From positions 50,179,574-50,243,573 of the forward strand of contig CM068842.1 of NCBI GenBank assembly GCA_028554795.2: a stretch of 64,000 nt of DNA, given 5' to 3'. This document shows, piece after piece, positions 1 through 64,000 of the stretch; position 1 is the stretch's first letter; each line of letters starts with the position of its first letter. Source of the stretch: Sinohyriopsis cumingii (taxonomy: Eukaryota > Mollusca > Bivalvia > Unionida > Unionidae). A model generated the notes under the pieces. That model was not told the origin of the DNA and did not search any database. It saw nothing but the letters and a program-made list of their open reading frames with translations. The position numbers and the translations under genes were made by a program.

Positions 1-69
1 AGCCCAATTTTTGATAAAATTAACATTACACTTTTGATTTTAAAAATTTTAAAATTAAAACGCATGTTT

Positions 70-114
<45 letters not shown>

Positions 115-558
115 ACGAGAGAGAGAGAACGAGAGAGACTGTAACAAGATAGTGGCTTACAGATATTTAGAATTACAGACATTTCCAAAATTCTTCTTAA
201 TCGTAAGTTACTTTAGTAAAACATGAAAAAGCTGTATTTTATAACAAATTCGACTATTCTGACATGTTATAGCGTGTTATCTAAAGACTATGGTCGTATA
301 TATTCGTTTATCACATTCCAGTTCACCAAACGAAGAATAGCACACTTACATCAAACCTTAGTCAGCTCCATGTAGAAGCTTTTAGTAAAGTACCACCAGA
401 GAAAGTCTTGTACTTTCTAAAAGAATGCTGTCTGTAATAAATTTTGACCCTCGATTTTAAAAGATTTTTTTCTTTGTGTCGTTAGTTTTATTTAAGTACA
501 TTTTCAAGAAATTTAGCAGTTACTACTTTATCTTTTATCTTGAAAATTTTAGGCATGT
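1..558. other. A+T-rich noncoding stretch with (GA)n
   Basis: No gene is visible. A (GA)n microsatellite runs from about 74 to 111 and continues with interruptions to about 140. The rest is A+T-rich unique-looking sequence with many stops in all frames. Confidence 0.6.
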
Positions 559-952
559 ATGTACCTTTACACTTCACAATGTAACATTATACCTTTACAC
601 TTCACACTCTAACATTGTACCATTACACTTCACACTCTAACATTGTACCATTACACTTCACACTCTAACATTGTACCATTACACTTCACAATCTAACATT
701 GTACCATTACACTTCACACTCTAACATTGTACCATTACACTTCACAATGTAACATTATACCTTTACACTTCACACTCTAACATTGTACCATTACACTTCA
801 CAATATAACATTGTACCTTTACACTTCACACTCTAACATTGTACCATTACACTTCGCAATCTAACATTGTACCATTACACTTCACACTGTAACACTGTAC
901 CATTACAATTCACAATGTAACATTTTACATTTACACTTCACATTCTAACATT
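559..952. repeat. 28-bp minisatellite
   Basis: About 14 tandem copies of a 28-bp unit built on 'accattacacttcacactc' followed by 'taacattgt'. Copies differ at a few positions (cactc/caatg, accatt/accttt) and alternate between two subtypes, which suggests growth by multi-unit duplication. Noncoding. Confidence 0.9.
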
Positions 953-1239
953 TACTCAGCATTTTATTGCCAGGATTGTGCTAATGTGCCGTAAAACTCC
1001 ATAAATCCGTACATACATTAGTGCTATAACAATAAACCTATGCCACATACGATACGTGTCGTGTTATGCAACCACGATACGATGCATATTGATACACGTA
1101 ACGGAGAAAGAGGCAAACTACTAATAATCATGATTGGCAATGGAAGATTAAAAATCACTTGTATCTGTTAGGGCGTGGGGTGTGATATATGATATAATCC
1201 CCCACTTCTATGGTGCTTTGATTATTATTATGTAGGAAA
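953..1239. other. unassigned noncoding sequence
   Basis: Nothing recognised. A 70-codon open frame on the minus strand (1155-1367) is low complexity and has no recognisable domain. Confidence 0.4.
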
Positions 1240-2600
1240 TGTTCAACCACGGTGTTATTGCCCGGATCAAGCAAACAATAAAATAAAATATATGAAATTA
1301 ATGAATAGAGTGTAATTAGAGATCTAGTTTTTAGAGATCTGACCAAAGATACATAATAGAATAACAATAGCTCCCGTATGTAAAATATAACAATTTAATC
1401 AATTACAAAAACAATATGAAATTCAACGTGACATTTGATGATACACTTTCCCTTAGAAATAGTGTAACACAATTTATGTGAAATGCAATTAGCCGTTCTA
1501 TTATACCGATAAAACAATTTTCATCATATGACATAGTGGCTGATTGAACTGAAATTGCCGTTATGGCAGCATCACCTGGTTGCCACCAGTCCTTTCCAAA
1601 TCGCTTCTCCTGACATCGGTTATCGTTACCGCATGTCCTCTCTCTCTCTCTCTCTCTCTCTCCGAGCCCTCAACCGTAACTTGGTTGCAGCCCTTTCCCA
1701 CTACAGAGTGCACAGCTATGGAGCTATTTTTTCTCCAAATAAATAAAAAGCAACCTAAATGTTAGTCAGGTTTTTCATTTCTGCGTCGAACAACATTTCC
1801 CGCTCATGTTGTGTCAGATATCGTCATATCGTAACTCAGTAGACTGAGACTATGGTCAGTTCGCAACCTGATACTGATACACAATTCTATTAACATAAAT
1901 TTAATATCACTCTAGCGGCTAATTGTGTTCCTAAATGGGAACAAGACATAACTATACCGCCTTGATAACTTTTACGTCCCGCTGTGGGCTGTAAATTGCG
2001 AGCTGAACGATGTCGGTCGACAAACGCCGATTGTCTCGGTTAAGGTAAATCACAACTTATTTACACAAATTAGTTAATGGAATTTACATCTTGTCTTAAC
2101 TATATTACGCGCTAAGTAGCGATTCATTGACAAAGACATAGACATAGTAAAATAATTTCTTAACATACATGCTAAGACAGAAAAATTAATTCTCACAATT
2201 CATATCTGAGTAACGTATGAAAATCCCACAATAAATTATTTATATTATATACAAACCATTAATTCCAAACACATTCATACAAATGAATTATTGTGTGGCA
2301 TTCTTACAATACATGATTAGTATAACATTCGAGACAAGGAATGCACGATAAACTTCTGAAGTCAAGGAAAATTGAAGTATGAATTTAAAACCAGTAAATT
2401 CAACAAATAATTACAAACTTATACCAATGTGATTTAGACAATAACTTGTGCTTTTCCGAGACTTCCGCCATTTTCTATAAAGCCGAATCTCGCCGTGTCC
2501 CTCACAATTTCCATATCTCGTCCCTTTGACGTTTTACTGATCTCAGAATCAGCTTCCCCATGTACAGAAATAATTTGGTCTGCCGAATATCGCAAGAAAG
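1240..2600. repeat. C/T-rich dispersed repeat module, copy 1
   Basis: This stretch shares a succession of short blocks with 10280-11900. Both have 'attgcc(c/t)gg', 'atttaatcaattaca', and an 'agccg(t/a)tct' block close to a 'ttatactgata'-like block. In both, a pyrimidine-rich part then leads into A+T-rich sequence. Here the pyrimidine part holds (TC)n at about 1640-1663. The blocks occur in the same order, so I read this as an old dispersed element. Its class is unknown and no terminal repeats were found. Confidence 0.35.
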
Positions 2601-3578
2601 TTAATTTCCACTAGTGCATGCAGATGATTTTCTTTAGTGTATACGTATGATTTTCTTGATATGATGTGGAGTTTTCCAGTCGAAAAGTCCAGTAGTCAAC
2701 TCACTTGATAAATAGCCACCACTTTCATTGCATTACAATTTCGTTGAGGTTTTTGCTAAGGCAATACAATAAAAATGAAAAGTTGAACCTTTGCCACCTA
2801 TATAAAATCTAATATAAAGGACAAAACACAAGCTTCCAATCCTTTTCGACAAGAATGCAGTTATCTGTAATCTTCATAAAACATAATGCTCTATTTGACA
2901 TCTAATTCATGATATAATTGAAATTTAATCCTGAAGTTCAATTTTATATTGACCACCAATAGATTACAAATAATCGCAAAGCCGTAAATTGTCTTTCATT
3001 TATGATCATAGATATAGCATTGCAAAGTCTGACTCTCAGAATTCTAAAGAGTTTTTTCTTCCACCAGTAAGTATATGCAAATTGCTATTGCAATAATAAA
3101 CGATAAGCTAATTAGTCCTTAAAAAGTATATATTTAAAAATAGTCATTAATCATCAAAAATTGTGATAAGCTAAATGATTCCAACATAGAATAGGTTAGA
3201 AAATAGGCATTTAATTTTAGATAATATATATGCACATTCAAATACAAAACGAAATATAAAATCATGATTAATTATACGCATTAGTGTGGGTGTGTCGATA
3301 AGTATTTAACCATTTTGAGACATTAAATTGTTCATAATCTTCATCTAGTTTAACTCGATGTTGCAAATATTGTAGTAATTTTTTTTCTCCTTGACAAATA
3401 ATGTGATTTTAAAATGTTGTGTATTCATTGTCCGGATGAAGAGCAGCAGCTCACGTGCTCCGGTTTGCGATGAAAAGTGTAGCACGACGCACAACATGAG
3501 CGAAAAAACAAATTGGAAAAAACATGGTCTCTCTACGATTTGTCTATGTTTATCACGTCGATTTATTTATGTGTTCTA
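2601..3578. other. unassigned A+T-rich sequence
   Basis: No gene, tandem array or recognisable mobile element seen. The 94-codon open frame at 3391-3675 runs into the SINE and is not supported as coding. Confidence 0.4.
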
Positions 3579-3880
3579 CTGCTCCGGTGGTCTAGTGGTT
3601 AGAGCGTCCGCATCGAAAGCGGGAGGTCGTGGGTTCGAACCACGACTGAGTCATACCAAAGATTTACAAAAATAGTACTAACAGCTGCCTCGCTAGGCGC
3701 TCAGCATTAAGAGGTTAGTGTTAGGACTGGTCGGCCTGGTGTCAGGATAATGTGACTGTGTGGGACATCATGCTACATGTCTGCGGCATGATGCACCAAT
3801 GCTAGACATCACTATAAACTGCTACACTGCAGACATCGTAGCCATATGACTGAAAATTGTTAAAGCTACGTTATACACAT
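3579..3880 (+). mobile_element. tRNA-derived SINE, family A, copy 1
   Basis: The head carries an A-box-like 'tggtctagtgg' and a B-box 'gggttcgaacc', the internal RNA polymerase III promoter of tRNA-derived SINEs. The body matches the other family A copies (about 8708, 27975 and 48903) through 'ggcgctcagcattaagagg' and 'actggtcggcctggtgtcag' to the end block 'gttaaagctacgtta'. No clear target duplication was found, so this copy may be old. The head resembles a tRNA gene but it continues into a SINE body. Confidence 0.85.
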
Positions 3881-3922
3881 GTCACAATATGACGGCCATG
3901 GATGAAGGTCAAAAATTATTTT

Positions 3923-4235
3923 TTAGAACATTCTAAGTTGTCAAGATTAAGAATTTCCAAGTGAAAAACTATTGTCCTAAACTCAGATACAATTAAATAC
4001 GTTTACCTCCAGTAATAATGATCTTGGTACATAATCTAAAAACATACAGAAATATTAACTATGTAATATGTTGTTTACAAAAAGCAAGATTTTTGTCAGG
4101 TAGGCCCTAAACTCAAATAGAGACCAAGGTCAGTCACACAATTTAGATATACATAACACATAATCATGGAGAGGAGAAAAGGGTTCACACAATAAAAAAA
4201 TAAATATACACAATACAAGATAGGATCGCGAGTGA
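3923..4235 (+). repeat. dispersed repeat, copy 1
   Basis: About 300 bp related to 32290-32600 in the same orientation. Shared blocks in order include 'ctaagttgtca', 'gaatttccaagtgaaaaact', 'taataatgatct', 'gtcaggtag' and 'catggaga'. The shared order with many substitutions indicates an old interspersed repeat without visible coding capacity. Confidence 0.6.
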
Positions 4236-5104
<869 letters not shown>

Positions 5105-5203
5105 TGACTGTCTCCCACCTCTTTGCTTGGTGACGAAATGCTTTAAATACGCCATGCGCAAGGTGATGCGGTGCCCGGGTAGGCTTTTTTCGTGAACGTG
5201 TAA

Positions 5204-5215
5204 CACTGGACAACA
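5204..5215 (+). repeat. left terminal inverted repeat
   Basis: 'cactggacaaca' matches the inverted right end at 11 of 12 positions. Confidence 0.85.
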
Positions 5216-5273
5216 AATTTTTACAAAAGTCATGTTACTGAAATAAAATTAGTCAATTCTTATCAATTTTTAT

Positions 5274-5322
5274 GTGCTGAACACGAATATGACAGTCAAA
5301 TTGCAAAATTGGCTCTAGTTTT
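5274..5322 (+). repeat. left subterminal inverted repeat
   Basis: About 49 bp starting 'gtgctgaacacgaatat' and ending 'ttggctctagtttt'. The reverse complement of 7494-7542 reads 'gtgccgaacacgaatat' ... 'ttggctctcgtttt'. Such subterminal pairs are typical transposase-binding regions in CACTA elements; binding here is inferred. Confidence 0.85.
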
Positions 5323-5419
5323 TTTGTAATCTGCAAGAAATTAATGTTTACATAACGAAATGCATTCCAATAGTAAAAGGTCAACTGTAATAGCCTACCT
5401 ATAAAAATCAAGTCATTGA

Positions 5420-7108
5420 CTACATCTTAGATTTCTTCGCCTGTCTCTTGTACAGCTGTTCGGGAGCATCTCTGAGGAGTGTCCAGCAGTAGTCAGCCAG
5501 CATTGTAGTGGACCATTTTCCCTGGTATCTTTGTTCCATTGTTGCGATATCTTGATGAAAACGTTCGCCGTGTTCATCACTAACAATACCACAGTTGCTA
5601 GGAAAGAAATCCAAATGGGAATGAAGGAAGTGAATCTTTAGAGACATATTGCAGCCAAGTTTCTTATGCTTCATCAACATGTCTTCTACTAGTTCCTTAT
5701 AGTTTTCTGCCCTAACATTTCCGAGGAAGTTTGTAGAAACTAGGCGAAAAACATTCCATGCTTGTTTCGCGTCACCTTCCAGCAAGTTGTTGAACCGGTC
5801 ATCTTTGAAAAGCTCTCGAATCTGAGGACCCACAAAAACTCCCTCTTTAATCTTTGCTTCGCTGAGTCGAGGGAATTTTTCATGCAGGTATCGGAATGCT
5901 GGCAAAGTCCGGTCAATGGCTTTCACGAAGTTCTTCATCAAACCTAGTTTGATGTGAAGGGGTGGTAGCAAGATTTTCTGAGCCTCAACCAGAGCTGGGT
6001 GTTGGATATTCTTCTCTCCAATGGCTACATTCTGCCTGTGAGTCCATTCCTTCCTCATGTAGTGCATTTCCCTTGCTCGGCTATCCCACTCGCATAAGAA
6101 ACACATGTATTTTGTATATCCTTGCTGCAGTCCCATTAAAAGGGCAACTACCTTCAAATCACCACAGAGGTGCCAGCTGTACTTGTTATACTCAATGGAA
6201 TTCAGTAGCTGCCTTAAGTTATCGTATGTCTCTTTCATGTGGACAGCATACGCTACTGGAATAGATGGAAGAATGTTTCCATTGTGCAAAAGCACAGCCT
6301 TGAGACTCAGTTTCGAAGAGTCCACAAATAGTCTCCATTCTTGTGGGTCATGAGTGATTTTTAAAGCATTCATGAGGCCCTCAATATCGGAACAGAATAT
6401 CAGATTACTTTCCTTTCTGAAGAAAGGCTCCAATTGCTGGTGGCGCTTTCGATATGCAGTAATTGTGACATCTTCTTCTAGAAGATTCCATTGTTGGAGT
6501 CTTGATCCTAGCAATTCTGCCTTGTTCTTTGATAAGTCCAAATCACGAATCAGGTCATTTAGTTCTTCCTGTGTTATTCTGTGTGGGGTTGATGATGCAC
6601 CACAGTGAAAATCTGGATCACTGCATGCTGATGGACCAGGAGAAGAACAGGTCGACTCACCTTTGTCTTCGTCAGATGAATCAAGAGAATATTCTGCTGG
6701 AGGTTCTGGAATAGGAAGTCCCTCACCATGTGGAACTGGTCTCAATGCAGACGGAATGTTTGGGTAGACTATTCTCGACTTCTTTCGCTTCGTTATTCCG
6801 CCGGAAAGAGGAGGAACCAAGCAGAAGTAACAGTCATTTAGGTGGTTGCTTGGCTCTCTCCACACCATTGGGACTGCAAACGGCATTGATGACCTTTTGC
6901 AATTCAACCACTGTGAAAGCTGTGTTGTACATGTAGCACAGCATATATGCGGAGCCCAAGGCTTGTCTTGGTCACCAACCTTGCATCCGAAGTAAAGATG
7001 ATATGCCTTCTTCACTTGAGAATTGATACTTTTCTTCTGGTTGGCAAATGTCACTTCCCCACAAATATAGCAAAAATTGTCCGCGGTATTAACACACTTT
7101 CGAGGCAT
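5420..7108 (-). CDS. intact transposase-like protein, CACTA-type
   Basis: A single 562-codon exon from an ATG at 7108 to a TAG at 5420-5422, with no break, between inverted termini. The N-terminus is zinc-finger-like: C13-x2-C16, then C56/C57 and C60, similar in layout to insect ZAD domains, and a further C93-x2-C96. A Ser/Asp-rich linker spans about 140-170. The second half looks RNase H-like: 'LFVDSSKLSLKAVLL' (D263) as a first strand, 'CGDLKVVALL' (D317), a C-x2-C 'CFLC' (337-340), and 'SDEHGERFHQD' ending at 520, which would supply the acidic third residue. D, D, C-x2-C, E is the arrangement described for CMC-group DDE transposases. I recall closely similar uncharacterised single-exon proteins in many invertebrates, which fits a mobile family. 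The expected role is cut-and-paste transposition. Fold and catalytic residues are inferred, not shown. Confidence 0.75.
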   Translation of the reverse strand: MPRKCVNTADNFCYICGEVTFANQKKSINSQVKKAYHLYFGCKVGDQDKPWAPHICCATCTTQLSQWLNCKRSSMPFAVPMVWREPSNHLNDCYFCLVPPLSGGITKRKKSRIVYPNIPSALRPVPHGEGLPIPEPPAEYSLDSSDEDKGESTCSSPGPSACSDPDFHCGASSTPHRITQEELNDLIRDLDLSKNKAELLGSRLQQWNLLEEDVTITAYRKRHQQLEPFFRKESNLIFCSDIEGLMNALKITHDPQEWRLFVDSSKLSLKAVLLHNGNILPSIPVAYAVHMKETYDNLRQLLNSIEYNKYSWHLCGDLKVVALLMGLQQGYTKYMCFLCEWDSRAREMHYMRKEWTHRQNVAIGEKNIQHPALVEAQKILLPPLHIKLGLMKNFVKAIDRTLPAFRYLHEKFPRLSEAKIKEGVFVGPQIRELFKDDRFNNLLEGDAKQAWNVFRLVSTNFLGNVRAENYKELVEDMLMKHKKLGCNMSLKIHFLHSHLDFFPSNCGIVSDEHGERFHQDIATMEQRYQGKWSTTMLADYCWTLLRDAPEQLYKRQAKKSKM

Positions 7109-7493
7109 TACTGTTCTTTATTGTACGTAAATGGATAAAATAATAAGTTTTATGTAACAGTAGCTTGAACTGTCTCGCACAACGTCTAAAATATTTTAAA
7201 TGCTGAACCTATCTGATTGGGCTTTATATAGTACACTGCTTACGTCAGCTTCAGCAGCCGCCTGGCATTAGTATAATAGGCCTACACATGTATAGTACAC
7301 TGCTGACGTCAACTTACTTCAGCAGCCGCATGGCATTAGTATTGCATTGCATCAGAAAATGATGCAATCAACTGTGGATGATGTGAGCATGATGGTATTA
7401 TGCAATGTTACATCATTATTCCGGATGTTGCTGCAGTCCTACTGGAGAAATTTACACAGTGAAACATAGAAAATGAGGTATATGAATATCTTC
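7109..7493 (-). promoter_or_regulatory. 5' region of the transposase gene with direct repeat
   Basis: Two direct copies of an approximately 50-bp unit lie at 7227-7274 and 7291-7343. Each starts 'tatagtacactgct', contains 'acgtca' and ends 'tggcattagtat'. The second copy holds a full CRE-like palindrome TGACGTCA (7304-7311); the first has TTACGTCA. They sit upstream of the minus-strand ATG, so they may be promoter or transposase-binding elements. Function is inferred. Confidence 0.5.
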
Positions 7494-7542
7494 AAAACGA
7501 GAGCCAATACAAATTTTTCACGGTTATATTCGTGTTCGGCAC
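7494..7542 (-). repeat. right subterminal inverted repeat
   Basis: Inverted partner of 5274-5322. Together with the terminal 12-mers it shows that both ends of one element are present. Confidence 0.85.
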
Positions 7543-7590
7543 ACCAAAATACTACAGATTAGGGCCTTTTCAAGTCAGTAATGATTTCAC

Positions 7591-7602
7591 TGTTGACCAG
7601 TG
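7591..7602 (-). repeat. right terminal inverted repeat
   Basis: Read on the minus strand it is 'cactggtcaaca', pairing with the left end. TAA follows immediately outside. Confidence 0.85.
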
Positions 7603-7605
7603 TAA

Positions 7606-8696
7606 TTTATTGTTCATAGTGCTTGATTGGTATGCTGCTGTTTGGTCTAATCTCTAAATTGGTTGTTGGACCTCCTTCAATCATTGAAATACCTTCGCAA
7701 GATGTTTCTTCGGTACCACATGGTTTGCAAAGCCGTGATGCGGATTGTGTACCTTTTCCACGCAAACGGTCTCTGGTACAAGCGGAACGCTTTCATTTCG
7801 TCCATTCTGCAATTCCTTGCAGCGACTATAACCGTTCGGTTTTATTTTATGTATACCAATAACGAAAGAATTCTTCAAAAATAGTGGCCATGTCCTTATA
7901 GACAAAAGTAAGTTTGTGGCACAAAATCCTGTTTGAGCCCAATAATAGAGTACCTGGCTGACAGGAACATGAGTCGTCAATTGTTCTTTTGCACTCGTAT
8001 GTGACACCAATCCAGCCATTTTCCCTTTTGTTCCCTCTGGCCTACCCCCCTGTCATTTGCCGAATGGTTGATGTGTTAAAAGAACCATGCGAGAACGGAG
8101 CGCCAGGAGCAACCACTGGCTTCGAGTACATAAAGCATTAAAAGAAAGTCAAAAACTCCATTTCACTTTTACTCGTGGCAGTAAAAACGTTGCCAAACGT
8201 TTATGCCATCAGAACAGAAGTGCAAAGAAAAGATGCTAGTTGCTTTCATTTAGGCCTTAATCATACGATCTGATTTTATTTATGTTAAACGCCACATTTG
8301 TATAAATCTCAGTGATGTTGAGGAATACATATAGTACATTGTTTGTCCTCAAGAAATCATAGACTGACGTGGCTAACGTCGTTAAAACAGTTTAATTTTT
8401 TTCAGTAATGTTTGCTATAAATAATTGTGTAGGCATTTCATAAATTAGACCGGATGTCTCTATTCAGCGAATGGGAATAATTGCTTACATCTGTGTCAAT
8501 TGAAAGAACTTTGCTGGTTATCATTTATCACCATGGCAAATCAATTAGGTTACTGTGGATAACGAATAAAGTCTCGTCTATACTAAACTAGTCACGGGAA
8601 TTAAACACGCTTTAGTGTCAACTTGATATAGATTAAAATACCATTGGATATCTTTCAGATATCTAATATTATCTTATGGTAAGAGTAGGTCACTTC
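7606..8696. other. unassigned sequence
   Basis: No recognised gene. The minus strand is open for 112 codons from an ATG at 8019 to 7681, with a fairly balanced composition and no recognisable motif. It could be an exon of an unknown gene or chance; I do not call it. Confidence 0.35.
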
Positions 8697-9021
8697 CGTC
8701 TGTTTGTTGACCGCTCCGGTGGCCTATTGCTTAGAGCGTCCGCCTCGGATGCGTATGGTTGTGGGTTTGATTCACGGCCTAGTCATACCAAAGACTTAAA
8801 AATGGTAGTAACACCTGCCTCGCTTGGCGCTCAGCATTAAGAGGTTAGTGTTAGGACTGGTCGGCCTGGTGTCAGGATAATGTGACTGGGTGGGACATCC
8901 TGCTACATGCCCAGTGCTAGACATCACTATAAACTGCCACATGGCAGACATCATAGCGATATGACTGAAAAATTGTTAAAGATTGTTAAAAATCCAAATC
9001 ACACACACACCGTCTGTTTGT
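8697..9021 (+). mobile_element. tRNA-derived SINE, family A, copy 2, with target duplication
   Basis: The SINE body runs from 8708 ('tgaccgctcc') to a (CA)n tail ending at 9010. It is flanked by perfect 11-bp copies of 'cgtctgtttgt' at 8697-8707 and 9011-9021, the mark of target-primed insertion. The A-box is slightly mutated (ggcctattgc) and the B-box reads 'gggtttgattc'. The body matches the other copies. This copy fixes the full-length limits of the family at about 300 bp. Confidence 0.93.
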
Positions 9022-10279
9022 ACGTTTCTGAACTAAGGTATGTAGTAGAATAGCGATAACCTGTATCGAGCAAAATCAATTGATAACAAAAATATTTGCC
9101 ATTACTTAATGGCAATTCACGTATCGCTGCGTGTCACTCAAACCTTAACACGTGTCCATATATATGGTCTGCCGAACAATGCTATCGCTGGCAACGTGTG
9201 ATGCATCACGTGATTTACAGACTCACTGGCCGCTTGTCGGACATTCATCCTAATGTTAGTCACCTAGACAACCTAAACTATAAATCTGATGCAAAATTAA
9301 ATCGTCATCCCTTCAATATTTTTCAACAACATTTCTGGAAACGTTAAGTATGCACTGAAAATAAATACTGATTTCCATGGGATAAATGCCAACTTGCACT
9401 GCCCTGATATTATATGGCATGCTATACTAATGAGATTAGGCGCCATAACTCTTTATCGTAAACCCCTGGAATGTTAGAAATAAACCTAGTGGTGTATATA
9501 TGTTTATACTGATATTTATATGTTGGCATTTAGTTTCACACTTCAATAATACATACCGCTTTCTATCATAAACGCTCTACCTTGGAAGTGACTGAATTGA
9601 ATTTACAAATTACGGATTACTGTATGAATTTTTTGTTTCGAAATTAATTAGGTGATGAACATCTGCAAAAACTGGATACTATCAATAAAGCTTTTTTTTT
9701 AACCCACCAATCTGGTATGTTTAAAATATATTAAGGTCATAAATGTTTAGTTTAAACTATTAGCTTAATAAAGTACTATTGATATTATTGATACAGATAC
9801 GTGCGATGTTTGCTTTCATTTTTATAAATTATCTGGATGGATTATAACGAAGATTTCAGCATAATATATCAGGGATAAGGAAAATGCCTCAAAATGGAAA
9901 CATTCAATTGGAAATGAAATGTGACGCTTCATGAACAAAATATATTTTGTAACTAGTCATAATATCTATTTATTAAACTTTTTGCAGAATAAGAAAGGTT
10001 GCACAATGTATTATTGTCTATAAATCTTGTAATGTAATCGATGTAAAAAATGTAATTCCCTACTTAAAAAATAAAGTAGGGAATTTAGGCCTGATACTTG
10101 GATTAGCATAAAGTCAGTTTGCGGATTAGGAGTACACAGTGTAAGCGACCCACGGTCCACTTTGTAGAAACCTAACACAAACTCCTCTCTTCTTGCAAGA
10201 GGTTTGTGGGTTAGCGGATTGTACCTTCTTTCAAGGTGTCCGCTTAATTTGGTTCTCGTTATCTAGAAGTTGACCGCCC
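9022..10279. other. unassigned A+T-rich sequence
   Basis: No gene or large repeat seen. A perfect hairpin with 12-bp arms, 'aattccctactt' and 'aagtagggaatt', lies at 10054-10085 with an 8-base A/T loop. Confidence 0.45.
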
Positions 10280-11900
10280 TCGATGATATTGCCTGGTTCG
10301 AGTAAATATAAATATAGGTGGTGAAACTTATAGGTGGAATAGATAGAGATCAGATCAGAGATACAGAACAGACCAACACGAGCCCCCCCCCCCCCCCGTA
10401 CATGTAAACAAAAATTTAATCAATTACATAAAACAACTGCGAGAATTCATTACATCAGGAATATACTCTGCATCTATATATAAACTGTCACCGAATTACA
10501 CAAAAGACACAAATATATTTAAATAAAGTAGCCGATCTGTTTTACTGATAGAATTAGTTCCTCATAGGATTGAGTGAACAATCAAAGTCAATGCCTTGTA
10601 CAATTGCATAACCTGCTTCTCCGGTTCACTCCACTTCCACTGTAGCTGTTCCTTCGACTCCCCTGTCTTGTCTCTTTCGGTCCTCATCTCTGTGTGTGGT
10701 ACGTAGATTCACAGATACCTGGATCTCAGAATTAATACGTCACAGGATACGTCCCAGAGATTATACGTCACAGGATACGTCTCAGAGTTAATACGTCACC
10801 GGATACGTCGCAGAGATAATACGTCCCTTAAAAAATATAAATAGAGACAACCTAAACTTTCTGTTGTTTATGATAACAGTGGTTTGCATTATCCTCCCTC
10901 TCGTTATCAGATCTTACTATCGGTGCTAAACAGATGCTAAGGGTATCGGTCTGCTCCACATGTCCTATAATGACCCTAGTTAGTTTAATGGCTAAATCAT
11001 CACGCATTAACACCACACATTAACACCACACGAGGCATAACGGTTCCGAGCCAGCCTCAATTTAAACAAGTGAATGAATGAGATACATTACATAACTTAC
11101 TACGTCATTTCAGTCAATACACACTCAACATTAATCATACGTGAAATCTTCTAAATTAGGTGAATTCACACGGATTCTCGTAACTTATATTAACTAATGT
11201 AATGCATGAAATTCTTAGAATCTAATTCTTATTCAAACAAGGCGACAAATTCAAACAATTCGTCAAACTTATCTAAAGATTAATGTACGACTTCCTATGC
11301 ATAAACTCAACACAGTTATACTTCATAAAGCAAATTGGTATACGAATGTAGCAAATAGATTCAAGCAAATATAAGTAAATCAATTCAGCAAAGCATTATA
11401 TATGGGCATCACAAATTACATGGAATTGTCACAAATACCTTTGAGCTTTCTGTGTTCCTCGCTTCTACCGTCAAATTTGTTCGTCGGTTTTTCCTCGACA
11501 ACAGTTCTCTTGGACAACTGTTTTACGAGAGAATTTTTCCCAAATTTACTCTTGAAGTCTTCTCACGCATGTTGTCACTTGCAGAAAAGCTTAGGCTGAT
11601 GTGAATTTCGATGTGGCGATATTAAAACTAGGAAATTTAGTGTGAGAAACACGCCCCTTATTTAACGTAACCAATCAGGATTAAATATATATGCCGCCTT
11701 TTTATAACTAGCCGCCAAATCTGAGGTCAATTTGACCTTGTAGTTTGAGCAACAGAGTTCTGCAATCTTTCAATCCTGACATTTACACGATGGAATCGAA
11801 GTTAGCTTTTGTCTCCACCAGTCTTCTGTTGGCTAAATAAACGAATGCTTAATTAAGAATAAAATTCTCCCCTCGAAAAGACATTACCGATTATGGCAGT
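10280..11900. repeat. C/T-rich dispersed repeat module, copy 2
   Basis: This stretch shares ordered blocks with 1240-2600 (see there) and a similar layout with 55080-56880. It contains a C15 run at about 10383-10397 and the 28-bp array at 10712-10826. No open frame with motifs was found. Element class unknown. Confidence 0.35.
10712..10826. repeat. 28-bp tandem repeat
   Basis: About four copies of 'cacaggatacgtcccagaga' plus 'ttatacgt', the first one degenerate. Each copy contains two 'tacgtc' motifs. Confidence 0.8.
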
Positions 11901-13844
11901 ATGGCGATTTGATACGCGCCTGTCCCCATAAATATAATTAATTATTCTCTGGTCCAAGTTAATGAGTTACTTCATAGATTGCCAGAAATTTGCTCCTTCA
12001 CACACAGCTAATGGACTACCCTGAAGAGTAAATGAAAGTCACCATCGACCTCTTTACTTGCATGCTTTCAACACAAATTTACTTTAAAAGTCAAACCTAA
12101 TTTCATATCTTCAGAACGTATGACCGGGAAACCAAGATCGAAAACGGATAATTTGTATTGGTTTCTGGAGATTCTTATTAAAAACATATTAGAAAGCTAG
12201 TTCTTTGACATCCAACAATGCTGAAAAATTAATGTTTGACAAATTATATGCAAACCTTATATCCTTCATTTATTAATGTTTAGTGTCAGTTCAAAGAACG
12301 AAACGCTTAAAGATGTCACCGTTTCTATTCATTGTATCTGTTTCCCTCATTGCCTGCAATGAAGGTGGGTCCGCAGCAGCAATAGTTACAGCAAGGAACC
12401 AGTTATCACGTGATTGTTTCCAACTCTTGACTTCATGCAGTACGTTTTAAACTTGCATATGAATCAGTTAACGTATTATATAAGGCACCTTTTGTCTCTA
12501 CAACTAATACAAATACTCAAAACAATTAATGATAAGAAACGACCGTATGGTAACTGGGTACTTACGGTAACTGGTACAAACCTTCATATTATGTTTGCGT
12601 CATACATAGCACAAACTAATCAATGTTTAGGATTTGTTTACACAACACAGACTTGTTCATGTTTAGGAATTGCTTTACAACTTTAGCGTGATGCAAATAT
12701 GCAGTCACATTGACAGCTCTCTCTCTCTGTATATATAGTGATCGTGTGTGTCACGGACTAAGAGGGCAGGGACCAGTTTTTATGTACAAATTTAATACCG
12801 CAATCAGCTTCTTAGTATAAAAAATCATAACAAATCAAATACACAAGTGAGGTCAAAAAGGTCCATATTTTTAGATACGTATATTAAAACAAAGCATATG
12901 AATAGTATTCACGTGACCAGAGTAGTCAATGGCAGTTCATAGCAGAAGACGTTTATGCACCCCAACCCCTATTGTATACCTGCATTTTTCACATCCAAAG
13001 GCCATTTTTGAAAGCATGTGGTGCTTACAGTGCAAACGCAAGTTCTTTCTCTGGATAAAAATTTTGAAAAACACTGTCTACTAAATAGTTTGATGCAATT
13101 CAGAATAGTTGTCATGTAAGCCGTTTTTAAGATCCTCTACTTGCCTTGAACCCACGTGTCTACTGCTATGGGAGGCTAGCTCTTCTTCCTAGCCGACTAT
13201 TGGTATTTCACTATCAACATACTGCAGAGCAACTATGGAAGGTGTACATGCCTGACATCAATTTCAAGAACAACACAAGCCCGAAACACCTAGTTCACAA
13301 ATATATCCATATCTATATACAGTAAACAATAATAACTGAAAAAGTCACACCATAGTCTTAAGTTAAGAAATTTGCCAGGGGCCAATTTACGAAACTGGAC
13401 GCTGCCACCTAAGATAAATCCAATAAACTGACAACAAATATTGCAAAACCAGTTTCTAACTAGCCAAAGCGCAAGCCCCCCTCCCCTCCCCCAACCAACC
13501 AATAACAACATAAGATACGGAATAGCGGTTCTGGATAAAAAATTTTACATGACCTTTTCTACAGGAATAAAAGCTTGAAATTTCTTATGTTTCAACTAGT
13601 TGCCCTCAGCCTGTTGCTGATAATAACAAATATTTTATATTGACATGGAAATCGAATAGTCTTATCGCCATATGTTTCTGTTATGAAAATTTGCGTAACC
13701 GCACATTATGTCCCGGATATTTCATTGCGTTAGTAGCAATTTTAGGTCACTGGGGGACTAATAAGCAAATTGAAAGAATTATTTATATGAAAATGTGCCG
13801 GCTGCAAAAAGATGATGAATTTATTTGTACGTGACTGTCTTTTT
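11901..13844. other. unassigned sequence
   Basis: No supported gene. Open frames at 12414-12686 (plus, 90 codons) and 13290-13511 (minus) lack motifs. A short CT run occurs at about 12718-12729. Confidence 0.4.
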
Positions 13845-14462
13845 CTACTCTTCTTGGTTTAAACCGCTTGGTTTCATTGTTCTAAGGCGGTGTTTCCAGT
13901 AAGATTCCTTTTCTTTATGGCTTCGAAACTCCAATTGGTGGTTGTACGCAACTGTAATAAGAGTTATATCAGTGAAAATGTGGCCATGGGATATTGTGTG
14001 TTCTACAATTGGACTTCTGGACAGTTTCTTTGCCATCCAGTCAGATATGTGAAGACTGATCCTCCTGTGTAAATTTTCAGTTTCTCCGACATATTGAAGG
14101 CTACAGATGTTGCATGTGATGAGATAAATTATATTCTCTGTTTTGTATGTTCTGTTTGAACCATGTATGTAAAGTTTTTTGCTGGTCGATGTGCTAAAAA
14201 AATGTGCTGGTCTCTATCATATGTTGACAGGATTGGCACCTTTTATAGCCACAGGGGCCAGATTGACTAGGGTAGCCTTGGTTAATGATTGGCAATGCTG
14301 TTTTGGTCTCCGGTAGGCTGCATCTAGTTTGATCCGGCCGGATGATTGACTCTGGTGTGTCACACGCTTCCACAATGGGCATGAGTTTCAAGATAATTTT
14401 ACCTACTTTGTGGTTGTCTGGATGGAAGGTCAGGGTAAATGGTATCCGATTAACCTTTTCCT
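13845..14462 (-). pseudogene. Penelope-like element C-terminal remnant with GIY-YIG domain
   Basis: On the minus strand, the frame entering at about 14462 reads a linker ('RIPFTLTFHPDN', 'VGKIILKLMPI') and then 'CGYKRCQSCQHM', with an early stop at 14194. Shifting by one base at a T-run near 14200 restores the downstream frame. That frame reads 'IIYLITCNICSLQYVGET', an R-bearing helix 'LHRRISLHISDW', and the ending 'ESYWKHRLRTMKPSGLNQEE' at 13845. This is the Cys-linker plus GIY-YIG endonuclease arrangement that ends Penelope-like retroelement proteins (reverse transcriptase followed by GIY-YIG). The reverse transcriptase part is absent. It is truncated and frame-broken, so it is dead. The same domain is present at 47953-48398. 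Confidence 0.82.
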
Positions 14463-15460
14463 TCTCTCTATACTATTGTAAGTCATTGCGGTTCGTTTCT
14501 TTATCCCTTCTGGCTTATCTCCGCTATCCGGAGCAACGTTTCTGCTGAACATATTACTGAATCAAGTTAATAACACTGATTACATATTTGATATGTAAAT
14601 ATGAAACTCCAAATTACAGCTTTAATTTTCTGTCTAGCGAATTTATGTTTCAGACGATAATATTTTGTGGTGAGAAATAAAAGAAAAAGTAAAATACAAA
14701 TCTCGATAAACCTATTTACATTACGCATTGTAGGAATATGGGAATTAATGTTTGATAAAAGTAAGTCACGAAAAACAGAAAGATAAAGGGACTGGAACTC
14801 GTCTTGTAAATTAGATCTGCAATATTCATTAAGTTTAGTTTATACCAAGAGTCGCGAATCAAAACAAGACATCTTTCATCACTTATCTTAGAACACCACT
14901 ACGGCGCTTGCAATTCAATGTTCATAAATCAATCTTCTTAACACAATCGTTTTTATTTATATGCCCGACTAAACGCATATTACAAAGGCCATATTCACTA
15001 TATTAATATCACCGTGGAGAAGAGACTTACAGATAAACGTCAAATTATTATGATGAGCTTTTGTCACTTTGAAGCCAGAAATTACTTTGAGGAAGATCTT
15101 TCGTCGATCTCCTTCGATTCAATTAGAGTCAGTTGCATACATTTAGTGACCGTAGTCTGCATCATGTTAATACAGTAACTCTGTTGCCAATGCATTCCAA
15201 GTCGGCAACAAAAGTGCTTCAAGTTTCAGTCCGATTTATTACAATTATCCATTGAGGGATGTGGAAATCGCCGAATGTATGGCGCTGTTTAGTTCACGAA
15301 ATAATATTGTATTTGTCAAGATACCAGCACATTATTGTTTACCCTCATATTATATGACAGAGGTCATTAATTCATCTGTATTAGCTTTTGACCTCAAATC
15401 AAGGGCTTGTACGAGTAATGGGGACATGTAATTTATAATTATCGCCCTTGCATATATTGT
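14463..15460. other. unassigned A+T-rich sequence
   Basis: Nothing recognised on either strand beyond the end of the Penelope-like remnant. Confidence 0.4.
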
Positions 15461-15660
15461 GTTCCACTGGTGTTGTTGTTGTTGTTGTTTTAGGGTTTAA
15501 CGCCATTTTTCAGCACACGATAGGCTATACATGGCGGCCAGTATTAATGGTGGAGGAAGAACCCGGGAAAACCCCGGAAAGAACCACCGACCCACGAGAA
15601 GCTACTGGCAAGCTTTCTCACATACCCACATAGGCTGAATCCGAGAGTTCCACTGGTGTT
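15461..15660 (-). mobile_element. SINE family B, 5'-truncated, with target duplication
   Basis: Body at about 15475-15646, read on the minus strand. It contains the conserved 3' domain (plus-strand marker 'gggtttaacgccatttttca' and 'ctatacatggcggccag') and a 3' tail of (AAC)n, seen here as (GTT)n. It is bounded by 'gttccactggtgtt' at 15461-15474 and 15647-15660, a perfect 14-bp target duplication. The tRNA-like head is missing, so reverse transcription stopped early. The domain resembles the Nin-type 3' domain of mollusc SINEs; that name is from memory. Confidence 0.88.
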
Positions 15661-15898
15661 TGTAACTACCAACATAAAAGAGCTGCAATTTCAAACACTG
15701 GGTGGTTTGACATTTCATTAAAAATAAAAATTCAGTTATTTTCTCGGTAAACACACTCTCGCATCAATTTCCACTTGAAAATAATACTTAAAATTTTTTC
15801 CGAGTAGCAAACCGTAATCTAAAGATAGTGATCGCTTCTTGAAGCGTGCTATTCGTAGATTTATACTACTACTACTACTGCTACTACTTCTACTACTA
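15661..15898. repeat. short noncoding stretch with (TAC)n
   Basis: A (TAC)n/(TACTAC) microsatellite at about 15861-15899 runs directly into the (AAT)n tail of the neighbouring LINE. Confidence 0.6.
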
Positions 15899-16083
15899 CT
15901 AATAATAATAATAATGAGGACTCTGTATAGCGCCTAATCTTTAGAAGCTCTAAGCGCTTTACAACATTAGACAACACATATAAGATAAAAAAAACCATAT
16001 ACAATGATATGATTACAAAAACAAACACCATGAAATTAGAAAATATAAAAACATGCTGAGAATATTTAAGGTAGGAAACATTA

Positions 16084-16305
16084 TTAGGACTTTAAGTTTG
16101 TTCTTACAGTCAAAATAAGTGTTTTGGGAGCACTCTTGAATGTGATCACGGTGTCTTTGTGTCTAAGTTCAGTCGGCAATTCATTCCACGTTGCTGGGCC
16201 CTGGTATGCAAAAGAACGCTGTCCATATGACTTTGTGTTCATAGTAGGAATAATGAGCATACGATTGTCAGAAGAGGAGCGTAAGTATCTTGGTGGTGTG
16301 TACAC
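16084..16305 (-). pseudogene. LINE C-terminal fragment
   Basis: 73 codons. '[19 protein letters not shown]' is the conserved C-terminal block of CR1/L2-like ORF2 proteins. Near-identical copies are at 40125-40340 and about 35865-36040. Confidence 0.75.
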
Positions 16306-16556
16306 ATTGGTGAGGTCAGATAGTTACGTTGGACTAGAGTCCGTCAATAAAACGTAGCACAGAGAACAAATTTTGTGTTTGATTCTGGATCGAATGGATA
16401 GCCGGTGTAGGGTACAGAGCAGCGGGGAGGTGTGCTCTGATCGTGGCACTCTAAGTATGATCCGAGCAGCTGTGTTTTGAACTTTTTGAAGTATCTGGAG
16501 TAGATATTGAGATGAACCAGACAGAATTGAGTTACGCTAGTCCAGTCTTGAAAGTA

Positions 16557-17249
16557 CTAATGAACACACACGTGTTTTAGTGGCATCAACAGAAAGATAT
16601 TGCGAATGGAGCTGATGCGTCTCAGCTCAAGATATGCAGCCTTGCATATGTTCATGACATGCTGTTGCAATGTGAGAGTACTGTCCAGAGTGACACATAG
16701 GTTTCGTACTGACTGTGTGAATTTAATGTTGGTGTTGCTGACATTTATTGTTTGAGGTAAAGGATCTGAATGAGAAAGTCTTTGTGTTGTGATCAAAATG
16801 GCCTCAGTTTTATCATCATTCATCTGCAGCTTGTTACATGTCATCCATGATTTCACATCAGAAATGTACATCTCTACACCTTGGATGGTAGCATCAACTT
16901 CAATTGGGTGGGTAGATTTGTATATTTGGGTGTCATCAGCGTACAACTGGTGAGACAACGGATGATGATCTATGACACTTGAGAGCGACTGAGTGTATAG
17001 AATGAAGAGAACCGGTCCAAAAACAGACCCCTGTGGAACACCACAACATAGATTAACTGGGCTGGAGTGTATTCCATTTGCAGACACAATTTGTGTCCTG
17101 TTGACCAAGTAGGACTTGAACCACAGTAAGGCTGTATCATGAATGATAAATACATGCCGGAGACGGTGAAGCAATATAGCATGGTCTATTGTGTCAAATG
17201 CTGCAGACAAAAAAAGGAGGGTGAGGACTATAATCTTTCCGCTATCCAA
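16557..17249 (-). pseudogene. LINE reverse transcriptase core fragment
   Basis: 230 codons. RT motifs appear in order: 'LSAAFDTIDHAILL' (about 14-27), 'GVPQGSVFGPVLF' (70-82) and the catalytic box 'YADDTQIY' (103-110), followed by the thumb region. An intact enzyme would copy its own RNA at a nicked target. Here the protein lacks its N-terminal endonuclease and the rest of the frame, and stops at 16557, about 250 bp before the C-terminal block. Confidence 0.88.
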
Positions 17250-17538
17250 AGCAGAGAGAATGACATTAGCTACTTTTAGAAGAATAGTTTCAGTACTGTG
17301 GCAAGGGCGATATGCAGATCGTACATTGCTAAAAAGACTGTTTGAATTCAGATGAGATACAAGCTGGGATAGAGCAACCTTTCTAAGATTTTTGATATGA
17401 ATGGGAGATTAGAAACTGGGCGGTAGTTCTTTAAATCGTTATGTTCTAGTGTTGGTTTCTTCAGCAGAGGCTTTATAATGGCAGTTTTGAAAACTGATGG
17501 GAATTCCCCTGATGAGAGAGAGGTATTAATAACATTAG

Positions 17539-17892
17539 TTACTGAAGGTAATACTGGATCTCAAGCAGCAGTGATGTTGGAATTGGATCAAGTTCACATG
17601 ACTTTGGTACACTCTTCATCAGGATTGTACAAACGAAATCCATAGAGACCGGTTTAAATGATGCTAATGGTTGCCGCTCAATTTCTGTATCCCAACTGTA
17701 TGGTGACGACAATTCAATTGAAATTGTGGTGTCAAGCTTATCTCTAATGGGTTGTACTTTGTCACGGAAGAAATTTGCAAACGTGTCCGGAAGGTCGACT
17801 GGAGAGAAGGTAGTTAGAAGTGGTGTAGATTTGTTCCTTGACATTAGCTTGTTAGTAATCTCGAAGAGCTCTTTGCAGCTGAAACTTTCCAT
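17539..17892 (-). pseudogene. LINE ORF fragment, endonuclease-RT linker
   Basis: 117 codons. 'FANFFRDKVQPIRDKL' and 'SCELDPIPTSLL' correspond to the segment just before and at the start of the reverse transcriptase in CR1/L2-type proteins. The frame ends in a stop before the RT core, so the copy cannot make a full protein. Confidence 0.75.
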
Positions 17893-17900
17893 GATCTTAT

Positions 17901-19963
17901 AAGTGTCAAAGGTTATACATTACTGAATGTGTTACGTTATTTTGCTTAACATTGTTAATGTTCAACACAGTGAAGTCAGAAACGGATTCCAACGAATGCT
18001 AAAAATGCCCGAGGATGCATATTTTGTTTTACTTTGAGCAGTGTGCAACATGCGGTGTTTTCAATCTCTGTAATGCAATAAACCGAAATGGCATAACTTG
18101 TAGCCGCAGAAAGAACCAATGATCAATTCTGACGAAACAATATGGTTTCGGCATGGTTCGATTTCCATGATTCAGAGTCACTTGCAAAACTTCCTCCTCC
18201 ATCATCCACCGTACAATTGGAGATGTACACCGCCATACAATGATTTCAATTTTACACGAATTCTATATTCTTGTTATGATAACAATACATACTGACTTTT
18301 GAATTCTGATTGATATAATCTTTAGCAGAAAATTCATTTTATTAGCAATATATTACGAATAATTTCAAGAAACGAATATTTCTCAAAGTCCACGAATCTG
18401 ATCATGTGTCGTCCTAGTTTACATTTGTTAATGCGTAATGACTTGCTATTTACGACAAAAGATTTTGTCCCATAATCGTTTGTTTATAAATATGCTTTAG
18501 TTAAATTTGTCACATTATCCTTTCTTAGAAGTGATATAATGATATTTGAAAAACCTAATTTGTGAATGAGCATAACGGTAAATCAAGACATTTTGAACCT
18601 AGGACTAAATTCAGCTTCTATTTTGAACCTTTGAACGAAAGAAAGTTTCTATTTTTGATATGTCTTTTAAAATTGAACAAATGTTTATCTTGCTATAAAA
18701 TAAAAAAAAAAACGTCTCAGCTGCGTTTAATGTAAATATGTCAGTATAGAGTTGCTAATAAAATTAATCTTTTTAAAGCCGTAGTAGTAGTAGTAGTAGT
18801 AGCATTAATTAATTAAGAGAGATGTGCGTGATTTCTTAATTGATATTCGATACGGTCTATACTTTGTCGAAGACAATGCCAGCTTTTAAAGATGGATGAA
18901 AATTAGTAATATATGTTATTCATAATTGCATGTATATCACTACAATAATCAAATGCAATAATGAAGAATATATGTTCGCAGTTAACAAATGTCAAATTAT
19001 TTCCATATTAAGTTATTCACTTATATTCGGGCCTACTAAAACCGGACTTTTAGTTTACTGTTTTCCACACAAAAAAATTATATAAAAAAAAATCAAACAA
19101 CGGAACCCATCCTTCCCATTATCGTGCGTCAGGTAAAACGCTTAAGCTGTGACAGTGTATATGGATTGTCATTGGTACTACCCTTTTACTCTAGGAATTC
19201 TTGAGTGAGTGTTTTGAATATCTTTATCACGAACTGCACAAAAAGAACGCAAAAACAAAAGTCCTATGTTTGCATTCAAAAACGTTGGTGATGGCTGTAT
19301 CCATCTAATTCTGATTTGGTGGCGGCACTGATAGTATTTATATCAATAAATGGCTAGATCTAATACCAGGTAATAAGTACGGTGATCAAAGTCGACATTA
19401 GTTCACAGAACCACCAAACATGCAATTGATGCAGGTGTTTGTGACAATATAATGACTGTCATTTTATCTGCATTTCAGTCTACTATAAAGGCTTATTACT
19501 TCATGGTTTTGTTTCTTCAGCCACATATAACCATTTTAAATGGTGTTATGAATAGCACCATTAAGTGTAGTTACATCCCACATTGTAATTTGTCGGCTTC
19601 AAAGAATGATGCACCTGCATTTTTTAAATTCAAAGAATGTGCATTTTAAAGCAAAGTAATCACATAATAATTTTAAGCATTCTAAGAGGGTAAACACGTG
19701 AACTTATGACAAAACATTTGCTATGCACCATTTTTAATTATTTACTCTCTTATACTGGAAAACTTTTGTACCAAACATGTTTAACATCTATTGTTTTGTA
19801 CCAAATTTGTTTCAAATCTGTTGCAAACTGAACAGAAGATTTAAAACAAACCCAGTTAATGAACTTGATATGTACTTTCCTGTTGATGATATGTAAATGA
19901 AAACAATTATTTAAAATTTACATAAACAAAAATTGTGTAGATATTGATATCCAAGTTAGACTC

Positions 19964-20016
<53 letters not shown>

Positions 20017-20508
20017 GTATATATATATAAAGTAGTTAATGTAACAGAAGATGAGAAAAATATCCATTTGAAATTTGACCATCGTTTTATTCTTATTGCG
20101 TATTATTATGCACACTTTAAATAAATAGGTAAATAGACATTTGCTTTGCTGCCCTTTCAAGGAAAGTGCCCTTTTGAAATTGTGAATCCACCCAACCGCC
20201 TCAACTCCTGACCTGACCCGGCCCTGATTGGTACTGCAATACCTTTGAGACAAGGCAAAAATTTAGTGTCAAAACACGTGATAGGAGAATATTATTATGC
20301 AGCAAAACTCACCAAGGAAAATGACTCTGGAATAAATAATAAAGGTTGTGTCCGCCTCTATAATTATTCCTCCAGATTTAGAATATACTCAGCTCTTGCT
20401 GATGTCTGATAAATGCCTAAAATAATGTTTTCTATGAGTTATCTATGATAATATGAGTTGATTCAGGCTATACGCCTGTGCATGTTCTTTCCATGAGACC
20501 ATGAATCA

Positions 20509-20510
<2 letters not shown>
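17901..20510. other. unassigned A+T-rich sequence with microsatellites
   Basis: No gene recognised. Contains (GTA)n at 18781-18803 and (AC)n at about 19967-20012. Open frames here are short and motif-free. Confidence 0.5.

Positions 20511-20568
<58 letters not shown>
20511..20568. repeat. (GA)n microsatellite
   Basis: About 58 bp of uninterrupted AG dinucleotides. Confidence 0.95.
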
Positions 20569-20572
<4 letters not shown>

Positions 20573-21689
20573 TTCATAGGAGAGTACCAATTTGTTTCTT
20601 CAAGTTTTCTAAGTGTTAAAGCTTTCAATACTTTAGAAAACTTCTACCGGTTACCCGTCGAATCAAACGATTGGTTATCCGAGAATGCGACAAAGGGAAA
20701 TTCTATTACGTGTGTACAAACCTGAAGTTAAGTCCACATTTTTTTATTCACACAGTATAACTATAACAATCTAATGTCATTTGGTTTAAAAAAAAGTCAG
20801 AATTCATCCTCGTTGTCTGATAAAGTTCTGACATCCTTCATCGTTGTCCAGTAAATCTTTGTGATGTAGTCATTATAAATATCATCTCACTCCTTTCCTT
20901 GGCCTCTCTGTCATAAGCTGATGCTTATTTAAAGTCGCAGCTTGAGCTTTGTTAATAACAATTCGATCGTACAATTTGTAAAATCTATTAAAGGTTGCAA
21001 CTGAACACGTCATATGTACGGCAAGATGAAATGACCAGCCTCTGTTACATCCCATTGTACCATAGTCGTAGTTCTCTCAAAGAGTTCTCACGTGGAAAAC
21101 AAGCTTTAGGCTCAAGGTTACTCATTTAAAGGAAAAGACACACCTCTGCTTGGGACAGAAAATGTATGTGTACTTAAAGCTCAATCACAATAAATGTCAA
21201 CCTGGAAACAACGTGAGTGCTACCTTTACAAGCACTGGCAGAAAACTTGTATACCGTTACGATAAACAATAAATCTGGAAAACCCAACTTAGTAAAGATG
21301 CCAGTTGGTATCTGGGTACTCGGGGACCCACCTATTGATAATAACCTAAGTTATAAAACGTGCCATAGCGTACCTGCTTATCAGATATTTTCTTCATGAA
21401 CTCGAGAACAGCTCGTTTCACATCAGCTGAGCTATTGGTGAATGATTTTGTCCCATCTGGCTTAAAGAGTGACTGGCAAGTATTCATGGAAGTGCTTAGA
21501 CAGTCCACAAGTCCTCAACAGTTGTCATCTTGTTCACTGTCCTTTTCATTTTCTCTTCGCTTTTGTGGCGCGCCTTTAGTCCTCTTGATTGTTGACCCTT
21601 TTTATATTTTTATTGTATTAATGAGACTTTTGAGTCAGTTTATCAATTCAATGTTAGGACAATCACTAAGTGTCATACCAAATAGCTGC
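20569..21689. other. unassigned sequence
   Basis: No gene called. Several short plus-strand frames (for example 21396-21716) overlap weakly coding-like sequence but show no domain. Confidence 0.35.
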
Positions 21690-22361
21690 ATATATGTGAA
21701 TCATGAATTGTCCTAACTCTTCTCTGGTTGAATCTAATACCTCATGCTGTACCTCTGGATTCTCCTTGCGATGTACACTTCTTCGAATGGAGTCAAAGCT
21801 TAATGGCATTCCTTTTCTTCAATGTATCAGACCAAAGGTTTTTACAATATGGCCCGAGTCATTTGCACTGGCTTTTTCCCCATGTATCTTTTTGTTATTT
21901 TGGATACTATCTCTTCGTCTTTTGTCTCATCTTGATTAATCGTCGAAGCATCCTTTCCTGAGATAACAGACTATGTGCACTTGTCTCTGCTCATCTACTG
22001 TGGACATCTTGATCATTGCATTGTTTTGTGTGGCCCCCGGTCGAAACAATTTCTTTGCGTCGTTGTGGTCAATCTCTCCAGCAGTGTCTAATCCAAAACT
22101 AACAATACTTCCATTGTGGGAGGTACTGAATAGAGCATGTTTCATTGTCTGTGAAAGTGACTCAATTTGTAATTTGTAATGTTCTATCAAAAGCCGTGAG
22201 CAAAATCCAGCCCAACTGGAAGCTTCCTTTAAAAATTAGAATGGAAGTGAAGACTTCACATTGGCCAGAAGTAAGTTGTATCCGTATTTTCCTCCTAGTC
22301 TTAAGATCCAAACAACACACATCACCGCCACTATTATGCTGTCTCCTTCACCTTTCACTAG

Positions 22362-22942
22362 TAGGAATGACGATATAACCACACTGAAAGTGGTTCTCGA
22401 TAATGTTTTGGAGAAAGCTGAATTGAACGAAACGCATGAAAATGTTTTGTTTGCAACTAACTTCAAGATTGCAAGAAATCTTTTTAAGCTTATAGATGTG
22501 GACAAAGAGTATGCACTATTTCTTCCAGAATTTCAAGTACTGCACTTGAGAAAGTCCAAAATTATGAATCTAATATCAGCCTGTGCAACATCAGGTCTCA
22601 TTCATATACTGAAATATATGAGATGATGATGTTGAAAAAGACTGCAGTAAATTTGTAATTATTGAGAACATCGAGACAGCCACGCGAAACGTTTGGCGAT
22701 TGTCAGCAGCTTTGCATATATTGGTTCTCGTCACGTTCGTCGACTCGCTACCACCTTCACATGCAGAGGAGCTGAGAAAAACTTGCGTGAGGCATTGTGG
22801 TGAACTCCAATATGCTACTATCAGTACTGCAAACCACAGTTTAATCCTTGTTTGTCATAAATGGTATCTGCATTTCGTCAAGGAAGGCTTGATCATCTCG
22901 GAGAATATCTTTATCCGCATTAACTTTTATCCTAATATTTGA
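22362..22942 (+). pseudogene. possible broken Gadd45-like (L7Ae-fold) sequence
   Basis: A pyrimidine-rich tract ending 'cctttcactag' at about 22361 could be a splice acceptor. The frame then reads 'TTLKVVLDNVLEKAELN', 'ATNFKIARNLF', 'YALFLPEF' and 'LISACATSGLIHILKYM' before a stop at 22624. A one-base shift at a GATGATGAT run continues with 'KFVIIENIETATRNVW' to a stop at 22942. The spacing of these blocks recalls Gadd45 proteins: 'VL.KA' helix, 'AK.L' helix, a hydrophobic strand with LPE, a helix before 'INIL', then a 'VLVTN'-like strand. Gadd45 proteins are small stress-response regulators. The match is from memory and weak, the frame is broken and no other exon was found. Confidence 0.28.
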
Positions 22943-23310
22943 ATATTCTTCCTCTTCATATTCCTCTTCTTCTCCCTCTCGTCTTTCATTCATTTCTTCA
23001 TCGTAAATTGGTTGTACATCTTCCTCATCTATATCACTGACATAATTATACGGCAACAAATCACAAGATACGTTTGGATCATACTGGGTGTTGTTCATAT
23101 CCTCTACTGTATCACCATTACCGTCAACTGCTGTAATGGTGGTAATGGCTCCATTAATGCCCTCTAAATCTTCACTGGAGATATTTAGTGGGAAGTTATC
23201 TTTTCTGTCATTATTACTTACATTATCCATTTTCTCCACATCATGAATGGTCAAGAATGAACCGTTTTCGTCATGATCCCCGTTTTCTTGATGAAATTCA
23301 GAATTTTACA
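22841..23310 (-). pseudogene. acidic ORF fragment
   Basis: Open from just after a stop near 23312 to 22841, with an ATG at 23254 giving 137 codons. Rich in D, E and N, with a run 'EEEEYEEEEYS' and no recognisable fold. The D/E-rich run on this strand is a pyrimidine-rich tract on the plus strand. It is probably part of the decayed block around it. Confidence 0.4.
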
Positions 23311-25060
23311 TCGAAGCGGCTTTGTTTAGAATTTCTGTGAAGGACTGTAATGACGTAAGTCTTGTTCAGATGTATTTCAGGCCCTGTGTGGCTTGCTGCT
23401 GAAAAGGTTCAAAAGCACACTCTTCGTCTGATGTCATCTTTAGGAACACCCATTCTAGATCTTCTTTTTTCAGTTGTGGTACTTCCTTGCATGCATAATC
23501 TTTTACTTGACACAGTGGATGATTGCATGTCAATACATTGCTTGAACCCTTTGGAATACATTTGACTGTGATGGGCAGGGTGCATAATTGATTTATTCTC
23601 CTTTCAGCAGGTTGTGGGTCTGTTTTCATCGTGAACTGGACAAGATTGTCCATGAAAATACAAGATAGACTCTGAGTCAAACCAAATGTTCAGAAGATGA
23701 GACGTCACTTGCTTTTGCACAGTAGAATGGATATGGTTTTATATATGTTTTAAAGTGACAAAGTTCTGGAACTGCCGCTTTCTTGAGATGTCTGTCTCCA
23801 TTTCGCAGACATTGGCTTATATTGGCAGCTGAAGTGATGGAAAAACAAGATGTAATGTTTTAGTAGTTGATGAACAACTCATCTGTGACTATATCTTGTA
23901 TGAGACATCTATAACTTCTGTTAAGCATGTACAGTGATGAATCAAAATGGCAATATAAAGAGGACAGTTTTGAGGTGTAGAAATCAGCTGATGATCGACA
24001 CCTGAGGCTGTCTTTGTTCAGTAGTATTTGTTTAATAAACACTGGAATGGTAAAAGAACGTGCGAGCGCCATTTTTAACGGGGTTCACGTATAAGGGATC
24101 CACAAGCCAATGTTTCTCCTCTTTAAAACATTAAAAGCAAAAACAGTCAAGAATTCTGCATTCCTCTGGTAGATCTTGGTCATCTAGACAAGATGAAAGG
24201 AACACGTAATAGGGTCGGAGTTTTCCAGATTTCACATGACCTCTTGCAAGAAAACGCTCACCAGGCAGAAGGCAGCCTTTGGGAAAGAAGAGTGTGACAG
24301 GCACAAAATGCGACGTTTCTTCAGAGGGGCACGAACTATCAGAATGATATTGTCATATGTTTCAACATCATGTTGCAATTCCTCTAATTCGATACCAGTG
24401 AGTATTCCTGCTTTATGTGCACACACATTTGTGCTCTGAAAACATATTATGTTTTGAAACCGAAGAACAGGTATGTCTCTAAGAGCATTTTCTGTGTCGG
24501 TTTCTATTTTCTCGGGTCAATGGATACTTTCCAGATGGATAGTAATTCCATTTATTGCATCAGCAGCAAACTTCCGAGCAACATTCCATTGACAGACCTT
24601 CAATCACAACTGATAGAGTTATTGTCCCTTTTCTGTCAACTCGTTACATAATTATCCAAAGATTCCGATTTACGTTCCTGCTCTTCTTCATTGTCTGATA
24701 CTTCTTTCTTACAAAAGATACTACAGTGCCAGTCAAACAGTTGAAGTTTATTCCATTCGCTGTAGGTGAACTGTGTTTTATGTTCAATAATTAAAGATGT
24801 AATCATCAGCCACTCAAGTTGTAGCTTTTTAATTGTTTCTTCATACAGGCCCAAACTTAAAATTTGAACCCCCGCCCCCCCAGTTGTTGATAGAGGTTCC
24901 TTGTTGATTTGCTCGATTTGTTTAAGATATAGACTGTGATTGTTGTTCTAAGAGTTCATCACATACCACTTTGCAAACCTCGAAGTCATCATAGTGATGA
25001 AACGGATATCGACAACGAAACCAATTTCTTTTCTTCTCTTTGGATTATCTTGGTATGATG

Positions 25061-25843
25061 TCTCTGTAATTCTTGTAAAATATGTTCTTTTCTCAGTTTT
25101 TGTTCATGTCATGTATGGTTAGATTTAAGGAGCTTTACAAGGTCATCTATGGCTATGAAAGTTGCATCTTTGATTTTACTGAAAGATAGAGACTCTAGTG
25201 ACTGTAAACAGATGGAAACCTCTTGAAGAATGAAATTATTTAACTATCTGACGTCAATAATTCAGTCAAACTATATATTTGCTTAAAATATAAAGTTAGA
25301 ATTTTGGTATTGGAGTTTATATATTGGAAGATAAATGACTTCAATTATGACTGATCAAGGAGATGAGAGATGGACAGAAATATAAAGTACAAACACGTAT
25401 GACCATTATATAAATTGCTTCAGTTGGTTGTCTGAATGCTATCTACACAAGGCTGGTGTCAGTTATAATCAACTGTATGATTAAATGCTTTAATAAACTT
25501 TCATGTTCATTTACAACCATATATGATAATTACCATAGTCTCTATGTTAATTCTAATATTCATTGGGCAATAAAGAACTACCATCTAATGATGATACACT
25601 TATAATATACCTACGTAGACAATATCATGCCTTAAGTATTTTTGTTGCAATTAGTCAAATAAACGACCAACATGAGAATTAACACGACATGAACTCTGGG
25701 TTTCTTGATTTGTGGATTTTAGACAGAGCAATGTTATTGAACTTAACCTATTGTTATTGAACTGTTATTGAACTTAAACTGAACTGATATTATAAACAGA
25801 ACAAAATTATTGTGGTATAAAGTTATTATATTTGTCCAATTTC

Positions 25844-25846
<3 letters not shown>
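25061..25846. other. unassigned A+T-rich sequence
   Basis: Nothing recognised. Confidence 0.4.

Positions 25847-25924
<78 letters not shown>
25847..25924. repeat. (AT)n microsatellite
   Basis: About 78 bp of uninterrupted AT repeat. Confidence 0.95.
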
Positions 25925-25928
<4 letters not shown>

Positions 25929-27892
25929 CTCACAATGGAATGTGTAAGTGATATTATAAAATACTGAATACAAATAATATATAATTCTTACCATTTCTTC
26001 CTCTTGGAATTCTTGATTATATTACATACTCCGTGTCGTCAAGATAAAACTGTAAGTACTCTTGTAAAAAGTTACAAAACTATTCAGACAATATATTTGG
26101 AGTGCCTGTTAATCAAAAGCATCACAACAACAGTCCGCTAATCTTATTTTGGTACAATATATAGACCTACAGTCTATTATGGAAATAGAAGAATATATAA
26201 ATCCCATATTTAAAGCTAGCTTTCAAACACAGGGAACTGAAATAGGGGCATTACAACTGGACAGTTAGCTTGGGGTCTAAAAGCAATTAATTTTGACATG
26301 AATGAAATTCACACTTACTGATACCAAGGTGATAACAGATAAAGCAAACACTGGCAGGCAAGCATCAGAATCTAGAGTTATTCAGAACTGGGGCCTGTCT
26401 TAGGATATGTATGAATCTATGACTGGAGGAAACAAGATGCTGTATTCAACATAATCGACGGCAGTGATTTTCTGACGGCTTTTGAATCGACCAGATATGA
26501 TGGAATTACATATAAATAACAAGCTTGCGCTTGAACTATGACTGCACACGTATTCGAATTCGATAATAAAAGTGTTAGAGAAAATCGGACTAAAAGAAAT
26601 GTCAGTATTTTGTCCTCCACGCTGCTGACGTTTGGCATATGATGTTTACTGTGCAAGTTGATTTCTCTGTTGCGATTACAGCTCAGTTTTCGCTAAATCA
26701 GATTCCCCAGGCCAGCAGAATTCCCCATTGGTATCAACGTTCTAATGTAAAGGAATGTAATTCGATTTTCCACCACTGACCTTGTACTTAACGGAAGACT
26801 CTTAGTAATGAATACAGGCATTATATTGACGGTCTTTCATCCATTCATTCGGGGTTATGTAATAATTTGTTGGAAGTTACTCACGATCCAGTCAGAAACC
26901 TGCAGTACATTTCGGTGGCTTCCAAAGTAAAGGTGAACTCGAGCAGCGCATGTGATAAACTGGAAAATCTCATGTCATGCCATTCAAAATAATAACGGAT
27001 GCAGTTATTCACGTTCTTTGAACTGAATGTTGAACAAAGTGGTAAGTAATTTTCTTCGATATTTTAACCCGTTTTAATCGCAGGTTTTCCTCTCTGTGAC
27101 ACAGGCTGGCATTATATGAAATCATGAACAAGATTAAGTACCAGTTTTAATTCATTACCTTGTTATTTTAATTGACAGTCTTTCATAAACTAGTCTGCAT
27201 TAAGTAGCTGAAATCAGAAGTACAGTTATTACTTATGGTATTCAGTGAGACCGTTGTTATTGATCTGACTGACGTTGCCCAGTACTCCGATTCCTATGCT
27301 ACGGTTTGCATCAGTATCAATGTGTATGGCATACAGATTCGCGTAATTACTGTGTATGTCAATATAAATTTGTCATCATTTGTTGAAAATTCCAATCGAC
27401 CTTCCATGTCAGTCGCTTAATTTACTTTGATTATATAGAGCACGTTGGAAAAAACGTATTGCATTTTCTACATCGATATGAAGTGGTATTGGCGCATACC
27501 AAGTAGAAAACACTAAATTATTGTACAAAAGAACATTACTGATTTAGTGTTGAAACTTTTAAAGCATGTAAACAGTCTAGCCATATATACTGCAAGACAA
27601 GAACCAGTTATGCTGTGATTTCATTAGAAGGATTCGGTAGTTAAATATAAATTCCATGCAAATGAATTTTAAATGTTGGCGTTACATTTTCGGACATTGA
27701 GGTAGTGGTTTACTTTTCAACAGGAATTTTACCTGCATAAATGGCATTTGCGTTTCGGTCCAACTCCACACTCTTAGTATCCCATATTACCATTATGGCA
27801 AAAGATGCGTAGCGTTGCACATGAAATGGGAAAAAGGTAATATAGGTATACAGGTAATATAAGTATATAATTATAAAGATAATACAGGCGTT
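25925..27892. other. unassigned sequence
   Basis: No supported gene or repeat. Open frames at 26417-26656 (minus) and 27235-27420 (plus) have no motif. Imperfect 'ggtaatataggtata'-type repeats occur at about 27835-27890. Confidence 0.4.
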
Positions 27893-28288
27893 TAACAATT
27901 TTTCAGTCATATTGATACGATGTCTGCAGTGTGGCAGTTTGTAGTGATGTCTAGCACTGGGGCATGTGATGTGATGTGATTTTGATTTTTAACGTAGCTT
28001 TAACAATTTTTGAGTCATATCGCTACGATGTCTGCAATGTGGCAGTTTATAGTGATGTCTAGCACTGGGGCATCATGCTGCAGACATGTAGCATGATGTC
28101 CCACCCAGTCACATTATCCTGACACCAGGCCGACCAGTCCCAACACTACCCTCTTCATGCTGAGCGTCAAGCGAGGCAGCTGTTAGTACCATGTTTTATA
28201 AGTCTTTGGTATGACTTGGCTGGGGATCGAACGCACGAACTCCCGAATACGTGGCAGGCGCTCTAACCACTAGGCCACCGGAGCGGTC
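27893..28288 (-). mobile_element. tRNA-derived SINE, family A, copy 3, with extra 3' segment
   Basis: A full minus-strand copy has its head at 28288 ('gagcggtc' on plus) and B-box-like 'gggatcgaacgc'. Its tail of 'atcac' units lies at about 27968-27985. Downstream in SINE orientation, 27893-27967 repeats only the last part of the same SINE, from 'gccccagtgctagaca' to 'gttaaac'. The arrangement is a full element followed by a second 3' end, as from a nested or tandem insertion. Confidence 0.85.
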
Positions 28289-28636
28289 TAGGTATATAGA
28301 TAATATAGAATATAAGGAATACGTTTATGTAGGTAATACAGGTAATATAATTATTGATACTTTCTTCCACAAAGGCATGCAGCAAAATAATGTCTATTTG
28401 ATTTTAAATATACATCAAAACGTTTGAAAGTCGTCGATGTCTTAAATCACAGCGTGGGAGCTAAATCTATTTTATTATCTTATGGCATGAACAATGTAAG
28501 AGACTACATTGGTCATGGTTTTATTTATTTATTTTATGCTAGGCCGTAAGTTATTTAATTTTGAAAGAGACATATTTTTCATAAGTCACTGGAGTGGAAT
28601 TCCTGAAAAATGTATCACTGCTCCGTCATACATAGC
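28289..28636. other. unassigned sequence
   Basis: A+T-rich flank between the SINE and the minisatellite, including imperfect 'ggtaatata' repeats; nothing else seen. Confidence 0.4.
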
Positions 28637-30032
28637 TACCATTATTTTCAATAAATCTTAGGCCACTTCCAATAAATATTACACTACTTTCAATAAATAT
28701 TACACTACTTCCAATAAATATTACACTACTTTCAATAAATCTTACATTACTTCCAATAAATCTTACACTACTTCCAATAAATCTTACATTACTTCCAATA
28801 AATATTTCACTACTTCCAATAACTCTTATACTACTTCCAATAAATCTCACACTACTTCCAATAAATCTTACATTACGTGCAATAAATCTTACATTACTTC
28901 CAATAAATCTTACATTACTTCCAATAAATCTTACATTACTTCCAATATATCTTACACTGCTTCCAATAAATCTTACACTACTCCCAATATATCTTACGCT
29001 GCTTCCAATATATCTTACGTTAGATCCCATAAATCGTACACTACTTCCAAAAAGTCTCACATTACTTCCATAAATCTTACTTTACTTCCAATAAATCTTA
29101 CACTACTTCCCATATATCTTTCGCTGCTTCCAATAAATATTACGTTACTTCCCATAAAACTTACATTACTTCCAATAAATCGCACACTACTTTCAATAAA
29201 TCTTACACTACCTCCAATAAATCTTTCACTACTTCTAATAAATCTTTTACAACTTCCAATAAATCTGACACTACTTTCAATAAATCTTACACTACTTCCA
29301 ATAAATCTGTCATTACTTCCAATAAATCTTACACTACTTCCAATAATTCCAATAAATCTTACACTATTTTCAATAAATCTTGCATTACTTCCAATAAATC
29401 TTTCATTACTTCCAATAAATCTTTCACTACTTCTAATAAATCTTTTACAACTTCCAATAAATCTGACACTACTTTCAACAAATCTTACACTACTTCTAAT
29501 AAATCTTACACTACTTCCAATAAAGCTTACACTGCTTCCAATAAATCTGACACTACTTTCAACAAATCTTACACTACTTCCAATAAAGCTTACACTACTT
29601 CCAATATATCTTACACTGCTTCTGATATATCTTACGTTACTTCCCATAATCGTACACTGCTTCCAATAAATTTCACATTATTTCCAATAAATCTTACATT
29701 ACTTCCAAAAGATCTTACACTACTTCCAACAAATCTTACACTACTTTCAATAAATCTTACATTACTTCCAATAAATCTTACATTACTTCCAAAAGATCTT
29801 ACACTACTTCCAACAAATCTTACACTACTTTCAATAAATCTTACATTACTTCCAATAAATCTTACACTACTTCAAATAAATCTTACACTACTTTCAATAA
29901 ATCGTACGCTACTTCCGATAAATCTTACACTACTTTCAATAAATCTCACGCTACTTCCAATAAATCTTACACTACTTCCAATATATCTTACACTACTTCC
30001 AATATATCTTACACTACTTCCAATAAATCTTA
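28637..30032. repeat. 21-bp minisatellite, heptapeptide-coding in one frame
   Basis: About 66 copies of a 21-bp unit, consensus 'cttccaataaatcttacact' plus 'a'. Because 21 is a multiple of three, the minus strand reads a 7-residue repeat, consensus V-R-F-I-G-S-S. Frames of 196 codons (29647-29057) and 144 codons (29060-28626) overlap by 4 bp. Higher-order structure is visible: blocks around 29210-29290 and 29400-29480 repeat almost exactly, and blocks near 29690-29780 and 29780-29860 do too. No unique flanking coding sequence, signal peptide or splice context supports a gene. Confidence 0.92.
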
Positions 30033-30614
30033 TCTATTTTTAGGCACCTGCTCGAGTTAGTGTTAAGTTTGTCACCTCGCATGCATAATAACCAATTTCA
30101 AATCGCGCATTATGCATATTCTTTTACTGTTTAGCATTGAATTAGGAACGAAATTTGTGTTGCCAATGTTATATTAACTACGAACAAACATAAAAGAAAG
30201 CAGAACGTTAACATAGTCTGCCGTAATTATCGCGCAGGGTAAAGTAAGAAATTTGCTACTTCAGTCTATTATGTTTAAAACTTTGGAGCATAAAATCAAA
30301 AAGCCCTTGCTCTGAACGAATAACGGATATATTTCATCTCTTGAGGAAAACACTTAAATATTTTTGCACAAGTATTTTCTGAAGTATTTTACCCACTCGT
30401 ACAATATCCGGTATTCATTTGTTTTAAGCAAATATCTTCGCCGTATTTAAAGAGCACAGCGTCAAACATATAGCAACTTTATTCATGTAATATCTCTCAT
30501 GCCACTGGTACCTCGCATCAAAGAAAACACATTATATTTGAGCAATTCATTTCAATTTCGAGGCTTGAGAATGTTGTATCGGCTGAAAGACTAACAAAAA
30601 TGTTTCTCTGCAAA
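30033..30614. other. unassigned sequence
   Basis: No gene or repeat recognised. Confidence 0.4.
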
Positions 30615-30997
30615 CGCCCCGCCGTAGTGGTTGCAATCTCGTTGACCTCTTTCTTCAGCATTCTGCTTTGAATCGGCATAGCTTCAAAACTAACCGATGA
30701 TATTTTGGAATTAGAAGAATGCTATTCCACCAACAGTGAATGATTTCGACTCCCACGATATAAACAAAGCATACAGAAGCGATGCGTTTACAAGGTGGTT
30801 TGCCCCGCCGTACGGTTGCAATAAATTGCAACCCCTTCTTTCAGCATATCGCTTTGAATTAGTATAGAGTCAAAACAACCGATGATATTTAGGAATTAGA
30901 AGAATGCTATTCCACCATTCTAACACTTGAGTGAAGATTTCAACTCCCACAATAAAAACAAAGCATACAGAAGCGCTGTCTTTTTAAGGTGGTTTCG
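30615..30997. repeat. tandem duplication of a ~190-bp segment
   Basis: 30615-30800 and 30802-30997 share 'ccccgccgta', 'accgatgatatt', 'gaattagaagaatgctattc' and 'aaacaaagcatacagaagcg' in the same order. Two diverged direct copies. Confidence 0.85.
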
Positions 30998-31217
30998 GTC
31001 ACAGGGGCATTTCAAAAACCTTTCGAAACCAAGAAATTGGAAACAACATCAATAAAATGAAACGCGAAAACTTCCAAAATTTTATATAGTTTAGTTTAGT
31101 AAACAGTTTTTACATTTTGGAGTTTAACTGTATTGTACTTGTTGCGTTTAACTCTACTAAGATCTGAAATGAGATTTTTAACCAAATACCTGTTTAGTCT
31201 GTCTTGTAAAACAGCTT

Positions 31218-31430
31218 GCAGATCTAAGTTGTTGTTGTTGTTGTTGTAGGGTTTAACGCCATTTTTCAGCACACGATAGGCTATACATGGCGGCCAGTAT
31301 TAATGGTGGAGGAAGAACCCCGGAAATCCCCGGAAAGAACCACCGACCCTCGACAAGCTACTGGCAAGCTTTCTCACATACCCACATTGGCCGAATCCGA
31401 GACTCGAACCTACGCAGAGCAGATCTAAGT
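31218..31430 (-). mobile_element. SINE family B with target duplication
   Basis: Body at 31230-31418 on the minus strand, with an (AAC)n tail at 31230-31246 and the same 3' domain as 15475-15646. It reaches a B-box 'ggttcgagtc' (minus) at the 5' end, so it is cut inside the tRNA-like head. Perfect 12-bp flanking copies of 'gcagatctaagt' are at 31218-31229 and 31419-31430. Confidence 0.92.
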
Positions 31431-32289
31431 AAGGAGTGTTCAGAGAAACTATCTGTGAAGCTCAATACACAATCGGATTTCGTGTATGACATGTATTTTG
31501 CATGTGGAACTTGTCATCGTTATGAACAGGGAGATCGCGATTGGGGTTAGGTGGGTTGGGTTGAGTGGGGAAGCTTTATCCCTTAACTAATTACATTCTT
31601 CTTCTAGAGTAAAGTTCCGCGTAGCTTTCAGGTTCCCAACATTTTAGAAATGATTGCAGACTGCTTATAAAGCGGGTTTCATGGGCAACGTTTCGATTTT
31701 TTAAAATATCATTAGTTCGCAAATGATGTGACATCGACGTGCAGTCCTGAATTTCAGCACGTGTTGTACATATTATGACTCAGTGGTCTTAAACTATGTA
31801 ACAGACAAGGGCGAAACCAACAAGTTTTGTACATTTCAAAAAAAAAGTTATTTCCCTAGAATACAATTTAAAAATTTAAAAATAACTTACAGTTTATTAA
31901 AATTAAGTACCAAACAGTACTAAAAATTCTATCACAAGTCCAAATATGTAGAGTTCCAAACGAATTCCAGTGGTGTTTCAAAGAAATTCAAATATTGAAT
32001 GTTTTGATGTGCCTGTAGTCTCAAATGTGCCAATGTGCCAACAGTCACTTGAATATTCAAAATCATATAATCCGAAATGTCATTGAATGAATTCACTACA
32101 GTTCCAAATTATTGATTTATTTAAAGAAGTATTAATAAGCATTTTGTAATTCCAGTAAATAATTTAAATAAATAATTCCACCCAAAATAAAAACTGAAGA
32201 CAGTAATAAGACTGCTTCCACTTCGGCTGTTAAGATGGCAATGAATAATAAAAAACATTAGTTAAGACACAATAATAAAGGATTTAGAT
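31431..32289. other. unassigned A+T-rich sequence
   Basis: Nothing recognised. Confidence 0.4.
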
Positions 32290-32605
32290 CAATTTCCTTT
32301 CTAAAACGCTCTAAGTTGTCAGTAAAATGATGAATTTCCAAGTGAAAAACTAAGATTAAAGCAAACATGTTTACCTTCATTAATAATGATCTAAAAATGT
32401 ATCTGCAATCATAGAGCATATTAGCTATGTATTATGTTGCTTATAAAATAAATGTCACTAGTCAGGTAGACCATTAACTTTATTTTGGACAAAGGTCACT
32501 TACAAAATATAGATATCCACAGCATATAACCATGGAGAAAAGCCATCAAACAATACAAATAAATCTTCATGATATACAATATATAAACTTACACGAACAG
32601 GAATA
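32290..32605 (+). repeat. dispersed repeat, copy 2
   Basis: Same orientation and block order as 3923-4235: 'ctaagttgtca', 'gaatttccaagtgaaaaact', 'taataatgatct', 'gtcaggtag', 'catggaga'. Confidence 0.6.
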
Positions 32606-34357
32606 AATCTGGTGTCAAAGGTAACTTGCCTTACGTAAAGTAACCCTATTACTTTCAGGCAATGGGCGATTGTGAACTGATGAGCGTATTGAAAAATATA
32701 CGCTTGGCTCTCTAAAGTGACTGCACCTTGTGGGTTAATTTCTGCTTTGACATTCAGACTTTATGAACAGGTCGCTGTTCTATCGTTCAATGTATTTTCT
32801 GAATCAGTACTAATAAATAAAATAAATCATATTGTAACAGTTTACAATGACGATGATAACAGTGATAAGATGATTTGGAACAATGATCAAACGATTTAAG
32901 TGGTGTCTGACCTGACATTTAGTATCGGTATTGCACAGGACCTTGGGGAATAGGAAAATAGTTTAAGTACTCTTTACTCAGTTTATGTTTCATGGTACAC
33001 ATTCATTGTTTGTGAGCAAGGTTGGTTCTTATTCTCATCAGGGGAAAACAAGGCTTTGTGTGATTTGATGCTAACTGTAAAATACCACAAGTTGAATTTA
33101 ATGTATTTATGAGTACGATAATAGATAATTGCAGGACGTATGCTAAAGCATCGCCATGCTAATTACATTCCTTATGCATTTCCTTTAATTTATCACTTTT
33201 GATGAAATCCAGTGCATTTCGTATGCATCTAGACTACCTCACTCATGTTCATCACTATAAAGGACACACTATAAAAAATAACAGCGTAGGTTATGTTGCA
33301 TTTTCTACAAATGGTTCCATTTCAGTGATATAACTGGACATTTAGTGCAAGTCTCCTTTTCAGAATAGGACTAATCACACATATTTGCATTGTCTTACTG
33401 CGCTAAAAGATAAGAGGATGAAATGAACGCATATTTTATTTTCTCTTCATGTTTTAATACTGCTTTCTACTGAATGCATGTAACATTCAGCTCTGTTTAG
33501 CAATTTCCAAGATAAATCCTTTAAAATTATTACCCTAGAATGCAATAAAATTTGATTAAGGCCATTAGAGTAGGAACATCTTGCCGCAAGCACAATGTAC
33601 AAACTAAAAAAATTGCGAAGAAGAACCATAAGGTCAACGAATGTGTTCAATTATTTCAAATGGCTAAATTAAATCATAAAGGCTTTTGTTGAGAGAATCG
33701 TGGACATTATAAAAGAAGCGAAAATCATCAGATGAATTATAGACAAACTATGTTTTCAACTATATTAGAAATATAGATATGGTTATCCAGACCTTTTTAG
33801 TAATTATGAGAAAGGGGATCAGTTTATTCCACCGGATGCTGAAGCATCTGAATTTCTCGGAGATCTTTAGGTGAATATACTATAGAAGAGAAAATACACA
33901 AATCCATTACTTCATAAAGGGGAAATAGATTAGAAGTATTACTTAACACAAAACGTGGAATGATCGTTAGTTCCTTTCATATAACCATTCATAAAACAAA
34001 TAATGCAATTTTTAGAATTCATTTCCAGACTCTTATTGTTAATGGTTTAATATTACCCATCTTAGAGTTAAAGGTGTCATATCTCCCATCTTGGATTTAA
34101 AGTTTTTTTTTATATATTATCCACTTACAAGAAAGGAAGTATTGGTAATGTTAAATACGGAACCTGGTAATTGTCCAATAAAGATGGTTTGACTTTATAA
34201 TGTTCTGATTGCTTAAACCGATGATGGTTATTGTAGTTTCATAATGTCAATAAATATCTGTTTCAAATTAAATCTTTGTTAGATGGCCCTGGTCTTTCAT
34301 GCTTATAAAACAATTAGACATTGTTAAGCCATATTCTTAACTAAAAGATAATGTGTT
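32606..34357. other. unassigned A+T-rich sequence
   Basis: No gene seen. Open frames (for example 33447-33650 minus) are short and motif-free. Confidence 0.4.

Positions 34358-34443
<86 letters not shown>
34358..34443. repeat. (AT)n microsatellite
   Basis: About 86 bp of AT dinucleotides. Confidence 0.95.
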
Positions 34444-34447
<4 letters not shown>

Positions 34448-35604
34448 AAAATTGTATAACTTCTTTCAGAATATCAAATAAATTATAACATTTACAAAAT
34501 CTGTTAATTAATTACAAAATATGCTAATTATATCGAGGGTCAGAAGGGACTTATTTTTTAAATCCTCAAATTCTGCACTCTGCTACTGTAGGATTTTCGT
34601 ATACATTTATATACTCTTTTCTTTACAGGTTGAAAATCACAGGGACAAAATCCATTCATTACATATTTGCAATATTATCTTTTAAATAAACTTCAGTTTA
34701 AACTCGCACATAAATCTAATTTTATATTCGAAAGTTTAAATTGCAAGATAATTATAATAAAGTTACGTCCTATTTTGTCTGTTCCTTTAACCACAAATTC
34801 ATAGTGATCTATGGCATGATTTTATTGACGGTGCCAGCATAGAAAACAATTTCTGTACTTTGGTTTAAAGGTAAAGTTAACACACGGAAAGCAGACGGAA
34901 AACTGGATATTTGTATGATGTACCGTTTAAATTAATATTTTGGATATGACCAGGTTGGTTTTTTTTAAAAAAACTGATCGTCTAGCGAGCTGGAAAGAAT
35001 TGTTTAACATACGTAAAAATTACTTTCCTTTAAAAATCAACTGGTGATTGTTGTACCGTGACAACGGTTTTCCTTGATTCATATATGCGAACATGAACAA
35101 TGTCTTCGAACATTATTTTCATTTATCCCCTTGATGTCTGCAGCATGAACTGTTCATCTGTACATATAATGTTTTCTTCTGGTAAAAATATATCCTTATG
35201 AATGGAACTTTAATTATATTCTTTATTGAAGATTCTTTAATCCATCAGGTGTGTGTATGTACATAATCAGTTGTTTCGTGCCTAGCTTTCCTAATTGCAT
35301 TTTATCTTTCTCTACATTTGCCATCACATTGCAAGATTCTGTTTATCTTGTGTATCTTCAAATTATCTTTAGGACCCAATAGTTCCTGATCAATGACGGC
35401 GTAAAATGCTACGGCTACAGATGTATAAAAAACAAAAGAAATACAAGGAAATGAAAAAGGAGATACTTTAATATGATAAAAGGAGATAATTAAGTATAAT
35501 AAAAGTAGAGTATCAAAACAGATGCAAATAATTCTTTACAAATGCTACATTAATCATGTAATGATGTCGTGTTGACAAGGTTCATTAACTAGAGAGATGA
35601 ATAT
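34444..35604. other. unassigned A+T-rich sequence
   Basis: Nothing recognised on either strand. Confidence 0.4.
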
Positions 35605-36261
<657 letters not shown>

Positions 36262-36603
36262 TTAAGCACTATTCCATGTTCTTTAAGGTGAGTGCTAAAA
36301 CATATTGAAAATCAAAGTCACTATTTTTGTTTCGCTTCAAGCGTAACGTCTACGCCTCGGACAGGATAATACGATATTGACAACAGGAACTTCTATGCCT
36401 ATACCGATAGCATGCTGATTAAAAAAATAAACAAAAGCCATCATAGAAGCGAAATTTTAATTAGGAACACAAGACAAAGTTCAGTGTCTGGTTAATTGTC
36501 ATCATCACATTTAATTTATTCACCAAAAATTAAAACTCCATTATGTATATTGAATTTCAGTATGTTTTAGCACTCACCTTAAAGAACATGGAATAGTGCT
36601 TAA
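36262..36603. mobile_element. TTAA-flanked MITE / foldback element
   Basis: Inverted arms of about 44 bp lie at 36266-36309 and 36556-36599. The left arm starts 'gcactattccatgttcttta' and the right arm is its near-perfect reverse complement. TTAA lies directly outside both ends (36262-36265 and 36600-36603), as for piggyBac- or Kolobok-mobilised elements. The 334-bp body has no open frame, so it is non-autonomous. The superfamily is uncertain because TTAA is itself palindromic. Confidence 0.75.
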
Positions 36604-37667
36604 AATTTTAATAATTAATATGCATACGACGTAAGATAGCAACTTGCACGTTTATATTTATGTTATGAATATTTATCAATGTTAAATGTGTAAGTGAAAC
36701 TAGAAGGTTATATTCTTGACTTTAATTGAACAAGAGGGAAACATTTTTAGTACATTATTCACTCAAGATCGTATAATGGAACACCCACTGCAATATAAAT
36801 GTTTATGTTGTTTGCTTTCCTCTGAAATAATCTCTATGCGTAGCAAATATTCCAAGTTCAAGTACGATGAGACAAGGCATGCAGGCCCGCGTACTTTTCG
36901 ATGAACTGTTGTAGTTCTGGATTTTTCTTTTACCTTTTGCAAGCTAACATACATTTTGAGAGTCCAGCAGTATGTTTTTTCATCGGTTCAACAATTCCTT
37001 TCTCTTTTCAGCTCGAAAGGGTTTCGTGGTAACTGTATTATATAATGTATTTCACGTAGATATTCGTAACTTTTTTTAAACATATACTAATGACAAACCT
37101 AGAATACAAATTTGCAGATTTGCCAATTGGCTCTTGTACTGTTGCAGTCAAATTAGATTCTTTACTTAAACTTGTCACTGCGGATGGGTTTACTTCATTA
37201 AGACCTGGTGCACATAGGACTTCCAAGAAACAAAATTGTGGTAGTTAGGGAATATTAGTACAAGTGGCGCACATCTAACATTTTAATCATGAGGTCACTT
37301 CAGATTTTTGCTTAAACCATTTAATTAAACGTGAGGAAAATTACCTTTTTTAAGGACTTTTTAAATCTTTTAGAAGATACAGCCTAATATTAACCAAGAC
37401 ATTTGCTTAGACTGAATCTGCGTTATTAGACTCTTTAGTTTTCATGCTGCCACTTCAAATATGAACGATTTTAAAAGGTTAGGTGTAAACTTGTTATCAT
37501 CATCATCATTAAAGAGTCTGTATAATTATCACCTTTAAAGTTTATGCATATCTGTATGAATGTTAATATTGCATCTTTGGTTTTCTTCTGCGATAAACAT
37601 TCTTTATTCAACCACATGACTACTTCTAAAGATACCCGAGACCTAAACGAGATGATATGTTTCTTCA
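36604..37667. other. unassigned sequence
   Basis: No gene or repeat recognised; open frames are under 70 codons and motif-free. Confidence 0.4.
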
Positions 37668-38475
37668 TTGTTATGTACGCTGTGTCATTGGATTGCTACA
37701 TATTCATGCATTGTTAGGTACACTGTGCCATTAGATTGCTACCTATTTCTTCATTGTTAGGTGCACTGTGTCATTAGATTGCTACCCATTCCTTCATTGT
37801 TAGTGCATTGTGCCATTAGATGGCTACCTATTCATGCATTGCTAGGCACACTTCATTGTTATTTACACTGTGCCATGTGTTTAAAGTCCGTATCTTCATC
37901 ACTGCATACGTTGTGCCCCTTGTTTCTTACATGCATTTTTATTACTGGCATGATTAGATTGCTACCTGTATATTCCTTATTAGGTTCACGGTACCCTTTG
38001 CGTCTTAACTGTATTTTTATTTTTGAGTACGATGAACTTGCTACTTGCATCTTTATTATTACGTTCGATGTACCATTAGCTTGTTACGTATTCATTTATT
38101 TTTCTGTAAGTTGTGTCATTAGCATCCTACCTGTTCATTACGTTATTGGTTGGGTGTTCCTTTATAATGTATGCTTCCTGTTTTGGCTTTATTAGTTTCG
38201 AGGTGACAGTAGCTTGCTACCTGTTCCTTCATCGTTGGAGACATTGTGCCATGAGCTTCATTCCTGTTTTTTAATTCTTGCCTTCTTGGGTACACTTTGC
38301 CATTTGCTTACGGCCTGTTCATTCCTTGCTGGGCATGCTGTGCTATTCGCTTGCTACCAGTTTCTGCTTTATTGGGTACACTGTACCCTTAAGCTTGCTG
38401 TTTGTTAGGTCATCGTTATGTAAGTTTGCCTGTTGCTTCTTCATTATCGGGTAATCTGTACAATTAACATGTTTC
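37668..38475. repeat. degenerate ~44-bp tandem repeat
   Basis: A unit around 'cattgttaggtacactgtgc' plus 'cattagattgctacctattc' repeats clearly at 37668-37880 and more loosely to about 38475. A 144-codon plus-strand frame at 37761-38195 follows the repeats and is not supported as a gene. Confidence 0.75.
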
Positions 38476-38935
38476 TTCATTGCCCTTTACACCATGCTAT
38501 TACCTTAAAACATGTTTTCTAATTTCAATTTTGGATGAATGCCACATTTAGAATGCACGTGTTCTGTTTAAAGTGGTTTGGGGATATTTTTTATTAGTGT
38601 TTTCAGCGATGCATCCATCTGTCTCGAATTCATTCGAAGTCACGCAAACGCATTTTAAAGAATGTATTTGTATTATCGCACAACTTCAAAAGCTAAACAT
38701 GGGAACATGAAAAAACGACCATGGTTCGGTATCAGCCGGTATTCAGCCTCTAAAGGTATTCATGAAAGTTGAGCAAATAAGGTAATACATTTCTTTGAAG
38801 TTTCATTAGATTGCTAGAAATATTTAAGGAAGATCTCATTATACTACTGTATTATGCAATGTCATGTCTTCTTAAGCAACGCTCACGAAAAATTGAAACG
38901 AAGTAATAGAAAGCTCACTATCAGCATCTTCCTTT
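38476..38935. other. unassigned sequence
   Basis: Nothing recognised. Confidence 0.4.
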
Positions 38936-39937
38936 TGTAAATAGGACAACGTAATGAAGACGTAAATTGCTCCAAGCCAATTAATTATCTAATTAATAAA
39001 TAGGACAACGTAATGAAGTCGTAAATTATTCCAAGCCAATACATTATATAATAAATAAATAGGACAACGTAATGAAGACGTCAATTGCTCCAAGCCAATT
39101 AATTATCTACTAAATAAATAGGACAACGTAATGAAGACGCCAATTGCTCCAAGCCAATAAATTATCTAATAAATAAATAGGACAAGGTAATGAAGACGTA
39201 AATTGCTCCAAGCCAATTAATTATCTAATCAATAAATAGGACAAGGTAATGAAGACGTAAATTGCTCCAAGCCAATTAATTATCTAATAAATAAATAGGA
39301 CAACGTAATGAAGTCGTAAATTGCTCCGTACCAATTAATTATCTAATAAAAAATAGGACAACGTAATGAAGACGTAAATTGCTCCAAGCCAATAAATTAC
39401 ATAACAAATAAATATGACTATGTAATGAATACGTAAATTGCTTCAAGCCAATAAATTATAGACTAAATAAATAGGACTATGTAATGAAGACGTAACCAGC
39501 TGCAAGCCAATACATTATTTACAAATAAATAGGACTATGCAATGAAGACGTAAATTGATCCCAGCCAACTAATTATATAATAAATAAATAGGTATATGTA
39601 ATGAAAACGTAAATTGCTTCAAGCCAATAAATTATAGACTAAATAAATAGGACTATGTAATGAAGACGTAACCAGCTGCAAGCCAATACATTATTTTACA
39701 AATAAATAGGACTATGCAATGAAGACGTAAATTGATCCCAGCCAACTAATTATATAATAAATAAATAGGTATATGTAATGAAAACGTAAATTGCTCCAAG
39801 CCAATAAATTATAAAATAAATAAATAGGACTATTTAATGAAGACGTAAATTGCTCCAAGCCAATAAATTATAAACTAAATAAATAGGACTGTTTAATGAA
39901 GACATAAATTGCTCCAAGCCAATAAATTATATAATAA
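38936..39937. repeat. 58-bp satellite array, main part
   Basis: About 17 copies of a 58-59-bp unit containing 'ataggacaacgtaatgaaga', 'cgtaaattgctccaagccaa' and 'ttaattatctaataaata'. A three-unit higher-order block is duplicated: 39422-39597 and 39598-39774 share the rare variants 'aaccagctgcaagcc' and 'attgatcccagccaac'. The array resumes at 40441 beyond a LINE insertion. Confidence 0.92.
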
Positions 39938-40453
39938 TAACAATAATGAGGACTTTGTATAGCGCCTGATCTTTAAAAGCTCTAAGCTCTTTACAACATT
40001 AGACAACACCTATAAGATAAAAAAAAACAGATAATGACATGATTACAAACACAAACTCCATGAAATTAGAAAACATAGAAAAAACATGCTGAGAATATTT
40101 AAGGTAGGAAACATTATTAAGTCTTTAAATTTGTTCTTGCAGTCGAAATAAGTGAATTTTGAGAGCACTCTTGAATGTGATCACTGCGTCTTTGTGTCTA
40201 AGTTCAGTGGGCAATTCATTCCACGTTGTTGGGCCCTGGTATACAAAAGAACGCTGTCCATATGACTTTGTTTTCATAGTGGGAATAATGAGTATACGAT
40301 TGTCAGAAGAGGAACGTAAGTATCTTGCTGGTGTGTACACATGGGTGAGGTCGGATAGGTATGTTGGACTAGAGTACGTCAGTGAAACGTAGCACAGAGA
40401 ACAAATTTTGTTGTTTGATTCTGGATCGAATGGATATTACTTTTATATAATAA
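39927..40453 (-). mobile_element. CR1/L2-like LINE 3' end inserted in the satellite
   Basis: About 500 bp on the minus strand (39938-40440) with the shared LINE 3' UTR and C-terminal block. It sits inside the 58-bp array, with satellite sequence on both sides and 'ttatataataa' at 39927-39937 and 40443-40453. That 11-mer fits a target duplication, but it is also part of the satellite monomer. The 5' end is truncated. Confidence 0.88.
40125..40340 (-). pseudogene. LINE C-terminal fragment, open frame
   Basis: 71 codons, 'SYGQRSFVYQGPTTWNELP' and ending '[16 protein letters not shown]'. It retains the complete C-terminal block of the LINE protein, so it shows the natural stop of the family at 40125. 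Confidence 0.75.
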
Positions 40454-40515
40454 ATAAATAGGACTATGTGATGAAGACGTAAATTGCTCCAAGCTAATAA
40501 ATTATCTGATAAATA
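40441..40515. repeat. 58-bp satellite, distal part
   Basis: One and a half further satellite units after the LINE insertion. Confidence 0.85.
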
Positions 40516-41149
40516 GTTAGGACTATGCCAGCACGTGTAAGGGGAAACTTTATGCTTCGACCATTTCGTTCCATCATAGTGTGTGGAGAGCGCATGAGTT
40601 GGATCTTGCAATAGCAAATAAGCTGGAAAAGCCTCACATCTAGTTAATATATGCAAATTCACTCTTTTATGCAAATACTATCCTTATGAAAAAGTTTTCT
40701 AACGTTTATATGAAATTTAATATTACCCAAACTTGAACGCCACAGACAATTTAGTGTTAAATAAATCTGAATCAATTTACGTCTTAGATTTTCTTTTAGG
40801 AAACAAGTGACTTTTCAGTGATTAAAGTTATAGTAACAGCTGAAAAAATGGGCAAATATTTGGCCGTTAGATTGATAATAAGAGTAAAATTACATCCAAT
40901 GTAACATAACAAAGTAACTTCAATTGTCACTCAGTACTTGGTTATTTGGCCCTGAAGATAATGTCAGACAATATTCCTTGATCTGGCTGTCTGAAAACGA
41001 AGAAAATGTTGTACAGTGCTCCCTCATCTGACTGTCTGAAGACCAAGGAAATGGTGAGTGTAACGAAGTATCAATGAATTATTCCCTAATCGTTTAGATT
41101 TTTTAAAATTATAAATTAATGTAATTCATGAAACAAAAGTTAATAGTTC
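40516..41149. other. unassigned sequence
   Basis: Nothing recognised apart from a short duplicated 'ctgactgtctgaa(g/a)ac'-like pair at about 40985-41045. Confidence 0.4.
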
Positions 41150-41445
41150 TATGTCACCTTACTCTATGTCATGACGCAGTAGAGGTCTGAATCAGTTATA
41201 TTACCATATGCCGTGACGCAGTGGAGGTCTGAATCAGTTACATTACGCTATGCCGTGACGCTGTGGAGGTCTGAATCAGTTACATTACCCTATGCCGTGA
41301 CACAGTGGATGTCTGAATCAGTTACATTACGCTATGCCGTGACGCAGCAGAGGTCTGTATCAGTTACATTACGATACCGGTGACGCAGCAGAGGTCTGAA
41401 TCAGTTACATTACGCTATCTAGTGACGCAGCAGAGGTCTGTATCG
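41150..41445. repeat. 42-bp minisatellite
   Basis: About seven copies of 'tgacgcagtggaggtctgaa' plus 'tcagttacattacgctatgc' plus 'cg', with aligned substitutions. Confidence 0.9.
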
Positions 41446-41764
41446 GTCGCTCACTAGACTCTGCTCACTACAGTTGTGGATATTTCTAAGAAGCCTACAA
41501 ATGGATGTAGTATGTATATGCTGTAGAACATGTAATTTAATTGGTATCGGTTCTGTCAGTTTGTCGCAATGTTGGTATGACTGTGTCTGATAATTTGTTG
41601 GTAATCGTTGCAAGCAGAGCCGTGTTTCGAGTGCTTCTAAGCTATTTTTTTTTGGAGTTTCCACCAGAATCAAATTCTGCATAATTTGCTCGTGTGCTTG
41701 AATATTTCGGAGGTGAAATACGACTGTTCGCAGATATTGACCAAGTACTAGATAGATTTGGTCA

Positions 41765-41765
<1 letters not shown>
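41446..41765. other. unassigned sequence, minus strand open
   Basis: The minus strand is open from the (AT)n edge at about 41765 to 41419 (about 115 codons), with a varied composition outside the AT part. No motif was recognised. The last codons overlap the 42-bp array, so a real gene is unlikely. Confidence 0.3.
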
Positions 41766-41847
<82 letters not shown>

Positions 41848-41852
41848 TATAC

Positions 41853-41948
<96 letters not shown>

Positions 41949-41956
41949 GGGGGGCG
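41766..41956. repeat. (AT)n microsatellite ending in G8
   Basis: About 180 bp of AT repeat with three 'acatatat' interruptions around 41840-41870, followed by eight G residues. Confidence 0.95.
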
Positions 41957-42689
41957 TTTGGGTGTGTATCTATGTATATCATTGATAGCGAATATTCACT
42001 AGATTTCAAATAATCGAGAAGCCTAAAGTAGCGCTAAACATAAACGTATTAGTGAAATAAGAATTATGATAGGTGCATATATATATAAGATATATGAAAT
42101 TATAACTGCCTTAAATCAGTATTTGTGGTATGTATGGAACTGAGCCACATGAAAAGGTATACTTCATGTGTTTATTGCAAATTAATAGTTATCCTGTTAA
42201 CAATATGATCAAGTGTCTTTGACTTGTTAACAACTTTTTTTCCAGACTATTTGTACAGGGGGTCATTTTTGAGCAGGTCAGATAATTTCTGTATGAGTTA
42301 AAGGTCATTGTGACCTTCAAATAATGCATAAAGCAAGACTAGCTACAATTCTCTGAAGCGTGACGGTCCATATACATATTTAAAAAAAGTAATTTTGCCC
42401 TGGAGCACAAGTATCAAACGTAAGGGAAGACTTTACTTCATTTGCGTATCTGGAGGATAGGCAATGTAAATTCTATCAAAGAAACAATGTTTCCATATTT
42501 GAATGAAGCATAGAGAAAGCAGGAATTTCTATCAAAGTTGGACATGCGTTGTTTCAATATACTTGTTCCACAGCCTGGTTTTCTCTTTATTTGATAAAAT
42601 CACGTAAATTACTATATTTTAGACCTTTTTAATTTCATTGTCCTCTTTTAACATCACATCAATATCACACTTCGTTATTTTTTAATTTG
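41957..42689. other. unassigned sequence
   Basis: Nothing recognised. Confidence 0.4.
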
Positions 42690-43135
42690 CTCTAACTGTT
42701 CCTTCATTTGCATCTCCATGTGAGCATTTCAAACATGTACAATATCGTAGCAATACAAAAACAAAACAAAACAACAACAGCAACAAAAAAGAAAGAAAGA
42801 AAATATATATGAGAAGCAAAACTATGGCCAATGTTGTAAAATCATTCGTTGCATGGAAACCATGGTTGGTTTTCAAGCGTACTTTATCAGTATATCATCC
42901 AAAGTAAATAGAAAGTAAGTAAAGATCGATGCAGCAGACACGATTCCTTAAAATTTGCTGTAGCTTTTTCTTCATTAATCTCCTAGTGAACATTTCATAC
43001 ATATGTTATATCGTAACATACAAAAATCAAAAACAGCAACAACAAACAAGAAAAAAGAAAGAAAAAAGAAACAGCATGTAAATGACAAGCAAAACAATGG
43101 CCATAGTTCTAAAGTTATTCCTTATATGTAAACCC
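42690..43135. repeat. tandem duplication, ~260-bp period
   Basis: 42690-42870 and about 42952-43135 share, in order, 'atttca.aca..t...atatcgta', an A/C-rich 'aacagcaaca' run, 'aagaaagaaa', and 'caaaac(t/a)atggcca'. Diverged direct copies. Confidence 0.7.
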
Positions 43136-43477
43136 ACTCTGACTGGCCAAGGTCTTGACCCTTGGTTTACAAGTCAGACCTCTTCCACCTTATCTTCCGC
43201 GGCTCCAAAATACAGAGATAGCTTAGTATCAAATTCTATCCAATTATTTGTGAAAAGTTTAGAAAAGAGGGAAATAACAGATAACTTGAAGTTGGAACAA
43301 TCAAACGTTAGATTCTATCTTTATGTTTCTGCTGCATTTCTATATGGTATTATTGCCATTTTACTGTTTTCTCTAGAAGTTATGATTGTTGTTGTAATGC
43401 TCCTAAGTATATTTTGTTATTTTTATTGTCGTCGTTTTCTAGTTGTTGTTATGCAATCATCCAAATCTTTAATATAG
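43082..43477 (+). other. uncertain 131-codon open frame with hydrophobic C-half
   Basis: Open from an ATG at 43082 inside the duplicated segment to 43477. The second half has a 40-residue hydrophobic stretch that could be one or two membrane segments ('FLYGIIAILLF', 'MIVVVMLLSIF'). No family was recognised and no splice or promoter context is evident. T-rich DNA easily gives such frames by chance. Confidence 0.2.
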
Positions 43478-46171
43478 TCGATTGATGCGGTTAGCACTTT
43501 ACATCAGTGCTTTATGGCGATTTGATGTTCAAATTTTATTTTTTTTTGTGAATAAGCGGAAAAACATTATATTCTCATTCTTGAGTATATCTGCTAAAAC
43601 GAAAACAAAAAAGTGATTACTCAAAATCATTGCCAAGGTGATCAAGTTAACCAAAAAAAGGTACATTGTTCGTTCCTTGATCATTTTGTGGCAAATGCCC
43701 TTCTCGTAATTTATACGAGGCCAGTTTGTGCCATCTGACCATCTCAGCTCTGTTTGACTTTTCATTCTACTTAATGTGATATCCTCTTTTCATAAAAATT
43801 ATTCTTCCCATAGTCAAAATCCAGAACTCCCTGAAGGATATTTTTCATTATGTCATTATTAGTCATCATTAAAATCTTTAAACCTCAGAATATAATAATG
43901 ATATTTTTATTTCCAAAAATGAGAATTAAAGATCGTGTCGCTTTTTTTTAATTTACGAAAGTGTCTTTGAATACATTTCCGAAGAACCCCGAGGTCTGAA
44001 AAAGTGGTGTAATTATCAATCATGCGCTTATCATAGAAAAACAGAAAGTCTCCTTTGAAACATCACTAACAGTATATTGCCCTGTCAATCCAATAATTAA
44101 AATATATAGTTTTAACCTTGAAATAAAGGCTTTACAACATCTGCTGAGACAGGGTAGCCAATTGTTGCAGTCCTGGAATTTAACTGAGGTGAAAGGAATT
44201 TTAATTACAAAATATCAAACACTATTAGATGACATCTAAGAGAGTATTTAAATAGACATAAGGAAATATCGCATGAGTGTAATGAAAACATCGTGTTCTC
44301 ACTAATGGCGAAGCCACCAGTGGAAAGACATTTGGCTTTTGTAATCACATTTCTTGCACGGATGAAGAGAATTTAACTTTATGTAGATACATTGCTTGCG
44401 CGGGATGATACAGTGAAGATTGCTGAATCTGAACTACTATAGCAACAATGCAGAATGGTCCAACATGCATCAGAACATAACATAATTAAAGAACAAATTT
44501 TAATGCATGTGAGATTAAGTTGTAAGAATTTGGATTTCTATCATTGTTTTTCTCTGCACTCAGACATGAATGTCTGTGTACTGGCTAGTTTGCAGCCTAT
44601 TTCGGTAACAGACGTTGCACCCAAATTGACAGCTTAATTTCGGCTTGCAGGTGACAATAATCATACCCTTGCTTCTCCATCGTTTTCAGACACGATTATG
44701 ATCACTGGTGAGACGGATATGACATTGTATGTGTGAAACATAATATCGAATAGCAACATGTCGTGCAAATCCAATCGCAGACTTGTATGATTCATGTGGG
44801 AAACTAGTTATAAAAGAATTACTATCTGAAGCCCGTATTTTATTGTTTGGCGTTCGGTTTAAAATAGTCTTGATGGTACCTTACATGTATACTGAAGGAT
44901 CAACAGTCTTGACAAATTGTAAAAAATCTATTTATTCTAAGAGAGAGAGAGAGAGAGAGAAGAAGGAGAAGAAGACGAAATAAGTGTTAATATTTTTATA
45001 TGCATGTCTTAATAACCTGCATAAGACAAATATACTTGCTACACGGAAAAAGTAGTTCTATAAGCGATATCGCTACTGTGGCGATAAAAGGGGTATCGAT
45101 ACTGTGTTGATATCATTTTTCTCCCACTGATATATTTCAGTTTCTCATTATGAAATATATTACAAAATTCGTTTACCCATTTATGTTTAGGCTTGAAATA
45201 GGTTTGTTGTAGTCTAAAAAAGCAGATGTTCCAGTCGATAATGTTTTGTTAGTTTAAATACACGTATCATTAGCCACTTTTGACTGGCAGAAGGCCCTAT
45301 GGGATTCTTATTCAATTCGTTATAGTTTATCAACTACGTTTTATGTGTTTTCGTTTGTCAGTTTCGGCGGTAAAATGATGGATAAGCCCATACATGTGAA
45401 AGACTGAAAAATCGTAGTGAAAGACCAAGAAGATATAAAATACCTCTCGTTATCTTTACGTAGATGGACGTGCTCACTTAATTTCATTGTCTGGAGAGAG
45501 CAATGTAACACCTCAAGAGGTTTTGAAGCCTCACATTCTGTAGAGGATACATTGAAACAGACGAAGGCATTGATGCATACTTTAACGAATAACAAATCTT
45601 TATTCAATTTGCTGGTTTCGAGTCTTTTGATAATTCTCTAAACTCCCCCTACGACAACATTTTTAACACTCCGTGTTCTAATATGTACACATTTCCACAA
45701 GAAGTAACGATTCATGCGAGCAAATAACTACGGCTTTCTTTCGAATATATATATTTACCTTATCAGGGAAATTGCAAGTTTCGACAATTTCTAAATATGC
45801 CTACCTATGCTGAATTTTGCAAAAACTAATTAAGTTTCCTCATAATCACAAGAGATTTATAGTTTTTGTTTCGATGTGTCATTCTATTGTCAATAGTTTT
45901 AAAAATGCACCATCCGCATCATGATCTAGGGACGGGTGGATTAAGACACTAAGACTCGGCATCCATGAAGACCATTCTTCAAATTACTCTACTCAGTCGA
46001 ATGATATAGAATTATGATTTGGATGGATGCTGGTATTTAGAAACAATGCCAATGTTACAAATACATTGAAAATAAGCTATTTCGTGTGCGAAAAAAATAA
46101 GTTATGCTTTGTATCCATACATTATATCATAAGAATAGATATATATTTGTTCGACTTGAACGTTAAGTTGC
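43478..46171. other. unassigned A+T-rich sequence
   Basis: No supported gene. A short (GA)n occurs at about 44940-44960. Two short frames overlap in opposite orientation at 45341-45641 without motifs. Confidence 0.4.
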
Positions 46172-46535
46172 CGAAAAACCTAACAGCTTCCCAGTCTATC
46201 AGAAACTACCTAACCGCTCCCCAATCTATAAGAAAAAATATATCCGCTTCCCAGCCATAAAGAAAATCAACCTAACCGCTGTCTAGTCTATAAGAAACTA
46301 CCTAACCGCTTCCCAGTCGAAACGAAATAACCTAACCGCTTCCCAGTCTATAAGAAACTACCAACCGCTTCACAGTCTATAAGAAACAATCTAACTACTT
46401 CTCAGTCTAAAAGAAACAACCTAACCACTTCCCAGTCTATACAAAATAGTAACCGCTTCCCAGTCTGTAAAACAGCAACCTAATCGCTTCCCAGTCTATA
46501 AAACAACAACCTAACCGCTTTCCAGTCAATAAAAT
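46172..46535. repeat. 30-bp minisatellite
   Basis: About 12 copies of 'aacctaaccgcttcccagtc' plus 'tataagaaac', with small indels. Confidence 0.9.
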
Positions 46536-46758
46536 GTGTCTTATGACACGTAAAATAGTGTTACATTGTTCAAAAAAGAGGGACTGTCAGCTTCCATACA
46601 TATACGAATCCATTCTGGAGCAGCTTTGATATAAAATATTATTGGCAACACACGCGGGTTTTCAATGTCTTTTAATGGTGTAGATATGTTCTTGAAAATC
46701 AAACAGTGAATCCATACGTAATGCCTCAGCCTACTGTTTCATAGACATTCTAATAAAA
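46536..46758. other. short unassigned stretch
   Basis: Nothing recognised. Confidence 0.4.
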
Positions 46759-46860
46759 TGTTGTTGTAGGGTTTAACGCCATTTTTCAGCACACGATAGG
46801 CTATACATGGCGGCCAGTGTTAATGATGGAAGAAGAACCCGCGAAAACCCTGGAAAGAAA
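46759..46860 (-). mobile_element. SINE family B fragment
   Basis: Minus-strand copy of the 3' domain ('gggtttaacgccatttttca', 'ctatacatggcggccag'), with a short (GTT) tail. It ends abruptly at 'ctggaaagaaa', where the arm of the foldback element begins. Confidence 0.85.
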
Positions 46861-47444
46861 CACACCTGAGTGGTGAAAAGTGTATTTTTTCTCATTGTCA
46901 TCCTGAACCATGTAAGAGATAGTTTTCGTCTGTTCTCGAACCGTCATTTAATCCATCCAAATCGCATATCAAGAGGAGTGACCTGGAATGAATGTTATAA
47001 CTGATGGATAACTTTGCGGATAAACGTGCTAATTTTATTGTTTTCGTAGCTGCTGATATGGGTAATTGCTTGCTGATGTGATAATCGATTCCTTGTTGAT
47101 ATTACACGGCGCTATAGATTATAGGTTAATCTACTGGCTATTACGTGGCACTATAGATTATAGCGTAATTCACTGGCGTATCAGTACGACTGAAATGTCT
47201 GACTGGAAACACTACATATGTGTATGGGAATGCAATTCGATTTTCCTTTTCTTGCTATAAAAGTGTTCGGTATGATCGAAGCATCGGCGTCATTGTGACT
47301 TTGTTGTCTTTACATTCCAGGTCACTCCTCTTGATATGCGATTTGGATGGATTAAAAGACGGTTCGAGAACAGAAGAAAACTATCTCTGACATGGTTCAG
47401 GATGACAATGAGAAAAAATACACTTTTCACCACTCAGGTGTGTT
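46859..47444. mobile_element. foldback element with 132-bp inverted arms
   Basis: 46859-46990 and 47313-47444 are reverse complements with only a few mismatches. The arms begin 'aacacacctgagtggtgaaa' and end 'gtgacctggaatg'. The 322-bp spacer has no motif-bearing frame. It contains two copies of 'ctatagattata' at about 47110-47165. No convincing target duplication was seen. It may be a non-autonomous transposon or an inverted duplication. Confidence 0.85.
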
Positions 47445-47908
47445 AATCGTATCGTCTGTGAATGCAAATAAGATTTTGAAACCGAATATAGCACAAGCTG
47501 GTAAGTACATTTAACCAGACTTTAAATTTGCACAAAGAAAAATGGAAAATTTGCGTTTCATTTTAAATTTCTACTTTTTATATTTATGTGGTCACAGTTC
47601 AAAATGGAAATTTTACGAATCCAAAAATTTAACTTTAAACTGCAGCTATACAAAATGTAAAAAGCTCGAGAACTGGTTCCATCACATTTCTATATTTCTG
47701 ATCTAGTCTTACAACCACTGACAAACTGATCCTTCTCAAAGGAACGATTCGCTCGGTAATGAAAACAAAGAAGACGAAGTAAGAGCGGCTATTCATTTTT
47801 ACAGTCTGGAAACTCAGCAGTTATTGACGGTTTAACATCTAATTATGCTAAAATAGCCACAAGTTGTCTCACACCACTTCTGAAAGGTCTGTTCGATAGT
47901 ATGTCGGA
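47445..47908. other. unassigned sequence
   Basis: Nothing recognised. Confidence 0.4.
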
Positions 47909-48398
47909 TGCAGGGGAGGAGAAGTATTCTGCGACCGGGCTTCTGTACAGCTAACGCCAATCACTAATCAAGACCACCCTAGTCAAGCTGGCCCCCGTGG
48001 CGATAAAAGGTGCAAAACTTGTCAACATACGATAGAGACCAGGACATTTTCTAGCACAGTGACTAGAGAAAAACTAAATATACATGGTCCAAACAAAACG
48101 TGCGAAACAGAGAGTCATTTATCTCATCACATGTTAGATGTGTAGCCTTCAGTATGTCGGAGAAACTGAAATGCTACACAAAATGACCAACCTTCATAGA
48201 TCTGATTGGATGACAAAGAAGCTGTACAGAAGCCCGGTCGCAGAACACTTCTCCTCCCCTGCCACACTTTCAGTGATATAACACTTATTGCATTGCTCAC
48301 AACCCCAACTGGAGTTCCAAACCAGGAAAGAAAAGGAATCTTACTGGACACGCCGCCTTAGAATACTGAAACCAAGCGGTTTAGATCAAGAAGACTAG
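47909..48398 (+). pseudogene. rearranged Penelope-like GIY-YIG remnant
   Basis: Plus strand from about 47953. It reads 'PSQAGPRGDKRCKTCQHTIE', then after frame breaks 'CSLQYVGET' (the GIY-YIG core), 'LHRSDWMTKKLYRSPVAEHF', and after another break 'KESYWTRRLRILKPSGLDQED' with a stop at 48398. It is collinear with 13845-14462. Immediately upstream, 47909-47952 is an inverted copy of 48220-48263 from its own endonuclease domain (44 bp, few mismatches). The element is thus joined to a reversed piece of itself. Inverted and tandem partial copies are common for Penelope elements. Confidence 0.82.
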
Positions 48399-48744
48399 AA
48401 AAAAGACAACCATGCACAAATAAAATTGTCTTTTACAGCCGACACATTTTCTTTTAAATAATTCTATAAATTTGCTTAATAGTCTATGACTACTATAACA
48501 ATGAAATATCCGGGATATAATTTGTGCTTACATAAATTTACATAATACAAATATTTTCTAGTATCAGCAACACACTGAAATAAACTAGTTGAAACATAAT
48601 AAAGTTAAAATGTTGTGTTCCTGTAGAAACAGCCATGTAAAGTTTCGCAAACATAACCGTTTTTCTTTTTCTTTTTGTCTTGTCTATGTTTTGTATTTGC
48701 CTTTGAAAAAGACTCATTAAAGAGTCGAAAGCGCTGAGGCTATG
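48399..48744. other. unassigned sequence
   Basis: Nothing recognised; open frames over the following microsatellites are artefacts. Confidence 0.4.
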
Positions 48745-48750
48745 TATGTA

Positions 48751-48789
<39 letters not shown>

Positions 48790-48851
48790 CCATTTCCTTT
48801 TTAAAGTAGTACTGGAGTCTTCTAGCTCTCTAAAGCTGACTGTCATAGTAG

Positions 48852-48904
<53 letters not shown>
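48745..48904. repeat. (TG)n and (TC)n microsatellites
   Basis: (TG)n at about 48755-48788 and (TC)n at about 48854-48904. The latter abuts the head of the next SINE. Confidence 0.9.
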
Positions 48905-48907
<3 letters not shown>

Positions 48908-49167
48908 CGCTCCGGTGGCCTAGTGATTAGAGCGTCCGCCTCAGATGAGGTCGCGAGTTCGAACTCCGGCTTAGTCATGCCAAAGACTTATAAAAATGGT
49001 ACTAGCAGCTGCCTCGCTTGGCGCTCAGCATTAAGAGATTAGTGTTAGGACTGGTCGGCCTGGTGTCAGGATAATGTAAATGGGTGTGACATGATGCTAC
49101 GTGTCTGCGGCATGATCTGTCACACTACAGACATCGTAGCGATATGACTTAAAGCTACGTTAAAAAT

Positions 49168-49171
<4 letters not shown>
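48905..49171 (+). mobile_element. tRNA-derived SINE, family A, copy 4
   Basis: Head 'gaccgctccggtggcctagt' with A-box 'tggcctagtga' and B-box 'gagttcgaactcc'; the body has an internal deletion in the 'gccccagtgctag' region. The end 'gttaaaaatcaaa' is followed by a (CT)n tail (49172-49204). (CT)n flanks both sides, so the SINE either landed in a CT microsatellite or grew one at its tail. Confidence 0.9.

Positions 49172-49204
<33 letters not shown>
49172..49204. repeat. (TC)n, SINE tail
   Basis: CT dinucleotides between the two SINEs. Confidence 0.9.
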
Positions 49205-49207
<3 letters not shown>

Positions 49208-49400
49208 CCCCGGGAGGCCTTCGAGTCTAGAACGCTTGCCTTTACGGATCTCTGACATATCATCACCTCAGTCCGCGTGGTTCGAGTTCGGCTTGTGAGA
49301 AAGCTTGCCAGTAGTTTCCAGTGGATCGATGGTTCTTCCCAGAGTTTTCCCGCGTTATTCCTCCACAAAATATACCGGCCGCCGTTTATAGTTTATCATA
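49205..49400 (+). mobile_element. SINE family B, diverged copy with head
   Basis: Plus-strand copy with a tRNA-like head (B-box-like 'ggttcgagttc') followed by 'gtgagaaagcttgccagtag', 'ggttcttccca' and 'ttcctcc', ending in a diverged 3' domain ('ccggccgccgtttatag'). This is the most complete family B copy here and shows that the family is tRNA-headed. Confidence 0.7.
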
Positions 49401-49689
49401 TATTACAAAATGGAGATAAACCCATGACAACAACATGTCTTGCTCTCTCCCATTCGTCTTTCATGCTCATTATGCAATTTTTGGGTGCAGCAAAGATTAG
49501 ACTTAAAATATTTAAATATAACTTTTTTTAAAACTAAATTAGTAAATATTATTTTTTTGTTTTAATGGATATGTTTACGTATTGTATTCGCTATTGACTG
49601 AAAACACATATTTCCATATGGAATATACAGATATCGGTTTTGTGGTAATTAGCGAATGTGTTAAGTGCACTGTAGCAAAGATCTGGTAG
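49401..49689. other. unassigned sequence
   Basis: Nothing recognised. Confidence 0.4.
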
Positions 49690-51475
49690 TTACAGAGCAT
49701 GGAAAGCGTAACTTGTTTTAGTCCCTATTTGTTGCCCGCTATACATGTTGGTATAAGAAGTGTGGCTGTCCAGAGTGTTTTAGGAGAGAACTCGACAAAC
49801 CAGTACATGTATCCTCAACAATGACTTATATTAGCGTGTTTACATGTACGTAGTCTAATATGAAAAAGTTTATATTATCTGGACAAGGTAATATTGATAA
49901 ATTATATAAACCAGGTGTCTACAAAATGTAATCACCCTGTGCATTCCCCACCTGACAGTGAAGATAACATACAGATCATGAGTTCTGTTTCAGATAAATA
50001 ATAAATTATGTTGTTTCCAATGCTGCGCATGATGCACATTGATTATGTTAATGTGTTTCTGAGACACCACGACTACCACCTCCGAAAACACGCATACTAT
50101 CACGTTTATATTCGATATCAGTGGTAACAAATGTAGGTAACAGTTTTCGTTCCTACCCCCCCCCCCCGCCCTTCCAGTATATTGCTTTACCTTCTCAACG
50201 ACAAAGGTGCAATTACTAAAAAGTTAGTTACTGTACGAGACCTATCTAGAGCTACTGTGACCTGTTTTCCATCGAAGTTTCTACGTCAAAAGTTGTATTC
50301 AACACGTAAACAATCCTTTAAAGAACTCAGATTATAGTCACAGAATGTTCCCTAAAGTTCTGGAGGTTACAAGATATGGAAAATGTAACCTGTTTTAGTC
50401 ACAACTTGTGCCGCATGTATATGTTGGCATATGTATGGTTGATTCAAGTGCTTTAGGAGAACCGTCATAGAAAATAAACGATATTAGCGTTTTCCATGTA
50501 CTTAGAAGCTTTTGAACAGATTGTATTTCCCATGAAAAGGTAATATCGATAAATATTAAACCCCAGGTGTACAAAGTATAATCACGGTTGGCATTGGCCT
50601 TCTGACAGGGAAGATAACGCGGTCTCTGCAGATAAATAATAAATTCAGTTGTTTTCAAGAATGCATGTGCTGCATTCATATTGATTCTGTTATTTTGCCT
50701 CAGTCCTCCCAGAGAGTACACATACAGTCACGTTTACAATCGATGTCAGTTGTAAAAGACTTAGGTAACATTTGTAGACTTGTTCACCTTCTCAGCGACA
50801 ACTCTTTGTCTTAGTGAACTTTAAAATTCAACACCGACTATTTCAGTACTGGGTGTCATTTTTTAGAATTTTATTCTACATACTTTTAACTTCATTTGGA
50901 GTCGTAAACATCGATATTCCTTTGGAAGGTTATTATTTAGACGTACCGAGAAGTGCATACGGCAGAATCAATATTAAAGTGCGTATACATTTTTTGACGA
51001 AATGAACTTAAAGGTGTGATCCAGTACAATCCGGATTGAATGTCGCGCGCTGTGATGTCACAATAAAAGTTACGCATATTGATAAACAAATTCGTACTAC
51101 CTTCGATTGTGACTATTCCACTCGACGCGCTCTTATTTTGACCCAAGTTTAATACTCGGCCACCATTGTAAAAGTCCATAGCGATAGATAATTTTGGTCT
51201 GAAGTTTCTTGGTGACAGTGAAGGTGCAGAAGATTCAATACTGAATAGACTCTGGTTAAAGAAAATTGGTTTTAAATTTTAAAAGAACAATTTATATTTA
51301 ATTTAAAATGAGTAAATGCTCATACATGACCCATGTAACTTGTACTTTAGGCAGTCCTTAGATGTATCAAACCTCTTACGAGCTCCTGTGACCTGTTTTC
51401 CATCGAACTTTCTATGTCAACAGTTTTATTCAATACGTAAACAAACCTTTAACGAGTTCGTTATGATATCGGCTA
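49690..51475. repeat. old segmental tandem duplication
   Basis: 49690-50330 is repeated by 50360-50830 plus 51340-51475. Shared blocks include 'aggtaatat.gataaat', 'cagataaataataaatt', 'ttctcaacgacaa' (second copy 'ttctcagcgacaa') and 'cctgttttccatcgaa'. The second copy is split by about 510 bp (50831-51340) that contains 'gtgtgatccagtacaatccg'. A C-rich run lies at about 50155-50170. Confidence 0.75.
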
Positions 51476-51664
51476 ATGTTGACAGGCCGTTCCGTAAAAC
51501 GATAAGACAGACGTTGTGTAATTTGAGTATTAATTGCATGCGTGCCAAATTTGTAGTGGTGCCTATTTTACAAAGCAGATACCGATTTTAAGACATTTAG
51601 GTTGGTCTTATGATCTGCAGTTGCCTTATTTGAAGATAGCCCAGGTGCACATAAAACAATTGTA

Positions 51665-51699
<35 letters not shown>

Positions 51700-52858
51700 G
51701 CTACGATGTCGTAGCCTCAACTTGATTTGTTGTGGTTGAGGCTACGAACTGATCTTATAGCATGTAATGGAGCAAAAAACAATCATCACTAAAGGGAACA
51801 AAAAAAAATAGTGTAGAAATCTACTACATAAGTATAATTATGTTGTGAAAGAAGTTTGGCTTATGTTGAATTTATTAAGCCCTTGCATGATAATTAAAGT
51901 GGCATGGTTGCACTAACCTCACCGTGTCCGCCACGACAGAAAACGCGAGACTCTCGCCGTGGCCCATTTTCTTCGTAAGTCTTGCCAGACCATATTTGGA
52001 TATTCTACGCTATGTTATTATCAATGAAGTGGCGAATAATGGCTTCTTGGTGGAATTTCAAAGTTGCATATATGCCGTATTTACTTTTAATGCGCAGCAT
52101 TTTTTACTTGAACCGCGCCATATTTTTATTACGATTTGTTTACGTTTCCAAATAAGGCCTCAATGTCCTTATATAGCACGCAAACAAATGAGGCTGAGAA
52201 CGGAAGTAATCATTATTTGAACTAATATGGCGGCCGATCGAAACGAAAGTATCTGATAAAAAAGGTCAACGAGATTTTACAACTATTTCTACACTGATTT
52301 GCGATACTTCCGGTATTAAATAAGATGACTACTCAATTTATTGCATTATATGCGAGGAATATGTTCAAATTGTTGATATTATGCTAAAAGAGCGCCGGGT
52401 GTGAATCACACCCTGCTTGCTCTATTGACACATATATGCTCATGTTAGTACCCCGTCCACGAGGTAGGAGATGGGGTACTAATATTAGTACTATCTCTCT
52501 CGGGGACGGGGATCAAGTGTACATAATATATGGATCATTGTTTTTTTTAATATTATTTTTATTAAACATGTTTCATTTCACAAAGAATGAATACCCTCAA
52601 CACACACGATTTACCAACGTCACTCCTATCCACCTCACTTTTTAAGTCCGCTTATTTGTTAGTCAATACTTGTCGATATAAAAAGTGAGGTGTACATATT
52701 TGGTGCCTAAATTTTCAAGGACTATGCATGATATTTAAGCTGCTTACCATTAATGGGTTACTACGTGTATGTTTTTACAAATGTTTTTGGATTTTGCTTT
52801 TGTGTCAGTCATTAGCTGCAAAATACGCGACGAATCATTCTTTAATCTGTGGTTTAGG
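51476..52858. other. unassigned sequence with short hairpins
   Basis: (TC)n at 51670-51696. A hairpin with 12-bp arms 'cgtagcctcaac' sits at 51710-51746. Arms 'cacctcacttttt' pair between 52631-52643 and 52680-52692. A CpG-richer part at 51900-52300 has ETS-like 'cggaagt' and YY1-like 'atatggcggcc' motifs, but the 98-codon frame at 51924-52220 has no recognisable domain. Confidence 0.4.
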
Positions 52859-53151
52859 CAGGGACGCCGGGGTGGTGGCCATGGGGCATGCCCCCCACCG
52901 AATTTGTATGTGCTATAAAATTGCTGTAGCCTATATACGAAAATTAACAAGCCCGTCAAGTTTTGCACCCCCCCCCAAAAAAAAACAAAAAAACTTTAAA
53001 TGACTTCCCTGCTATTACTATCTCTCTAATCTGTGATTCAGCCTGAGCCAGCGCGTTGTTATTTGCATGAATCAAGTTTTGCCCCTCCCAACCCCCAATG
53101 AAGTTTTGCCCCCACCCTGAAAAAAATTTAAATGACGTCCCTGGGTATAGG
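52851..53151. mobile_element. hAT-like MITE, copy 1
   Basis: 52859-53143 starts 'cagggacgcc' and ends 'gacgtccctg', a short terminal inverted repeat. It is flanked by 'ggtttagg' (52851-52858) and 'ggtatagg' (53144-53151), an 8-bp duplication with one mismatch. Internally the block 'agttttgc.cc' to 'aatgac.tccctg' occurs twice, so an inner copy of the right end lies at 53011. Non-coding. Confidence 0.65.
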
Positions 53152-53250
53152 GCTTAACACGCAGTTCAATCGACGCTATTTCTCATGCACATTGCAACTC
53201 ATTTGCAATTAAAATTATACCCACCCCACCCCGTAGTCCGAGCCAGTACA

Positions 53251-53293
<43 letters not shown>

Positions 53294-53811
53294 CAGCCAG
53301 ATTCAGAATGTAAAGACAAAAAAATGGCTCAAAAATTTGTATGGCTTTGAAAATTGCTTTATGATGATGAGTGTTGAAGCATGTTGACATATAAATCATA
53401 AGTGACAATTGCTTTTTACAGTGTACATGATAATATCACGAGTTTTATCTCGTTTTGTCAAGTTTTCAATATAAATATATTTAAGACACTAATAAATATC
53501 CTCTCACAGGTTTCCTGAAGTAGACTTAAAAGTAACTAATGAAAGTTTTCTTAATATACAAAGGTCTTGCAGGTACACGCTTTTTAATTTTATTGTACCG
53601 CAATAATAGTTGAGTGTAATAGTTGATCTGCAGTATGATTCACCTGACTACAGATGAAACTCGACGAAGCGGCTGTAACACACTGTATTGGTTTTTATGT
53701 AGCTCCCCGGAACGGCAGTAATGTATCGTAATAGTTAAAACTCTGAGAAGGTCGCACGGTTGGATCATCTTTGTGGAATCAACACCGTAACTCACTGCAG
53801 CGAAAGCTCAA
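53152..53811. other. unassigned sequence with (TG)n
   Basis: (TG)n at 53253-53292; otherwise nothing recognised. Confidence 0.5.
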
Positions 53812-53935
53812 ATGCAACGCAACGGTCACGTAGCACAACGGTAACGCAACACGACCGCAACGCAACACAGTGCTAGTGCAACACAACGGTAACGCGACAC
53901 AACGGTATTGCAACGTAACCGTAAAGCAACCTTTA
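53812..53935. repeat. short degenerate tandem repeat
   Basis: Repeats of an 'aacggtaacgcaacac'-like unit of about 11-16 bp. Confidence 0.7.
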
Positions 53936-54356
53936 TTGTCTTACATCTAATTGACCAGGCGCTGTTTATAAAGGTTTGTTTGAAACAAATAATATACGTG
54001 TGTGTGTGTGCGTGTGTGTGTTTTAGTATCATTCTTGACTTTTGCATTGAACATCACTTTTACAGAAATATTATAATCACTTATATCTTTTTATATCTAA
54101 GCTAAATTTATACTCAGTTTATGATATATTTGGGCAAATGTTGCTGTTTTCTCAGTATAGTTTCGGCAGTTATTGTCATGGAAGCTCGGTTCATTTGCGT
54201 CACCTTATAAGACAGGATAATGTCTAGTTCCACTAATGATAACGATAATATGCCGGGAAGAGACACGTATGTCGGCTGTTGTGTTTAAATTCTAAAATGC
54301 TTCATGGTTCAAATGCATTAAATTAGCTCTCGTATACTGCGAGAACCAAAACTGTC
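53936..54356. other. unassigned sequence
   Basis: Short (TG)-rich run at about 53998-54021; nothing else seen. Confidence 0.4.
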
Positions 54357-54846
54357 ATTTAGTTCCTTTGCATGGAAAAGTAGGGGTTGTTTGTAGTGGA
54401 TGAGGCGTTTAGTTTCTTTGCATGGAAAGGTGGAGGTTAGTAGGGGATGAGGTATTTAGTTTCTTGCATGGAAAAGTAGAGGTTGTTTGAAGGGGATGAG
54501 GCGTTTAGTTCTTTTGCATGGAAAAGTGGAGGTTGTTAGTAGGGGATGAGGTATTTAGTTTCTTTGCATGGAAAAGTTGAGGTTGTTAGTAGGAGCAAAT
54601 ATTTAGTTCCTTTGCATGGAAAAGTGGAGGTTGTTAGTAGGGGATGAGGTATTTAGTTCCTTTGCATGGAAAAGTGGAGGTTGTTAGTAGGGGGAGGTAT
54701 TTAGTTCCTTTGTATGTAACAGTGGAGGTTGTTAGTAGGGGATGAGGTATTTAGTTCCTTTGCATGAAAAAGTAGAGGTTGTTAGTAGGGGGTGAGGTAT
54801 TTAGTAACTTTGCATAGACAAGTGGAGGTTGTTAGTAGGGGAAGAG
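54357..54846. repeat. 50-bp minisatellite
   Basis: About ten copies of 'gttcctttgcatggaaaagt' plus 'ggaggttgttagtaggggat' plus 'gaggtattta', with small deletions. Confidence 0.92.
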
Positions 54847-56885
54847 GCTGTATATATGTTCATTATTCTGTCTGATGCATTTTGCATGTATGCCATATCT
54901 GGAAAGAGCGATGATTGGCCGAATTTGTGACCATTAATTTCAGTGCAGACGTAGACTAAGTTACGTTTCATTCATCCATCGTCAGCTTGTTGTGCAACTC
55001 CAGACTGTAAGGATGCAATTTGTGGGGGTGTAGTGGTTGTTTAGGGGTGGGGTTCTTCTTATAGACTTTAACGAATTATGAGAAGTTCCCCTCGTCCTTA
55101 TTCAGAAGGTTAATTCTGGACACTATATTATTTATTGACTAAATATATTTATGGCTACGAGCCCCCAGTCAGCAATGCCGACAGTTAAATTAAAAGAAAT
55201 ACAAAGATGAAATTTAAACAATAACAATTTAATAAATGAAATTTAAAAGAATTTAAAGTAATCAATGTCTCTCTTTCACCCAATGATCCCTTTGATCATC
55301 ATTTGAGTTCACAGTGTGAGGAGATTTTTCCCTTCTTGAGTGCTACTCATCTAAATCTCTTTGTTCCCTTGTCTTTCTCTCCTTTCGTGATCTCCACTTC
55401 CGCTTCCTCTTCTATAATCCTTGTTCCTTGCCGTTATCTTGACTTCCGGTTCCTCTTCTAGTATCCGGAACCCTTGACGGTATCCCTTGAGGTCACCCGA
55501 AATTCACTCGGTATCTCTCACCGTCACCCGAAATTCTCTGAACTTCTCTCGTCCCCCGAAATTCTCTGAAATTCTTTCGTCCCCCGAAAGCTTCCTGTTG
55601 AAAGGTATAATGCATTAGCATAGGGTTATAAAAATCTTCCCTCACACTACGTCACTGAACTGAACCATCAGTTTAAGGCGGGACATTTGGGTCGCGCATG
55701 CGCACACATCGAAATTCCCATACACTTCCGCCGCTTACAAAAATGGCGCCATAACACAATCACACAAAGGATTCAAATATCTACATACTGAGCCCTATCA
55801 GTATATACATACAAAATATTTCAAATATGATTGTACTAAAATATTACTACGATTAGTAATATGACTATCTATATATTTATATATATTTCCTACACAAGCG
55901 TACCAAATCCACAATATTCACATTCAAATGGTGATAAACGGCAATCCGTTACTCAATGGCAAAATCTATCATTACGTAAACAAATTTCTTGTCTACCAAA
56001 ATATAACTACGCAAAGAATTACAATATTAATTCTTATAGCGGCTAGCGAGCAATACAATTCTTCACAAATACAAATCGTCCTTTCAAAAGGGCGTAAACG
56101 TAATAATCCACGAAATAATATGCACACATATTACTAGCGAAAGAAGAGAACATTTTCGCCTCACAAATAAGGTGTACATAGTAACATTATGAATAATGAT
56201 GCAACGAATCAACATCGTAATCAATCGTAAACAAAAGTACTAGCTAAAGTCATGAAAAAAAATGCAAAATATTAAGGTCATAATTAACTATTCATACTTC
56301 AATACAAGTAAAATGTATACATACGACAAATTCTCTTCAATTAACAGCAGTCGTATCAAGCAGAATCAACGTAACATCAAACTTACCTGATCGAAGCTAT
56401 TTCATGAATTTCCTAAATTCCGCCAATTTTTACGAATGGCTAACGGAGTGTGTGTCACTGCGACTCTTAAACACCAACTGACGAATTTCAGGCTTGTACA
56501 AGTCTTATGCCAGTTTCTCGAATCAAGTCCCACCTACAACGCATCCCGATTGGATGGCGACGGACTCTGGTCATTTGATCGAACTGTCAATCATAAAAAT
56601 GTCAGTCTGTGTGTCCCCATGTACTGTCCAGCCTACCATTGTCGGCTTCCGGCTCTTTGAAGTTGTCTACGTCACGTGTTCCCATGTACAAAGATTCCCG
56701 CCAGATTTCCACTCAAGAGCTCAAACAAAGACTGGGTTACGTAAGAGGATTAGCCAACTTAGGTACTTGGAAAAACAAAGCTTACCTGGCTCCACTTACA
56801 GACTTATAAATACATGTATAATACAAGGGGTTGGGGTAAAACATCACACAATTTGTCCCATCTAGTTGGCAGCTGAGCTTCCACC
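54847..56885. repeat. C/T-rich module, possible copy 3, and flanks
   Basis: From about 55080 the layout resembles 1240-2600 and 10280-11900: an A+T-rich 'aacaatttaataaat' part, a pyrimidine-rich part, then A+T-rich sequence. A short tandem repeat of 'cccgaaattctctgaa' lies at 55495-55590. Similarity is by layout and short blocks only. No gene is supported; open frames at 56436-56865 overlap one another without motifs. Confidence 0.25.
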
Positions 56886-57225
56886 GTTATAATAATAGTG
56901 GGTCATAACGTCCTAATAATGGATCATAACATGATAATAGTGGGTCATGACATCATACTAGTGGGTGATAACATCGTAATAGTGGGTCATAACATGATAA
57001 TAGTGGGTCATAACGTCCTAATAATGGGTGATAACATCGTAATAGTGGGTCATAACATGACAATAGTGGGTGATAACATCATAATAGTGGGTGATAACAT
57101 CGTAATAGTGGGTCATAACATGACAATAGTGGGTCATATCATCATACTAGGGGTTCATGCCATCATAACATTGTGTCATCACATCGTTATAGTGAGTCAT
57201 AAAACCACAATAGTGGGTTCATTTA
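56886..57225 (+). repeat. 21-bp minisatellite, heptapeptide-coding in one frame
   Basis: About 16 copies of 'ataatagtgggtcataacat' plus 'g'. The plus strand is open for 110 codons (56898-57230) reading a V-G-H-N-x-I-I type heptad. No support for a gene beyond the repeat itself. Confidence 0.9.
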
Positions 57226-58935
57226 CCTGAAATGGTATTTAACGTTAATCATAGAATGGATGATAGAGAAAAATTTCACGCGACAATAATGCCATCAAGT
57301 TGGATGAACAAACGAGTTTCCTCTCTGAATACTTTTTTGCTCGTGGCTTTTATGAATTCATGTAGCTGTGAAATAGTTTCAAAAATATTTTTAGATTAAT
57401 TTTTTTATATATTTCCGTACATACAAATTTCGTGTTTTGCACATGATATTGACAGATGCGAAGATAAAGGTGACTTTTTTTTAGCATTTTAGGCTTTCGA
57501 TAATTTTATATTAAATCTGACGTTTCATATAAAATTAGATGACTGAGTTTGATTTTTATTATTTTGAGCGGAAAAACTGGTGAGCAAAGTAAGATTAGGC
57601 AATGCCACGTGTGCAATAAATTGCTTCCGCTGTCTGCAACAAGGAATTAATGACATTTCACCTTCATTCATTCGCACTTATTTTCCTGAAAAATGCGTTT
57701 ATATAAGACCTGTCACATTACATCGTTATGCCGAAGATAAATATAAATCATATTCCTTTAACAGTAGTAAATGGTGTGTTTTTTTAGTACTCCTGAAATG
57801 TGCTCTCTCGCACAGAAAAGATAAAGAATGAAACGTAAGCATCTTGTAAAGATTGCGGTACCGCATGCTGAATGATGCAATTAAATATTAGGAAGACGTT
57901 AATAGTTCAAGACAACATGGTTCCAAGAGTTATTTACTTATTTGGATAATGTTTTACACTTTAATTTAGACTCAGATTGGTGGTATGTTTCAAAAATAAT
58001 TTTCATTTTCTAGTTCTTATTCCGCATTTGTTTAGAAGCGTACGAATGAAAGTAAACTGCATGGTAAGCAAAGAGAACAAAGTATAACTAACCAACATCA
58101 TTGTTTCCACGTAATAAAGGATACATCAAATTTATTTTTATCTCACAAGTTGATTTAAATATGAAGTAAAACCATCCATATAATTGTTATCATGGAACGT
58201 TTACAAGCAAACATTTTGTCTGAATTTAATTCTGTTTTATCAGATTGTAACAATAAAATAACATTCTTACGTGTTATTTTGTAAGGACAAAATAACCTTC
58301 TTACGTGTTACTTTGTCTCAGTTTGAAGTTGCTCTATTTATTTGAAGTTATCATAGTTTATCAGTAATCAATGGGTTGAATAAGCCAAGACATTTTATGA
58401 GATAATCTGTTTCTTTAATCTACTATACAATGTTCCTGAAATACTACGAATTCATTATTATTCATACGGTACACGTTCTGGAGGATTTTCGTGGTGGCTA
58501 TAAACCAGGAACTTTAAAGGTCCGACTAACAACGACTCTTCTAGGGAACGACTGGACCCTATTCCCGAATCCCCGAAAGTGTTGCCCCAAGAAAAGTATC
58601 TTTAATTCAATACATAGTATTTGATGATTCAACATGGAAAGATGATAAAGAAATAGATGCTATCGCAAACGTTAACATCACAATATTGCACTGACATCAC
58701 AATGCCCATTGATCTTTCAAGGGAATTTATCATCCATAAGATATCGTAAAATTTAGAACTATGTTAATTACAGAAATGAATTAGCAAACACGGTTTAAAA
58801 CTGCCAACCAAAGTTCCTTTCTTCGATCTTCATTTCAAAATCTTAAAGGATATATTAGCGAGGGTTCAAAATACTGGTACACGTTATTCACATGATTTCA
58901 TCATTTCAATACTGCTAAATATAAGTATATTCCTC

Positions 58936-58977
<42 letters not shown>

Positions 58978-60714
58978 TACATATAAAAAAAATCAGTTTT
59001 TTTTTTAAATTTTAGTTTTACTGACGTAAGACACATTTGGACTTCTTGTTTTGAGTTGTTCTGTATTTATTTATTAATATAATGCCATCTTCGGAATGGT
59101 GGCTGTACATGAGGAAACATCACGAGAAGCTAGTTTAGATGTAGTTTGGTACTAACGGTGCGTGAACAACGCTGATTCCAGGAGACAATGAATATTGTCG
59201 TTCTATGACCGTGTTCACACCATTCATCCGTTGTTTTCACGTGATGTCATAAAAAGTGTGCACTTCCATATCTGCCATTTTGATTCCCTATCCGCGTCTA
59301 TTAACATTAGTCTTCCTAAACAAATTATGAAAGAATTCTTATTTTGTGCATAAGGATTTTGTCTTCAAGTAAAACATTGAAATTTCAACCATCTTTATTA
59401 TTCTTTCATAAACAATTAGATCCATCAATAAAAAGACACATACACAAATGGATACACAGGCACATAGAAACATGTAATGATTTTCAATTTTCATATGCTG
59501 AAATCATTTTGTTATCGTTCAAGTTAAAAAGCCAATTGTTAAGAACATTTCAAAAATACTCAGTTTTGACATTCGACACAAATTCATGTTCTTTTAGGCA
59601 CGTGATTGATTTTGATACACTGAAGATGAAACATCTTTGAACGGTTAGTAGAGTTCTATCTTTTTATTAAGAAAAGAAGCTATTATGTGGAAGAGAAACA
59701 ACATTGAATAGCATGTAATGTGTTTGCAACGTCTTGCTGATGCGAAAAAAAAAATACTAAAGAATTTAGAAACAGACTCTACGCCGGTGAATTTATTGAG
59801 AATTTATATTCTAGCGGCAAGTTGACACGTTGGGGAGAGACGATTATGTACGTGTAGGACAACTTCTTGCAAAAATAGAAACTTGGATTAAAATGCAGTA
59901 TTGTTTTAAGGTATACATTCCCGTCTTTTATATAATGTATTTATTTTTATGATTCTAAAAGATACATAGCAAATAAGATTTTCTAGGTTACAGGTTCAAG
60001 AAGATCATGGAGTGGGTCTTCATGTTGATATCAAATTTTCTTATGCATTTCGAGTCGAAATGCCGGATATTGTTGTTCATTTTATGAATATCACTTTTCT
60101 TAATTAAATTGCGATCGTTCTTTCTTGATACAAAATGGATTTTTGACCCAAAATAACACGTGAGCCGATGTTTACAGAAATGACGTATCGTTGCGCAGAA
60201 TTACCCGACGCGCAGAATTGGCCGACATGGTGGTATGTATCATTTCGATGCAGTAAATACACTTATCGACAATTAAATAAGATTTTTTAAAATCTTGAAT
60301 ATACGTGATAACTGATGTTGACAAATGTTTGTTATGGACTCAAAATGGTGGCGCAAGGTGTGCGCGCATTGCATTGTGGATATAAGCGTACACAATCGTG
60401 TGAAAACAACCCATACTGGGGATGCGATTGTCTGAACCATGCAACAGATGACCATATCTTTATGTGCTTATCTATTTCACAGGTTTCTCTTGTCTTACAG
60501 AACTGTACCTGTCTAAGTCAATGGATTACGGAATTCACGAGGTAAACACCCATAGACTTAGGTATACGTGTGGTTGTAAAATACAGGTAACTATATCAAA
60601 CTAAATCACCCTCCAGATTTGTAGCAGCAGAGAGGCAGGTCAGACAAACGTCATAGAGATAGAAACTACACGAATCATGCATAAGGGTTGCTTGTTAACT
60701 AGAAGGATCAAACC
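57226..60714. other. unassigned A+T-rich sequence
   Basis: No gene recognised. (ATT)n at 58938-58977. A short direct repeat 'cttacgtgtta.tttgt' occurs at about 58264-58310. Open frames (57580-57831, 59344-59640) are motif-free. Confidence 0.45.
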
Positions 60715-61103
60715 ATTTCGACCAGTGCCGGATTATAAATAGGCAGAGTAGGCACCTGCCTATGGGCCCCACGCATTTTAGGGGCACGCGACAACGGATC
60801 AATATAATATTGATTTGATCTTGAAAGAAAACTACAATCAAGCGTTTTTAAATTGTTTCCAAAAGATAGAAAAAATGAAATATTGTTTAATAATATTTAA
60901 TAATTTTTGCATAATAGCATAAAATGTTAATTTGTTTAATAACTTTAATAATTGTTAATATTTGTTTTGTGTAATAAAATTGGTTTATTGAAATTTTCGG
61001 TTGGTAAAATTAAAAACGTATTAGGATATAATTTGCCAGGGAGGCTTCAAGATTTCGACTGCCTAAGGACCTCCACAGGGTTTAATCTGACACTGATTTT
61101 GAC
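60715..61103. mobile_element. hAT-like MITE, copy 2
   Basis: 60723-61095 (373 bp) begins 'cagtgccggatta' and ends with the reverse complement of 'cagtgtcagatta'. Flanks are 'atttcgac' (60715-60722) and 'attttgac' (61096-61103), an 8-bp duplication with one mismatch. An 8-bp duplication and CAGTG ends fit the hAT superfamily. No coding capacity, so non-autonomous. Confidence 0.8.
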
Positions 61104-61373
61104 CTGTTTTCTGAATTCTATTAATCGTTGAGAGAATCATTGTGTAGCTCCGAGATGGGGACAACCCGGATTACTGTGCAATATTTGTATCACGCTCCAG
61201 TTAGATCTTCCGTTCAGCTTGAATTATGTTTGTGTGTATGTGCCTTTTTGGGCCTATATTGTCAACGCCTTGCATCCCTGAGAAACCGGGTCTGAATACG
61301 AAGACAGTCTTAAAGACGTGTATATTTTACAAGGCGCACTAAGGGTAAATGGCGCCATTGGCCAGGTGTGTAA
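61104..61373. other. unassigned sequence
   Basis: Nothing recognised. Confidence 0.4.
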
Positions 61374-61468
61374 TAGTCTCGTTCCCTGCTTAGTATGCTC
61401 CCTGCGTTGCACTCCGCTAGTATAGCGGAGTGCAACGCAGGGAGCATACTAAGCAGGGAACCAGACTA
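61374..61468. repeat. near-perfect 95-nt hairpin
   Basis: Arms of 45 nt (61374-61418 and 61424-61468) pair with a single mismatch around a 5-base 'agtat' loop. The arm contains 'ttccctgcttagtatgctcc' and 'ctgcgttgcactccgct'. It is far more G+C-rich than its surroundings. It could be a small RNA precursor, a tiny foldback transposon or a copying artefact. Confidence 0.9.
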
Positions 61469-62545
61469 GGGGTGTAAGTGACGCCCAAGACGAAGATGAT
61501 GGGCCTGATTTCGAGGCCCGAAGGGTCAAAGCATGGTCTGCGGGAGTGCTGTGAGCTCCACCAACTTTTCCTTCAATTTAATGCCATTTGGTGGATTTGG
61601 CATCTTAATTAAATCATTCACACAAGACAATCAAGCACAATTTTACGCATGTCTGCCATTTCCACTTTCGTTCCATTAATTTCGCCTCAAGCATCTTATT
61701 GTTAAGCATGTACAGAAACCATAAATTTTAACAAAATCGATTATGTTTATTTACGAAAACGTAGATATGTCTACACACCAACTTAAAGTCAAGTTTTCCT
61801 AGCTTTTAAAATTGATAACTGTTCAATGACGCCATTGGAGTCAGTTTTAAGAAAGACGACTCTTTTTAATGGCAATAATCAAAATTCGTTAACCTTGATT
61901 GATTCATGGTCGAGCGTAAGTATACCTTACGAGCTTCAGCTTTTAAAAGCTTCTCTCACAGCGTGCTATCAAAGCAGCAATTGTCAAACAGATTCGAAGA
62001 GCGATTGTAATGTTTGGAAACGCCTTTATGAACTGCCATTTAACAGTTTGAAATTAACGGCATCTGTAGGGGTTTACAAAAATATATCCCCTCCTCCATA
62101 TCCCATCCCATAAATACAACTACTAGTGCATGTCTGACGGATTCGAAGATATACGTCTGTTTTAACTGAGTTGTGCCCAGGCGATGTTATTGATCCATGT
62201 CTGGATACTCGTTGTCATGCAGATTAGCGGGGTGTTTGGGGCAACGATGGATCGAGTAGCAGTTTGTTCATAAAGCACACGCTGGCACCAGGAATGAGTC
62301 TGCAAATTCTTGTTATACGGGTGCGTTATGTGATATGTTGAAAGATAGGGATTCAAGAGTAACACATTTACAAAGACAATTGTGGTTATTTTGGAGAGAA
62401 AAAAATTATCAACTGTTTTGGCGCCCCAAGACCTTTGGCGCCCCCCCTCCCCGCTTAGTACTCTACTGATATTTTAATGTTATTGTATACCGTTTACCCA
62501 CATGAGTCCCGCTGAGATTCTTATTCAATTGATCAGATCATTTAA

Positions 62546-62549
<4 letters not shown>
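61469..62549. other. unassigned sequence
   Basis: No gene called. A 95-codon plus-strand frame (61826-62113) has no recognisable motif. Confidence 0.4.

Positions 62550-62613
<64 letters not shown>
62550..62613. repeat. (AT)n microsatellite
   Basis: About 64 bp of AT repeat. Confidence 0.95.
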
Positions 62614-62617
<4 letters not shown>

Positions 62618-62824
62618 GGCTAGCTAATCAGAAATTAGGTTATCTTGTTTTTCAAGAAAACCCATGACCTAAACACTCGTCTCATCAACATGCTTACTTC
62701 TATTCTGAAACTAAGTAATACGGTTCTTGAAATAACCACATCTTAAAGTACAAACACACAGCTACGATGAAAGTTAGTATTCAATATGTTATTTACTAAA
62801 TCACCCGTACAATCTATATAGAGG

Positions 62825-62931
62825 ATATTTGCTTGAAACGAGTGAAATAGGATATATTTGATCGAGTGGATGAAAATACTAGTTTTTCACCCACGAAATG
62901 GAACCGTTATTCACTCGTTTCAAGCAAATAT
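62825..62931. repeat. nested inverted repeat
   Basis: Arms 'atatttgcttgaaacgagtg' plus 'aa' (62825-62846) and its reverse complement (62910-62931) enclose a second imperfect hairpin around 'tgaaaatactagtttttca'. Confidence 0.8.
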
Positions 62932-63421
62932 TCTTTTTATTTTATGCTCACATACGTTGGCTACCTAAAGTTTGTGACACAGTAAATTAGCAGATTTCTT
63001 ACGGTAATGTCAGCTGTTTACCGTACATGTTCTGCTGTGTCATGTGTACCTGCGCACAAAATTAGTTCCACGTCATATTGATAAAAAAAATAACTGATAT
63101 TTTCAGAAAAACAAACTACAAGTTTCAAGGATAACAGACAGGGATTATTAATTAGAAAACAACCACTACATAAGGAAAATGTAGTTCAATGACCGAAAAC
63201 CAAAGGGAGGTAAGCATGTTCTGACCCCAAAAATAGTTCCTGTAGTGAAAAAATAGTATTTTTTTCACTACAGTGAAATATCAATATTATTTTAAGTAGA
63301 AAATCAAGCAATTCACTGCTTAGCATAAAATAAAATATATTATTCCCTTTTAAAATCTTCAATGCTCTTCTTGCTCTCTAAAGTTCGCTGTCATAGTAAT
63401 GTACATAGCTTTCTCTTGCCA

Positions 63422-63462
<41 letters not shown>

Positions 63463-64000
63463 GAATCATATCCCATTTCGTCTTCCAGTAATATAAAAAG
63501 GTAATTTTTTTGCCGTTATCCGTGTATAATGCAGATGTGTTGTAGAGAAGGGGTGTTTTATAAGTGTGAGATAGTGTAGTTCTTATGGAAATAAACTCTT
63601 TCAACAGAGAACACATCCAGAAGTTTGTGAGATATCGTATTTTGTAACTCAGTGAAATCGGTAATACATTTGAACAGAATAATGCTCTCAAGTATAAAAA
63701 GCTATCATCCAGTTTATCAGTTCCAAGTCTTTTTCACACTCTTCCTCGTATAGCTTTTCTAAGCTCCTTTTTGGATAAGGCACATATTTCCACACAAGAA
63801 TTGATTGATGCCAGCAAATTTATTTTCGATTTTTACATTAATCACATAACTTTTATTTCCAATATTTATCAGTATGCCTACTGATGTTACATATTTAAGA
63901 AACTTGCTAAAAATTTGTCATGATAAATATATGTTTGTGTTTTCAGAAGATGTATTTCTGTATTCATTGACTTTGAAAAAGCACCGCCCATAATTTATGT
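62932..64000. other. unassigned sequence with hairpin and (TC)n
   Basis: A hairpin at 63240-63273 has arms 'ctgtagtgaaaaaa'. (TC)n lies at about 63427-63460. No gene recognised to the window end. Confidence 0.45.

Follow-up and report, generated by a model that had tools for sequence, protein, structure and literature searches.

Within the CMC group, Chapaev3 elements have been described by their CAC/GTG ends, by a TWA duplication with A before it and T after it, and by a transposase with C(2)C, LH and H(4)H motifs; in the elements examined in PMC4079192, TWA between A and T was constant. Two well described members are Merrow of lampreys and Garfield of insects, with transposases of 78 + 484 aa and 556 aa respectively. 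Each of these has two exons, and most other Chapaev3 elements treated in that source consist of a single exon (PMC4079192). Chapaev3 has also been reported to carry a Chapa zinc finger that is common to the N-terminal part of RAG1 (PMC4411706), and the D-D-C(2)C-H(3-4)H-E plan is common to CMC and Transib/RAG1 (PMC12730594). CMC-type lineages keep being recognised, as Plavaka, ESTA and Lanisha illustrate (PMC12730594). In Octopus vulgaris, a list of recent insertions includes one CMC insertion (PMC13282606).

The locus studied here lies in a window of 64,000 nucleotides, the whole stretch of DNA analysed, from the bivalve Sinohyriopsis cumingii. COX1 from the host genome, once translated, likewise indicates a unionid mussel; a reflectin query of that genome gave a single marginal match containing six stops, and an octopus host was set aside. 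A sequence-only reading had proposed one coherent mobile unit at this place, and its ends, TAA duplications, second subterminal pair and gene of 562 codons are all present. The features outside the coding sequence are as follows.

5204..7602, no strand assigned: complete transposon of 2,399 bp, with ends backed by genomic copies that carry 3-bp duplications
5201..5203, plus strand: left TAA target-site duplication (window sequence)
7603..7605, plus strand: right TAA target-site duplication (window sequence)
5204..5215, plus strand: left terminal inverted repeat CACTGGACAACA (sequence, repeat search and genomic tag count)
7591..7602, minus strand: right terminal inverted repeat, reading TGTTGACCAGTG in the window sequence and CACTGGTCAACA on the opposite strand (sequence, repeat search and tag count)
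5266..5300, plus strand: left arm of the second, subterminal inverted pair, 83% alike over 35 nt to its partner at 7516-7550; candidate transposase-binding site
7516..7550, minus strand: right subterminal inverted repeat, partner of 5266-5300
5308..5322, plus strand: left arm of a third inverted pair, 15 nt, 93%
7494..7508, minus strand: right arm of the third pair, partner of 5308-5322
7220..7342, minus strand: promoter-side region with direct repeats D1 and D2; putative function

The termini of the transposon read CACTGG..CCAGTG, with TAA on each side (window 5201-7605). The left and right ends agree at 12 of 13 positions when the flanking A/T is included and at 11 of 12 when it is left out. 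Over the outer 125 bp, end-to-end complementarity scored 17 against a maximum of 11 for 300 random segment pairs of the same spacing within the window, long AT runs excluded, and none of the 300 equalled it. Upstream of the ATG, the region at 7220-7342 holds a TATATAAAG-like box; two units there, which repeat each other in part, carry CRE-like TGACGT sites.

The genome was searched for other copies that share these termini and are flanked by 3-bp duplications; such copies were found, and their boundaries are the same. Identical 3-bp duplications flank exactly the ends defined in the window in 34 of 36 full-length copies from a DNA search, a set that takes in the window copy, and in 30 of the first 32 consecutive end pairs on one contig (C1); a matching duplication was missing in two copies of each set. 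The 3-bp target duplication that had been read from the window was thus borne out, and it is unlike the 5-bp duplications of Transib. The element at 5204-7602 is a complete DNA transposon, and its boundaries are proved by the whole genome.

The copies also displayed a strong target preference. In the DNA-search and contig C1 copies, respectively, the duplication was TWA in 22/34 and 21/30, the base before it was A or G in 33/34 and 29/30 (A in 24/34 and 23/30), and the base after it was T in 33/34 and 26/30. RTWAT occupies 1.0% of window positions as background. Non-TWA duplications, such as TAT, ATA, CAA and TCA, were also present. A-TWA-T is a preference, and it is not a constant. Empty sites, for which the sequence-only reading had suggested looking, were found: homologous uninterrupted sites without the element exist for 3 of the 34 joined flanks tested. 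Their quality varied; the homologues for locus L017 were only 69-74% alike, one of them with a longer gap at the junction, and the homologue for L013 had a 4-base gap inside a CT run at the junction.

The element encodes a single transposase-like protein on the minus strand. Its features are listed below, with catalytic roles given as proposals.

5420..7108, minus strand: transposase-like ORF, 562 codons plus stop, in an unbroken frame that needs no intron
6929..7072, minus strand: Cys/His-rich N-terminal module, residues 13-60, C13-x2-C16..C57-x2-C60, from residue positions
6320..6322, minus strand: D263, proposed first catalytic residue; its position is read directly
6158..6160, minus strand: D317, proposed second catalytic residue; its position is read directly
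6092..6103, minus strand: C(2)C motif, C336-x2-C339, as defined in PMC12730594 and PMC4079192
5954..5959, minus strand: LH motif, L384-H385, as defined in PMC4079192
5615..5632, minus strand: probable H(4)H motif, H493-x4-H498
5555-5572, minus strand: possible alternative H(4)H motif, H513-x4-H518
5564..5575, minus strand: E512 or E515, proposed third catalytic residue

If H513-x4-H518 were the true H(4)H, then E525 would be the proposed third catalytic residue. The cysteines of the C(2)C motif, previously numbered 337 and 340, are in fact at positions 336 and 339. By inspection, C(2)C, LH and H(4)H follow the second aspartate, although motifs as short as these can arise by chance. The stop-free run of 565 codons compares with a longest run of 185 in 300 simulated sequences matching the dinucleotide make-up. 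Open frames were found in all 77 scored genomic protein matches, from 9,588 first-look candidates.

The protein had been called uncharacterised, and it is: no Pfam family matched the 562 residues at E up to 10, and NCBIfam gave no match either. We presume that Pfam contains models for both CACTA transposases and Harbinger nucleases. Among PDB sequences there was one chance-level match (E 1.9) and no RAG1 or Transib chain. AlphaFold2 predictions from the single sequence reached a pLDDT of 39.3 for the full protein and 40.8 for residues 225-562, too poor to interpret, also as regards the RNase H-like core that the sequence-only reading had named as a check. We take the protein family to be widespread in invertebrates. 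No relatives were found in viral contigs, in the genome contigs collection or in phages. In six stretches of viral contigs picked by motif, local similarity was no more than weak and sat around the very motif used for picking; the best match had E 8e-4, and its alignment ran through an internal stop. We judge these matches to be chance. In the host genome, an approximate protein query gave 9,429 first-look candidates, of which 78 were scored, all 59-60% alike to the query. The nine loci translated from this search (L061-L069) all belong to the family of the window element, so no diverged alignment was possible.

The N-terminus had been described as ZAD-like, and its C-x2-C..C-x2-C spacing resembles that of ZAD. 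Residues 1-105 alone matched no Pfam family at E up to 10, the ZAD model included. A zinc-finger N-terminus had also been regarded as unusual for the group; this was not supported, since Chapaev3 has been reported with the Chapa zinc finger (PMC4411706).

Exact tags for the left end (31-mer), the right end (32-mer) and a gene motif occur 4,856, 4,914 and 4,735 times in the genome, and reversed control tags do not occur at all. On contig C1, 91 of the 94 left ends entered have a right-end partner. The spacing of these pairs is 2,392-2,402 bp in 88 of 91 and exactly 2,400 bp in 73; deletion derivatives are scarce, with three pairs shorter than 2,392 bp. In the positional sample of 32 copies, 24 retain the full gene frame, mean divergence from the consensus is 0.18% (mean 4.4 substitutions per copy), and two copies show no substitution at all. 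Their pattern is star-like, with 6 of 132 variable columns shared between copies. In the 10 equal-length copies out of the first 12, the coding changes were 12 synonymous, 26 missense and 4 stop, which by eye, without a formal test, are near neutral shares. Loci L047 and L048 represent one apparent segmental duplication. Taken as a whole, the family has undergone a recent expansion to thousands of full-length copies that are almost identical. The young copies also bear a strong CpG-decay signature, which points to methylation. The element itself is depleted in CpG, with an observed/expected ratio of 0.53 vs 0.81 around it. The scale and youth of this burst had escaped the sequence-only reading because the genome was needed to see them.

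We think it likely that this is a complete autonomous cut-and-paste transposon, most likely of Chapaev3 (CMC), from a family with one recent explosive amplification. Like Merrow and Garfield, it has CAC..GTG ends, a TWA duplication between A and T, a length within 2.3-2.5 kb (here 2,399 bp), a transposase within 556-562 aa (here 562) and the C(2)C, LH and H(4)H motifs; unlike both, it is without an intron (PMC4079192). On its anatomy, it is probably a Chapaev3 element. Assignment to the CACTA group, as first proposed, agrees with the CAC..GTG ends and the 3-bp duplication, but targets, length and motif order favour Chapaev3 within CMC. That it is a CACTA/EnSpm element proper seems improbable to us. 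The CACTG-type termini and 3-bp duplication found here match the EnSpm definition, and EnSpm shares C(2)C and H(3-4)H with this element as well (PMC12730594). However, a strict CACTA/EnSpm element fits poorly with the lack of any Pfam match at E up to 10 and with a short element having one long ORF; the A-TWA-T preference and the single protein of ~560 aa are Chapaev3 traits (PMC4079192). Chapaev3 fits better than CACTA proper because of these targets, the protein length and the motif order. Somewhat less improbable, though still unlikely, is a separate unnamed CMC-like lineage that would have its Chapaev3 ends and target rule by common ancestry, and its own transposase clade and N-terminal zinc module. 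The protein is unmatched by any family model, and Plavaka, ESTA and Lanisha are precedents for newly recognised lineages (PMC12730594). Yet the testable features agree, fully or nearly, with what has been published on Chapaev3, and the protein is exactly as long as that of Merrow from lampreys, 78 + 484 aa (PMC4079192).

Two further explanations appear much weaker. The 3-bp TWA duplication would also suit a PIF/Harbinger element, as these too produce TWA duplications, but we regard this origin as very improbable: Pfam gave no match, a second, Myb-like ORF would be expected whereas the element has a single ORF among those of at least 150 aa, and its ends are of the CAC type and its motifs run C(2)C-LH-H(4)H. 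That there is no transposon, and that a host gene was repeated or the assembly duplicated, is scarcely credible. An intact gene, thousands of near-identical tags and the apparent segmental duplication could be read in that way, but the copies examined have different flanks and different 3-bp duplications, and element-free homologous sites are present in the genome; for the copies examined, the explanation is refuted.

Based on these results, we propose a model for the Chapaev3-like element. The Cys/His-rich N-terminus of the 562-aa protein may bind the ends through the paired terminal and subterminal repeats. A D-D-E active site would then excise the element, and 3-nt staggered strand transfer into A-TWA-T targets would produce the 3-bp duplication. 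The element may be active at present. More tentatively, as a possibility that we hold to be doubtful, we might be seeing it in the course of a single horizontal invasion of a freshwater mussel, or shortly afterwards, with one founder having given rise to ~4,900 full-length copies, most of them coding, before deletion derivatives could take over, and with methylation by the host under way. If so, the CpG depletion of the element would be in keeping with a previous host that is more strongly methylated, for instance a fish (mussel larvae parasitise fish), and the copies that match the consensus exactly would still be mobile.

The scale differs from that of the Chapaev3 elements in PMC4079192, where the highest figure for an autonomous element was >254 matches, fragments included, vs ~4,900 full-length-copy tags here; unlike those elements, this family has few deletion derivatives. 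No paper was found that names the family in its title or the start of its abstract. Intact ends and an intact protein are now available for a family outside Pfam coverage. DNA transposon families are usually met late, once their copies have decayed and short non-autonomous derivatives abound, and this one offers a rare view of a transposon outbreak near its peak. CpG decay at such youth suggests that, in this mollusc, a new DNA transposon is methylated. The family allows us to ask how amplification proceeds, why derivatives have not prevailed and how the host responds.

The transposon at window 5204-7602 is real, complete and precisely bounded. The ends of this 2,399-bp unit are CACTGGACAACA on the left and TGTTGACCAGTG on the right, with TAA on either flank; the sequence of the interval and its flanking TAA show that the coordinates assigned by the sequence-only reading are correct. 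It contains the following features:

5266-5300 / 7516-7550, inner inverted pair, 83% identical over 35 nt
5308-5322 / 7494-7508, further inverted pair, 93% identical over 15 nt
5420-7108, minus strand, open reading frame of 562 codons

The end-to-end complementarity was equalled by none of 300 random segment pairs taken within the window at the same spacing, long AT runs being excluded, and the longest stop-free run in 300 simulated sequences was 185, compared with the 562 codons of the reading frame. A search at E up to 1 found no further copies or fragments elsewhere in the window. To the left of the insertion, at a distance of about 100 bp, lies an (AT)54.5 microsatellite (4994-5102). The window also holds a 21-bp tandem array (28649-30032) with a repetitive open frame of 196 codons on the minus strand (29057-29647).

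Thousands of copies are present in the genome that holds the window (2.905 Gb, 1,138 contigs). At least 40 DNA matches were found at 98-100% identity, an undercount in that the search passes over very common words. Of 9,588 first-look candidates in a protein search, 77 were scored; every one of these was full-length with an open frame and had a listed identity of 100%. Exact tags occurred in the whole genome 4,856 times for the left end (31-mer; 2,410 + 2,446), 4,735 times for the gene (33-mer; 2,386 + 2,349) and 4,914 times for the right end (32-mer; 2,485 + 2,429); the reversed control of each tag occurred 0 times. If a tag pair is one copy, about 4,900 copies of 2.4 kb would make up about 11.7 Mb, or 0.4% of the genome. 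The other genomic copies that the sequence-only reading had proposed to search for are found, as thousands of exact end tags and as 3-bp duplications in the fetched copies. Sinohyriopsis cumingii is described as having 2.90 Gb and 19 linkage groups (PMC10969987), and Anodonta woodiana 2.80 Gb and 19 chromosomes (PMC12048480). In the host assembly COX1 occurs twice on contig C807, 15,961 bp apart, and encodes there a protein of freshwater-mussel (Unionida) type; a second, different COX1 (contig C1106, 13000-14800, locus L077), 68% identical to the main one, belongs either to a male-type mitochondrial genome or to an associated organism.

The element is unusually young and abundant. Our divergence sample consisted of the first 32 consecutive end pairs on contig C1 (loci L049-L060 and L078-L097). 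A perfect 3-bp duplication flanks 30 of these copies (the exceptions are L081 and L088), and 24 retain the full 562-aa frame. They differ from their majority sequence by a mean of 4.4 substitutions (0.18%), two copies by none. The pattern is star-like: of 132 variable columns, just 6 are common to two or more copies. Among 10 of the first 12 copies, two of differing length being left out, 12 of the raw coding changes were synonymous, 26 missense and 4 stops, where neutrality would give shares of 21, 74 and 5%. A sample of 40 copies including that of the window, biased in that it was reached via rarer words, gave 36 end-to-end alignments, 34 of these with the duplication and 25 with the full frame. 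Residues 453 (V/A) and 481 (H/Y) differ from copy to copy, being V and H in the window and A and Y in all five copies that are intact among the first 12 on C1.

Deletion derivatives retaining both ends are rare on C1, because 88 of 91 pairs are near full length. Pairing there used 94 of the 100 left ends and 88 of the 100 gene tags listed, both truncated at the last listed right end, and all 100 right ends listed, and covers copies with exact end tags, which are mostly young, older ones lying outside its reach. Among those listed, 91 of 94 left ends had a right end within 8 kb and 9 of 100 right ends were unpaired. The 88 pairs span 2,392-2,402 bp (73 of them exactly 2,400) and the other three 2,364, 2,295 and 1,540 bp; the exact gene tag lies inside 80 of the 91. 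That so few copies are internally deleted suggests either rapid amplification or faithful repair of donor gaps. At locus L041 (C1:123662909-123666916) only the left 1,605 bp of the element remain; TAA on both sides of this fragment may reflect chance or a one-ended insertion. Two copies about 23 kb apart on C14 (L047 and L048) lack about 1167-1892 and are seemingly one internally deleted copy doubled by an apparent segmental duplication. Locus L069 (C2:129508000-129516000) carries an inverted pair of copies (492-2899 and 5073-7480, about 2.2 kb between) that are 100% identical across 2,408 bp, a few flanking bases counted in, possibly the product of gene conversion or else of an unusual double insertion.

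The 34 duplications of the biased sample comprised 13 TAA, 9 TTA, 5 TAT, 5 ATA, 1 TGA and 1 CTA, preceded by A in 24 and G in 9 and followed by T in 33. The 30 on C1 comprised 13 TAA, 8 TTA and 9 others, preceded by A or G in 29 and followed by T in 26. RTWAT was found at 21 of 34 sites in the biased sample and 6 of 12 in the first C1 copies, compared with 1.0% of window positions. Three of the 34 joined flanks (L043, L017 and L013), when set against the window and those loci fetched by then, had an element-free homologue spanning the junction, the kind of empty site that the sequence-only reading had proposed to look for, with L013 and one L017 match gapped at the junction. The L043 homologue (80%; window 16775-16962) and three L017 homologues (70-74%) have one 3-bp site and are ungapped; a fourth L017 homologue (69%) has a longer gap. 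The L013 homologue, at window 17328-17710 and 90% identical across 395 bp, is interrupted within a CT run by a gap of 4 bases. The L013 and L043 homologues adjoin or fall within window 16557-17249 (minus strand), which we take to be a non-LTR retrotransposon reverse transcriptase fragment.

Based on these copies, the element would insert with a 3-nt stagger at A-TWA-T, a target and stagger that the copies themselves make evident. By analogy with its family, the protein most likely pairs both ends via the terminal and subterminal repeats and excises the element; the chemistry would likewise be that of the family.

The protein matched no Pfam or NCBIfam model. Against PDB sequences the whole protein gave one chance-level match (E 1.9) and residues 1-105 none. 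Its family is presumably a common one among uncharacterised proteins of invertebrates. A composite sequence drawn up for that family shares 59-60% identity with the copies, but was drafted partly after the window protein and so cannot count as independent evidence. By inspection, the motifs run D263, D317, C336-x2-C339, L384-H385, H493-x4-H498 and E512 or E515, or alternatively H513-H518 as H(4)H and then E525; the cysteines had been numbered 337 and 340, and C336/C339 are the right ones. Single-sequence AlphaFold2 reached a mean pLDDT of 39.3 on the full-length protein and of 40.8 on residues 225-562, values too low to support an RNase H core.

The sequence-only reading had called the element CACTA-like. 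Chapaev elements are described with 3-4-bp duplications and CAC/GTG ends, and Chapaev3 with TWA duplications invariably flanked by A and T, and with C(2)C, LH and H(4)H as motifs; Garfield encodes a transposase of 556 aa and Merrow one of 78 + 484 aa (PMC4079192). A Chapa zinc finger occurs in Chapaev3 (PMC4411706). The CMCT group is given mostly CA..TG ends, 2-5-bp duplications and C(2)C / H(3-4)H (PMC12730594), and a bivalve survey describes a curated library with two CMC entries (PMC10294476). The features compared here agree with Chapaev3, but the target rule of our element is looser than the published one. On balance we favour a Chapaev3-like element, a membership assigned by the features compared, not by sequence grouping. 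We are somewhat more confident of the favoured explanation as a whole, a judgement that also covers the transposon, the burst and the target, points common to the rival classifications. PMC4079192 tabulates >254 hits, fragments among them, for its most abundant autonomous element, whereas each end tag here has nearly 5,000.

CpG sites in the 32 C1 copies carry transitions at 0.81% per site (28 of 3,456 copy-sites), compared with 0.10% at other C/G sites (29 of 28,058; p = 7e-13), a 7.8-fold difference in copies only about 0.2% diverged. This decay likely reflects germline cytosine methylation of insertions after landing. The observed/expected CpG ratio is 0.53 in the element and 0.81 in the remaining window. 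The low ratio could stem from an earlier life in a more strongly methylated genome; coding sequence or older methylation in the present host is an equally possible source. What is surprising about this element is the scale of its burst, the few derivatives it has left and a methylation-like signature that appears so early.
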